Positions 1 through 64,000 of a stretch of 64,000 nt of DNA are shown here, in pieces. The DNA is from Terebella lapidaria (lineage: Eukaryota; Annelida; Polychaeta; Terebellida; Terebellidae). Positions within the stretch are counted from its first letter, which is position 1. Each line of letters opens with the position of its first letter. The stretch spans positions 1,116,001 to 1,180,000 of the forward strand of contig OX424564.1 of NCBI GenBank assembly GCA_949152475.1, read 5' to 3'. A program made the translations under genes and the position numbers. The notes under the pieces were generated by a model. The model had not been told where the DNA came from. It saw only the letters and a program-made list of their open reading frames with translations, and did not search any database.

Positions 1-300
1 CTAAAGTAGTAGGTAACAACATGTTGCTGTTAATGATTCCTAACATAATCATGATCAATCTATCATGACTTGATACACGTAGGTGGTTTTGTTTTAGTTT
101 AGTAACCATTCTCGCATATCAAACAAATCCAGTAAACGCGATTGCTTCTGATAAGTTTTGAAACCTGAATTCTATTTGCTTTCACAACGAAATTAACCAT
201 GCTCTCACATATATCAAATATCACTACTAGTGATAGATCTATTAATGCATTCATGCTGCTGTGCATTCACGTCATGACCTTGAAAAGAAAGAGAGTGGCA
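1..300. repeat. Fragment of the ~6 kb segmental repeat (unit -1)
   Basis: Bases 1-245 match 6876-7118 closely (shared AAAGTAGTAGGTAACAA, GATCATGATCAATCTATCAT and CAAACAAATCCAGTAAACG) and, more distantly, 12140-12410 and 17940-18190. The block therefore belongs to the same repeat unit seen repeatedly up to 33.7 kb, and the window starts inside an older unit. No coding frame is supported. Confidence 0.75.
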
Positions 301-469
301 ATATTCTTTGAATGACGATAAGAAAATACTACATCATGATCTGTTTATAAGTTAAGCACACTAGAAGAATATAGAGCCAGCATGAACATACCATATCTGT
401 TGTTTATCAAGTCACAATTAGATGAACCTTGCACGCACGTGGGTAGAACAGACAGCCGGAGTGACGATC

Positions 470-625
470 CTTTTAATAGAAGCATCAGACCTTATCCATC
501 TTCATCTGGTATATGTCAGGTCCCGGCATTCTGAGGTATCGTGTGTCATTTAGAGGAGATCGGGAGGTCTGTTATCGACCTCACCACATCCACAAGTCGT
601 AATTTACCTTGTAACTAATGTAGTC
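470..625 (+). repeat. R1 block opening unit 0 of the ~6 kb segmental array
   Basis: A 150 bp block containing CCTTATCCATCTTCATCTGG and GGTCCCGGCATTCTGAGGT recurs at 10796, 16587, 22557 and 29080. It marks the same point in each of five head-to-tail units. One plus-strand frame stays open in most copies, but the peptide is not recognisable, so coding is not claimed. The 626-937 stretch holds nothing I recognise. Confidence 0.8.
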
Positions 626-937
626 ATTGCAACATGTTAGCAATGTTTTTATTGATTCATTTTATTCGTTAAAAATCGCTATTCTTTAAAATTGTGATCA
701 TTATTTTGTTCCATAGTTTGTTGTCATTAGATTACTAGTACGCCAAGTCTCTCACAACCAGACGAAATTCATTTGTTTAGGTACATTGTGTAAAAATAAA
801 TGTAAAAAATGATTTTAGAATGTATGTATTGAACTCATGTGCTGACGCCAATGATAAAACCTTACATATTAAAAACAAAATTTAGAAAATTAATTTCTCT
901 GACAATTGCATGATTATACGGAGCCTGTGAGGTGACC

Positions 938-1331
938 TACCAAAAATACTTTTTAAATCCGTGAGCACAATTTTACAATTCGTGTACACGAATTACTATG
1001 TGGGCACGAAATACTAATTCGTGAGCAGGAAAATTGCAATTTGTGGGCACGGAATAGCATTTCGTTGGCACGGAATAGCAATTTGTGCTCACGAATTGCT
1101 ATTTCGTGCGCACGAATTGATATTTCGTGGGCCGTGATTGCTACAACTAATCTGTGGACACGAATTATTAATTCATGTGCACGGAATAGCAATTCTGCTC
1201 ACGGATTGTTAATTTGTAGCCATGAATTGGTAATTCGTGTGCACGGTTTGTAAATTCATGTGCACGGTTTGTTAATTCATACACGGATTATTAAATCGTG
1301 CGCACGAATTGTTAATTTATTATTTTTGGTA
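938..1331. mobile_element. Small foldback element with palindromic minisatellite core
   Basis: The ends are inverted copies: TACCAAAAATACTTTTTAAAT at the left and AATTTATTATTTTTGGTA at the right. Between them (about 953-1310) lie ~15 degenerate tandem units of 22-25 bp, each nearly self-complementary (pattern CACGAATTGNTAATTCGTG). The design of short inverted ends around palindromic tandem units matches the larger element at 31641-33342. No target duplication is obvious. The small open frames across the array exist only because the unit lacks stops. Confidence 0.6.
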
Positions 1332-1339
1332 TGGCACGT

Positions 1340-1443
1340 TTGATTCCACGTTTGATTTTGTTTGTTTGTTTTGTTTTGTTTTTGTTTTGTTTTTGTTTGT
1401 TTTGTCGTTTGTTTTGTCACGTTTGATTCCACGTCTATTACCC
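1340..1443 (+). repeat. TTTTG-rich simple repeat joined to a Penelope-like 3' tip
   Basis: A run of TTTG/TTTTG units ends in GATTCCACGTCTATTA. That string is the terminal sequence of the Penelope-like tails at 2490, 35610, 43342 and 57915. It is probably a tiny remnant of such a tail. Confidence 0.4.
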
Positions 1444-2488
1444 AAGGGGCTCCATATGATTCAACATTCGTTTGCATGTTTCAACATTCGGTTTCCATTT
1501 TAAGCATTCAAAACTTCTATCAGGGACTGAAATCGTTTATCTATACCATCACTCAGTGTCTTTGTTCTACATGACAAAGAAACAACATCGTTGTCAATTG
1601 TCTGAAGCAATCCTTTGTTAGCCCATCCATCACACTTGACGTGCCCAGACAAAGAATTTATCCCAACTGTTCTAAAAAGAACAAGTTACATGGTGACGAC
1701 CCTTGAAAGTCCCATGATGCATCACGTCCCAAGCTGTATATACAGTGAGCTTTTTCTAACCAGACTGTGGGAGATCCACAAACGAAGGTAATAACCGTCT
1801 TTGCCGTCATACTAAGTACTCGTGGTGCGCATGTCATATAGAGCTGGTGAAGGAGTCTTGATGGCGGTCAAGACGGATGTACACAATACCATGATAGTGT
1901 TGTTATCGGCGTATGGTAATTCGTTCTATCTAAAAAGTTTATTTTGTATTCGTGTTTATACCCGTTTCGAAAATATGCATTTCATATTCTTGTGTATCTC
2001 ATATTTACATGTAAAATACATAACATATCACTATAAACATCAATTATCTATATAAAGATATGAACTTTCATAGAATACCAACATGTAATTTAGTCGTAAT
2101 TGTCAGTTGGGTGTGAATATGAATAGCTCAGCTAAAAACAACATATCTTGGGTACTTAGTAATCGGTTACATAAGCTTGCCGCTGTTGTGTCATTGGTGA
2201 CAGAATTTAGCAGTAAATATTACCAACCCGGTTACCACCTGTAATGCTGTTATATGTAATTTACACAGAACAGGTAATAACAAAACCAGACACGTCATGT
2301 TAAGAACCCACACTTAGTAAGACAATCCTCACCACATGTGTCCGGAGACAAACACAATTATATGTATATCTACAGCCGTGAGTGTCCGACCATTGAGCCT
2401 CTGGCACATCCGTAGAAGGTTCAGAATAGATCTACCATTTCATTATCTAACGTGATATTGAGATGTCCAATGAACCACACCCCAGCAA
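1444..2488. other. Gene-free stretch, nothing recognised
   Basis: Only short frames with unremarkable composition are present. I see no conserved repeat, RNA gene or exon with paired splice sites. Confidence 0.5.
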
Positions 2489-2489
2489 G

Positions 2490-2815
2490 AATAGACGTGG
2501 AATCAATATCCAGTATTAAGTATTCCAAGCAAACAAAACAGGGTCCGTTATCCAATCTCATAATCCAGGGACAGAAAGTCATATCAGGCATACGAAGTGA
2601 GAGAAAACAAAAATGATAGGGAAACTCATGAACCCCAAAAAATGGCCATTAGGAGGTGAAATCAGGTGTTCTGTAAAGAGTGAGCATTTCCTGCCCCACT
2701 AGTGGCACCCGTCATGAATTCCCCCAAATAAACATGAAAATAGATCTAGTTGCATGGCAGACATGGATTTGGTGTATTTATCAAACAAGATCATGATCCA
2801 AAACAGTTTGTAGTG
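2490..2815 (-). mobile_element. Penelope-like element, 3' tail
   Basis: Read on the minus strand, the end of a reverse-transcriptase frame (DKYTKSMSAMQLDLFSC, then stop) is followed by ~230 bp of untranslated tail. The tail contains the ACACCTGATTTCACCTCC-type block and ends in GATTCCACGTCTAT. The same arrangement occurs at 43026-43342 and 57497-57915. It is a 5'-truncated, non-functional copy. Confidence 0.75.
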
Positions 2816-3230
2816 GAATGTGACAACACAATCGTCACGTTACTGTGGGGTGGTATGGATATGATAGGTCAAGAGGTAATAAAGGGGTTGGTTGATAGTA
2901 CGTTAGGACTGAAAAGGCACGTTACCTGTTTGACATCGGGTAGAATCATGATCAGAATTATTGCTACCAAACCAACTGCATGAAGAGACATTGCAATTCG
3001 GTTGATACCAGGGAATTTTAAATAACAAGGTTCTTATTGCAAATTTTGATCATGTATGACGAGTTTGCTTCATCCATATGTGTGCATTACGCGTGACATA
3101 TGTATTCATCATTTTATAGCCATCAATAAGACAAGACTTCCATGATGTCAAAAGAAATCCTAAAATGAACTTATTCTGGAACAGGAATGATGATAAACTG
3201 AGTATGTTCATCTAATGACACCTGGCGCCA
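2816..3230. other. Gene-free stretch
   Basis: This lies just downstream of the LU gene on the minus strand. It probably includes its 3' untranslated region, but no clear polyadenylation context was identified. No repeats recognised. Confidence 0.4.
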
Positions 3231-3234
3231 GGTA

Positions 3235-3876
3235 TCATTGTACGGATGTCAATATGTACAGGCAAAAAACAAGATTGCAGAAGACAACGACAAAAGACTG
3301 GGTCCGGCTGTGATTGGCGTGATTACAGAAGTTTTTGTCCTGACAGCAATAGCGCATCATACAGCCGGGGTTGGAGATGATTCTCTCGGAGCAGTTATCC
3401 AGATGAGGCACACAGGTCTCCTGTGAACAACTCCGCACTGTCGACATGTAATCCTTCTTCAACTTGGTGTCCTTCCCATAGAACTCTACCTTCTGAACAT
3501 GAAATAGGATTATATTAACTCTATATCAAATCTATATGGCATTTATATAAATGTAGACAGCACCATATTACAGAACACCAAATTTCTTCACGTTAGTATA
3601 ATTTCTGAATGCAAATTTAACTTTATGAAAGAAAATTATGGACTACCTGGACATCAATTAGGGACTCCATTGGCAAGTTAAGATATTGATTGTATTTATT
3701 GTAGATCCTGGTAAGATACTCGCCTGGCAGGATGAACCTGGGGCACAGATGACTTCTCTGGCTTTGTAATTCTTGGAAGGATCCAGATGACAGTCATGCG
3801 CTATACACTTCCAGCACTTGAGGGAGGATACATAACCCATGATCCATATGATGACAACTGTGAGAGATATAAACAT
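3235..3876 (-). CDS. Ly-6/uPAR (LU) domain, probably GPI-anchored secreted protein
   Basis: A minus-strand two-exon model. Exon 1 (3876 to 3647) starts at an ATG with a strong signal peptide (MFISLTVVIIWIMGYVSS) followed by LKCWKC and a Cys pattern C-x2-C-x4-C-x14-C-x5-C, as in LU domains. It ends CAG|GTAGTC. Exon 2 starts after TTCATGTTCAG at 3492 and runs to TGA at 3237-3235. It encodes the second half of the fold, with the hallmark CCQDKNFCN near the end and a hydrophobic tail (VVVFCNLVFCLYILTSV) typical of a GPI-anchor signal. LU proteins are small three-finger disulphide proteins at the cell surface; partners here are unknown. Oddity: the exon 1 frame giving the signal peptide and first cysteines does not reach the donor. 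A single-base shift is needed at about 3720-3745, where the other frame (GEYLTRIYNKYNQYLNLP) takes over. This could be a sequencing indel, an unseen micro-exon, or early pseudogenisation. Confidence 0.75.
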
Positions 3877-4330
3877 GTAGCTGACGCCAGTATTGACACA
3901 ACACAACTACAGTATAATCAGAAATACATATATCGTTATGTATCACTGGTATCATAATAAGAGTCTGGATGACATTCATCAACATTTCTCAAGTTTAACT
4001 CATATCTTGTCTACAAACGACAAGAACATATGTAAAATATGTAATGATTCTTATATAGTAACCTTAATATATATAGTAACCTTAATAATGATATAGTAAC
4101 CTTAATAATGATCCTTATACAGTAACCATATTCTTTCGATCGCTGAGTTCTTACTAGGAGATACAAACAAAAAGATAACTCTTATTCGCCAAATATCTCG
4201 TTTTGACATGTGAAAATACTCACATATGGTTGTCCATATCCAATCGTGTAAATTGCTCATGTTTGTAGCATTTCTATATATTTAGCAATTCCTATATACA
4301 CATACAACATTGGATAATTGTCACTCATAT
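3877..4330. other. Upstream region of the LU gene with a small tandem repeat
   Basis: About 4038-4110 holds three to four copies of a ~20 bp unit (ATAGTAACCTTAATAATGAT). Otherwise nothing is recognised. The promoter of the LU gene should lie here, but no convincing TATA-box arrangement stands out from the AT-rich background. Confidence 0.4.
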
Positions 4331-4780
4331 TCCTGTCATGGAATCCATTTCATAACTTTATCCATCTGGTGATCCATCTTATCTTGGTTCCGCAAATGAC
4401 TCGTCTGTTTCATTTAATAGTTAACTGTAAAGAGGAAGCAACCATTTCTATTCCGACCAAAACGGACTCCGAGCGCATGCTTCCGTCGTTGTAGTAAAAC
4501 CAGCAGCTTCTAAATGACACGGTGCCTCCGAAGTCGACGATCGCTGATGGGGGCTGACAGCGCGATCCACTCATCGCCGAGGACAACAGACCTGAACAAC
4601 CTGCAGCGCTACAAAAGGTAACAGCCGCCTCACCAACTTAGAGGGCCAGAGAATGGAAATGACCGCCTCTCTAGCTCAGGAGATCAGGGAGTGAGAGACA
4701 CCGGCTCAGCTAAGAAAGCCGAGAGACTCTGGCTCCTCCCATATGGATGCTAACTCCTGTCAGTGATTACTGCTCCATGG
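4330..4780 (+). repeat. GC-richer dispersed repeat related to 59.69-60.13 kb
   Basis: This block shares ordered anchors with 59690-60130: CGTCATGGAA/CTGTCATGGAATCC, GGTGCCTC, CTAACAGCGCG/CTGACAGCGCG, and CTACAAAAAGTAACAGCCAC/CTACAAAAGGTAACAGCCGC. At 60.1 kb the same block leads into a 3 kb inverted-repeat element, so this may be an end of the same transposon family. Gene content: none seen. Confidence 0.45.
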
Positions 4781-5930
4781 TAATTTCTACGGTTCATGTT
4801 CGCTGATTCAATGGTCAGGAGATATTTGAACGGGCAAATCTGACGCAACATGGACTCAATGAGACTGTTACTTCATTTCAAAAACAAATTAAAGCAATGT
4901 GTAATGTATTGAGCCGTGAGGAGAACGTCTAATCATGGTTTGATTTTATATCTTAAAACACGTCAAACTTCGGAAAGTTCCAACTATACATAAATGAAAA
5001 GGAGAGGGGTGTTTTTTTTAGTAAATATAGTTCTTGTTAACATGTTTCAAATATATATATGACTATGATAAATATATATGACTATGATACGGCCTCAGAG
5101 TACAGTACTCTTGGCACACGTGAGCATGTTACATCGGGCTTTGGTGCTATTGCGGGTCCAAACTTTACAGACTCTGTACTACAGGCCATTCATCTGTTAT
5201 ACTCCATGCGCTGAATAAAATAATTGGCTGAAACATCAATATTATGTCATATCCATATGGTTTACTGCACTACAGAAAGGGAACAAACGGGCGATAACAA
5301 TATAACAAACTGAACCGTGTAGTGTTAAGGTAACTGCCTTCGAATGTATGCAATACTTTTTATTCAAAAATGTTATTGCAACATATCTAATACAAGATAA
5401 CAAAACATGTCCACAATGATTTTGACGATTACAATGCGTCCGAGTTGTCTTTCCATTCATTTTAACACACATTTTATTCCAGTTGAGTAAAAAAAACAAA
5501 CTCACTGTATCCATCAAACCTGAATGTAAACAAATGTTCGAATTGCCCTTAAAAGTTCACATCAAGTACATTTTCCAATGTGTACCTGCATATATAGCGC
5601 AGTTATGAGAAAATAATCAGTAATATATCATTGTGTGTGTGGAATTGTCTGTCCATCTTGCACTTTTACACTTTGTTCACATCTGCGTGTGACGAATACA
5701 GTTTCTGTATTCATGCATGAATTACATGTTCAAATGAGCAAAATTTCTGAGATTACTGCTTGTAATGATAACATTTGATGTGAGTACGTCTCATTCATAC
5801 GTCTCGTCCACATGTTTAATATGAAATATAGTTTTCAAAACAATATTGCCTGTTTTTAAAAGCAGTTGCTTAAAAAATGTGCTATAAGCAACAATCATAT
5901 AAATGTGCCACATATACACGGATACCAAAT
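4781..5930. other. Gene-free stretch
   Basis: Only a two-copy ATATATATGACTATGATA repeat near 5055-5090 and unremarkable AT-rich sequence. A 91-codon minus-strand frame at 5242-5517 has no recognisable motif. Confidence 0.45.
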
Positions 5931-6160
5931 GCCTAGGCTGATGTCGACATTCAAGAAGTTTTATGGTTGTTACTATGATCTGGTTGAAGGTTACGCTAAG
6001 CCTGTCACACATTTGATGGAAGATATCATCCCATCCTTATAGTTTTGTGCATATATTTCCGTCTCGATATGCCAGTGTGGATATCACAGCGGGTGTCGCA
6101 TTCGGGGCAGGAGATGCTCACTCTTCCGGAGCACCTGATCTCACACTCAGCTGGCTGGGT
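5931..6160 (+). mobile_element. Penelope-like element, divergent 3' tail
   Basis: The plus strand encodes RLMSTFKKFYGCYYDLVEGY, the same C-terminal reverse-transcriptase motif (F-KFYGRHHDLVDKY) seen at 43.06 and 57.6 kb. A stop follows, then GGGGCAGGAGATGCTCACTC and GGAGCACCTGATCTCAC, equivalents of the tail blocks of the other copies. It is an older or different subfamily, truncated. Confidence 0.65.
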
Positions 6161-6223
6161 GTCTGTGATTTTCACATGGCTTTGACTTTGATACCTTAGT
6201 ATCTCTCGGATTTGACTACTCAC

Positions 6224-6312
6224 ACTGATCGTGTAAAATTCGTCCATGGATTCGGTCTTGGAATATGAATTTGTCTGTTTGTCGGTATACATTTCTACTT
6301 TTTTCAGCACAT
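6224..6312 (-). CDS. Possible host exon, unrecognised (weakly LU-like)
   Basis: On the minus strand an open frame reads KKVEMYTDKQTNSYSKTES and continues to a good donor (ATCAGT|GTGAGT at 6224/6223). The start KVE-Y resembles the beginning of the last LU exon (KVEFYGKD) at 3492, so a decayed LU paralog is conceivable. The cysteine framework is absent, and a Penelope-like tail lies next to it. It may be a chance open frame. Confidence 0.2.
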
Positions 6313-6559
6313 GTAACTTATCTACGTTATGACAGTGATTCAAGGGCAAATATTATTATTACATCTTATTTGAGTTCATAGTTTGGAACATTATTGATTA
6401 CAGTAGGTTGTCAAGTTATTTTTTCACTAATGGTTGTTAATCTAATCAATGGTACACCCTGTTGCATACTGATATAGCAACAGTTACATCTTTGAAACCA
6501 CCCCCTCAATTCGGCAAAAATACATAATAAAGAAAATGCATAATTCTCATTGTATTGAA

Positions 6560-7880
6560 TTCCATTGCGGCAACTGGTTAGTGTCAGGGTAGATTTTTGT
6601 GCGTTCTCGTTATATTGTCACTTCTCACGTACTAAGATAATGCTACAGCTACCTGACCACCGTACATCTTCATTTGCAGGCAGCTTGTCACCTCGTCTTA
6701 ATGTTTGGGGCAATATCTCACTTAGTGTTCATGAGAAATTCTCACCTCGGGCACAACAGAGCAACAAAATCTATCAGATCAGTGGTGATTTTCCTGGGAA
6801 GGAATGAAGTCATCCTTCGAGGTCCAAATTACGATGTCATGTTGAAGATACAAATGCTATATAGAACCAGACAAGTAAAGTAGTAGGTAACAATATAATG
6901 CTGTTAATGATTCCTAACATGATCATGATCAATCTATCATATGACGTGATACACGTACGTGGTTTTGTTTTAGTTTAGTAACCATTCTCACATATCAAAC
7001 AAATCCAGTAAACGTGATTGGTTCTGATAGTTTTGAAACCTGAATTCTATTTACTTTCACAACGAAATTAACCATGCTCTCACACAGATATAAATTATCA
7101 TTACTAGTGATAAATCTATTAATGCAAAGGTTTTCCAGGCTTCTTTATAACCCGCTTGTTTCATTGGCAAGATTAGCTTTTGGCAAGATCCCATGCGGAG
7201 AATGTTTGGGTGAGGCGTGGGATAATTTATACCTCCTCACGAACCCAGGTAATATCCATGATTATGTTCAAAAGCACCAGCATTGTGGGGTTTGGTCAGG
7301 CGTCTCACTTAATGAGTTTCACAGCGGGAAAACAGACACCACCACACCATCAATGACCAAATAACATCTAACACGGACACTGCCAGACCTCATTAAATAA
7401 CAGAGTATGTGTGACAAACTAAATGAAAATCTTGGTATAATGATAGCTAAGCCCGATGGTCTATTCTAATTAATATACACTTTTTGATGATGGAACGATT
7501 ATCAATTTGTGACTCACTCAGCATATATCAATATATCAGAATGTATCAATATAATTATCAATGTCACCTGTGAATGTTGCCATGTAGATATGAGGAACCA
7601 CAACATTCTCTCGTGGGGATGAAAAGGTAACCAGTGTCTCTGAATACCAGCTCCTGTACCGCACACTGTATGTCCAGACACCCAGGTAATATACATGCAA
7701 AAGACCACAAGAAGGCCACGATTCCTCATGAACACTGAGGAATCGTGCTATGGTCAAAATCTCAAAAAACTCTCATCCATCACTCATCCCTCCAGAATTG
7801 TCGTCTTTTTCATAGGTGTGACTTAATTTAATGGTGTCTTGGTAACCGCACATTGTTCTTTTTCCCGTCCATATCCTGAA
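6560..7880 (+). repeat. Unit 0 of the segmental array, middle blocks
   Basis: Contains GGCAGCTTGTCACCTCG and ATCTCACTTAGTGTTCAT (paired with 11945-12000 and 17730-17790), the 6876-7118 block shared with window bases 1-245, and an AATGAG.TTCCACAGCGGGAAAA block (paired with 12755 and 18430). A further block near 7610-7700 carries TCCAGACACCCAGGTAA, matching 31190-31210. Frames of 70-96 codons here are not conserved between units. Confidence 0.7.
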
Positions 7881-8756
7881 AGTTCGCGATATTCAGACAT
7901 AATGTTGCAGAATATTATTAAAGGTTAGAGTATTTGTGTACTACAGTATTTAATCATATGTCACACACACATAAGCATGGGAGTGAATATGTATCTTATA
8001 ATAGCATCAGTCGGATCAGTTTCGTTAAATAAATTTTATGGACCAAAACATTTGTCGACAAATTAGGGGAAACATTTCTCAGACGTAACAAGTGATATGT
8101 CAATGGCTTTGATGTCAGTAGTTTCATCGTTAGTCAAAATGTTAGCAAATGTGATCCAATGTTCTCTTACATCTGGTTCAGTTTAGCCAACATATTTCGT
8201 TTTACTGATTTGATATATTGCAAAATATATTGTTCTTATCTTGATATTCAGGATATTTCGTAGAATAAATTGCCAGCATGTATTCCTAGATTTTGTAAAT
8301 TGCTGAAAGATATCCACATGAAATTTGATAAACATCACAATTTATGAATGATCTGTGGTGAAAGTGTTCTAGACGTTGTTCAGCACGTAATGGCAGCTTT
8401 GATTAGTTGATAATCTAAATTGATTCATAATGTGACTTCATGTTTACACAAACAAATCGAACCAGATTCACAACACGATTTTGAACAAACATAACTAGAC
8501 GAGGTATAAATACCAGACGAATATTTCAAACGGCTTGAGTGGTCGGTGTTTATCCATGCATCTGTAGATTGCCCAGTGATTTCCGCCTTATTTGTCTTGC
8601 ACTTATCTAATTAGTACAGTATACAAATCCCCATCAGCAAATGAACATGGTTGGTGTCCGAGTTGCAGACCATTGGAAGACTTCATTGTATAAGGCACAT
8701 GACAACCAGGTCAATAGTTGAGTTGTATTGCGTTAATAAAATATTAACGTTAAATC
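7881..8756. other. Gene-free stretch
   Basis: No repeat shared elsewhere in the window, RNA gene or exon was recognised. Confidence 0.45.
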
Positions 8757-9088
8757 TGACTGGTGGACGTTAAATCTGTCCCCGAGGATACCATCAACTC
8801 AGTAGCCTTCTGGCTTGTGATCAGGTACTTATCATAATCTGTTCCATGGGATTAGTTTCTGATTTCTAAATTATTTTCATAGGTTGTTGGGCAGTTGTAT
8901 ACTAATTCCATCAGGTGTACAGTAGAAACAACTATATGTAACACACTGCCACTGATGACGCCAGTGTGTCTTTGGATAAACTATTTGGTCGGGCTTTGTT
9001 TCTATTGCAAAATGTTGTATTTTATGTTTGTTATTGGCATCATCAAAATCTGACTGTATTGGTGGTACTAGATTGATACGTACTTACA
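8757..9088 (+). repeat. Copy of the ~360 bp dispersed/tandem repeat (Rep360)
   Basis: Runs from CTGGTGGACGTTAAATCTG to TAGATTGATACGTACTTAC. Diagnostic internal strings are CTGATGACGCCAGTGTGTC, GGTCGGGCTTTGTTTCTATT and GTTATTGGCATCATCAAAAT. Other copies are at 16.0, 29.5, 36.4-37.3 (tandem), 45.5, 47.5, 63.3 and 63.8 kb. A ~60-codon plus-strand frame recurs in many copies. Confidence 0.85.
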
Positions 9089-9740
9089 TACACATCTCCA
9101 CATACGTATATTCATTTACAGTCCGACTACAAAAGATATGAACTTTGATCTCGTCATGCTTAGGATTTCAAAACCTAGAGATTTTGTATTCCACATGAAT
9201 AATGCAATGAGTGAGATATTGTTTTACCAGATCCCTTGTATGCATCTACCAGTGACAGACTCGGAGATGGAAGTGACGTTGACATATATCGGCCGGGGCT
9301 ATTATGTTTCCATAACCCACCTCGGAATGTTTTCGACTGAGCGTCGAGCCCAACATCTATATGTCTATGTGTGGGATTTTTCATGGAGCTTTTCTGCCAA
9401 CCTATGGAGGTCCATTTCGGCATGTTTTAGACACTTATCTCAAATGAGGTAATAAAAAGATTAAATCTCTTGAACTGCTGCTGGCCCTAAAATATGGCGA
9501 TATTGGTGATGATTAATATGGGAGTATATTACCATGAATGGTGATGCAAAACTATCATTCCATCTACTCTATGTAATTTTATGTATCTATAAACTGTACC
9601 TGAATTGTATCTTACATGTCAATATTATTCATGAATGTGTGACAGTCAAAGCGTGATGTAGAAGCTAATCCAACGTTCCAAGTTGTTTATCTATTTTTAT
9701 CCTGAGTGGAACGGACCTTGACAATGACATATCACACCCA
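9089..9740. other. Region with one unassigned open frame
   Basis: An ATG-started 104-codon plus-strand frame (9138-9452, beginning MNFDLVMLRISKPRDF) overlaps an 82-codon frame on the other strand. Neither shows a motif, signal peptide or splice structure I recognise. Treat it as unproven. Confidence 0.25.
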
Positions 9741-10634
9741 TCACCATGCGTAGTTCGCCATTCGCCACTCAATTAGTGCCTGTCTATATCCATGATATAG
9801 CAAACTATCATTCTCAGAATTAGTTGGAGATATTTCCTTTTGTGCGACAAAGCGATAATGTATTTCTAGAAATGCTGTTACACAAGGCTATAGTCATTAT
9901 TACCAGATTTATCACTGGCTTCTTCGACGTATAAAAACGATAATAATATGGATCCAGTTTAGGAGCAAAACACATAAATACACACCATCCATAATATCGT
10001 ACTCAATATCGAAAATGTGAGTACTACTCAGATGTATTTTCTCTGAGATACACTATCATGATTAGTAAAATGAATATGAGGAGAGATCATTTTTAATTCA
10101 TTACCTGTTTTTTGTTATCAGTCTAAGGTAGGTTCCTGCTGAATCGTTCACTTCTTTGAATGAAATAGTATTCTAATGAAATCGTTGTTAGTATCACAGC
10201 TATCCTTAAGTACTGAAACACCTGGACTCTCTTGGCTACCGACATTCTTGTTGTTGACAGCTCACATTTGACCCTTCCACTAAGAAATGCGTGTCGGTAT
10301 CAGCTAAACTCTATAACCCATATGTTGTCCAGTGCAGCTTTTTGCAACCATTGAGACACTGGATTATGATGAGTACACTCACATGTTGTCATTTTATTAG
10401 GTATTGAGCCCATTTATTTGTGTTCAGTTTGTGATAACTCATACGAGTGTTGCCAGGATGTGTAAGTGCTTGGGTTGTAAACCACATAACACACAGTGAA
10501 ACGGTCATGACCGATATCTTGGGTACAAATTATACCTAATTTGTTGTTTGTCAGACAGAAATACAGGCCCCAAAAATCATCTTCCTTCCCTCAAAATGTG
10601 TATAGCAATTGGTGATAAGATTGTACCAGTATGT
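9740..10634 (+). repeat. Unit 0 of the segmental array, distal blocks
   Basis: GTAGTTCGCCATTCGCCACTC and the following 200 bp align in order with 14030-14280. The 10160-10420 part aligns with 14780-15040 (AAATAGTATT, CATTCTTGTTGT, GACAGCTCA, GTCATTTTATT). This shows unit 0 spans ~470-10634 and is longer than the others because of insertions. Confidence 0.65.
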
Positions 10635-13600
10635 CAAAGCAGAAGTTTCAGAGAAAGCACACTTGAAACATTCTGAATCTGCAATGTTCTATGCATACAT
10701 ATTTATCACTTGTTTGGATTGGAATTCAGGTATACATATACGGACATCTCATAAGACTATATACTATGTGAAATACCATGATACTGTTTGAAGAAGCGTC
10801 AGACCTTATCCATCTTCACCTGGTTTGTGTCAGGTCCCGGCACTCTGAGGTGTCGTGTGTCATCTAGAAGAGATCAGGAGGTCTGTTATCGATCTCACCA
10901 CATCCACAGAGTAAATGAGACAAGTCGTAATTCATTTTGAGACTAATGTTTCTCTGAGTCACATTTATGACACGGTTTTCGGATAACAATGATTGGTTGT
11001 GACATTTTTGGTCAACTTCCACATGAAATTACTGCTATGACAAATTTGTGGAAACAAATAATTTGATTCTGTCGTGGATGTGTCATTACATTGACAATCG
11101 CTGAAAGTATTCACAGGAGGCTAAAACTGCATGTCTACGTCCTTTTGTCACATGTTTACATAATTTGCGTTTTGAACACAATCATGTTCATATATGGCCC
11201 AATACTGGATGATGATGCAATTCCGATAATCGATTAGGTGACTGCTGTTGAGGGTGGAAGAATACCTTGATGATAAAAAATGATAATATACACAGTTGAC
11301 TTATCTCTTATGATAAATTCCTAGGATACTATGAAAGTGCCCATATTGTTGACCTGCAACATTCATTCAACTCTTGGCACAGGCAGGACATAATCATAAT
11401 TTTCTTTGTCTGCTACAGCAATGTGTGGCATCAATAGGCTAGATGGAATTCGTCAACACAGAAATACTTTGTAGACATTTGCATGGATAGGACCTGGGTG
11501 TGTGGGTGCTCCAGAACTCACAGTCATCAGGCGTCCATTGCTAACATGTGTTTGGTAAAGTGTGCAGTTTGCTAATCTCATCAATAATCTACCCTCTTCT
11601 ATGCTGAATCCGAGTAGCAGTAACGTCCGTACATTTCTTACCAATCTAATACAGCAACAATGTACAATATCAACGACTACATGTGTTTTTCCCAATTTTT
11701 CAATGTATTGCAATCAAGTATTTTCAAGTGGTCATGATCAGAATGCTTTTTGAGGCATTCCCATTTTGGTATCAATATCATTATGTCTGAATAGTCTTTG
11801 GATATTTCCAAATCTGTATTGAAACTGACTATGACTGAACAAAGTGTGACGGGAAAAAACATCCATTTAACACATCTCACATACTAAGATAATTTTACAG
11901 CTAGCTGACAACCTTACACTTTCATCTGCAGGCTATGGGTAGGCAGCTTGTCACCTCGCACTAATGTTTAGGGTAATATCTCACTTAGTGTTCATCAGAA
12001 ATTCTGGCCTCGGGCACAACAGGACAACACAATCTATCAGGTCGGTCGTGATTTGCCTGGGAAGGAAGTGAAGTCGTCCCTCGAGGTTCCAATAATAGCT
12101 TGTCATGTTGAAGATATAAATGGAACCAACATGTTTTAAAAATCTGTTTTCGCTAACAAATGGTAACAATCCAGGTATAGTTATAGGTGACTAATACAAT
12201 ACTGATTATTGATAACGAATATATTCATGATAATGAATTTCATCCGAATATTTCAAATCCTTCTGTAACTTTTGTAAGTTTCAGTCTTGTAACTATTCTG
12301 ACAAATCGACCAACTGCAGTTCCAGTGAACGTGATTATTTCTGATAGTTTTAACATTGAAACCTGCCGAATTCATTTCGCTTTTTGATAATAAATTAGCA
12401 TGCTCACACACCAACATTACACAACTGATCGAATGATGCAAATAGTTTTTATATGATGTGCAGGCAATGATTTGAGGTAGTATGATAAGAATATGTACGG
12501 GCATACGCTCGACCATCTCCGCTTTGTTGCATAACAGCCAACTCAGTCCAGTCCAGTCCGGGTTCCTCCGAGACTCGCTTGTTTCATTGGCAATATTAGC
12601 ATCCTCACGAGGGTCTTATGACACTAGACCCATACCGAGAATGTTTGAATGAGGCGTGTGACAATTTATACATCCTCACGAATCCAGATACTAAGTAATA
12701 TCCATGCCAATGTCTAAAAAGCACCTGCATTGTGGGACTTGGTCCGGAGTCTTACTTAATGAGTTCCACAGCGGGAAAATAGACATCACCACACCATCAA
12801 TGGCCAAATAACATCTAACACATGCACTACCTGAACTCAGTAAATAACCAAATTTATGTGCCAAACTACACGGAATCCTTTGTATAATGATAGCTAAACC
12901 AGTTGGTTTATTCTGACACATAAATTCCTTTTGACGAAGGGACCTACTGTATATATTTCTTTTTTTGGCGTCCAAGAAGTGCAGGCGACAAATTCAAGTA
13001 GAATTAGGCGTAGGAGTGAATGAAATATGTAGTGTTAACATGAAGTCAAAGCAAATGATCAGAATACTTAAAGATATTATTAAATTGATAACTGAAACAA
13101 ATGCATTATACAGGAAATCGTTGTTGATTGGTGCTAACCTGTGTCTTTTATATTGTATCGTAGGCAATTATACACGTTGAAAGCCACATATACGAGTATG
13201 CTGAATGATTTAACGTTTTAGGAACATTGATGGTCTTTGCAAGTTAATTTGTTTACCGTTTCGTAACAGCAGTGACACCGGAGTAATTGACTGAGAATAA
13301 CGTTCAATGTGAGCGTAAATGCAATGATCAAAGAACGTTTTAGGTTACTGAACCTATGATGCGATAACTATTCGCATGGCGCTGCGTCCGGCGTCTGTCT
13401 CTCTGTGGTTCTTCCATCCGTCAACATTTTTGTTTTCAAATTGGAGCTATATGGAGTAAACTCCTAGAACACTTCAAGATAGAGCTTAAATATTGGCACA
13501 TTCAAGTGGAAAATCATATATTGCGGTTCCAATAGTGACCTTGAAATTGAATGACTTGAAATGTCAAAACAAAAGAACCTTTGTGGTGAAAACAAACCAG

Positions 13601-15089
13601 CCAGTTTTGGAATTTGACAGCCATTTTCTCAAAATCTGTTCGAACATTTTTTTTTCAATATCATGCCCTATTTTTCCAAAATAAGGTCACTATCTGTATT
13701 GCATCTTTTCCAACCCGCCCCTAAAGAAAAGCCATTGAAAATTCGTTTGGAAAAATCGTTTTTTTCCCTTCATAATGGGAGTTGTATGGAGTAAACTCCT
13801 AGAACGCTTGAAGATAGAGCTTATTCCAATGGGAAGTCCTATATGGCGAATTTACAATGGACCTTGAATTTGACCTTCAATAAATTTGAAAGGGCAAAAC
13901 AGCAATTTTGGTGGGAAAAGTTGCGGTTCTTAACACTAAACATGTCTCTAGTATCTTTTCCTGGCCCTTGGGCTAATTTTTATATTTGCCTGGAATGGAT
14001 AGAACCTAGACATATTACATCCAACACGAAGCGTAGTTCGACGTTCACTCTACAATCAGTGACTGTTTATATATCCGTGATATACCAAACTGTGATCCTC
14101 ACGTCTTCTGCTGTGTGTGGTACAATTCCGCCATTGCAACAGAAGTGATGATAAAGTTCTGGGAATGCCATTACACGAGGCTATTATCATGATTACCTCC
14201 GTCATGATAACTATCGTCAAGAGTTATCTCCGGCTTTATAGCGTCTATCAGAACGATATTATTATTATCAGACCGGTTTGGAAACAGTGCACATAATACC
14301 ATTGAATGTTTCCATAATACCCACAATGCAATACAATACAATGCAATACAATAAAACATAATTATTTTCAAAAAACTTCCAATACATTTGTTATTACAAG
14401 AATACTATATACGGTGAAATGAAATTGCTTAGAGAAGAAACATGATATGACAAAAAGACGTTAAGAATGTTTAACAAAAAATTTACGAGGAGATATAACC
14501 GTCTGTGGAATGTCATATAGTGAAAAGAGATTAATTGGTATACATTGTTTTTTAAACCTGTATATAAAATAAATACAATATATGAATGAATAAATAAAAC
14601 AAATAGGATAATAACAAGGTGATAGTAATAACAAAAATTGATACTGATCCAATAGGTGTTTAGTTTTAAACAGTGGTTTTTGACCCACACCATTTATGAT
14701 ATCGTTAGGTTATGAAGTAGTGTCCGGTATCACCGTATTATAGTCCCCGGTTGATTCTCACACTTTTTGTAATAAAATAGTATTAATATCAAATCGTTGA
14801 CTGTAACATTCCTCTCCTGGCGACTTAATCTCTGGACACCTGAGCTATCTTGACTGCCCGCATTCTTGTTGTGATAGCTCAAATCTGATTATCACTTTCC
14901 ACTATGAACTGTGTGTTAGCTGTACTATAGGAACCACATGTTGCCCAAGTTTGCTGTCAGCTATTGTTGACTTTCACCCGAGTAGGGTTGAGTGGTTGAT
15001 GATATGAGGTCGAGCGAGGTCGTCATTTTATTGAATAATGGCAACATCCATTAGTATTCAAACAGGGATAGTGTGGTAACAAAACAAAA

Positions 15090-15815
15090 GTGTGTTGCTC
15101 ACTCCCCGCAAACTGTTAGAGCGCTGGATATGCGTGTGTGAAAACGGACACGAAACATGTGTGAAAGATACGATGCATGTGTGAAAAGATATTACATATG
15201 TGTGAGTAATTGTCACTCAGCACGGTTCCATGGCCAGAAACTAGTGGTATACCTAAAACAGGACACTGGAACCAAAAAGAATAAGTTATGTCGTATTATA
15301 TGTATTATAACATGCTCTGCAGTAATGTAGACCAGTTCTATTGGAACTAAAATCGCATACAAGTGTTACGATGACAGTTTATATTAAATACGTATGAAAA
15401 CCTGTTGATAATCCCCAATACGTAATTTATGGTACACGTGAATAACTATTGACTGGCCCGATGGTGAAAATTGCTGTTTATTTGCATTATTCACTGTTTC
15501 TTGGTCAAAATAATATCACCATGTCAATACACAGGTGTGAGAAGACAGTACATATGTGTGAGGAGATAGTATGCATGTGTGAGAAATGATATGATATTTT
15601 GCTGCATGTGTGAGGAGTGTCATTCATTCAAATACATATTTTGACTATGTTTTAATATATTCCCGGATCTCCTATTCCCGAGAAACGGGAATAAGAAATG
15701 TTCATTCCCAGGTAGGCCTTCAGTTGCTATAAAACACATCATAGTGATGGTTTTATGTAGAAAATATCATTTTACCAGTTTAGGGTCAATTTGTTTAAAT
15801 AATTATGCACGCAAG
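15090..15815. repeat. Unit 1-specific block with CATGTGTGA clusters
   Basis: This block is absent at the matching place in unit 2, which has other sequence at 21090-21711. Two clusters of a ~25 bp unit containing CATGTGTGA followed by purine-rich bases (about 15126-15215 and 15533-15620, ~4 copies each, same direction) bracket ~320 bp. It could be a small mobile element with direct-repeat edges. No coding frame. Confidence 0.45.
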
Positions 15816-16018
15816 AGACTTGTGTTTGATATTTAACTTGAATAAAAATTGTAACAAGGCATTGGTATTTATCGAAGTAAAAACAACCTTCTGAATCTGG
15901 TGTTGATTGATATGTGACGTAAGCCCGAATTAGTTAGATTGAAGTCCAATTAATTCTAGTCTGTGAGGAACATTGTGTCTTATCGGGCTACATTGTGTTC
16001 CATTGTCTGAGGAATGAC

Positions 16019-16345
16019 GTTAAATCTGTCCCCGAGGATACCATCAACTCAGTAGCCTTTTGGCTTGTGATTGGGTACTTATGTACTTGTCATATATCTA
16101 TTGCATGGGCTTCGTATTGGATTTAAATATTTTTTGTCATAGGTTGTTGGGCAGTTGTATACTAATTCCATCAGATGTACAGTAGAAACAACTACATTTA
16201 ACACACTGTCTGCCCCTGATGACGCCAGTGTGTCTTTGGATAAACTATTTGGTCGGGCTTTGTTTCTATTGCAAAATGTACTTTACGTTTGTTATTAACA
16301 TCATCAAAATCTGGATGTATTGGTGGTAATAGATTGATACTTACA
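16019..16345 (+). repeat. Rep360 copy, with an empty site in unit 2
   Basis: The flanks GAGGAATGAC and ATCACACAGATACAC are adjacent at 21911-21935 in unit 2 but separated here by the repeat (GTTAAATCTGTCC to GATTGATACTTAC). This fixes the inserted segment to within a base or two. No clear target duplication is left; one extra A is seen at the right junction. Confidence 0.85.
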
Positions 16346-19300
16346 ATCACACAGATACACAATATACACTACATAGTTAACAAATGAACACACAAATGTG
16401 TTGTTACTTGCTACAAGATTCAAGGGGAAAACTCATTATAGTCTGCCTGAAAGCAAGTGTTTCAGAAAAAAAAACACTTGAAACATTCTGCATCTGCAAT
16501 GTTCCATGTATACATATTCATCACTTGTTTGGATTGAAGTTCAGGTATAAATAACCCAACACCTGGTGAGATTATATACTATTTAATAGAAGCATCAGAC
16601 CTTATCCATCTTCATCTGGTATGTGTCAGGTCCCGGCATTCTGAGGTGTCGTGTGTCATTTAGAGGAGATCGGGAGTCTGTTATCAAGCTCACCGCATCC
16701 ACACAGTAAATGAGACAAGTCGTAATTCATTTTGAGACTAACGTTTTTTCCTACGGCACATTTATGACACGGTTTTCGGACAACAAGGATTAGTTGTGAC
16801 CTTTTTTCTCAATTCTACATGAAATTACTGCTATGACAAATTTGTGGAAACAAATAATTTGATTCTGTCGTGGATGTGTCATTTCACTGACAATCGCTGA
16901 ATCTATTCACCGGAGACTAAAACTGCATGTCTACGTCCTTTTGTCACATGTTTACATAACTTGCGTTTTGAACACAATCATGTTCATATATGGCCCACTT
17001 TTGGATGATGATGCATTTCCGATAATCGATTAGGTGATTGCTGTTGAGGGTGGAAGAATACCTTGATGATCAAAAATGATAATATACACATTTGACTTAT
17101 CCCTTACGATAAATTCCTAGGATTCTATGTAAGTGCCCATATTGTTGACCTGCAACATTCATTCAACTGTTGGTACAGACAGGACATAATCAATTTTTTT
17201 TGTCTGCTACAGCAATGTGTGGCATCAATAGGTTAGATGGGATTCGTCAACACAGAAATACTTTGTAGACATTTCCCTGGATAGGGCCTGGGTGTGTGGG
17301 TCTAACTTGTGCTCCAGAACTCACAGTCATCAGGTGTCCATTGCTAACATGTGTTTGGTAAAGTGTGCAGTTGGCTAATCTCATCAATAATCTACCCTCT
17401 TCTATGCTGAATCCGAGTAGCAGTAACGTGTTTCAGAATGTTTTACCGTACATTTCTTACCAATCTAATACAGCAAAAATGTACAATATCAACGACTACA
17501 TGTTTTTTTCCCCAGTTTTTCAATGTATTGCAATCAAGTATTTTCGAGTGGTCATGATCAGATTGCTTTTTGGGGCATTCCCATTTTAGTATCAATCTCA
17601 TTATGTCTGAAACTGACTATGAGTAAACAAGGTGTGACGGGAAAAACATCCATTTAACACATCTCACATACTAGGATAATTTTACAGCTAGCTGACAACC
17701 TTCCACATTCATCTGCAGGCTATGGGTAGGCAACTTGTCACCTCGCACTAATGTTTAGGGTAATATCTCACTTAGTGTTCATCAGAAATTCTGGCCTCGG
17801 GCACAACAGGACAACACAATCTATCAGGTCGGTCGTGATTTGCCTGAGAAGAAAGTGAAGTCGTCCCTCGAGGTTCCAATAATAGCTTGTCATGTTGAAG
17901 ATATAAATGGAACCAATATGTTTTGAAAATCTGTTTCGCTAACAAATGGTAACAATCCAGGTATAGTTATAGGTGACTGATACAATACTGGTTATTGATA
18001 ACGAATATATTCATGATAATGAATTTCATCCGAAAATTTCAAATCCTTTCATAACTTTTGTACGTTTCAGTCTTGTAACTATTCTGACAAATCGACCGGC
18101 TGCAGTTCCAGTGAACGTGATTATTTCTAACATTGAAACCTGCCGAATTCATTTTGCTTTTTGATAATAAATCAGCCATGCTCACACACCAACATTACAC
18201 AACTGATCAAATGATGCTAATAGTTTTTATATGATGTGCAGGCAATGATTTGAGGCAGTATAATAAGAATATGTACGGACATACTGTTGCATAACAGCCA
18301 ACCCAGTCCGGTCCAGTCCGGGTTTCTCGGAGACCCGCGAAATTTATACATCCTCACGAATCCAGATAATACCCATGCCAATGTCCGAAAAGCACCTGCA
18401 TTGTGGGGCTTGGTCCGGAGTCTTACTTAATGAGTTCCACAGCGGGAAAATAGATATCACCACACCATCAATAGCAAAATAACATCTAACACACGCACTA
18501 CTAATTAGATGTAACACACGCACATCTAACACACGCACTAGTAAATAACCAAATTTATGTGCCAAACTACACGGAATCCTTTGTATAATGATAGCTAAAC
18601 CAGTTGGTTTATTCTGACACATAAATTCCTTTTGATGATGGGACCTACTGTATATATTTCTTTTTTGGCGTCCAAGAAGTGCAGGCGACGAATTCATCAA
18701 GTAGAAGTAGGCGTAGGAGTGAAATATGTAGTGTTAACATGAAGTCAAAGTAAATGATCAGAAGATATTATTAAATTGATAACTGAAACAAATGTATTAT
18801 ACAGGAAATCGTTGTTGATTGGTGCTAACCTGCGTCTTTTATATTATATCTTAGGCAATTATACACGTTGAAAGCCACATATGAAAGTATGCTGAATGAT
18901 TTAAAGTTTTAGACACATTGAAGGTTTTTGCAAGTTCATTTGTTTACAGTTTCTTAACAGCAGTGACACCGGAGTAATTGGCTGAGAATAACGTTTAATG
19001 TGAGCGTAAATGCAATGATCAAAGAACGTTTTAGGGTGCGATAACTATTCCCATGGCGTTGCGTCCGTCGTCTGTCTTTCTGTGGTTCTTCCGTCCGTCA
19101 ACCGTCAACATTTTTGTCTTCAAATTGCAGCTATATGGAGTAAACTCCTAGAACACTTCAAGATAGAGCTTAAATATTGGCACATTCGAATGGGAAATCA
19201 TATATTGCGGTTCCGATAGTGACCTTGAAATTGAATTGCAAAATTTTTTTTTGCAAAATAAGGTCACTATCTGTTATGAATCTTTTCCAACCCGCTCCTA

Positions 19301-20040
19301 AAAAAATGCCATTGAAAATTTGTTTGGAAAAATCGTTTTTTCCCCTTCATAATGGGAGCTGTATGGAATAAACTCCTAGAACTCTTGAAGATAGAGCACA
19401 TTTCAATGGGAAGTCCTATATGGCGAATTTACAGTGGACCTTGAAATTGACCTTCAATAAATTTGAAAGGGCAAAACAGCAATTTTGGTGGGAAAAGTTC
19501 AGGTTTTTAACACTAAACATGTCTCTAGTAACTTTTCCTGGCCCTTGGGTTAGTTTTATTTTTGCCTCGAATGGATAGAACCTAGACATACTACATCCAG
19601 CACGAAGTGTAGTTCGACGTTCACTCTACAATCAGTGACTGTTTATATATCCGTATTATACCAAACTGTGATCCTCACGTCTTCTGCTGTGTGTGGTACA
19701 ATTCCGCCATTGCAACAGAAGTGATGATAAAGTTCTGGGAATGCCATTACACGAGGCTATTGTCATGATTACCTCCGTCATGATAACTATCGTCAAGAGT
19801 TATCTCCAGCTTTTACAGCGTCTATCAGAACGATATTATTATGGAACAGGTTTGGAAACAGTGCACAAAATATAAAATACCATTGAATGTTTCCATAATA
19901 CCCACAATGCAATACAATACAACATAATTATTTTCAGAAAACTTTCAATACATTTGTTATTACAAGAATACTATACACGGTGAAATGAAATTGCTTAGAG
20001 AAGAAACATGATATGACAAAAAGACGTTAAGAATGTTTAA

Positions 20041-20463
20041 AGTGATATTGGCAGTAAGTTATGGATTTTTCCGTAACTTTCTGATTGAACGAAGAAAACA
20101 TAACAGTTATATATCTGCACTTGTATGCTCAAACAGATGCCCATATCTAATCGATTCCGTTGCGAGTTTCTGGTGGAGATATTTGAGTTTGTTTACATTA
20201 CCACCATTCTCGGTGCTTTGCACCCCTTGATGCAGTGCGATTCCAGCTTACTCGTATATGTTCGAGCCAATCGAGCGTGAAATAGGTTAAGTCAGAGGTA
20301 ACTCTGAGTGGCGCACAAAACAAAAGAAAAGCGGCTGCTAGTACTGTCATATGCTTGATTTATCCATCTGATCAAGCATAGTTTGTTTTGTAACCTATTT
20401 TTCTGAGACCACAGGCATATATGTAATTGATTTAGAAAAAATAGTTTTCCTGCCAACATCACT
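20041..20463. mobile_element. 423 bp MITE with TTAA target duplication
   Basis: Ends are AGTGATATTGGCAG and CTGCCAACATCACT (inverted, one mismatch). It is flanked by TTAA at 20037-20040 and 20464-20467. The paralogous unit 1 has a single uninterrupted TTAA at the same place (GAATGTTTAACAAAAAATTT, near 14466-14480), a true empty site. TTAA duplications are characteristic of piggyBac- and Kolobok-type transposons. The element codes for no transposase. Confidence 0.9.
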
Positions 20464-21257
20464 TTAACAAAAAAATTACAAGGAGATATAACCGTCTGTG
20501 GAATGTCATATAGTGAAAAGAAAATAATTGGTATACATTGTTGTTTAAACCTGTATATAAAGTAAATACAATAAATAAATAAATACCACAAATAGGATAA
20601 TAACAAGGTGATAGTAATAACAAAAATTAATACTGATTCAATAGGTGTTTAGTTTAGTTTTAAACAGTGGTTTTTGACCCACACCATTTATGATATCGTT
20701 AGGTTATGAAGTAGTGTCCGGTATCACCGTATTATAGTCCCCGGTTGATTCTCACACTTTCTGTAATAAAATAGTATTAATATCAAATCGTTGACTGCAA
20801 CACTCCTCTCCTGGCGACTTAATCTCTGGACACCTGCTTTCTTGACTGCTCACATTCTTGTTGTGATAGCTCAAATCTGAGTATCACTTCTCACTATGAA
20901 CTGTGTTAGCAGTACTATATGGACCAGATGTTGCCCAAGTTTGCTGTCAGCTATTGTTGACTTTCACCCGAGTAGGGTTGAGTGGTTGATGATATGAGGT
21001 CGAGCGAGGTCGTCATTTTATTGAATAATGGCAACATCCATTAGTATTCAAACAGGGATAATGTGGTAACAAAACAAAAGTGTGTTGCTGGGATTGTGCT
21101 CTTCGGGATGCACACACATTACACGGAGAGCCATGACAATGTCGTAACCTATATATGGAGGAAAACAGGGATAAACTACTTAAAATAGAAATCAGAAGTC
21201 TTTTTCCGCTCAAAACTGCTTTTTTTAGTCTATGAGATTCCAGTATAACCAAATGAA

Positions 21258-21400
21258 AAATGCAACGCGTGGGTCAGGAAATGCGTACTCTTTCGGAGCA
21301 CCTGATTTCACCTCCCTATCTCCATATTTGGTGTTTCATGGAGATCCTCTCAAATTTTCCTGACTCGGTTTTGTTCACTGAGAATACTTTATACTTGCGT
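21258..21400 (+). mobile_element. Divergent Penelope-like tail fragment
   Basis: GGTCAGGAAATGCGTACTC and GGAGCACCTGATTTCACC, followed by a GTTTTGTTCACTGAGAATAC stretch, parallel the tail blocks at 57710-57900. No reverse-transcriptase residues remain. It lies in the block that differs between units 1 and 2. Confidence 0.5.
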
Positions 21401-23472
21401 ATTGGTGCAATGTCGCTTGAAGAAGAGTTAAGAATGTATTGTAATTTCATCCCTGGAAATAGCGAGTGGCAATAAGATTGTAGCAGTCTGTCGTGGAATC
21501 CTTATAGACTCTGAGGGATGTAGCTTAAGACCACTCGAGATGAGTGGATCGTGTCATTCTCTATCCGTCTCTTTTTGATACCGAGACAACGACTGCGGTT
21601 TCTTTGTTGAGATATGGTGTGATGTCAAAGACGAATGTCGCGTTCGATTATCTGATTGAAGAACAGTTGTCCACAGTAAGGTTTGAGGCAAACGACACAT
21701 CAAACACATGTCAGCAAGAGACTTGTGTTTGATAATTTACTTGAATTAAAATTGGAACAAGAATTGGTATTTATCGCATTGAAAGCAACCTTCTGAATCT
21801 GGTGTTGATTGATATGAGCCGTAAGCCCGAATTAGTTAGATTGAAATCCAATTAATTCTGGTCTGTGAGGAACATTGTGTCTTATCGGGCTACACTGTAT
21901 TTCATTGTCTGAGGAATGACATCACACAGATACACAATATACACTACATAATTGAACAAATGAACACGCAAATGTGTTGTTACTTGCTACAAGATTCAAG
22001 GGGAAAACTCATTATAGTCTGCCTAATTGAGTGGAATTTTTTCTGTCATTCACAATGACTGATAACTGTGGCTGGTATATATATGTCAAAGTAAATATTT
22101 AGAAAATATGGAATGGCGCCCAGAAATTACATTATGAACTGGCATGCATTTTATTTCGATGAAATTATGAATGTATATTGACATGCAGATAAATACATAT
22201 TCGAAAGCGGAATTCGATTTGATTACATGTGCAATACTCCAGAATAATGAGCTTTTTCTGCTTTGCAGGCGACCCCTGCATCGCTGCCCATTGCTGCGGA
22301 CACAATGTGTTAGGTCATTTGTCTCTTAGTGGACGACGGGTAGTCTGGTGTCTGTGTGCACAGTCATCTAATAAGTCAGATTCTGCCAAATAGCAAATTA
22401 CAGCACATACAGTAGTAAATAGACTAGGAACAGAGCTTTACACTCATTATCGGCATTTACATTTTGTCAGGTGTACATTGGAATTGTCAAACTGACAAAA
22501 TGACAATTAGCTCAATAACATATGCACGTGGAAGAGTAGATGCCCTGACTACAAGGCAGCATCAAACCATCCATCTTCATCTGGTATGTGTCGGGTCTCA
22601 ACATTCTGAGGTGTCGTGTGTCATTCAGAGGAGATCAGGAGGTCTGTTATCCACCTCACCACATCCACAGAGTAAATGAGACATGTCATAATTCACTTTG
22701 GAACTAATGTTACATCCAGGCACATTTCCGGCATGACTTTCTGACAACCTAATTCGCAGTGATATCAATTATAGTGAATAATCACATATTGCTGTTATGT
22801 AAGGTGCTTTTCACCCGATATGTCGATGTTGATAAAACTTCGAGACTTAACATAAAACGCATGTGTCTCAGATGTTATTCAATTGATCATAACCTAACTA
22901 CTCCTTGAGGTGCAAAATCGAGGTGAAAGCATCAACTTCAGCATGGGCAATTGATAAGATATGACCCATTATGAAAAACTAAGTGATGGATTAACAATCA
23001 CGACCGCAATTATATAAGAAGGAAGTTTCTTGAATTTAAATTGACAGATAATATTTGACAGGTATAAAAGATTTCTCAGATACCCGTGAAGCATGCACTG
23101 ATGGTGGAAAGTGATTATCTATTTTCTATAGTTCCGTGTGACATCAGTAAGTATTAAGTCAGTGGACAACGTCCAGCCCGGATTCTAAGGACAAAACACA
23201 AGTATTACTCGTCATCTCGTGATTAATCCGTGCTCCAACTTCCACAGTCATTTAGAACACCCAGTTATATAAATATACTTAAGCAACAGAAATCTGATGT
23301 AGAGAACATGACAAGATTGTATCAAAATATAGCTACCACACAACCCCACATCTTCGACTATAGGCATCCGTCACCTCGTATGCCTATCCGTCACCCCAAA
23401 ATCCAACTCCAGTCTAAATTACTTTTGAATTATCATGCTTTGTGTGATGATAAACGCAAAATGTGCTGTCTT

Positions 23473-23859
23473 TTACATATCCTTATCTTTAACGCTTAAG
23501 ATTTTAACCGTAATGATATGTTTACTTATCACGCAAACCATTAGGACACTTCGATTGGTTATTCTAGAAGAGGCAGATGTTTTCCAAGAAGGCGGAAGAT
23601 TGTTATTCTGTCGCTTTGCTCTTTTTGAGGTTGAATCACCACCCGATGTAGTGGAAGATGGTCCTGCACCAGATGAACGAACCGCAACAGCACCACAACA
23701 AGTCTCACTCTCGGAGATGTTGTCACCTTGGAAGATCCTGCCACGTTCTGATGACACATTGTACTTTGGACGGACATTTGGCTGATTCTGACAATTCGTA
23801 ATACACCAGTTTACGGTTTGCCATATAAGGTAAAGTTCAAGGTCACTTCGGGTAAACAA
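23473..23859 (-). other. GC-richer patch open on both strands, possible exon remnant
   Basis: The minus strand carries a 128-codon frame with a Ser/Thr/Gly-rich then basic stretch (STSGGDSTSKRAKRQNNNLP). The plus strand carries a 116-codon frame over the same bases (VVEDGPAPDERTATAPQQ). Composition is less AT-rich than the surroundings, suggesting a former exon, but splice sites on both sides and a recognisable domain are lacking, so the coding strand is unclear. Confidence 0.2.
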
Positions 23860-26270
23860 ACCACACGTGCGTCAGTCAGTGCGACAGCAACATTGCAGTG
23901 CATCTGCGGAATAGGTATTATCTGTCAGAATAAACCAGTGTGAATACACGAATACGATTTCATACCCGGTATATTTTACAAGCCGACCCCTTGATCACCC
24001 TAACTTTCTTCTTGACAGTTCAAGAAGGAAAACTGGTCAGGATTCTCGTCATTTCTATCAATTTATTGACCAGGAAATGACAAGTTGACAGCTTCAGGAC
24101 CACCGGGGCTATGGTGTCCGATGGCTCCTTTTTCAGTTCTCGCTACCTCGGGTTAAGGAATGCGATACACCGAAGGAACGATGTGATCAACAAAACTGCG
24201 ATGCAAAATATTTAGTGCCGTAAAAAACGTCAAGATTCTAAATCTATCTACAAAGCCATTGATCGATATCGTTGAGAGACTATTCGTATCATCATAATCT
24301 GTTATCTTTGGTATTTAAAGGAAATTGTCGACTTTTAAATGTCAAAAAATATACCAACAACTCGAGATGTGTTAATATTACTCCAGTACTTACTGGGTGC
24401 ATAGAGAGGTAGGCTACATATTGTGTATCAAATCACACTATTTTTCAAACATTTGACAATGGTGACAAGAAAAACTCCACACATCGATCAAATCCATGTT
24501 GGTGCTGAAGTTTATGACACCAACCTGGCAGTGCAACATCAACCTTTTATACTGGTGGATGCCTATGGCTCGCTATTCCTAGCAACAGTTGTATCGTCCA
24601 CAGTTTCTGGCTCCGTTTCTGTCTGAAAACAGCATTGGTGAGCCAAACGCCACATTTCTTTGCGAATTTTGCATAACAGAATCGAGTTCTGCAATTTAAA
24701 AAATTAAACGGTTGTACCTTACAAACTATTTTATTGCCAGAATTTTTTAACGATGGGTAAGGTCACACCAAACTGTAAATTTGGCCTATGGATTTTTGGT
24801 AAAAAATGGTTTATATGGAGATGTTTCAAAGAAATTTATATTTATGTTTTTTTTTATAATTTTATTGGTTTTTTTTTTAAATTTTACTTTTAAAACTACC
24901 GAACTCCATTCACCTTCCAATTGAAATCAGCTACACTATCACGCAAATAATACACATTATCATACATAATATAAATTGCAAAGCAGGAAACCATTCAATA
25001 TTCCAACTTATAATTATGTCAAGTATATCCAGTGTGTGTTGCTTATATCACCTGATGTACTGACCGTTTCTTCTTAATCTTATGTCTGCCTCAGGTTCAT
25101 TCCTCCTAGCACAATTTTGGACTGAAGACGCAAGACGATCATGGCATGACAATAGAAACACACATTTATAGTTTCTTGGCTCACAACCAGTCCAGTCCAG
25201 GTTATTCCAACACTGCACATGATCCATTGGTCAGATCAGCAGCCATCACATTCTCACGAAAGTTTAATGACATTTCACACCTGTGGATAATGCTTGAGAG
25301 GTGTAGAGCAATTTATTCCCACACACGAATTCGCGTAATATCCAAGCAAATACCCATAGAGCATCTGCTCTATGGAGTCTTGCATGACGAACGGCACATT
25401 GGGCAAATAAACATCTCCACACCATGGACTGTACTAAATTTTCCGATAACATTCAACACTTGCAAAATCTGACCTGATGCATTGTATTGATATAAACATC
25501 GTGGCAAATTGTATTGCGATCAATCGCTACGGCCCTGGAAATTGGTATGGACTAGAGCTCTGTGTGGACTTAACAAGGAGTCGACCCAGATAATCAAACA
25601 TACTTGAGGGAAATAAACGCAAGTTCATATCTGGAACAAATACATTGAATCGAAGCTAATCTATTATAGATCAACCTTTGACAGCGAAACAGTTGTGCAG
25701 AAGTATGCAGAAAATATGCCTACCAACCTGTGTGCTGCATGAAGGTTGCATCAGTTCCTTATCACCACTAGGTACCTGTTCATCTCACGAATTGTCTCCC
25801 CAGACGAGATCTTATGGGTATCTTGTCGTATTAGTGGTAATAACAAAGTCTTGTGGTATTAGTGGTAATAACTTAGAAAAATAGTCACTCAGGGTTTCAT
25901 TAAAATAATGCAAATGACGAAAAGGCTGATCTTGAACCGAATCAGTCTTTACATCATTTTACAGCAAATTGTTCCATCGTTAAAATGGCGACGGGCCGGA
26001 AAAGGGATTGAACTATGCCGGTATATGTTGTTACCATTGCTCTGCAGAAGTACGAAGCCGCAACGTTTACGGAAAAGGACAAAGAATGCCCACCGTCTCT
26101 GAATATCATGGAACTGAAAATGAAGAAGTGGTGTGTAGCGCTAATTCATGCCCAGATATTTAGGTTATATACACGTAAATGACAATAGAAGGTTCTGATC
26201 AATCGTTGCACGACCGAGGTATTGTTTTCACAATAGTTGTGCATCTTTCTACGGAAGACCGCTGGTGCCA

Positions 26271-27217
26271 GGTGTGAAAATATATTTGAGTGGCGGCGCC
26301 ACATAATTATCTGGCGGTCGCCACATAATTATCTGGGGGCCGCCGCTTAATTATCTGGCGGCCGCCACTTAATTATCTGGCGGCCGCCACTTAATTGGTG
26401 CTTTAACACAGCATTTTGGTCTATCCATAGAAATTCATTTTAAAATAAAATAAAATAAAATTTACATTTTATGTAAAATACATTATCGATATACTAAGTC
26501 GATATTATCAAGTTACTAACCCGGGATTAAAAAAAAATATTCTTCCCGCCGCCCCCCCCCCCCCCCCCCGCATTCGAAAACCAGCATCCCATAGGAGCGG
26601 CGCGCGTTTAACTTAGTCACGTGCAAAGTGACTCTGATCGGTCATGGCCGATCTATATTGTAACATATATGGTCCAAGAATGCCTCAATAAATTTAACGA
26701 ATAGATGTTTGGGGGATGAAATGTACATATTTTCATGTCATTGATTGGTATTATGGATCATAGGGCAACTTTCAATACATAAACCATAGGTGAAAAAAAA
26801 AAACAAAGAAAAACGGAACACACAATATCAATCAGATAATTTGACGAATATTTGTCACCACCATCGAATATGCACTGTTTTTATTTGTTCACATATCCCT
26901 TTAACTTATATATCGGTGGTAGCAACCATAATTGCAGGGGGCCCAGTTGCCATGGCCACAACAAATAACATGAATTCATTAATGATCCCAATATAATGCT
27001 AATTGTGAAAGTTAAGTTTTGTTAAATACTGCATATCAACAAACCCCCTCCCCCCTCCCCACAATACCCCATATAACATTGTCTCATTAAAACCAGTATT
27101 GTCATTAATACAGTATGTCACGATTTTTATTTGGATACTAGGGCCTAATTGCTATATGTATATTGCTTTACAAAAATCTCCTCATATTTCAAGCCATGGC
27201 CGCCAGATAAATATATT
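26271..27217. mobile_element. Foldback element with palindromic 22 bp array
   Basis: The left end (AGGTGTGAAAATATATTTGA) and right end (AAATATATTTTCACACCT) are inverted copies. The similarity continues outward (GCGGTCTTCCGTAGAAAGA against CGGGCTTCCGTATCTTT). Just inside the left end, 26290-26395 holds ~4.7 copies of a 22 bp unit built from TGGCGGCCGCCA and TTAATTA palindromes. A C20 run lies at ~26551-26570. No transposase frame. The 26106-26270 flank and 27218-28968 hold nothing recognised. Confidence 0.6.
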
Positions 27218-29492
27218 TTCACACCTTTCATTATCTGGCCTCAACGGGCTTCCGTATCTTTCCGTCTTTTGATAGCTGTAGATAAGTATTCGACCGGTCA
27301 AGAGGCGAATGCATCTTCATCATTAAGTTCTCAATTGAATAAAAGTAACGATTACGTTATGTCCACACCGCTCTGCCGAATGTGAGAATGATAAAGTTGA
27401 AGATTTCCTGGCCCAAACACTTGTTCGCTAGGCCACAAAGTAACAAACAACTTATGCCGAAAACATATAAAAAATGACAAATGTTTTTTGATTTCTCAAT
27501 CGTTTGCATATGTTCATTTAGACCCCACGTGCAGATATATCTGGTTTAAATTAACAAAGAGCTGATACTATTCTTTTATGATATATGATCTTCGTTAATA
27601 ATTCATCTTATGTATTGTAAAGATGTGATCTCGATTTTGTAGCTTGCCAAGCCAAATATCTACATGGGTGTGTTTCTTGAGAAATGGAGAAATGTTAGGC
27701 TATCAGTCCATAATCTCAACCTGTCATAGAGTATGGAGACATTGAAAGTGTACTTCTTGTATTTCGTATATCAGCTTAGTGCCTAGTAGACTTCAACCCA
27801 AATTTTATATTTTATACTTTATTGGTATGAGTATGCGCATACAAAAATGATGTCACAATATGAATGTTTGTCCACATTGTCCATTGGAAATGAATAAATA
27901 TTATATATATATAAAAAAAATACCTACATGGGAGTTGATAAGCAAGCTTAGTATATGAATGATCCATAATTTAACTGTTCCAGTCACTGTGTGGAACCTG
28001 ATAAAAATATCAAATGGCGACATAAACAGTTCATAATTTAATTCCAAGATTAGGCGACTAAACCATATATTCACATATTCTGATAAATGAAGGAATTACC
28101 TCACTATATGATCTGGTCTGATACAGAGTCTATATAGTGAGGAAATTCTGCCAAACAATTTTTCTCTTCTTCATAACTCTAACGTTGGGTAATTCAACTG
28201 GTTCGCACGATAGATGGTTATTCGATGGACGATAGAAGATATTTGTAGATTGTGTAGTGATTCCAACCTCATTTGTTTCGCACTTATTGCGGTATCTTAG
28301 AAGACAGACACCAAAAAAAAACAAAAACAGTGTTTGTATTTAATTCACATCCATCACAAAACGTCATATAGACCATTCACTTCGTAGGCTATTACAAGAG
28401 TAATACTATGAGAGACAAGATTATATCACTGTTATCGAAAATATTTTAGCACTGATATCCTGACTAGTATCATTCCAGAGTCAGACAGCCCTGGTGTGGT
28501 GGTGATGGTGGCCGTACGATCTTGACAACGCATCCTAGTTAATCCCGAAATCGTTCCATCTTGTTGTTTTGGTTGTGATTGGCCGCAACGTTTTATACAC
28601 GGTATAGCTTTTTAAAAATATTGAAAACTGAAAACACATACATTCATTCATAGATAACATTTAGCACATACTTTCAAACGGTACCTGTTTTTTGCTGTAA
28701 AGCACAAAATAGATATATTCATTTAAAGAGTAATTTCCCCCAAGATTTTTCGTATTCATATTTATGTAATAACATTTCATCCCTAATTTCCCTCTCTTGA
28801 CCAGACTGTTTATTCTTTACAATACAATATTTGGCAATTAGTAACATCGTTTGTGAAGTAACCCAGGAGGACAACCTTTGGTTCTAACCTGTATACTGTC
28901 CCCAGAATAAGTGTCAAGAGGGAGAAAAAAAGTCGAAATATCGCTAACTACATATATATTATTCCTTCAGGAGTGAAATTCATAGACATTTTATCAGGTG
29001 TACACAGAAATCGTATAATCTTTTACTGACAAAAAATACCCAACTACCCAACCCCAAGATTGATTACCATTTCAAGAGATCGAACTGGATCCATCTTCAC
29101 CTGAGATCGGCCAGGTCTCAGCATTGATAGGTTTCGTGCGTCCGGAGATCAGGAGGTTTGTTGTCAAGCTCACCACATTCGAGTAAATCAGACAAGTCGG
29201 TATTCACTTTGAAACTAATGTAGCATTCGACACGGTTTTCTGAGAACCTAATTTGTCGTGACAATAAAAGTCAATATTGCTGGGAAAACTTGTCTACATA
29301 AAATGGTGATGTTCATAACAATTTCTTACATGACGATAACGGCACGTTTCCTTATTGTAATCGTACCGGAAGAAGCTGAATTTATTGACTGGAGGCCAAA
29401 ATTAGTCTGACTGACACGTGATTTTCTTTATCACATAATTATGTGGTGTGTTTTGCACTCGTCCTGTATACCATCCATTGATTCCACGTCTA

Positions 29493-29796
29493 TCAACTCA
29501 GTAGCATTCTGGCTTGTGATTAGGTACTTATGTACTTGTCATATATCTGTTCCATGGGGTTTGTATAGGATTTCTAAATTATTTTCGTAGGTTGTTGGGC
29601 AGTTGTATACTAATTCCATCAGATGTACAGTAGAAACAACAACATTTATCACACTGTCTGCCCCTGATGACGCCAGTCTGTGTTTGGATAAACCATATGG
29701 TCGGGCTTTGTTTCTATTGCAAAATGTTGTAGTTCACGTTTGTTATTGGCATCATCAAAATCTGCCTGTATTCGTGGCAATAGATTGATACCTACA
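29493..29796 (+). repeat. Rep360 copy adjoining a Penelope-like tip
   Basis: Starts at ATCAACTCAGTAGCATTCTGG directly after TTGATTCCACGTCTAT, the terminal string of the Penelope-like tails, and ends at ATAGATTGATACCTAC. The direct junction could mean the repeat was copied together with, or inserted into, such a tail. Confidence 0.75.
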
Positions 29797-29982
29797 TTGT
29801 ACACACTCGGGGACCAATCTCTCCTCAATCCAACAATTTTTGGTCAGAACATTTCATCGAAAGCGCTTGGTACTTGGTGGTAATAGATTGATAATTGTTA
29901 AAGGAAAATCTGGAATTTAATCAATTGCTGTGTCGGTTTTTATCAAGGAGTTGAGGGAAAAGTTGATGAATGTCAATGGTCA

Positions 29983-30330
29983 TATATATACATGAGTATT
30001 CATTGTGTCGCAATGATGTTTTACAGAGACAGAACATGGGCTGGAATGTAAAAAACATAAACATTTGTTATATATATACATGAGTATTCATTGTGTCGCA
30101 ATGATGTTTTACAGAGACAGAACATGGGCTGGAGTGTAAAAAACATAAACATTTGTTATATATATACATGAGTATTCATTGTGTCGCAGTGATGTTTTAC
30201 AGAGACAGAACATGGGCTGGAGTGTAAAAAACATAAACATTTGTTATATATATACATGAGTATTCATTGTGTCGCAATGATGTTTTACAGAGACAGAACA
30301 TGGGCTGGAGTGAAAACATAAACATTTGTT
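29983..30330 (+). repeat. 88 bp minisatellite, four copies
   Basis: CATGAGTATTCATTGTGTCG recurs at 29991, 30079, 30167 and 30255, exactly 88 bp apart, with only one or two substitutions per copy. The high uniformity implies recent expansion. The last copy lacks a few bases near its end. Confidence 0.95.
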
Positions 30331-31640
30331 CTCATGTGGGAACTGGCCCTGTATCAGCGAGGAGCACACTAAAGTAATAGACTGCGCCGTATTGCATAGT
30401 TTCTCAGCACCATTTGCACCTGGTTCTAGTTAAATAAACATAATTAATAACTACCATTTCAATACGGAGTTACCAGACCCAAATGAAGATGTTGACATTA
30501 AAAAAAATTGATATTTCAGTTTTGGTATTAAAGTTTGGCTCTGTCGGACGCCTGGGGAGTGATCATATGTGACGAGATTGTGTTTTTTTTATTCTTCTAC
30601 TACAGCAGTGTGTGACACTACACAATTACACAATTTTTGATTGAAGACATCAGACTATCACCGCTTGACAATGGGAAAACATCATTTCTGCTTTCTTGCA
30701 TCACAGAAAGCCCAGTCCAGCTTTATCAAGTGCCCGCATGGTTTATTGGCAATATTTGCAAACATCACGAAAGTGTAATGACATTGGGCACCTGCCGATA
30801 ATGTCCGGGAGGTGTAGAACAATTTATGCCCCCACACGAACTCTGGTAATATCTATGCAAATATCCTTGTCCTGCCGGGGTCAGCCTGGAGTCTTACTTG
30901 ACAACACATGGTGCAAATAAAACATCACCACACCATCAACCGTACTCAATTTTCAGATAAAAATTATCACTCGTACTGCGGCAAACAAGCAATATAAAAT
31001 GGAATGTAAATTGTCAGCCAAGAGTTGAACCAACTAATCAAACATATAATATTTCGTTCATTCTTAAAATGGACAGGGCCAACTCCAGTACCTGCTGGTA
31101 TGAATCGTTACTTCTCTCACTCATGCAGAAATACAGAAAGCAGCCACATCCGTGGAATAAAATAAAGTGTCCACGTTCTCTGCAATTCTATGCCCAGACA
31201 CCTAGGTAACGCACATGCAAATGTCCGCAATAGACTGTGCTGAGAAATCGTTCGGATCGTCAAAGTCTGGTCTTTTCATTAGTCATTACTTTCCCTCGGG
31301 AATTGTGGTCTTTTCGTGGTGACAGCTTCATGGTGATGTGGTAATTACTTGCTGCTATTTGTTCCTCGCATATCCCAGTATTTATAGACCAACCCTTACA
31401 GAACACAAACGTATCTTCATCACATTTGACAAATTTATTGTCTGGGCTTCGCCCGGAGATACTATATTTGTACTAATTTTAACTGGTTCGTTCGCGAGGT
31501 CTCTGCGGGCGCTATTGTGTGGGCTACGGTCGTATACTAGTAGGCATATTCTGTGAACTATAGATCTAGTTTACAATATTTTGCATCAGACACCAGGGGG
31601 CGCCTGCATCATGCGATGGCGGTAGCAAATGTTTGTAATC

Positions 31641-33342
31641 TACGGTGGCTTATTTCTGCCAAAATTAGATTAATTTTGTTTTAAAAAAAATCAGATATAA
31701 ATATTTTAATTAAACACGGAGCAAATGTTTCCTTCGCGAAGCAAACATTTTCTTCACGAAGCAAATAGTTTCCTTCGCAAAGCAAACGTTTCCTACACAA
31801 AGTAAATAGTTTCCTACGCGGAGTAAATGTTTCCTTCATGAAGCAAGCGTTTTCTTCACGAAGTAAATAGTTTGCTTTGCAAAACAAGTGATTCCTTCGC
31901 GAAGCAAACGTTTTCTTCACGAAGCAAATAGTTTGCTTTGCAAAGCAAATGTTTCCTTCGAAGGCCAAACGTTTCCTTCACGAAGCAAATAGTTTGCTTT
32001 GCATAGCGAATGTTTCCTTTGCGAAGCAAACGTTTTCTTCACGAAGCAAATAGTTTGTTTTGCATACCAAATGTTTCCTTCACGAAGCAAACATTTCCTG
32101 CACGTAGGAAATAGTTTCCTACGAGGAGCAAATGTTTCCTTCACGAAGCAAACATTCCTACACGAAGTAAATAGTTTCCTATGAGGAGCAAATGTTTCCT
32201 ACGCGAAGCAAACATTTCCTACACGAAGTAATTAGTTTCCTACGAGGAGCAAATGTTTCCTTCACGGAGCAAACGTTTTCTTCATGAAGAAAACGTTTGC
32301 TTCGCAAAGTAAACATTTGCTTTGTAAAGCAAACTATTTACTTCGTGAAGAAAGCCTTTGCTTTGTGAAGGAAACATTTGCTCCACGTAGGAAACTATTT
32401 ACTTCGTGTAGGAAATGTTTGCTTCGCGAAGCAAACGTTTTCTTCACGACGCAAATAGTTCGCTTTGCATAGCAAATGTTTCTTTTGCGAAGCAAACGTT
32501 TGCTTCACGAAGCAAATAGTTTGCTTTGCGTAGCAAATGTTTGCTACACGAAGCAAACTTTTCCTACACGAAGTAAATAGTTTCTTGTGCGGAGCAAATG
32601 TTTCCTTCACAAGCAAACGTTTCCTACGCGAAGCAAATAGTTTCCTACATGGAGCAAATGTTTCCTTCCTGAAGCAGACGTTTTCTTCACGAAGCAAATA
32701 GTTTGCTTTGCGTAGCAATTGTTTCCTTCGAGAAGGAAACGTTTCCTACACGAAGTAAATAGGCCCTACTTTGCTTTGCGTAGCAAATGTTTCTTCCATG
32801 AAGCAAACGTTTTCTACACAAAGCAAATAGTATACTACGTGGAGCAAATGTTTCCTTCGCGTAGCGAACGTTTTCTACATGAAGCAAATGGTTTTCTCCA
32901 CGAAGGAAATGTTTCCTTCGCGAAGCAAACGTTTCCTACACAAAGCAAATAGTTTACCATGTGGAGCAAAGGTTTCCTTCACTAGCAAACATTTTCTACA
33001 CGAAGCAAATGGTTTGCTCCACGAAGGAAATGTTTCCTTTGCGAAGCAAATGTTTTCCTCACGAAGCAAATGATTTGTTTCGTGTAGAAACGTTTGCTTC
33101 GCGTAGGAAACATTTGCTATGCAAAGCAAACTATTTGCTTCATGGAGAAAACGTTTGCTTCGCGAAGGAAACATTTGCTTTGCAAAGCAAACTATTTAGT
33201 TTGTGAAGAAAACGTTTGCTTCGTGAAGGAAACATTTGCTCCGCGTAGGAAATTATTTACTTCGTGTGTAATTAAAATATTTATATCTGAAATTTTTTTT
33301 CACAGAAATTTATCTAATTGTGGCAGAAAATAAGCCACCGTA
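31641..33342. mobile_element. 1.7 kb foldback transposon filled with palindromic satellite
   Basis: Inverted ends of ~75 bp begin TACGGTGGCTTATTT at the left and end AAATAAGCCACCGTA-like at the right (about 88% alike, extending to CAGATATAAATATTTTAATTA). They are flanked by identical 6 bp repeats GTAATC at 31635-31640 and 33343-33348. The interior (~31715-33270) is entirely a degenerate array of ~75 units of 20-21 bp, each itself an inverted repeat of the type GAAGCAAA-YR-TTTKCTTC. Long frames on both strands (repeating motifs such as KETFAPRRKLF) are artefacts of the unit. No transposase. A superfamily cannot be assigned; a 6 bp duplication fits few plain DNA transposons (Dada-type uses 6-7 bp). 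Confidence 0.85.
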
Positions 33343-33720
33343 GTAATCCGTGTGTCTGTCAAATGCCAATCAATTTTTGCCCGAGCTGTTCTCATAGCTA
33401 ATAAATCTAAGAGCAACATCAACGAAAATCTGGTTTGGGAATGAAGGGCCGAAAAATAAATATACAGTTGTACAGCAATTTTGGGTATCATTAGCTCTCA
33501 AGGGAATCCCTTCAGGGGCGCGACTTGGGTGGATGTGTTGTCGGCATTTGAGCCGCTGCCATGGAAACGCATGCAAACATGCTGTATGTAATAAACACCT
33601 CATTTCTGCAAAACAATGTCTGAATCAGTGCATATAATTGCGGTGAGCGAGTTCGTCACCTTATTGGGTAATGGCACGTCCACCAGTGTTCAGTTAGGGA
33701 TTATTTGGTAACAAAACAAT

Positions 33721-34777
33721 ATACCTTTACATTGGCGATAGTTTGGTGTGGCTGTAAATATTGGAATGCATGTCACATAAAACAGATATGTGGCTTCCCT
33801 ACAGAAACGTTGAATACTATTTGGATGTATATTTCACCACATTTATATCACAAGTCAGGATGCTAGAAAACAGATCTGTTTATGTATTATACTATGATCT
33901 CGATGGTTTATGGATCCAATCCGAAAACAACAATCTCCACAAAATGAAAAAAAAAAACCCACTCGATTCTGGTGTCACCTTCAGCAATAATCGACCTGTA
34001 ACTAGCGAGGCTTTAACCCATTTGTCCCAATTTGCGAAGATCCGCAATGAAACCACGGACAAACTCTGCACGGAACAAAACAGTAAGTGTCACGATAACA
34101 AACACATCAAAGTGTCTTAGCGCAGATGTAAACAAATCGTTCACATCATGCGTTTTTTCGGTATGTTCTAACTCCACTGCCGGGTCATACGGACGTGTTT
34201 TGGCGGTTATAACGATGCTATATCATGCAATATATGATAGCCAATTGATTTATAACGAATATAGAAACCGATTATTCCACTTTCTCACCATTCGTTGACG
34301 CCATTTCCACTCGTCCTCAGTATTAGATACAGAACCGATAATCACCATAAAACACAAAACCTCTGAAATCCTTAATAGCCTCTAAATTTTCACTTGATTG
34401 TAATGCACATTTTGAGCAGGTACAGATATGGTACATTATATTCGTCGGCTGTAACAGCGTGTGGCATTCAGCAGTTAAACTACCCAGACGGGAACAGTTT
34501 ATGTATATTTGCATATATATTACAACGGTATCTGGGCATAAATTGTGATCCAACCCACAGTCTTTCAGAGCAGGGTGATGAGGGGATGTGATGTTTGCTA
34601 ACGTGGCCAGTGGATCTCCCTGTTGCATTCGAAATATAGTAACAGAAACATTTTCCAAGACGCAGATAACGTGACAATATTATTTTAAAACATTTGTATG
34701 ATTCACTCATTTTCAGAAATCAATATAAACTAATACATATTATTAAGAACAGGACACGACATGTTTGTATGTTCATT
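33721..34777. other. Gene-free stretch with unassigned frames
   Basis: A 119-codon plus-strand frame (33761-34120), an 88-codon frame overlapping it and a 111-codon minus-strand frame (34323-34658) show no recognisable domain or splice pattern. None is offered as a gene. Confidence 0.35.
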
Positions 34778-36305
34778 ACTTGCCGGAATCTAAAGATTTC
34801 GGCAAGTATGTTGGTTCGTTCGTGGATTTGTTACTTGCCGGATTCCATCAAGTATGTTCATCGGTTTGTGGATGTGTTTGTGTGTTTGTTCGCACTCTAG
34901 CGTCCACAGTTCTTACCTAATTTCCTCCAAATTTCGTGTACATATTCTCTAGTATACCGCGCAGAAAACGTCCTATTTTGGTGAAGCTGGGTCAAAGGTC
35001 AAGGTCACGCAAAACGTCTAAAACACATAAGTGCTCATAACTTCAGTTCTAATCGTCGTAGAGACTTCAAATCAAGTGCATATTGTAGATATACTCGAGT
35101 TCTATCTTTTGTGACCTTGACCTTGAGAAGTTCGCCCGAGGTCGAATATTTGACCTTGGAGGTCACCTCGTCCGATTTTCGATCTGATGCTTGGAAACGA
35201 TGTGGGACCGTTCCCTTATGGTCAATATCAATTTTTAGCGCGATTGGTCAATCCGTTATGACGTAATTGACGTTTCTATGGCAACGAAATCGGTCCCATT
35301 ATAAGCGAAATTGCATGTTTCAAGTTGTCCATGCTGATAAAAGCGTCAATAATGTGCGTAAAAATCTAATGATACACCTGTTTATAGCCGAGGATAAGTT
35401 CTTTTGTTCCAGAAAATTTCAAGGTCAAAGGTCGAAAGTCAAGGTCAATGTTGACCTGCAAGTGAAAACCGTGTAGGTCACTATATCTCAGGAAGTAAGC
35501 AAGATAGAGACACGAAAGTAAATCCACAGTATTACACTCACTTAGCCTCACAACTTTTGTATTTACACCTAAGGCGTATAACCGATAGCCTTTGCAAGCG
35601 CCTGAGGTCGAATAGACGTGGAATCAATACCCAGTATTAAGTATTCCGAGCAAACAAAACAGGGTCCGTTATCCAATCTCATAGTCCGGGGACAGAAAGT
35701 CATATCAGGCATACGAAGTGAGAGAAAACAAAAATGACAGGGAAACTCATGAACCCCCGTAAATGGCCATTAGGAGGTGAAATCAGGTGTTCCGGAAAGA
35801 GTGAGCATTTCCTGCCCCACTAGTTGACCTCAAAAATGACCTTGACCTTTTGCAAAAATATCGAGTAGTAGCTCGTTTGAAAGGTCTTCGAGAGTACTTT
35901 CCAAATATGTTGTCATTTTTGGAATCGGACGTCAATTGAGATCATAAAGACGTCAAGCGTGATTTCAGACTGACATTTAGGCCTTTGGAGTGTCAGATAT
36001 GCAAAGTTATTACATTTGCTGCATATCTAGCATATGCAAACGATGTGGAGTCGTCCTGTGATGGTCTCTATCAATTTTCAGCACAATCGATATATCCACT
36101 TTGACGTAATTGACGTTTTTGTGGCAACAAATATGTAAATTTCAAAGGAAACTCATCATTTGAAAATATTATGATCTTGTCCGGTTATAATATAACATAT
36201 ATAAACACGATTTATCATGCATATTTAAAAACTCCATTCACAGTAAGCTTGCAGTATAGAATTGACGACAAATGACGTCATAATTGCGTACTTATTCCGG
36301 CAAGT
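34778..36305. mobile_element. Element with ACTTGCCGGAAT inverted ends
   Basis: ACTTGCCGGAAT at the left is mirrored by ATTCCGGCAAGT at the right, with a second CGGCAAGT just inside the left end. The interior is rich in TGACCTTGACCTT-like strings and their complements (34990, 35110, 35420, 35840) and holds no gene. A Penelope-like tail is nested at 35610-35825. No target duplication is evident, so the boundaries rest on the inverted ends alone. Confidence 0.5.
35610..35825 (-). mobile_element. Penelope-like 3' tail nested in another element
   Basis: Minus-strand copy of the ~215 bp untranslated tail, from CTAGTGGGGCAGGAAATG to GATTCCACGTCTATTC, nearly identical to 57705-57915. It lacks reverse-transcriptase residues. 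Its similarity to the 2490 and 57.7 kb copies suggests relatively recent insertion. Confidence 0.8.
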
Positions 36306-36425
36306 GTGTGGCCTATGGCCTCTCGTTTTATTGTTAAAGTGTTTGTGTTCAGTCTACACATGTTCTCTGTGATTCTACAATATGTTACACATTGGTTGTG
36401 AGTTCATAGTCACACAAGTTACAGT

Positions 36426-37306
36426 GAGTACTTATGTACTTGTCATATATCTATTCCATGGGGATTTGTTTCGGATTTCTGAAATATTTTCATAAGTTGT
36501 TGGGCAGTTGTATAATAATTCCATCAGGTGTACCGTAGAAACAACTACATTTACCACACTGTCTGCCCCTGATGACGCCAGTGTGTCTTTTGATAAAGTA
36601 TTTGGTCGGACTTTGTTTCTATTGCAAATTGTATTTTTCGTTTGTTATTGGAATCATCAAAATTTGGCTGTATCGGTGGTAATAGATTGATACCTACATT
36701 CATACCACTAATCGGTGTCACTGCTGGTGGAAGTTAAGTCTGTCGCCGAGGATACCATCAACTCAGTAGCATTTTGGCTCGTGATTAGGTACTTATGTAC
36801 TTGTCATATATCTATTCCATGCGGGGTTTGTTTCGGATTTCTAAATTACTTTCATAAGTTGTTGGGCAGTTGTATACTAATTCCATCAGGTGTACAATAG
36901 AAACAACTACATTTACCACACTGTCTGCCCCTAATGACGCCAGTGTATCTTTTGAAAAAGTATTTGGTCGGGCTTTGTTTCTATTGCAAATTGTATTTTA
37001 CGTTTGTTATTGGTGTCATCAAAATTTGGCTGTATCGGTGGTAATAGATTGATACTTACATTCATACCACTGAGTCGATCTCACTGCTGGTGGACGTTAA
37101 GTCTGTCCCCGAGGATACCATCAACTCAGTAGCCTTCTGGCTTGTGACTAGGTACTTATGTACTTGTCATATATCTATTCCATGGGGGTTTGTTTCGGAT
37201 TTCCAAGTTATTTTCATAAGTTGTTAGGCAGTTGTATACTAATTCCATCAGGTGTAGAGTAGAAACAACTACATTTACCACACTGTCTGCTCCTGACACC
37301 GCCAGG
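36426..37306 (+). repeat. Rep360 tandem array, about 2.5 units
   Basis: ACTTATGTACTTGTCATAT recurs at ~36430, 36790 and 37150, a period of ~360 bp. The units are joined by ACATTCATACCACT followed by a CACTGCTGGTGG segment that dispersed copies also carry at their 5' side. Elsewhere in this window the repeat is solitary. The tandem arrangement defines the full monomer length. Confidence 0.9.
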
Positions 37307-37339
37307 ATCGACACTGTTCAAATGTTCGCTTCCGTTTTG

Positions 37340-37470
37340 GCCTGAGTGGACTATCTTGGTATAGAAAATCTTTGTTATCGACGACAAACATTATTTCCAC
37401 GTAAAAAACTTTGTATACGCGGAAAAAACGTTACTTAGGCATAAATAAATTTATTTACGTACAGATAACT
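37340..37470. repeat. Short array of ~20 bp AT-rich units
   Basis: Five or so degenerate units such as CGTAAAAAACTTTGTATACG and GGAAAAAACGTTACTTAGG follow one another. The unit size and A-run/T-run symmetry resemble the satellite at 31.7-33.3 kb, but no flanking inverted repeat was found. Confidence 0.4.
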
Positions 37471-37742
37471 TTATTTATGAGAAACCACCGAGAGACGAAC
37501 ATTGATTTTCATCCGAATGTATGATGCATTCTGCTGATGACAGGATTCAAAGTGTTTGGAATGTAAACATATGACATCTGACCATGCCAAATGGCCAATA
37601 GTGTGTCGTATGTTCACGCACAAGCTGTCAGGGCTACATTTGAACTCGACAATGAGTTGCCGTCTCCAGCCTCTCTCGTGTTTGTGAGTAACTCGCACCA
37701 GACACAGATCAACTAAACACAACCACAAAATGATAATGCACA
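37471..37742 (-). CDS. Possible exon of a secreted cysteine-containing protein
   Basis: Minus-strand frame of ~90 codons beginning with a hydrophobic, signal-like run (CIIILWLCLVDLCLVRV), then IVEFKCSPDSLCVNIR, GHLAWSDVICLHSKHFESCH and a stop. There is no in-frame ATG before the upstream stop, so it would need an upstream exon; CCAATTAG just before 37743 could be an acceptor. The cysteine spacing and hydrophobic leader are reminiscent of galactose-binding (SUEL-type) lectin starts, but this is only a resemblance. Confidence 0.3.
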
Positions 37743-37744
37743 CT

Positions 37745-38195
37745 AATTGGATAAGTGGGAGACAAAATGGGCGGAAAACGTCTTGTGTAGTGTATATGCA
37801 TTAAAGCTACAGAGGGTTAACAACACCAATAGTTCGTCGGGTATACAGCGACACTTTAGTGCACTCAACTGCAGATGTGGATAATTACTTTTATTCCATT
37901 GTCCCCAGTTGAGGGTTGTTGAAATGTATTAGCATGGTAAAGGAATTTGTCTTTGTTCACCTCGCCCGTCTTTGGTAACAAGCAAGACACGTATTACCTC
38001 TCTATGGGACATGGATAAATAAATGTCAGTTATTTTTAACACTATTATTGTGGTAAATAAAGTTTTTATAACATTCGGATACTTAATATTCAGTGAATTA
38101 CAATGACTTCAACTGCAATTGCCTAGTTTCATCAGAATAATAAATATGAAGAAGGTCGTTAATTATCCACATAAACAAAAAACTACTTCGTGAGC
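37745..38195. other. Gene-free stretch next to the interrupted LU exon
   Basis: Nothing recognised except that its last bases (CGTGAGCTATA) match the LU exon sequence CATGCGCTATA at ~3796-3806. Confidence 0.4.
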
Positions 38196-38199
38196 TATA

Positions 38200-39361
38200 C
38201 ACCCTGCCAAATGGCATAGAGCGTTGTCCGGCCTAGTTCTTTTGTTTAGGGTTCAGGTCATGTTGTTGTCAACGCTGTAATGCTAACTTTTTGGCAGCTG
38301 ATGCCGACACATGGGGAGTAAAATAATTTTTCTGTGAAATACTGACCTTATTACCTTAGATCGGGGATTCGATGCAGTGTAAGAGATACCAATGGACACG
38401 TATGTACTGTTCAATTATCCATAGGAGACTGATTTGTTCAGAAATAGGCCCTCGTTCACAGATGTGGTTCACAAATATGTAGTGTTCAAACATTGATCAC
38501 AATGTTTTCACAACTTATGGCCCATGTACAGCAACACTGTATCAACTGGAGGTTTGAAATACTTCAAACTTCAATTATGAGTAATATAAAGGTTTAATGT
38601 TATTTAAATATTGTTTGAATAATTTATTAGTGAATCGCTTGTGGCGTGTCAACGCTCTAAGGACATGGTGTACGCTCTAAAGCTGCCTGGTCGAAGTTAA
38701 CAGTCTGGATTTGCTTGCAGTAGTGGTTAGTCTTTGGGTGGACTATCCAAAACGGGTTCATGGAAACTTCACATAAAACGCTTCAGAAAATGGTTATTGT
38801 TCATCAAAACAACCACAAGACAATCTCAATAACGGTTTATCCTTCCTAAAGAAGATCTATGTAACTTTGACCAGGCAGCGTCAGAGCGTAGACCATGTCC
38901 TTAGAGCGTTGACACGCCACAAGCATTACAATTATATATTATTAGAGCCCTATCTAGATGACGCTGTGCCTTTATATTGCTCACAATTGAAGTTTAGAGC
39001 ATTTAAAACCACCAGTTCATACAGTGTTGCTGTATGTGGGCCGTAAGTATCGAATACATTGTGATCAATCTTTGGACACTACATATTTGTGGGCCACATT
39101 CGTGGGCGAGGGCCTATTTCTTAACAAATCAGACTCCAAAGAATAATTGGACAGCACAGGATTGTACATTGGTGTCTCGTACACTGCATCGAAAACTCAT
39201 TCTAAAGTAATATGGTCAGTATTTTAAAGAGAAAATATTTTACTCACCATGTGTCGTAATCAGTTCAGAAAAAGTTAGCCTTACAGCGTTGACAATAACA
39301 TGACCTGACCCCTAAACAAAAGAACTAGGTCGGTCAACGCTCTATGCCATTTTGCAGGGTG
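38200..39361. mobile_element. 1.16 kb foldback element with TATA target duplication
   Basis: The first ~480 bp are repeated in inverted form at the end, around a loop of ~190 bp. Ends are CACCCTGCCAAATGGCATAG at the left and CTATGCCATTTTGCAGGGTG at the right. Both sides are flanked by TATA (38196-38199 and 39362-39365). The homologous intact LU exon has a single TATA at the equivalent position, which supports TATA as a 4 bp target duplication. No transposase frame, so non-autonomous. Termini starting CAC with a 4 bp duplication would fit a Chapaev-like (CMC) origin, which is inference. Confidence 0.85.
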
Positions 39362-39363
39362 TA

Positions 39364-39440
39364 TACACTCCCAGCACTTGAGGGCGGATACAGAACCAAT
39401 GCAAACACATGATGGAAACTGTAGGAGATATACACAGCAA
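39364..39440 (-). pseudogene. Remnant of a second LU-domain first exon
   Basis: The plus strand reads TATACACTCCCAGCACTTGAGGG and onward, closely matching 3803-3876 of the LU gene (TATACACTTCCAGCACTTGA). On the minus strand it encodes ALKCWECI, matching SLKCWKCI. Upstream, the leader region is alignable for ~70 bp, but the reading frame is shifted and the start ATG is not kept. The exon is cut by the foldback element at 38200-39361, so this is a dead paralog. Confidence 0.7.
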
Positions 39441-40184
39441 GCTTAGTTCAGAAATGATACAAATCAGGTTCAATTAGACAAAACGATTTTGGTGATGTCC
39501 ATTAGAAAATTCTTGAAACTTCATTCAGTATGAATTATGGTCACGGTACCCGTGATTGTGCGGGGACCAGTTATTGCACACTCGGCAAAAACTGCTTCTG
39601 AACTGTAAAATTTCCGTGAAGTCCTACTTTTTCTGCATATTTGTAATGTTTACATGCTCGTTGGTACATGAGTGCGCTAGCGCCAATATCGTATATCCGG
39701 TACATAGCAGACGATCCATTCGCCTAGTGTCGCCACGTTACTTGCTGGTGTGACAGATCATAACGGGACCGAAAGTTTTACTGTTATTACATTTATGAAT
39801 TAGTCGATAGGTGTCAGGTGAGTAGTAGAGGTATTTTTAGACACCCATCAGATATTTTTTTTCCGATTTGTTGTAATATTGAATAGCAGTCCCCCGACTG
39901 GCCCGAGTAAAACTCACGATCTCAAAATCTTCCACATCAAAGTGAACTACTTAGGGCCTAAAATTTATCCAAATGTTATCATTTTTTAAAACTATATTTG
40001 CTAGATCTAATGACTACAGATCTGTTATTATTAGTAGTAGAATTGTCTTTGAAACATTTGGAACACCTACCTTTACTACGTAGTAATTTAAAGTACAATC
40101 AACACATTTCCCGATATATTGTTTTCACTCTAAATTAGTTTTTATAGGCTATATTATCAACACTAGAAATGGTTTTCTAATAGG
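39441..40184. other. Gene-free stretch
   Basis: A 65-codon plus-strand frame (39556-39753) includes a hydrophobic run but nothing recognisable. The interval may include the 5' end of the transposase element that follows; no inverted terminal repeat was found. Confidence 0.35.
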
Positions 40185-41710
40185 ATGCGGAAACGGAGAC
40201 AAGATGGTCAAGATTTCGACAGTGAAACCTTAGACGAAGCTGTGAGGTATCATCAGGAGCACCCAGGAATGTCCAGACGTAAAGTTGCTCTAATGTACTA
40301 TGCTGTTCCCGAATCCACATTGCGTTCACACACAGGTGATATTATCAACAACAACAATGACAACAATAAATATGATAACAACAATATGACGAATATAACA
40401 ATAATAAATATAACAACAAAAATTTATGACAAATATAACAATAATAATAATAATAATTATAACAACGATAATCACAATGAATAATATATGTAGTCATATA
40501 TTATGACTACATATAGGTAGTTACTGACAACTTTTTTAGTGACGGGTGCTTATACTGGTTACACAACTTCATTTGGGCCGGAGAGAGCGATGACGGAAGA
40601 AGATGTGCAGGCGCTGGTGTCCTGTCTTGTGTACATCGCAGATAGAAGGTTTCCATATAATCAACAGCAAATTCGAATTGCTGCTAGGGCCATCATTTTG
40701 AGGTCGGGGCGTCAGACAAGGATGAATCTGCAGAGTGGCCCTTCCAACAAATTTGTGAGGCAATTTTTGAAGAGAAACAGGCGTCAGCTGTCAGAGAAAC
40801 GACCTGAAGGTCTCGATCGTGATCGGACAGAAGTGGCATACGATTAAGTCAAGAGTTTCTATGATATGCTGGAGAGAGTGATGGCAAGGCTGAATACCCA
40901 AGACAAACCAGCCCATATCTTTAACCTTGATGAAACTGGCTTTAGTGAGAAGGAGTCCACAAGAGGGGGAGTTGTCGTCAGGAAGGGAGCCAAACACGCA
41001 CACCAACGCAAAGCATCACTCGGAGGACACACAACTTTGTTGTCTGTGATCAATTCTGGTGGAGGTCTCCCACCATTGGTTATCTTCAGGGCCTCCATCC
41101 CAACACAAGATCTCCAACTGGTCGTTCGCTTCCTCACCAAATGGCTACATAACGTGTGAGATCTTCGGAGCAGCTTCCTCAAAAACTGCGGTGCTGACAG
41201 ACCCATCCTCCTTATCATGGAGAATCATGTGAGCCATGTGTCCCTGCAGGTTGTAGAAATAGCCCGGGTCAATCAGGTGGCAATCCCGCGCTGACCTCCA
41301 CACTCCACACTCCTCCTCCAACCACTGGATACATCACACTTCAGCAAGCTGAAGGAGGAGGTTAACAGAATCGCCGTGGGGTTGGGCTATGCTGGAATGA
41401 ATGTGCCCAAACACAGAGTGCCAATTGTCCTCCAGCATGTTAGCTCTGCAATCAAACGCTCAGCGATCACCGGGGGATTTGCGGGCACAGGTATATTGCC
41501 CTTCAAACACAAAGCAGTTACTCCACAGCAATGCCGTACAACCGAGGTAGCCAGGCGAGAAGAGGCAGACAAATGTCTCACCCGTGGCAACTACAAGGAA
41601 CATCCCCTCGTTGGTTTGGGGATTATTCCCCAACACCTGCAGGATATTCATGTCCCACCTGAGACAACCCCACAAACTCAGCCAGCCCGGAAAGTCAAAA
41701 TCAAGAGGGC
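40185..41710 (+). pseudogene. Pogo/Tigger-type transposase (psq-HTH, CENP-B HTH, DDE), broken
   Basis: Exon 1 (40185-40333) encodes an HTH-psq domain (SETLDEAVRYHQEHPGMSRR, then KVALMYYAVPESTLRS) and ends CACAG|GTGATA. The next exon begins after TTTTTTAG at ~40519 and encodes a CENP-B-like helix-turn-helix (RRFPYNQQQIR; PSNKFVRQFLKRN), then the DDE core: IFNLDETGFSEK, GGGLPPLVIF, ILLIMENHVSHVS and LLLQPLDTSHFSKLKEE. The intron contains an expanded AAC/AAT microsatellite. Reading frame is held across 1.2 kb, but three in-frame stops occur (about 40845, 41157 and 41297), and the family's usual MDNH is MENH. It is therefore inactive but not very old. Terminal inverted repeats were not located. 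Confidence 0.85.
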
Positions 41711-41899
41711 GCGTGTTATGAGCGATTTTATACCTTTAATTTTGTTCACCCATTCTCTTGCGTGGAGTCCATTCATTCTTGTGCATCCGCCCTCGTTTGC
41801 GGACAGGGAAAGTTATTTCCTTCCTTTTCTATAGAGGCAGCCAAGCGTGGCGGCCTTGTCTGTGTCCACCAGCGAATCGAACTGTGGCCAGACAACACT

Positions 41900-43342
41900 T
41901 GGGACACCGGTCCGTCAACATCGCCGTTGTGCATTTGTTCACGCTTAGATACAATTTCAAGTTAATCCTGGATGCAGTTGAGGAGCATGCCAGAAAATGG
42001 ACAAAGCGAGAAAAGGCAGAAACTGATTCTCTGTCAGAATGGGTCAAACAGATTAGTTCATTGGTAAACAAACGCATTAATGTTTTGTCAAAATTAAATA
42101 TAGCTCGGTCTTCAATAATCCCGTGGTTACTAATAGTTTGTTGAAACTTCAAGAAAGGTTCGTCATTGTCCCTGCAGATAAAGCCTCTAATAATGTTGTT
42201 TTTGTTTGTAAAGAATACTATATACAGTGCCTGTTTAACGAACTGGGTATTGTCAACAATACTAATTGCAATAGTACATACCAAGCTATTACCGTGCCCA
42301 AACAGGATATCTTATCAAATCATGTGTCTGTATTGCATTCGTTTGGTATTACTACCTCATGTAAAGATTCTAATCTACCAAACTTATATTGGATCCCAAA
42401 GTTGCACAAAAATCCACACAAACAAAGATATATTTCAGGTTCAGCACCATGTCCTACCAAAGCCCTTTCTAAAATATTAACTGTTATATTGTCTAAAATT
42501 AAACAGGGTCTCCAAAAGTACTCTGAACCCATCTATTCTAGAAGTGGTATAAACCAAATGTGGATATTAAAATATTCCAAATCCTTATTGGAATATCTAC
42601 ATGCTCACACACTTTCAAAAGTAACGTCTATCAAAACATTTGATTTTTCCACTTTGTACACAACTATACCTCATTCTGAACTGAAGTCTCAGCCTAAAAA
42701 AACTAATCAATAATTCATTTTACTCTAAAAAGGGACAACGTCAGTACCACTATATTGTAGTTAAATATAATACGGCTTATTTTGTTAAATGCGACTCTGA
42801 TGCCCCGTACAAATATACTGAAATAGATGCTGTAAATATGGTTAATTTCCTGATTGATAATATTTTTGTGGAATTTGGTGGTCGAATATTTCAACAAACT
42901 ATTGGTATTCCCATGGGTACAAACTGTGCATCATTATTAGCAGACCTGTTTTTATACTCATATGAATCAGATTTTATCCAATATTTACAACAAGGAGGTT
43001 CTAAGAAATTAACATGTATATGTTATACCAAGACTTATAGCTGCGTTTAAGAAATTCTATGGACGTCATCATGATCTGGTTGATAAATACAACAAATCCA
43101 TGTCTGCCATGCAACTAGATCTATTTTCATGTTGATTTTAGGGTCACTCTTTCCGGAACACCTGATTTCACCTCCTAATGGCCATTTTTGGGGGTTCATG
43201 GGTTTCCCTGTCATTTTTGTTTTCTCTCATTTCGTATGCCTGATATGACTTTCTGTCCCCGGGCTAAGAGATTGGATAACAGACCCTGTTTTGTTTGCTC
43301 GGAATACTTAATACTGGGTATTGATTCCACGTCTATTAGAAT
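41900..43342 (+). mobile_element. Penelope-like retroelement, broken copy
   Basis: The N-terminal region includes EEHARKWTKREKAETDSLSE. A long frame (42123-42713) then holds FVIVPADKASNNVVFV, LPNLYWIPKLHKNPHKQRYI and IKTFDFSTLYTTIPHSELK, characteristic of Penelope-like reverse transcriptases. IGIPMGTNCASLLADLFLYS follows at ~42900-42960 and the C-terminal KKFYGRHHDLVDKY motif at ~43050. The central palm region is missing, and the frame is interrupted a few times. The 3' tail ends GATTCCACGTCTATTA at ~43340. It abuts the 5' LTR of the next element within ~55 bp. Confidence 0.8.
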
Positions 43343-43395
43343 TGTTTGCCTTGTAAGTTTTTATTTCAGTACTAGAGTGGGTTTTTGTAAATTGC

Positions 43396-43566
43396 TGTAG
43401 TTAGCTCTGAGGTAACGTTTTCGTTTTGTAGATACTTTGCTGGTACTCGCAGTTAGTTAAGCTTTTGCCTTTAGTTCAAACACCACGTGTGTCCTGCGTT
43501 GAATATTGTGTGAGAGGGGAATTGACTCAGAATAATTGGACCAGACTAGACGGCCAGTTCGTAACA
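43396..43566 (+). repeat. 5' LTR (about 171 bp)
   Basis: Begins TGTAGTTAGCTCTGAGG and ends CAGTTCGTAACA. It matches the 3' LTR over nearly all its length. A TGGGGGCTCG string lies right after it, in the place of a primer-binding site. Confidence 0.8.
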
Positions 43567-44021
43567 TTTGGGGGCTCGAAACGTCATTCTTGAGTCTATT
43601 TCCTCCTTGCATACTATTCATCACAAATCTGAGCATTTAACTTTACAAATTTTCCCACAAACAGATAGTGTCTCATTATATTTCAGCCCTCCCAATAATA
43701 ATACAATAACAAATTACTTGCATAAGTTCGTTGGTGTGACGACTTTGTGGAGCGAAACAGTAAATTACTTTAGTTGATTTTGTCACGCCAAAGTTCTTAT
43801 ATTTACCGTGTTCCAAGTCTGTCTCATTTTCGTGATTTGGTTCGTCATTTTCAACGACATGGATTTGGCCAAATCACTTGTTGTGTTTTGCCACAACTTG
43901 GCCTTGTACAAGAAAATTTAGTCTTGGTTTGAAAATTTTGTCTTGGTTTCTGGCGGTCATCTTGGTATTTTGATATTGCTGCTCTTCAATTTTAGCCTAA
44001 TAATGACTATGTCTTCTCTGC

Positions 44022-45480
44022 ATGTGCGTGGTTTCGTCTACGGATGAATTTTTGGAACAACCAACTGTGGAACAACTCCATCATGCAAGAAAGGTTGATT
44101 TGGTCGCCTTTGCCAAACATTTCAAGATGGACATTAAACCTGACATGAAAGAAGCGGTGATAAAACAAGTACTGTATGAGAGTCTTTTGAAACAAAGTTT
44201 ATTGGATGTCCCCAAGTTTGAGGGAACGAAGCCGGACACTGAAACATAGCTTGCTCTCTACAAGATTGAGCTTGAATATAGACTTAGAGATAAGGAGTTC
44301 GAGGCATCTCTCAAGCGTGAACGTCTTAAGCAAGAGGAAGCCATCGAAAGAGGTAAACTTGAGTTCAGCGAGAGAAAAATGAAGCTTCTAATTTGGATGT
44401 CACTAAGAATATCAGACTTGTTACGCCTTTCAGGGAAACGGAAGTTGTCCAGTATTTTCTTCAGTTTGAAAAGATTGTGAAGTCAATGGCATGGCCAAAA
44501 AGCAAGTGGCCTTTGTTAGTGCAGAGTGTTTCGATTGGAAAGGCTCAGTCTGTATATTAGGTCCTAACAGTGGATCAATGCAATAATTACGATTCTGTAA
44601 AATCGGCGATACTACAAGCTTATCAGTTGGTCCCTGAGGCATATAGACAGAAGTTTCGTAACTACAAGAAGGCTGAATCTCAGACATTCGTGGAGTTTTC
44701 CAGTGAGAAAGAAAGGTTGTTTGATAGGTGGTGTTTGTCTAAGGACGTTGGGTCTGATTTCAATAAACTTCGGGAACTTGTTTTGATTGAGGAGTTTAAG
44801 AGGTCAGTTCCAGCTGAGATTCACGTCCATTTGGAGGAGCAGAAACCTGCTGATTTGGGGTCTGCTGCAACACTAGCAGACGAGTTCTGTCTCGATCACA
44901 AGAAATCATCAAAACGGCATAATGGTCCAAACGGTTTCAAGAACAAATCTGATCAAACGAGTATTGGAGAGAGTTACAATGGGAGCTGTGCGACTTCCAG
45001 TGCGTCCTCCAAGAGTTCTGATTTGTTTTGCCGTTACTGTAAGAAGAGAGATCATGTTATTGCTGAATGCAAAGTTTTGCAGAAAAAGAAAAACAAGGAA
45101 TCTCATACAGGACTCGTCTCATCACTCTCTGAGGAGACCGTAGTTGACGAACTTTGTCTACCTTCCAATTCAATGTCGAAGGAGTGTGAGTCCATAAAAA
45201 GTTTCGAACCCTTTATTTCCAATGGGTTTGTGTCTGGTGCAAAATGTGGTCCAACTCCATTTCGTAACCTGCTGATACTTGCGCATCACAATCTCTTATA
45301 CTTGAAGGTGTTTCACCGTTGGAAAGGGAAACACTTGAGGGTACAGTGTCATTGCGTGGTGTGGAGTTGGGATGCATCAACGTTCCTTTGCACAAGATAC
45401 ATCTAGAATCAGACTTAGTGATAGGTCCTGTTTTGGTGCGGGTGAGGCCATCCCTACCGTTTGAAGGAATATAGACATCA
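44022..45480 (+). pseudogene. Gag and protease region of the LTR fossil
   Basis: The 44570-45406 frame resembles the SCAN-like capsid region of Gmr1/Ty3 Gag proteins (EFSSEKERLFDRWCLSKDV) followed by a CRYCKKRDHVIAEC knuckle near 45030-45080. Weak aspartic-protease-like sequence follows to ~45.48 kb. The region is broken. Confidence 0.7.
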
Positions 45481-45790
45481 AGTCAGTAGCCTTTCGACTT
45501 GTGATTAGGTACTTGTGTACTTGTCATATATCTATTCCATGGGGTCTGTTTCGGATTTCTAAATTATTTTCATAGGTTGTTGGGCAGTTGTATACTAATT
45601 CCATCAGGTGTACAGTTACAGTAGAAGAAACTACATTTACCAGACTGTCTGCCCCTGACGACGCCAGTGTGTCTTTTGACAAAGTATTTGGTCGGGCTTT
45701 GTTTCTATTGCAAAATGTTGTATTTTATGTTTGTTATTGGTATCATCAAAATTTTGCCATATTGGTGGTAATAGATTGATTCTTACTTAC
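45476..45790 (+). repeat. Rep360 copy nested in the LTR fossil
   Basis: Runs from ATCAAGTCAGTAGCCTTTCG to GATTGATTCTTACTTAC, with the usual internal strings and a small internal duplication (TACAGTTACAGTAGAAG). It inserted after the LTR element was already present, so it is younger. Confidence 0.85.
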
Positions 45791-45999
45791 ATACTTGTTA
45801 ATCGGTAATGATTTGGCGAAAGACAAAGTTATCCCTGCTCCTGAGTTAGTGAGCAGTCCAGTCGAGTCACCTGAAACAGAAAAACTTGCAGAAGAATATC
45901 CTGATGTGAGCTCTTTCTGTAAGTCATGCCATAGCTGTTAGGTTGTAGGCAAACCGAATGACAAGATCCCTAAAGCGCCTCTTATACCGATACCTGCAT

Positions 46000-47866
46000 T
46001 CGAAGAACCATTTTCGCGTGTTATTGTAGACTGCGTGGGTCCACTCCCTGAAGCGTATTCAGGTAATCAGTACATACTGACTGTAATGTGCGCTTGTAGT
46101 CGTTTCCCTGAAGCTATTCCCTTGCGTAAGATCACAGCACCGACTGTTTCAAAAGCTCTTGTGAAGTTTTTCACATCGTACGGTTTGCCAAAGATGGTTC
46201 AGACGGACCAGGGTAGCAATTTTATGTCAAAGTTGTTCAAACAGGTTTTGAGGGAACTCAATATTGAGCACTGCACTTTTTCAGCATATCATCCCCAATC
46301 ACAGGGAGCACTAGAGTGTTTTCATCAAACTTTGAAAACGATGATCAATGAGGTGGTGCAGGAATCACTTGGTTTCTCCCCATTTGAGCTTGTATTTGGG
46401 CATACGGTTCGAGGTCCCTTGAAGGTCTGTAAAGATAAGCTTCTGGATGAAGTTTCTGAAACAAATCTGCTAGATTATGTTTCGTCGTTTAGTGACAGGT
46501 TGCACTCAGCTAGAGAGTTAGCCAGACAGAACCTGGTAGCCACACAGGAGAAAATGAAATCGTGGTATGACCGCAAGACAGTTGTCAGGGTGTTTGAACC
46601 AGGAGATGAGGTACTAGTTCTGTTTCCACACCAGGGTAATGTGATTCAAGCCAGTTATCAGGGTCCGTTTAAAGTAGAACGGAAAGTTGGTGATGTGGAT
46701 TACATTATCAAGACACCAGATCGTCGAAAGTCTCGACAGTGGTGCCTCATCAACATGCTTTTTCATCAAACTTTGAAAACGATGATCAATGAGGTGGTGC
46801 AGATAAGGATATGCCTTATCACAAGCGTGTTTCTCCTGTCGCATCTGTTTCCAGTTGCCCTGATAAGTGTCCTGTAGAATCAGAAGAAATTCTTGAGCAG
46901 GAAAGTGATTCCCTCGGTGCTCCACTAGTTGCTCAATCAGTTAACTGTGGTGTGAGGTTGTCGACCTTTGAGATTTTGCACAAGTTTTTGTAGAACCTTG
47001 ACATGAAACAACAGAATGATCTCCTTACACTGGTGAACAAGTATCATTCCATATTTCCTGATGTTCCCAGTAGAACCAGTGCTATTTTTCATGATATAGA
47101 TGTGAGCGGCGCCTCGCCAATCAAGCAGCATGCCTACAGAGGTAATCCAGAAAAAGCAGGATACATGCATGATGAGATAGTAGAGTACATGGTGAAGAAT
47201 GGCATCGTAGAGAGTAGCTTCAGTTCGTGGAGTTCGCCATGTATACTTGTGCCAAAAGCTGATGGCTCTTTAAGGTTTTGTACTGATTTTCGGAAGGTGA
47301 ATTCTGTTACCAAAACAGATTCATATCCTATCCCAAGGATCGATGACTGCATCGACCGTGTTGGATATGCCAAGTATGTCACAAAATTTGACTTGCCCAA
47401 GGGGTATTGGCAAGTCCCTCTGACCGAGAGAGCTAAAGAAGTCTCAGCTTTTGTGACTCCATTTGGTCTTTTTCAATACACGGTAATGCCATTCGGTATG
47501 AAGTATTATCAACCTATTACCGCTGATAACCAAATTTTGATGATGCCAATGAAAAAAACCTAATATCAGAAACTTTCAGAATAGAAACAAAGCCCGACCA
47601 AACATTCATATCTGAAGGCAAACAGTGTGTAATTATAGTTGTTTCTACTGTACACCAGATGGAATTAGTGTACAACTGCCCAACAACTTATCAAAACAAT
47701 TTAGAAATCCGAAAACAAACCCCATGAAATAGGTGTATGACAAGTACATAAGTACCCAATCACAAGCCAAAAGTGATTCAACTGCCACCTTCCAAAGACT
47801 CATGAAAGGTGTGATTTCGGGGTTTATGGGCGTCTCTGCATACATCGACGATATTATAATAATGTA
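46000..47866 (+). pseudogene. Integrase then reverse-transcriptase region of the LTR fossil
   Basis: Integrase core (46035-46760) with DCVGPLPE, MVQTDQGSNFMSKLFKQ and YHPQSQGALE, then a GPY/F-like stretch (YQGPFKVERKVGDVDYIIKT). After a linker comes reverse transcriptase (47003 on) with SSWSSPCILVPKADGSLRF, KFDLPKGYWQVPLT and PFGLFQYTVMPFGMK; a later YIDD-containing part is separated by the nested Rep360. A ~43 bp piece of the integrase region is repeated near 46760. Broken and incomplete. Confidence 0.8.
47531..47772 (-). repeat. Rep360 copy (minus orientation) nested in the LTR fossil
   Basis: Reads as the reverse complement of the consensus (AGAAACAAAGCCCGACCAAA to CCAATCACAAGCCAAAAG) and splits the reverse-transcriptase region. 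It is truncated compared with the full unit. Confidence 0.8.
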
Positions 47867-47872
47867 GTTAGC

Positions 47873-48029
47873 TTTGGGGTAACACTCGTTTTGTAGATAC
47901 TTTGCTGGTACTCGCAGTTAGTTAAACTTTTGCCTTTAGTTCAAACACCACGTGTGTCCTGAATTGTATATTGTGTGAGAGGGGAATTGACTCAGAATAA
48001 CTGGACCGGACTCAGGCCAGTTCGTAACA
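47873..48029 (+). repeat. 3' LTR (about 157 bp)
   Basis: Begins TGTAGTTAGCTTTGGGG and ends CCAGTTCGTAACA. It shares AGATACTTTGCTGGTACTCG and GAGAGGGGAATTGACTCAGA with the 5' LTR. Confidence 0.8.
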
Positions 48030-48298
48030 CGCACATTATCACTGCGAAGGAGCTGGATGTTTCAGATACACATGATACTGAGCCAGGTTATTTGCCCATG
48101 TTATTTTTGTCTGTGTTAAATAAAGTGTTTTTTTCTGTAATTCATCGGTTTTCATCTGGATCAATGGACATTGGACCTCTTATGTTCATTTTGTATTAAA
48201 TCTAGCCGATGCAGAATCTCCACAACTCAAAGCTGTCTGTGGCCCTTCCAGGATCCTTGTGCTCACTGAAGCTGCAAATAGTCAGTCATATCTAACAT

Positions 48299-48547
48299 GT
48301 GATCATGATTAGCAGTAAAGGTCGAGGCAAAGGTCAAGGCAAGGGTCACAGCAAGCAACGAGCTACTACTGGTTCACAAAACCCCCAGCAGCAACTCCCG
48401 CAACAGTCTACTGCTGAGCCTGATACCACATCTCACGATCAGGTAGAGGTCTGTGCAGTCTGCATGACCGATGTGCCTGGTAAGTTGTATGGATGTGATC
48501 GCTATCCGACCTGGGACCCAGTTTTGCCCACTTTTGTCTGCCTATAA
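48299..48547 (+). CDS. Fragment of a PHD/RING-like zinc-binding frame
   Basis: About 80 codons: a Gly/Lys/Gln-rich N-terminus (KGRGKGQGKGHSKQR), then VCAVCMTDVPGKLYGCDRY and a stop at the edge of the GGCAGCC repeat. C-x2-C, then YGCD, is the opening half of a PHD- or RING-type finger; the remaining zinc ligands are absent, and the expected next Cys is Tyr. It may be the truncated end of a host or transposon gene cut by the neighbouring element. 48030-48298 holds nothing recognised. Confidence 0.35.
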   Translation: MIMISSKGRGKGQGKGHSKQRATTGSQNPQQQLPQQSTAEPDTTSHDQVEVCAVCMTDVPGKLYGCDRYPTWDPVLPTFVCL

Positions 48548-48675
48548 GCTTATAGGCAGCCATTTGCACGCGCAGGGCTGCCTATATGCGCAAATGCTGC
48601 CTATAGTGCGCAAATGAATGCCTATAAGAAAATGGTTACGTGGTACCATTTTTGCACAAGATGGCTGCCTATTGA
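48539..48675. repeat. Left GGCAGCC motif cluster
   Basis: Five inverted and direct copies of TATAGGCAGCCATTTGCGCA-type sequence in 135 bp, including a TATAAGCTTATA palindrome. The same motif fills 54575-56590 on the far side of the recombinase region, so the two clusters bracket it. Confidence 0.75.
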
Positions 48676-48719
48676 AAATTTCTGAGAATTATTTTTTCAT
48701 TATTTTTTAGGATTGATCA

Positions 48720-49110
48720 CTAAAGTGAAGAAAAATAAAATAAGGCATCTTCATGGACCAAAAAAGAGTTCCATCCCTCGATGCAAATAATAAAGTCATG
48801 AGGTATATCAAACCAAACATAATGAAAATGAAAATACAAAAAAGTTCCGTCCCTCAGGGCAAGTTAAAAGAATCAAAGTAATGTACAATAAAACATATAT
48901 CAAGATTAAAATCAAATAATAGGGCATCTTCATGGAACACAAAAACGTTCCATCCCTCGATGCAAATAATAAAGTCATAAGGTATATCAAACCAAACATA
49001 ATGGAAATGGAAAAAACAGCCGTTTCACCGAATACAAAAAAGTTCCGTCCCTCAGGGCAAATTAAAATAAAAGCATATACAAAACAAAAAAAGTCCTAGT
49101 CGGGGGGATT
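48720..49110. repeat. Two-copy ~180 bp tandem repeat
   Basis: GGTATATCAAACCAAACATAATG, AAAAAGTTCCGTCCCTCAGGG and CATCCCTCGATGCAAATAATAAAG each occur twice, ~180 bp apart. It lies just downstream of the minus-strand recombinase frame and may be its 3' untranslated region. Confidence 0.7.
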
Positions 49111-49182
49111 AGGTTGCTGTTTTTTTCCCGTCGAGACCGGAAACTATTGTACAGCTGGTCGATCGTGTAGGACTGTATCAAG

Positions 49183-50420
49183 TCATCGAAGTTTGAACCG
49201 GCAGCCTTCAGGGTTCTCAAGATTTCGAACCGGTACCTCGAAGCTGGCAGTACAGAGGTTCTGAGCCTGTCTTGAGGCGTCTTCCACACCAATCACACGC
49301 TCCCTCCCGAAGACAAGATCTCTGGAAGAGGTGGAGGTGGATGTAGATGGTCCAGCATCGTTCGGTTGAGCAACGTCGTTTGTTTCACTTGCCGGGTCCT
49401 CCGCTTCTGCTGCGGGCTTCACAGCTTCGCCGTCGCTGTCTTCACTCTCGCTGTTGACATCAGTAACTGAACGATACATGGACGTGATTAGGCTCGCTGT
49501 CCTCACAGACACCTGCAGTCCCTCGCCGACATTGTAGTGCTTGTCCGCTGTCGCCAAAGAATGGTCCATCAACCTCGCCAGTTTCTGTTGCTGATCCCTG
49601 GCGAAGACTGGTCCTGCCTTGATAGCGACACCAAGGACTTCCTCACCAGGGTACAAGAGATTGGGCGGTCCGAGAACTCTCTCCTGGATGGCCTTGTTGA
49701 TGGCCGACGGGTCCATATCCGTGCCACGAGTGTTGTAAAACACGTAGTCGTGATCTTTCAGGGAGTTGTAAGATCGGCGCACGCGAGTGACATAGGGCAT
49801 TAGTACCGAGTGGGTTTCCTTTGTCATGGTAACTCTCGCGGGTCAGTAGTACTTCGCAGTCTTCGAATTGGTGATGTGAAGGATGAACATGCCTTCTGTC
49901 TCTGCAGCCAGGATGTCGGGAACTCGCATTTTGGCCAGGACTCCTCTCTTGCTGTTCGTCAGCTCAATGACAAGGAGTAGATGGTCCCGGTGTTTGACGT
50001 ATGCCGAGTCCGTGATCATCATGGTCTCCCTGAAGTTGCAAAACCACTTGATGGTGTCCGTGATCTCGGGGCTCTCCAGAGCGCTGGCAATGTCCCGGAC
50101 TGAAAGTTTGCTGCCAACCTGACTGACTTAACGGGTGGACTTTTCGCGCGAGTACTCAGCAGTCTCAGCACTAACGCACATTGACTGCACGAGGTGAAGC
50201 TGTTGGCTGCGCTGTGCATCTATCCATTCTCCCTTCCATCGCTCGCTGACCTCCAGAAATTCGATAAAGTGCTTGATGCTCACGATGTGGTTCTTCAGGG
50301 AGCCCCACTTCAGCCTGAACTGCTGCTTCAGAAGAAGAAACACATTCCCCTGACCACCAGTTTCTTCTCTGCCGATGTACAGAAGCAGCTGGAGACTCAG
50401 TGTTCCCACTCCGGCCCCTC
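49183..50420 (-). pseudogene. Tyrosine recombinase (YR) domain
   Basis: The N-terminal helical part (LKNHIVSIKHFIEFLEVSER, then WKGEWIDAQRSQQLHLVQSM) precedes a catalytic domain with RDHLLLVIELTNSKRGVLAK, FILHITNSKTAKYY, VFYNTRGTDMDPSAINKAI, and the C-terminal LARLMDHSLATADKHYNVGE. The last carries the final His and the candidate nucleophile Tyr in the usual H-S-x-x-T-A-x-x-Y setting. The expected catalytic Arg of the HxxR box is not obvious upstream of LARLMDH. An acidic, Ser-rich tail follows (SESEDSDGEAVKPAAEAED). One in-frame stop lies just before MTKETHSVLMPY (49827), and a frame change lies near 50125. Confidence 0.65.
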
Positions 50421-50479
50421 TCGTTGATGGGCCTCGCCAACTTTGCCAACCTCTACCTCTGTTCTGCCTCCAGGTGGTG

Positions 50480-50760
50480 GAACTTGGGCAGGTGGTAGGA
50501 GGCGATCCTCGGGCCACTCCATCGGCACTGGAAGACGGGGCAACGGACCACTGGGTAAGTCCGTGCGGCTGGTCAATCAGGCTTCTCTTTGAGGGTGTCG
50601 TAGTTAAACTTCGGAATCTATTTGTGGCACTGCCGGAAGTGTTTGTTGAGGTTCTGGACCTCCTTTCCACAGACTCTCCTGTTCTCTTTGACTCTTGGCC
50701 AGTCCGGAAATCGGGTGGTTCTTCGTGTGAGTACGCCGACCCTCAGCAACTTGCGACATT
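50480..50760 (-). pseudogene. C2H2-like zinc-finger segment between repeats and recombinase
   Basis: Frames here read CGKEVQNLNKHFRQCHK (near 50625-50680) and CPVFQCRWSGPRIASYHLPK with a following FHH (near 50490-50555), both of the C-x2-5-C to H-x3-4-H type. NLNKHF also appears in the plus-strand frame at 54.3 kb, suggesting related proteins. Stops and frame changes occur between the two fingers. Confidence 0.5.
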
Positions 50761-50764
50761 CCAG

Positions 50765-52900
50765 CTCGGACCTTGGTGGGCCTAACTCTTCTTCTCAGCC
50801 TTGGCCTATGCCTTGGCAACCAGGCGGGCTTCTCGCTCCCCGTCCAGAGCCTTGAGTGCAGTATTGGCCGCCTTACTCTTCTCTGCCTTGGCCTGTGCCT
50901 TGGCCTATGCCTTGGCCTCCAGGCGGGCTTCTCGCTCCCCTACCCAGAGCCTTGAGTGTAGCCTTGGCCGCCTTACTCTTCTTCTCCGCCTTGGCCTATG
51001 CCTTGGCCTCCAGGCGGGCTTCTCACTCCCCCACCCAGAGCCTTGAGTGTAGCCTTGGCCGCCTTGGCCTATGCCTTGGACTCCAAGAGGGCTTCTCACT
51101 TTCGTCCAGAGCCTTGAGTGTAGCCTTGGCTGCCTTACTCTTCTTCTCAGCCTTGGCCTATGCCTTGGTCTCCAGGCGGGTTTTTCGCTTTTCGTCCAGA
51201 GCATTGAGTGCAGCCTTGGCCGCCTTAGTCTCCTTCTCAGCCTTGGCCTCCAGGCGGGCTTTTCGCTCCCCGTCTAGAGCCTTTAGTGCCACCTTGGCCG
51301 CCCTACTCTTCTTCTCAGCTTTGGCCTGCGACTTGGCCTCCAGGCGGGCTTCTCGCTCCCCGTCCAGAGCCTTGAGTGCAGCCTTGGCCACCTTACTCTT
51401 CTTCTCAGCCTTGGCCTGTGCCTTGGCCTCCAGGCGGGCTTCTAGCTCCCCATCCAGAGCCTTGAGTGCAGCCTTGGCCACCTTACTCTTCTCCGCCTTG
51501 GCCTGTGCCTTGGGCTATGCCTTGGCCTCCAGGCAGGCTTCTCGCTCCCCGTCCAGAGCCTTGAGTGCAGCCTTGGCCGCCTTACTCTTCTTCTCCGCCT
51601 TGGCCTATGCCTTGGCCTCCAATCGGGCTTCTCGCTCCCCGTCCAGAGACTTGAGTGTAGCCTTGGCCGCCTTACTCTTTTTCTCAGCCTTGGCCTGCGT
51701 CTTGGCCTATGCCTTGGCCTCCAGGCGGGCTTCTCGCTCCCTGTCTAGTGCCTTGAGTGCAGCCTTGGTCGCCTTACTCTTCTCCGCCTTGGCCTGTGCC
51801 TTGGCCTCCAGGCGGGCTTCTCACTCCCCGTCTAGTGCCTTGAGTGCAGCCTTGGCTGCCTTACTCTCCTTTTCCGCCTTGGCTTCCAGGTGGGCTTCTC
51901 GCTCCCCATCTAGTGCCTTGAGTGCAACCTTGGCCGCCTTACTCTTCTCAGCCTTGGCCTCCAGGTGGGCCCATTCGCTCCTCGTCCAGAGCCTTGAGTG
52001 CAGCCTTGGCTGCCTTACTCTTCTCCGCCTTGGCCTGTGCCTTGGCCTATGCCTTGGCTTCCAGGAGGGCTTCTTGCTCCCTGTCCAGAGCCTTGAGTTT
52101 AGCCTTGGCCGCCTTATTCTTCTCCGCCTTGGCCTGTGGCTTGGCCTATGCCTTGGCCTCGAGGCGGGCTTCTCGCTCCCTGTCAATAGCCTTGAGTGCA
52201 GCCTTGGCCGCTTTACTCTTCTCGGCCTTGGCCTGTGCCTTGGCCTATGCCTTGGCCTCCGGGCGGGCTTCTCGCTCCCCGTCCAGAGCCTTGAGTGCAG
52301 CCTTGGCCGCCTTACTCTTCTTCTCCGCCTTGGCCTGTGCCTTGACCGCCTTGGCCTCCAGGCTGGCTTCTCGCTCCTCGTCCAGAGCCTTGAGTGCAGC
52401 CTTGGCCGCCTTACTCTTTTTCTCCGCCTTGGCCTGCGCCTTTGCCTCCAGGCGGGCTTCTCGCTCCCCGTCCAGAGCCTTGAGTGTAGCCTTGGCCACC
52501 TTAGTCTTCTTCTCACTGGCCTGCGCCTTGGCCTCCAGGCGGGCTTCTCGCTCCCCGTCCAGAGCCTTGAGTGCAGCCTTGGCCGCCTTACTCTTCTTCT
52601 CAGCCTTGGCCTGTGACTTGGCCTCCAGACGGGCTTCTCGCTCGCCGTCCAGAGCCTTGAGTGTAGCCTTGGCCGCCTTACTCTTCTCTGCCTTGGCCTG
52701 CACCTTGGCCTATGCCTTGGCCTCCAGACGGGCTTCTCGCTCCCCGTCCAGAGCCTTGAGTGCAGCCTTGGCCGCCTTACTCTTCTCAGCCTTGGCCTAT
52801 GCCTTGGCTTCCAGGCGGGTTTTTCACTTTTCGTCCAGAGCCTTGAGTGTAGCCTTGGCAGTCTTACTCTTCTTCTCCGTCTTGGCCTGTGCCCGCTGCT
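50765..52900 (-). repeat. About 23 tandem coiled-coil-coding repeats of 70-105 bp
   Basis: The core unit on the minus strand reads ALDGEREARLEAKAQAKAEK then KSKAAKAALK, ~28-30 residues, strongly charged and helical. Unit length varies by whole short sub-blocks such as AKAQ. Several units have TAG where others have CAG (AKA-stop-AKA), so the change has spread with the repeat. The plus strand is open for 586 codons (50856-52616), a by-product of the unit lacking stops in that frame. Confidence 0.9.
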
Positions 52901-53338
52901 TCTTTTCCACCTTCCGCTGCTTCTGGCCGCCGCCCGACTTCACCGGTGCCCGAGAGGGTGTGGGATTGGCCTCGTGATTGCTCACGGGCCTCCCTCAGGC
53001 ACCCTCCGGGAAAGAAAGACCAAGATAGTAATTGAGCACTTTAATGCTTTCATATGGCTTTGGCTCGCCAAACTTCACACTCTTGTCCACCAGACGGAGC
53101 ACGACACGCTGGGTCACGTTCTTGTCCTCGGTTGGGACCCTGAGGATACCAATCCGTCGATGGACCTCGTCCACAAACTCAGCCACGTCCTCCTCTGACA
53201 GTTGGACCTTGTTTCTATCCAGGTGCCGCAGCAGAGGAGCCTGGTCCTCCAGCAACTGAACTTTCCGCAAACCTTCAGAACGATATTGGCCTTGCTGGCC
53301 AGCTTGAGAGTTTCAACCACAATAGCCGACATGGTCAC

Positions 53339-54262
53339 ATATAATATTTACTAAGAATAAGGTATCAAGTATTATCAAAATTAATATCAATTTAAGTATG
53401 CAATGAGAACGCTAGGAACACCAATCTGAACGATGCAACCTGGTAGAAGGCTATCTGAGAGCAATAAAGACTGATGGCAGCGCCCGAACCCTTATAACCT
53501 AGCACCTATCATAAAAGTGGTGTCAATTTGTTTCTGGCGATGTAGTTTGCACACGCTTATAAATAATTATTACACAATGAAATATTGATATAGGACTATA
53601 ATTTCTACATCAAAATGTGAAGATTATTATTATCTTTGTCCAAACATTATATGCAATTAGTAGATTAACAGATGAAAGTAGATTTTCGCTCATAGAACAG
53701 TTATGTCATTATGGAACAATTATGTCCCTGTTTCAACTCTATGCTTGCTCTTCAAAGATAATTGGTACTAGTAACGCTACCGCCATCGAGTGAATTACGT
53801 AAAACTAAAAAAGAAGACGTTATGACGTTTTTATGCAGTATTTGGAAGGTTTGTCCAAATATAGCGTAAAACTAAAAAATGAGACGTTATGACGTTTTTA
53901 TGCAGTATTTTTCAATCAGAGGACATTATGACAAATTAAATGCTGATGCATGGGCCACGTGCTTATATTATCAGCATTGCCTTGCAGATGCATTATCTGC
54001 ATTATTACCTTGTACACAATAAGCACATACTCTTTTTTGCAATATAAATATGGAATCTACCAACTATTATTGCAGATTTGCCGTGCATGCTTTTATTTGT
54101 GTTGTGTCGCCTATGTATTACTCCACGTGTTCAGTTTTTAAATGAATCCTTCTTCAGTGAAACAATTTGATAAAATATGATTATGTTGCTTGAATTATTG
54201 ATTTATAATGTTATTAGGACACAACGGTACATCTATCATGAACCCCTACGTCATCGATGTAG
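53339..54262. other. AT-rich spacer between the two opposing frames
   Basis: Contains a two-copy block (GTAAAACTAAAAAA.GA then GACGTTATGACGTTTTTATG, at ~53798 and ~53868). No gene is seen. The promoter of the minus-strand frame should lie here. Confidence 0.45.
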
Positions 54263-54574
54263 TTGACCTCTACAACCTCTTCGTGTTTGTATTCCACTGG
54301 TCGAGAAATCAACCTGAACAAACACTTCAAAACTGTGCACCGGGGAGAGAGGGCACCAGGCAGCCGTCAGGGCCAGGGCCCAAGAGTTCGCGCCGCAGGA
54401 AAAGTAGAGGGGAAGCTCTGCCCTGAATGCGGGGCGAGGACCCAGAAGCTGGAGAGGCACCTAAGGATACATCAAAAATATTGTAGAATAAATAATAAAA
54501 ATGTCATTTGGAAGTATATATCTGTGTATTTCTTGTTATGTGGTAATAGATTCCACCAAGTACCTTCCTCATAG
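54263..54574 (+). CDS. Zinc-finger frame, opposite orientation to the recombinase
   Basis: Plus-strand frame with INLNKHFKTVHRGERAPG, a basic Gly/Arg linker and LCPECGARTQKLERHLRIH, a good C2H2 finger. The first finger has lost one Cys (SCLYST where C-x2-C is expected). TTATTAG at ~54215 could be an acceptor for an upstream exon, and a stop lies right before the frame. AATAAATAATAAA at 54488 overlaps its end. It shares NLNKHF with the minus-strand fingers, so it probably belongs to the same element. Confidence 0.5.
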   Translation: MTSTTSSCLYSTGREINLNKHFKTVHRGERAPGSRQGQGPRVRAAGKVEGKLCPECGARTQKLERHLRIHQKYCRINNKNVIWKYISVYFLLCGNRFHQVPSS

Positions 54575-56590
54575 GCAGCCATCTCCACAAGTAACCTTGC
54601 TTATAGGCAGCCATCTCCACAAGTAACCTTGCTTATAGGCAGCCATCTCCACAAGTTACCTTGCTTATAGGCAGCCTTTAGTGCAAGTAACCTTCCTTAT
54701 AGGCAACCATCTGCGCAAGTAACCTTGCTTATAAGCTTATAAGCAGCCCTGTGCATAACCATGGATGCGCAGATGGCTGCCTACAAGCATATAAGCTGCC
54801 CTAACGAAATAGGCAGCCCTGTGCATAACCATGGATGCGCAGATGGCTGCCTATAAGCATTAATTATCTATAACTTTGATTATTTATATAATAGAAAAAA
54901 AGTAATTACACTATTGGAAAGCTAGAACAAAACTGCACAAAATATACAGAATTTGTTGTGCTAGATTGAAAGTTAGGAACTTGGTTCGATATTTTTCTAT
55001 GGTGTTCTCAATTTTCACGCTTCTCAGCTCATTCTTAATTATTTTTTGTATAAAACGTTATTGTTTATGCTGTATGAAGGATTTCAAATATTCTTATTTA
55101 ATAGAGATATATTACACATTTGAACATATGCAAAAGTTGACATCCTTATAGGCAGCCATCTGTGCTAGTACATTGCTTATAGGCAGCCATCCGCGCAAGT
55201 AACCTTGCTTATAGGCAGCCATCTGTGCAAGTAACCATGCTTATAGGCAACCATCTGCTCAAGTAACCTTTTTATAGGCAGCCATTTGCACAAGAACCGA
55301 GCTTATAGGCAGCCCTGCGCATAACCATGGTTGCGCAAATGGCTGCCTATAAGCATAATTTAATGACAACTCTAAATATTTTTAGAGTAAGGAAATAGTA
55401 ATTACACTGTTGGAAAGCTATAAAAAAAATACACAGAATATATGGAATTTATTGTGCTAGATTGAAATGTAGGAAGACGATTAATTTTTTCTCTCTGTTC
55501 TTCTCATTTTTCATGCTGCATAGCTCATTCCTAACTATGTTTAGCCCTGCAGATGGCTGCCTATAACAGTTAATTAACAATAACTCTAATTATTTTTAGA
55601 ATAGAAACTTTTGTATTTGCCTTGCTGGAAAGCCAGAATAAACCTGAACAAAATATATGGAATTTACTGTGCTAGATTAAAAAGTAGAAATATGATTCTT
55701 TTTTTTTTCTCTGGTCTTCTCATTTTTCATGCTGCATAGCCAATTCCCAATTATGTTTTGTATAACACGGTAATGTTCATGCTCTATGAAGGATTTTAAA
55801 TAATTTTAATAATAACGATATGCCACACATTTGAATATATTGCCAAAGTTGACATCCTTATAGGCAGACATTTGCGCAACCGCGGTAACGATCTGCGCAC
55901 ATTTGGCTGCCTGTAACCTATACCTTTCTTCAGATTTGGCTGCCTATAACTAGTTTTTTAACGAAAGTTTTTTGAACGAAAATCAAATGTTATTTTCGTC
56001 ATAGAAAAAATTTGAAAACACCATCGGTGTTCTTTTTGGCAAAAAAACCCACCATGGTTTCAATCAACTTTCGAGCTACAAGCGATCAAATATTTTCAAA
56101 GCCATGGTCTCTTGAGTCTCACTTGTAAAACGCTGATAACTTTTTTTCTGCTTAAGATAATTCTTAGCTTTTCGGTAGTTTTCCTACGCTAACAAAGTAC
56201 TACTTGTTTACAAGAACTCCCGTCTCTATATCTAACAGAAACATTTTAGTGTAACTATGGTTCTTCGTTAATATAGGGTTCTGATGTCATATGATCCCAA
56301 CCTGCTTTTTTTTTGGACAAGTCACAGATGAATGGTTATGAGGTGAAATAACGGGTTTACAGCTTAGATCTTTTGAAATTAGATTTAAAACCATTACCAA
56401 GTGGGGTAAACGAAGATCCATGTGTCTCTGAGACGTTTTAACTCTGAGATATCCTTATGGGCAGCCATTTTCGCAGACTGTTCAGGTGGCAAGAATTTTG
56501 GTAAAAACATGGTAAAAACGACATCACGATAAAATTTAGCGATCGTTTTACCCCTACAATTCAAAGTTATAAGCAGCCACGGTTTGCAGA
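54575..56590. repeat. Right GGCAGCC motif clusters with a triplicated ~300 bp module
   Basis: The motif TTATAGGCAGCCATCTGCGCA with an AAGTAACCTTGC spacer recurs ~15 times in both orientations at 54575-54860, 55148-55350, 55550-55565, 55858-55945 and 56455-56580. Between clusters, a module with GGAAAGCT, TGTGCTAGATT, TTCTCATTTTTCATGCTGCA and TATGAAGGATTT occurs three times (54862-55147, 55355-55549, 55566-55857). No coding frame. A short more GC-rich patch follows at 56590-56760, open in one frame but unrecognised. Confidence 0.8.
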
Positions 56591-56760
56591 ACCGGGTGAC
56601 GGGGTACCACGCATACTGCCTCCCAACAAGAGATCAGCAGCAGCATCTGGCACACGCAGCGATTTGCAGTGGCCCTTCAACGGGTGCTTGCATGAGGGAA
56701 TAGAACTGTTTTGTTCTGATTTTCAACCTCCTAATGTAGGTGATGTTCTGATCTCAATCT

Positions 56761-57328
56761 TTGTCACTGTTTTTGCAAACAATGTTTTTGGTACTTTGAA
56801 ATGTTGTGTGATTATTATATTGTATTGTACTGTTGTAAGCAGTGACAAACGATTTGTTACAAGATAATGATATACTGATTATTTCAAAATGCAATTTAAT
56901 TAGTATTAGCATGAGAATATATTTGGTGTAAACATATTTTATTAACATTGAGCATTGACCAGCAGGGCAAGCCCTATGTGAAGGTCTCTGCAAGTGCGAC
57001 TATTTACAACGTGAATAAACAAAACTGGCAACACAATATTATACAACGTATAAGACACAACAATATTCACAATATGTACATGGCAATAATGATGAAAGTA
57101 TGATAGTATGACAATCAATATGTATTTTTATGATGGCATGATGAAACTATAGAACTTTCAGATTGACCATGAAATAACTCGATATCAGAAACACAACGTT
57201 AACAATTTATCAATTCATATCATGAAAATCATTCAACTTGTTATGAGTGTGGACAATTATTAATTGTATAACATGATTATCTAACGGACAACGTAATAAA
57301 TGTGTTATGATACTAGTATTACATGTAG
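56761..57328. other. Gene-free AT-rich stretch
   Basis: Nothing recognised. Confidence 0.45.
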
Positions 57329-57372
57329 CAATCATATGGTATAGTATCATATGATACTATACCATATGATTG
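57329..57372. repeat. Perfect 44 bp palindrome
   Basis: CAATCATATGGTATAGTATC followed by ATAT and its exact reverse complement. It overlaps by four bases the start of the 107 bp inverted repeat at 57369. It could extrude as a cruciform or be a minimal inverted insertion scar. Confidence 0.95.
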
Positions 57373-57475
57373 ATGACATCGGTTGTGGTGTCGCGTATTC
57401 GTTCACCGTATTGTCTTTGGCGGATATCGACGCCACAGCGCGATGCTATCAACCTCAAGTCCATTCAATATTATG
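57369..57475 (+). repeat. Left arm of a perfect 107 bp inverted repeat
   Basis: From ATTGATGACATCGGTTGTG to CCATTCAATATTATG. The identical sequence occurs in reverse complement at 58595-58701. No base difference was found, so the pair is recent or maintained by gene conversion. Confidence 0.95.
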
Positions 57476-57496
57476 TCATCAATTTTGTCATCAATC

Positions 57497-57915
57497 ATCG
57501 ATGTCATCAATTTTGTCTATCGAAGTGCCCAGCTAGTCTCTAAACTGCTGCGTCAAGGATATGTTTTACCAAGACTTATAGCGGCGTTTAAGAAATTCTA
57601 TGGACGTCATCATGATCTGGTTGATAAATACAGCAAATCCATGTCTGCCATGCAACTAGATTTATTTTCATGTTAATTTTGGGGAATTCATGACGGGTGC
57701 CACTAGTGGGGCAGGAAATGCTCACTCTTTCCGGAACACCTGATTTCACCTCCTAATGGCCATTTTTGGGGGTTCATGAATTTCCCTGTCATTTTTGTTT
57801 TCTCTCACTTCGTATGCCTGATATGACTTTCTGTCCCCGGACTATGAGATTGGATAACGGACCCTGTTTTGTTTGCTCGGAATACTTAATACTGGGTATT
57901 GATTCCACGTCTATA
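57497..57915 (+). mobile_element. Penelope-like element, 3' end
   Basis: FVYRSAQLVSKLLRQGYVLP and KKFYGRHHDLVDKYSKSMSA lead to a stop at ~57675. The ~235 bp tail (GGGGCAGGAAATGCTCACTC; ACACCTGATTTCACCTCC) ends GATTCCACGTCTAT. It is a 5'-truncated copy lying between the arms of the 107 bp inverted repeat. Confidence 0.8.
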
Positions 57916-58089
57916 TATTTACGGAGTCATCGGGGTAGACTACCCTCTCGCTTTGGAGCATATTGCGTCCCGCACAGAAAAATTAATAAGAGTAATAATG
58001 CATCGATATTATACGTAAAAAATTAGCCCAAGGGTTGAATAGGTTAGCGGACAATTTCATGTTTTAACATAGCAGGTGATATATGACCT

Positions 58090-58560
58090 GTGCTCCGACC
58101 TTGAAAATGGGACTAAAGGTCAAATTCAGTCACCAGAATCTTCAGCATATAGCATATCTCCGAAAGTGAGATCAAAGCATATATCATCTCCCCGAAAATG
58201 AGGTCAAAGGTCAAACCCAATGCCACCAGAACATTCGGCATACACCATCTCCCACATGTCCATAATTGATTTCTAAGCCGTAAAGTCGATATTAACTTCC
58301 TGTACAAATGACCCTGACAGTGAGGTGAAAGGTCAAACTCAAGGCCATCAAAATATTCGGCATACATCATTTCCCACATGTCCAGAATTGACTCCCAACC
58401 TATAAAGTCGATAATAAGCGAGATATTAGCCACGCCGTTACTCGACCTTAAAAATGAATTTTTGTGCAAAATTCAGAAAAAAAACTCCGCTCGTCAACAT
58501 AAAAGACAAAAATGTGGACGAGACGGACGACGGACGGAACGCCACGACAATAGGATATAG
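58090..58560. repeat. GGTCAAA-rich tandem block with GACGGACGGA-type end
   Basis: Three degenerate copies of a 100-125 bp unit (GGTCAAACTCAAGGCCATCA, ATTCGGCATACATCAT, CCCACATGTCCA) precede ACGAGACGGACGACGGACGG. Similar GTCCGTCAACATTTTTG blocks occur at 13410 and 19090. I associate this kind of block with non-autonomous molluscan repeats. Confidence 0.6.
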
Positions 58561-58594
58561 GACCATAGGGGCGAGATATGAGTTGGGTAGTTTT

Positions 58595-58701
58595 CATAAT
58601 ATTGAATGGACTTGAGGTTGATAGCATCGCGCTGTGGCGTCGATATCCGCCAAAGACAATACGGTGAACGAATACGCGACACCACAACCGATGTCATCAA
58701 T
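58595..58701 (-). repeat. Right arm of the perfect 107 bp inverted repeat
   Basis: Exact reverse complement of 57369-57475. Its outer edge (TCATCAAT at 58694-58701) directly abuts the 3' side of the truncated LINE. Confidence 0.95.
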
Positions 58702-59595
58702 TGAACATAACTCCCACCAACTAAAACTTGGATTTTTTCATCAAGAACACAATATGGCATTTGTAATTTGCCCCAATTATTGTACTACATGTAAATAAAT
58801 ACATGTGTATCATCTCGAGATATACAATCGAACCAGACGAGGTACGTGAAATCAATCGAGATATGAGAATCGTTTTGTTGATTTTATAAATGATTGTACG
58901 GCAAGAACAATCTTGATATTGTCATGGATCGGCAGATTGATATTTCCATGTAATATCATATCAGCGCTCAGAGGTTTTCAATACCGAGACCACAGACACA
59001 CTGTGGATTATCCACCACATGTAAATTGTTGTGGAGATGAGCCTTTAACATGCTACAACCCACCCTCATACGGGTATGGTGAACATCGAGGAACCTGTCC
59101 CCAATGCCGTACCAAGCACGAGTGGGAGGAGCAATTATTATATTCCTAATTTGTTGATCGAATGAATACAAGGAGGTTGAGCAACGCACACTGATGGGTA
59201 GCTCATTCCACTCCTTAGTGGTACGAGGAAAAAAAGATTTCGCAAAGACCTCTCTATGTGTACGATATAGTGATATCGCTACGATTGCGTAGACCATAAT
59301 CGTGTCGCTCGGCGACAGTATGAGGGAGAAGGTCTAGCAGATATGCCGGAACCAGATTGTTTATTATTTTAAAGTACCACTTGAGTCTGTGTAATTTCCT
59401 TCTCTGTGAAAGGGAAAGCCAGCCAAGATCGGCATACAAATTTTGCACATGGGAACGCTCTGTTGCGCCCGTTATGATTCGCATAGCTCTGATATGAATT
59501 CGTTCTAGCTTATCAAGGTCGCAGCCAGACGCCCCGTCCCATAGCGCATCACCATATGCTAACACAGGCAAGACGAACGACTTATAAAATCTCAT
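58702..59595 (-). mobile_element. 5'-truncated non-LTR retrotransposon (LINE), C-terminal part
   Basis: Minus-strand peptide MRFYKSFVLPVLAYGDALWD, then RIHIRAMRIITGATERSHVQ, FFPRTTKEWNELPISVRCST, HHTRMRVGCSMLKAHLHNN and the closing CVCG matches the end of jockey/CR1-type LINE polymerases (thumb region and terminal Cys motif). One frame change occurs near 59260-59295, and another near 58970, after which HGNINLPIHDNIKIVLAV continues the expected C-terminus. The 5' end is cut at 59595, inside the polymerase. About 130 bp of probable 3' untranslated sequence follows. Confidence 0.8.
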
Positions 59596-59689
59596 TTATT
59601 TACATATGGTAGTCAGTATCTGCTCGTGAAAACTGTCCATACTGGTAGCGTTTCATTTCTTATATATACATTGGTGAATTATATTCAAG

Positions 59690-60110
59690 ATATGTTCCCG
59701 TCATGGAACCCGGCTTCATCCATCTGTCCGAACAATCTAATCCTATGTCTCATAAGCTTCAATTTACATGTTTCCATGACTCATATGCTTTAATTTCCAG
59801 CCAACTGACACAGCGATCAAATGTCCTACAAGCTATCATTACATCTATGGGACTCAAAGCAACTATTTTTCAAGCTGTAGAAAACCTCATCGAATCTACA
59901 TAGGGCTGGAAAGTCACGTGCTGTGATGGTGTGATTTTGGCATATGTTTGTCACCAAAATCATATCATGATGGCACGTGACTATCCAGCCCTAATACAGG
60001 GTGCCTCAAAATCATTGACGGTGGCTAACAGCGCGTGCCACACACTAATGAGAACATGCGACTGGAACCACTGGCATCACTACAAAAAGTAACAGCCACA
60101 TGTCCAACTC
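59690..60110 (+). repeat. Dispersed repeat related to 4.33-4.78 kb
   Basis: Shares ordered anchors with 4330-4640 (see that entry). An open frame of 66 codons at 59703-59903 (HKLQFTCFHDSYALISSQLT) has no recognised motif. A 93 bp hairpin element is nested at 59901-59993. Confidence 0.4.
59901..59993. mobile_element. 93 bp hairpin MITE
   Basis: TAGGGCTGGAAAGTCACGTG is mirrored by CACGTGACTATCCAGCCCTA, and the inner parts also pair (GTGATTTTGG with CCAAAATCAT), leaving a ~13 base loop. No convincing target duplication beyond TA. It is absent from the related block at 4.5 kb, though alignment there is loose. Confidence 0.75.
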
Positions 60111-63108
60111 AGAGACACTGTGGCGGAGCTTGCCCATGCGTGAGAAGATTTTTACCGGAAATTACCCTTGATTCTCCCCGGGATGCCCGCGATTCTTTCC
60201 GGTGGTACACAGCACGCTGGTTTATAGGCATGGTAAATATGTGTTTCTCACTCATTATTTCAATTTGGTAGACGCATTGAAACAACCATTTACCTGTGAA
60301 CATTGAAAAATTTATCCTGATGTAGATACACTGTGCAGTGCCTGTTTTCCATTTTTATCAAAAGCCCATGATTTTTACCTGGGTGTCCAGGATTTTTCCC
60401 GGCGTTTTAAACAGGGCCCATGATTCTTTCCGGTAGTTCATGTGTATAAAAACACGTGTAAAAATGTTATAACTTCATGGATGACCTCACATGTGTGTAA
60501 TTGAATAAAATTATGTATTGTATATGTCCACGATCATTATCGCTGTTACCACTACAAAGCAAAATATGAAGATGCCGAAAAGACAATTTAACACTGTATC
60601 GAAAGCCACAAGGATGAACCAAGTACAGGTGTTTTACCAAGTACAGGTATTTATATTTTGACATTGACGGTGATGATGATGTGAAGTTCAATCCTTCCAA
60701 AGTGACATTATAATATTGGATCTGGCGCGATTACTGTGCCCAGCGATATGCTCCTTCACAACCCAGCAATGAAAAAAAAATGAAAGTTGGAGGAGCTAAC
60801 GGAAATTACTTTAAGATTTGTTCGCAGTGGGATTTGTTGAGCCTATTGAACAAAATTGATCGTTAGTGGAACATTTCAACCTGAGATATACCTTTATGGT
60901 TTTGCCTGTGTTCCTTTTATTCCTCCTAATTTAGTTTATGCTATTTTTTTTTTACCTTCAATCGTTTTGGGGTTTGCGATTATTAAGTCCAGAATGACCG
61001 AATGGAATATGGATAAAAATTTCTCCATTTCTCCAGAATATAAAGCATATGACACATTCTTGTTTGTACCTACTGGGGTTCATGAGGACGGATTCAAGGT
61101 TGATCTCTGGACTTCAAAGTCATAATTCGAGAAATCTTCAGGCAATGGATATGGAAGTTTGCATTAAGGTTCAAATGAATCCTATTGATTTTGGGATTGA
61201 TGCATCACATTACCAGCATTTCTGCTGAGTCATCATTGAGCCCCCCCGGCCCCAGGCAAACATGTCTTACTCTGGTGAACTTTGCCCTCAACCTAAAACA
61301 TTTTGCTGAATCACCGTTCTGGTATTTTTGACCATATTCCTCCTCTGGTTGTCGTCATCACCAACATGAGCGGTGGCCATCTGGGAGCCAAATAAAAACG
61401 CGTGTTTGCCAAAATTAGTAACGTAGTCAAAGATGAAACATACGCTGCAGTCGTTACAAAACTTGGACGAACCAAACAAACACGTAACATTCGCAATTTT
61501 TTCCATCCGTCAAAATATCATGAACAAAAAATCAATAAAAACTGGTGTTCGCATCGAGTACTTCAAAATGGTGCCAATATTTTTGTGTTGTCCCTACGGT
61601 ATTGAAGCAGAACTTATTTTTTATAATATAATATTATATTACTTTTTGGAGGAGCATGTTGTCCGTCTTAGGTGGACAAGAGATAATTTAATGTGCACTT
61701 TTAAATTGATAGTACAGAAGTTACTCTTGTCTACGAAACATGTACTTCAGTTTATTTAATGCAGATCATATCCATCTCTCCACCTACACACTCCCCACAA
61801 CATTCCGACTAAGCCACTTTGTCGTTCTGTTCGCTATATCATGCATATAAACATATCGGGAAATGTGTCCGTCCTAAATCCGTTACTTTCTGACGATTTA
61901 TGAGCAAAATAATGAATAATTTTTTACCGGTTAGGCCGTGCTGTTTTTTTTCTTTGTTTCCCGTCAGCGGGCGGGTGAAAATAGCAATTATTTTGAGAAA
62001 AAAAAACAAACATTTTTGTCCTTTTTCCCTTCAAAAATTTTTTTCTAGCCACAAAAACACAGAACTTCGTGAAGGATAGTAAATGGTTTCCATTTTGCTG
62101 TTTTCCTCTCTGTTATTATCAATAAAGTATTCAATACCTTAGCAAATGGTCAAATGCCATTTATTTTACATTTTTGGCATGAGTTACTTTGTGAAAAAAG
62201 ATGGTATCGTGATGATAAACATGATAAACGTCTGTGTTTTTTTCTGTGTTTTGTTTTTTTTCCTGGCTGGTGGGTACTTTTCGAAAAAAAAGTTGACGGG
62301 AAACAAAGAAAAAACACAAAATGGCCTTACAAACAGACTGTTTCTCGTATATTGGATCGATCACAGGGCAACAAGATATAGAAACTGTGACCAATATTTT
62401 AAAAAAAAGTACAGACCATCTTTAAAATTCGCAACAAAATTTCTTGAGCGTGAAATCCGCCATATATAATGTAAATTAAATATGCTGCTCGTACGTAAGA
62501 ATTCTCTGCCATATTACAGTAGCGTTTATGTTTGATTTTACAGGTTAACGTGTTTGAAACGGCAGCATCTTATAAATAGTAATGGGAAAATGTTTGATAT
62601 TCACCGGTGAAAATCCTGGGCATGCCTAAGCGAGCCGGAAAAAATCAGGGGCTTCTGGTTTTATTTCACTAGCTTGAACGTTGCAATAAATACCCTCCAG
62701 TTTGTTTTCTTGTGATGCAATTATTATATATATTCTGACGAAGGGTTGTGCACATTGTTGAGCGAAAATATGCAGTAATCATTCAACAATTTGTAATATT
62801 TCCAGCCTGCCACGAATTTGCCGTTCGAATAACAGTTGTATCATTGTGAATTACTGCTCAACTCCAGTTCTCTTCGCAATACCACCAACAGCCATTTATC
62901 TAACTATTTTAACCACATTTATCATTGAAACATCGGTAATCACTATTTTTACTCCACATTCAAAACATACATGCTTATTGAATTTACCTCCCGGAAAGAG
63001 TCACGGGCTTCCCGGTGAGAATCGTGGGCGTCCGGGTAAAATCAAGGGCATTTTCCGGTAAAAATCTCCTCACGAATGGGCAAGCTCCGCCACAGTGAGA
63101 GAGGCAGA
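60110..63108. mobile_element. 3.0 kb inverted-repeat element with GATTCT-CCGG subterminal units
   Basis: CACTGTGGCGGAGCTTGCCCAT and ~100 further bases at 60118-60216 reappear inverted at 62990-63108 (about 85% alike). Each arm has three ~22 bp units of the type GATTCTYYCCGG plus GCCC. Further inverted clusters of the unit lie inside at 60362-60440 and 62600-62662. Interior frames (for example 60856-61125, FSISPEYKAYDTFLFVPTGV; and 61433-61759) are broken and unrecognised. It could be a DNA transposon with a decayed gene. Confidence 0.6.
61945..62320. repeat. Small inner inverted repeat
   Basis: TTTTCTTTGTTTCCCGTCAGC at 61950 is mirrored by GTTGACGGGAAACAAAGAAAA at 62291. The interior contains T-rich runs. 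It may be a separate MITE nested in the 3 kb element. Confidence 0.55.
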
Positions 63109-63330
63109 GTGAAATACAGTTGCTCCAACACACTACTAACGCTTGAGAGTCACATGGCTTTTCCCGCAGGGCTGCTTGTTTCACAGTCAGTGACCTCTGC
63201 CTCACGGTAACGTTAAGAAAGTAGGTGTGGTGCAACTGGATGTTACTACACTATTTATCCTTGTGTACCTTCATAATTGCTATCCAGGACAATTGTTACG
63301 CAATTAATACAGATTATTGTACACAGTCTA

Positions 63331-63650
63331 AGATTTTCATGATGCCAATAACAAACGTAAAATACAACATTTTGCAACAGAAACAAAGCCCGACCAAACA
63401 GTTTATTCAAAGACATACTGGCGTCGTCAGGGGCAGACATTGTGTTGAATGTAGTTGTGTCTACTTTACACCTGATGGAATTAGTAAACAACTACCCAAC
63501 ACTCTATGAAAACAATTCACAAATCCGAAACAAAGCCCGTGGAATAGATATATGACAAGTACATGGGTACCTAATCACAAGCCAAAAGGCTACTGAGTTG
63601 ATGGTATCCTCTCGGACAGATTTAACGTCCACCAGCAGTGACACCGGCTC
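63331..63650 (-). repeat. Rep360 copy (minus orientation)
   Basis: Reverse complement of the consensus from ATGATGCCAATAACAAACG to TCCACCAGCAGTGACACCGG. The upstream CACTGCTGGTGG extension seen in the tandem array is kept. 63109-63330 holds nothing recognised. Confidence 0.85.
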
Positions 63651-63844
63651 GGTGCAAAAGTTCAAATAGTAGTAATGCATAGGTTATCGAACCAATGGGC
63701 CGGTAACATAAAAACAAATCAGATTTAGAGACAAGGCAAGTTCGAATTTGGCATTGATGACCCCAACATAGCTGGTCAAATTCAAGGTCACCACACAAAT
63801 TGCAATATATGACATCCCGTTTGAAAGTGCCAATGTCTAATGTA

Positions 63845-64000
63845 AGTATCAATCTATTACCACCAAAGCAGCCAAATTTTGACGATTTCAATACCAAACA
63901 TAAAATACAACATTTTGCAATAGAAACAAAGCCCGATCAAATACTTTATCAAATGACACACTGGCGTAATCAGCGGCAGTGTGGTGAATGTAGTTGTTTC
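63845..64000 (-). repeat. Rep360 copy (minus orientation), runs off the window
   Basis: Begins GTAAGTATCAATCTATTACC, the reverse complement of the repeat's 3' end, and continues past GCCCGATCAAATACTTTATC to the window edge. It is separated from the previous copy by ~195 bp of other sequence. Confidence 0.85.

Follow-up and report, generated by a model that had tools for sequence, protein, structure and literature searches.

The window, a stretch of 64,000 nucleotides of the Terebella lapidaria genome (contig OX424564.1), contains an insertion of ~8.08 kb at 48519-56602, the limits of which were defined by a paralogous empty site. At this empty site (C5:35031657-35031211) both flanks of the element are contiguous, with a 6-bp overlap. 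The element is flanked by the 6-bp cores GGGACC on the left and GGTACC on the right, and the target has a single GGTACC; the terminal direct repeats of the element thus differ by one mismatch. With the cores included, the outer ends lie at 48513-56608, close to the span of 48539-56590 given in the initial annotation. The features of the locus are as follows.

48513..48518, plus strand: left 6-bp core GGGACC, element version (an element-to-element alignment from 48513 overlaps the empty-site alignment, which runs to 48518)
48519..56602, no strand: mobile element body, ~8.08 kb (contiguous flanks at the C5 empty site)
48537..48560, plus strand: left subterminal near-palindrome TCTGCCTATAAGCTTATAGGCAGC, a putative binding site of the recombinase or an accessory protein, read from the sequence
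48739..49079, no strand: tandem repeats downstream of the tyrosine recombinase (YR) gene (unit of ~196 bp in C292)
49125..50781, minus strand: exon 2 remnant with C2H2-like motifs and YR, containing stops and frameshifts (low end approximate)
49534..49536, minus strand: presumed nucleophile tyrosine codon (MDHSLATADKHY); columns H841 and Y850 of alignment A1 are invariant in 8/8 rows (relatives)
50770..52893, minus strand: array of 23 units with repeats of 71-102 bp, not an open frame (unit single in 4/4 relatives)
52790..53332, minus strand: exon 1 remnant with the N-terminal domain
54263..54574, plus strand: divergent zinc-finger-like frame with a C2H2 pattern (weak Pfam matches)
54552..55351, no strand: two clusters of a 32-bp GGCAGCC minisatellite
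56593..56602, plus strand: right-end arm CGGGTGACGG, identical in 9/10 bases to the 18S rRNA gene beside the insertion site
56603..56608, plus strand: right 6-bp core GGTACC, target version (empty-site alignment)

The proposed order of parts was borne out on the minus strand, where an N-terminal piece at 52995-53312 is followed by the 23 repeat units (about 50770-52853), then by C2H2-like pieces and finally by a YR-like C-terminus that contains MDHSLATADKHYN; the zinc-finger-like frame described on the opposite strand was present. The GGCAGCC clusters were likewise recovered: with at most one mismatch allowed, 29 copies of TATAGGCAGCC lie in the window and 27 of them fall within 48536-56578, where 0.56 would be expected for the entire window. 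The parts do not form a single open frame in the window, where they are broken by stops and frameshifts; the main YR stretch alone is interrupted by one TGA and one TAA. Relative to C292, the exon 2 remnant lacks ~1.1 kb of its start, and the 23-unit expansion stands in place of the intron and the beginning of exon 2. Structure prediction of the N-domain from the window sequence alone gave a pLDDT of 43. The Pfam matches to C2H2 families were weak and all under the curated cut-offs, and the label 'zinc finger' therefore rests mainly on the Cys/His pattern. The C292 version of the divergent zinc-finger-like frame had 10 other matches genome-wide, with the query locus counted.

The same genome contains further copies in which the parts follow one another in this order. 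In the relative on C292 the N-terminal exon is open; a proposed intron rich in GGCAGCC repeats follows, and then an open frame of 1007 codons, which encodes a YR domain with the series R-K-TxxR-H-Y as well as C2H2-like motifs. A candidate splice donor reads AAG|GTGAGA. The repeat unit, present 23 times in the window, is single in all four relatives compared, namely C292, C4 and two copies on C6. A long coiled coil between the N-domain and the recombinase, which had been put forward as a functional architecture, was consequently rejected, since with the frame reset for each unit stops occur in 14/23 units of the window array and since 4/4 relatives carry one unit; the lengths of 4/23 units are not divisible by 3. 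Four comparisons between C292 and the C6 and C4 copies gave dN/dS ratios of 0.13-0.30 (the set comprised 11 pairs, and the ranges exclude the C6 exon 1 pair, two distant pairs with saturated dS, and C292 versus C10, for which dS was 2.5). Several divergent paralogues keep long open frames, and those on the large contigs C10 and C9 may have been domesticated. For the copy in the window, domestication, also raised in the initial annotation, is not supported, given its broken frame and its mobile-element ends.

Profile searches for a YR domain gave a divided result, since relatives matched PF00589, whereas the nine window pieces searched had no match to a Pfam YR family up to E 1. PF00589 matched the C292 exon with E 3.9e-5 and its YR part with E 9.6e-6, both under the curated cut-off; the best match in A1 had E 1.6e-5, and at E ≤ 0.1 the family was matched by 3/8 paralogues in one set and 2/9 in another. 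Alignment with hhalign to XerD/XerC/Cre/lambda Int gave E 7.3e-6 and a probability of 84%, and both the Pfam and the hhalign alignments end short of the final H..Y stretch. A profile search of the PDB returned two hits, both recombinases (E 0.011 and 0.025); with a wider profile one recombinase and one pyruvate kinase were obtained, and with C292 alone eight weak hits, the sole recombinase among them being 3nkh (E 2.6). The residues R234, K264, R340, H367 and Y376 are invariant in 6/6 alignment rows. The His of the HxxR motif is His in 4/8 rows of A1, Thr in 3/8 (C292, C6 and C4, the subfamily of the window) and Asn in 1/8. The catalytic residues of the tyrosine recombinase superfamily, R-K-HxxR-(H/W)-Y, occur in order, with this variation at the His of HxxR. 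The view of the locus as a YR element is supported, and it gains strength from the empty site, from the element-borne ends and from the further copies that share the arrangement of parts.

The left end GGGACCCAGTTTTGCCCACTTTTG is exact in six places and present with three mismatches in one more (control, 2), and the flanks of the exact left ends are of three kinds (C11, C6 and the 18S group). The left core GGGACC is found also at C6, C292, C311, C338 and C341, and the near-palindrome TCTGCCTATAAGCTTATAGGCAGC recurs at the left ends on C6, C176 and C292 and just past the C6 right end. Comparison of the outer 60 bases showed no terminal inverted repeat between the two ends; the best inverted match was the subterminal half-site TGCCTATAA, with a score of 17 that was reached by 16/500 shuffles.

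Copies of the family lie in the 18S rRNA gene as well as outside rDNA. In 3/4 hits the match to Rfam RF01960 ends at model position 388, and at the same 18S bases, GTAACGGGTAACGG[GGGATC], left ends of the window family were found on four contigs and those of a second family on three (control, 0). One of the three second-family contigs carries a YR, at 36% identity. The four window-family rDNA contigs are 97.5-99.9% alike in long shared blocks and so may represent one insertion copied with the array; the three contigs of the second family may likewise go back to fewer independent insertions. These rDNA insertions are known from their left junctions, which read GACC or CATC in place of GATC; the right junction at C292 is N. 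The right arm of the window copy agrees with the 18S bases upstream of the insertion site in 9/10 positions, a value reached by 77/100000 shuffled arms, and 10-mers with at least nine matches to the 18S arm number three on both strands of the 64-kb window, the arm itself included; at C6 the match is 8/10. The presence of better preserved relatives at one exact 18S spot points to a transposon with a phage-like mode of integration. We consider it probable that the copy in the window is a dead member of an rDNA-homing, integrase-driven YR DNA transposon, Crypton-like in its presumed working.

The distance between an exact left end and a right end on C6 is 108.6 kb (22776998 to 22885584), and a right end on this contig runs directly into a second left-end-like palindrome. 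Compared as a second empty site, the left target TTGGGTATT, judged by eye, fits the core in 3/6 bases. The flanks on the two sides cannot be assigned to a single simple insertion and look nested or tandem. A single 108.6-kb element at C6 was set aside because of this disagreement and because the left flank terminates in a dispersed repeat.

We weighed four other explanations against an integrase-driven transposon. The 6 bp common to both flanks are what a target site duplication (TSD) would leave, and the YR gene could then be cargo of an ordinary DNA transposon mobilised in trans by an unrelated DDE transposase. This is improbable, since the left copy has the GGGACC of the element, as do all other exact left ends, instead of the GGTACC of the target, the 18S left junctions read GACC or CATC rather than GATC, the two ends share no terminal inverted repeat, and no transposase domain was found among the element ORFs scanned, a subset of the total (nine window pieces in one scan, two ORFs in another and seven of C292 in a third). 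A former YR retrotransposon (DIRS, Ngaro, PAT), now lacking its reverse transcriptase, would combine a YR with zinc-finger-like motifs, as here, and a reverse transcriptase stretch does lie nearby at 46994-47563. Both this stretch and an integrase core (rve, PF00665) at 45942-46877 are, however, outside the empty-site boundary, and no reverse transcriptase, RNase H or methyltransferase was present in the element ORFs scanned, so that we judge such an origin very unlikely.

The distance between the C6 ends, an interval of which a minor part was read, could point to a giant integrative or virus-like element, now decayed, with the YR end alone visible; but on C6 the flanks look like a nested or tandem arrangement, the copy in the window has defined limits 8.08 kb apart, and of 39 pattern matches in viral contigs none was confirmed as a relative, so this too is very unlikely. 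In PHROGs, 9/9 family members were without a match at E ≤ 0.01. Also very unlikely is a domesticated host gene family with a YR domain, spread by segmental duplication: the low dN/dS and the divergent paralogues with long open frames would fit it, whereas the precise empty site, the fixed left ends in three flanking contexts and the two kinds of left end in 18S speak against it.

As an integrase-driven transposon, the element would work as follows. Better preserved copies would express a two-exon gene, presumably by splicing, into a protein of ~1.2 thousand residues, in which an N-terminal domain would be followed by a short charged helix, by C2H2-like motifs and, at the C-terminus, by the tyrosine recombinase. 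The recombinase would recombine the two ends and excise the element as a putative circle, which would reinsert by strand exchange within the 6-bp core (GGGACC in the element; GGTACC, GGGATC and AGGACC in targets). Arm-type binding sites may be provided by the GGCAGCC/TATAAGC repeats, which lie close to each end and within the intron, and these would be bound by the element's own zinc-finger-like proteins or by the N-domain. With core exchange, the right junction of an 18S insertion would read CGGGTGACGG + GGGATC + AGGGTTCG. The right end appears to imitate one side of the 18S site; insertion would therefore re-create the target, which would explain back-to-back elements. Phage integrative elements have arm-type sites, ends that copy part of the target, and tandem accretion.

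Like lambda Int, Cre and XerC/D, the family has an R-K-HxxR-H-Y recombinase and a short core; unlike them it resides in a eukaryotic genome and has a split gene and zinc-finger-like motifs, and the similarity is remote. Cryptons (CryptonF/S/A/I) are described, in parts of a survey of these elements, as YR DNA transposons of low copy number, the fungal and stramenopile members having terminal direct repeats of 4-6 bp, a proposed recombination substrate, and the animal groups A and I having no C-terminal domain and terminal repeats that were not found (PMC3212892). The present element resembles Cryptons in having a YR without reverse transcriptase in the ORFs scanned, insertion as DNA and low copy number, and resembles the fungal and stramenopile ones in its short terminal direct repeats (6 bp here) without terminal inverted repeats. 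It differs from animal Cryptons A and I in its 6-bp cores and additional domains, although 'not found' in that paper may not be a strict definition, and more specifically in its C2H2-like motifs, N-terminal exon, intron, divergent zinc-finger-like frame and 18S target. DUF3504 was not among the matches listed for C292, from which most matches above about 0.1 had been filtered out. DIRS and Ngaro differ from it in that the element ORFs scanned contain no reverse transcriptase or RNase H.

Passages of a second paper (PMC8869645) describe target-specific DNA transposons as few, and name rDNA-specific elements with DDD/E transposase or reverse transcriptase. In those passages, Pokey (piggyBac type) and R2 (non-LTR) occupy a fixed site in 28S rRNA genes, Pokey being found also elsewhere in the genome, and CryptonV is a target-specific YR DNA transposon of cnidarians that targets microsatellites. 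By these descriptions, the present element would share a fixed rRNA-gene site with Pokey and R2, and shares copies elsewhere with Pokey, but would use a YR rather than a DDD/E transposase or reverse transcriptase and 18S rather than 28S; CryptonV and it would both be target-specific animal YR DNA transposons, for microsatellites and 18S, respectively. No YR element in 18S rDNA was described among the papers listed by the literature searches (titles and abstract openings; Repbase lay outside the search). The suggestion of a new type of YR element held in part, with respect to the 18S target, the C2H2-like motifs, the extra zinc-finger-like frame and the 6-bp terminal repeats. We regard it as evenly balanced whether these copies represent a lineage of eukaryotic integrative elements with a temperate-phage-like integrase, marked by a zinc-finger-bearing YR, 18S homing, a target-copying right end, tandem stacking and decay outside rDNA.

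The circle model of Crypton movement was proposed by analogy with prokaryotic YR elements, according to the part of the survey that deals with it (PMC3212892). If the reading given here is true, a YR element for which core, empty site and 18S home are all defined would make this model directly testable, and an rDNA-homing YR could yield a site-specific integrase for rDNA.

The 761.6 Mb of genome sequence (438 contigs, with the window at G000:C11:1116001-1180000) were searched with the left and the right flank of the element, and both searches matched the same stretch of contig C5 (C5:35031211-35032080). At this paralogous empty site, window 48303-48518 and 56603-56834 are contiguous and overlap by GGTACC. 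The ORF interrupted by the element (window 48296-48518 plus 56603-56834) has its paralogue there and carries a motif rich in Cys, CAVCMTDVPG..YGCDR.PTW, which resembles a PHD finger by eye; no Pfam match supported a PHD identity for this motif. The left-junction core is GGGACC in the window copy and in copies on contigs C6, C292, C311, C338 and C341, in three kinds of flank (C11, C6 and 18S rRNA); the left end at C6:22752764 has diverged further, to GGGACCCGTTTCGCCC. The right-junction core in the window is GGTACC, the target's version, while right ends elsewhere carry GGAACC (C6) and GGGACC (C9), the latter adjoining exon-1-like sequence of the element's own family in which the C292 equivalent is AGGACC. 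Differing left and right cores, as seen, are what a crossover inside the core predicts; duplication of the target by copying would have put the target's version at both junctions. No terminal inverted repeat was found in the outer 60 bases of the element ends. Outside the element, window 45942-47563 (plus strand) holds LTR-retrotransposon pieces, an integrase core (PF00665) followed by RVT_1 (PF00078).

The coding remnants of the window copy and the corresponding parts of the better preserved copy on C292 are as follows.

Window 53332 to ~49125, minus strand: N-terminal piece, repeat array, C2H2-like pieces and a C-terminus like that of a tyrosine recombinase (YR)
Window 54263-54574, plus strand: zinc-finger-like frame
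C292 near 22920: candidate splice donor AAG|GTGAGA, preceded by the unit KAALKDLDGEREARLEAKAQAKAQAKAEKK
C292 predicted intron, ~1.2 kb: mostly 31-bp GGCAGCC minisatellite
C292 predicted exon 2: after TTTTTTTTCCAG at 24115

In C292, exon 1 would be spliced to exon 2. The coding pieces of the window copy are broken, with one TGA and one TAA inside the main YR stretch, and comparison with the alignment of its relatives showed that its sequence differs across their HxxR region in the manner expected from two frameshifts. The array comprises 23 units of 71-102 bp (52853 to ~50770; the count was the same in a second search), with a stop codon within 14 units when the frame is reset at every unit and a length not divisible by three in four. 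The same search found a single unit each in C292, C4 and two C6 copies, and the array occupies the position of the intron together with ~1.1 kb of exon 2 (C292 equivalent up to 25206). The initial annotation had taken the array for a long repeat domain between N-domain and recombinase; given its position, the stops within its units and the single unit of the relatives, this arrangement is instead an expansion in a dead copy.

With the C292 exon as protein query, 78 genome matches were obtained at E≤0.001. A 1007-codon open frame is 99.9-100% alike on C292, C311 and C341, and C338 retains the final 330 codons at a contig end; since these four share long DNA blocks of 97.5-99.9% identity, they are not independent evidence. 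Further copies of the family, many broken, lie on C6, C4 and C3, and other paralogues, of ~35-37% identity, have open frames that are still long: 748 codons on C10, 702 on C334 and C385, 687 on C176 and 636 on C9 (shortened in the eight-row alignment). Four YR paralogues of 33-36% identity lie in a row on one strand at C1:95186408-95199213, each with internal stops. Of the 24 matches to the N-terminal exon, 12 are on C11 within the window copy, and the zinc-finger-like frame gave 11 matches, four of them at 36-38% identity. The dN/dS of C292 against the C6 and C4 copies is 0.13-0.30 (four comparisons, 233-647 codons), as expected if source copies retained a working protein, and that of three window pieces is 0.07-0.27 (41-94 codons).

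PF00589, for which the curated cut-off is 27.1 bits, matched the C292 exon with 23.9 bits (E 3.9e-5), the YR part of that exon with 25.9 bits (E 9.6e-6), and three of eight paralogues in one set and two of nine in another at E≤0.1; none of these matches reached the curated threshold. Profile-profile comparison with E. coli XerD and XerC, P1 Cre and lambda Int gave E 7.3e-6 (probability 84%), or E 3.4e-5 (72%) with nine paralogues, the alignments pairing NGKRxGVL with TGLRVSEL and the LxRKS stretch with the HxLRHS region and ending short of the final H..Y. PDB searches gave eight weak matches for C292 alone, one of them a recombinase (3nkh, E 2.6), and weak matches again with a six-row profile (3nkh Integrase, 0.011; 5hxy XerA, 0.025) and a nine-row profile (XerA, 0.036; pyruvate kinase, 0.46). 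The catalytic set Arg, Lys, Arg, His and Tyr is invariant in all six aligned rows; at the HxxR His position, four of eight rows have His, those of C292, C6 and C4 have Thr, and one has Asn. Judged on these alignments and on Pfam scores that all lie under the curated threshold, identification of the predicted protein as a YR is well supported.

The C292 copy is flanked by the 18S rRNA gene (Rfam RF01960; C311, C338 and C341 each score 199 bits), and on these three contigs the match stops where the element starts, at model position 388. Copies of this flank with 100% identity, at the precision printed, lie at another 18 places, spread over 16 contigs that include C338, and an empty site on C328 reads GTAACGGGTAACGG[GGGATC]AGGGTTCG. 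The pattern of 18S followed 6-36 bases on by GCTGCCTATAAGC occurs at seven places in the genome (control, 0). The junctions read are left ends, four with GACCCAGTTTTGCCC (C292, C311, C338, C341) and three with CATCCCTTTAT (C176, C317, C373); since copying takes place between rDNA units, these contigs may not be separate insertions. Inward of the second-type left end on C176, at a distance of 3.5 kb, is a YR of 36% identity, oriented as in the window-element family, and we infer that the two form one element; on C317 and C373 this left end alone was seen. The stretch C176:9001-16000 holds this left end and the 687-codon YR frame, and between them low-complexity minisatellite with His/Ser/Ile-rich open frames.

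Among the papers listed by the literature searches, none describes a YR element in an 18S gene. Cryptons are YR DNA transposons whose terminal repeats measure 4-6 bp and for which movement as circles has been proposed; in the animal ones, neither terminal repeats nor a C-terminal domain were found (PMC3212892). CryptonV, in microsatellites, is named target-specific (PMC8869645). Cryptons are the nearest mechanism, and in its way of working the window element would be a Crypton-like YR transposon.

Phage att sites have arm-type sites, to which the GGCAGCC repeats may be likened as putative binding sites of the element's proteins. CTTATAGGCAGCCATNTGCGCA, allowing one mismatch, occurs at 184 genome places (control, 0), and the 100 matches listed are all on C3, C4, C6, C11, C292, C311, C338 and C341, which all hold copies of the family. 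Elsewhere in the window, 31715-33266 is a long tandem array of ~74 copies of a 20-bp unit (with periods 41 and 61 too), partly palindromic and of GAAGCAAACGTTT type.

The right arm, the 10 bases before the right core, is CGGGTGACGG in the window and on C9, and matches the 18S bases CGGGTAACGG at 9/10 positions in each, as does the C6 arm TGGGTGACGG at 8/10. Shuffles of the window arm reached nine at the same register in 77 of 100000 cases, and the 64-kb window, both strands taken together, has three matches at the nine-base level, the arm itself included. Several family copies or pieces lie at C6:22752764-22894394, with zinc-finger-like paralogues at 22889013, 22890739 and 22894203, and are possibly nested or tandem. 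There, CATTTTGACTGTAAATTGGTTACCTATAAGCTTATAGGTAGCC comes immediately after the right end at C6:22885584; it is left-end-like and includes the left subterminal near-palindrome. Stacking of elements would give such a junction, of which this is the one case. Because the right arm resembles 18S, the right end of an element inserted into the 18S gene would carry a near-copy of the 18S site.
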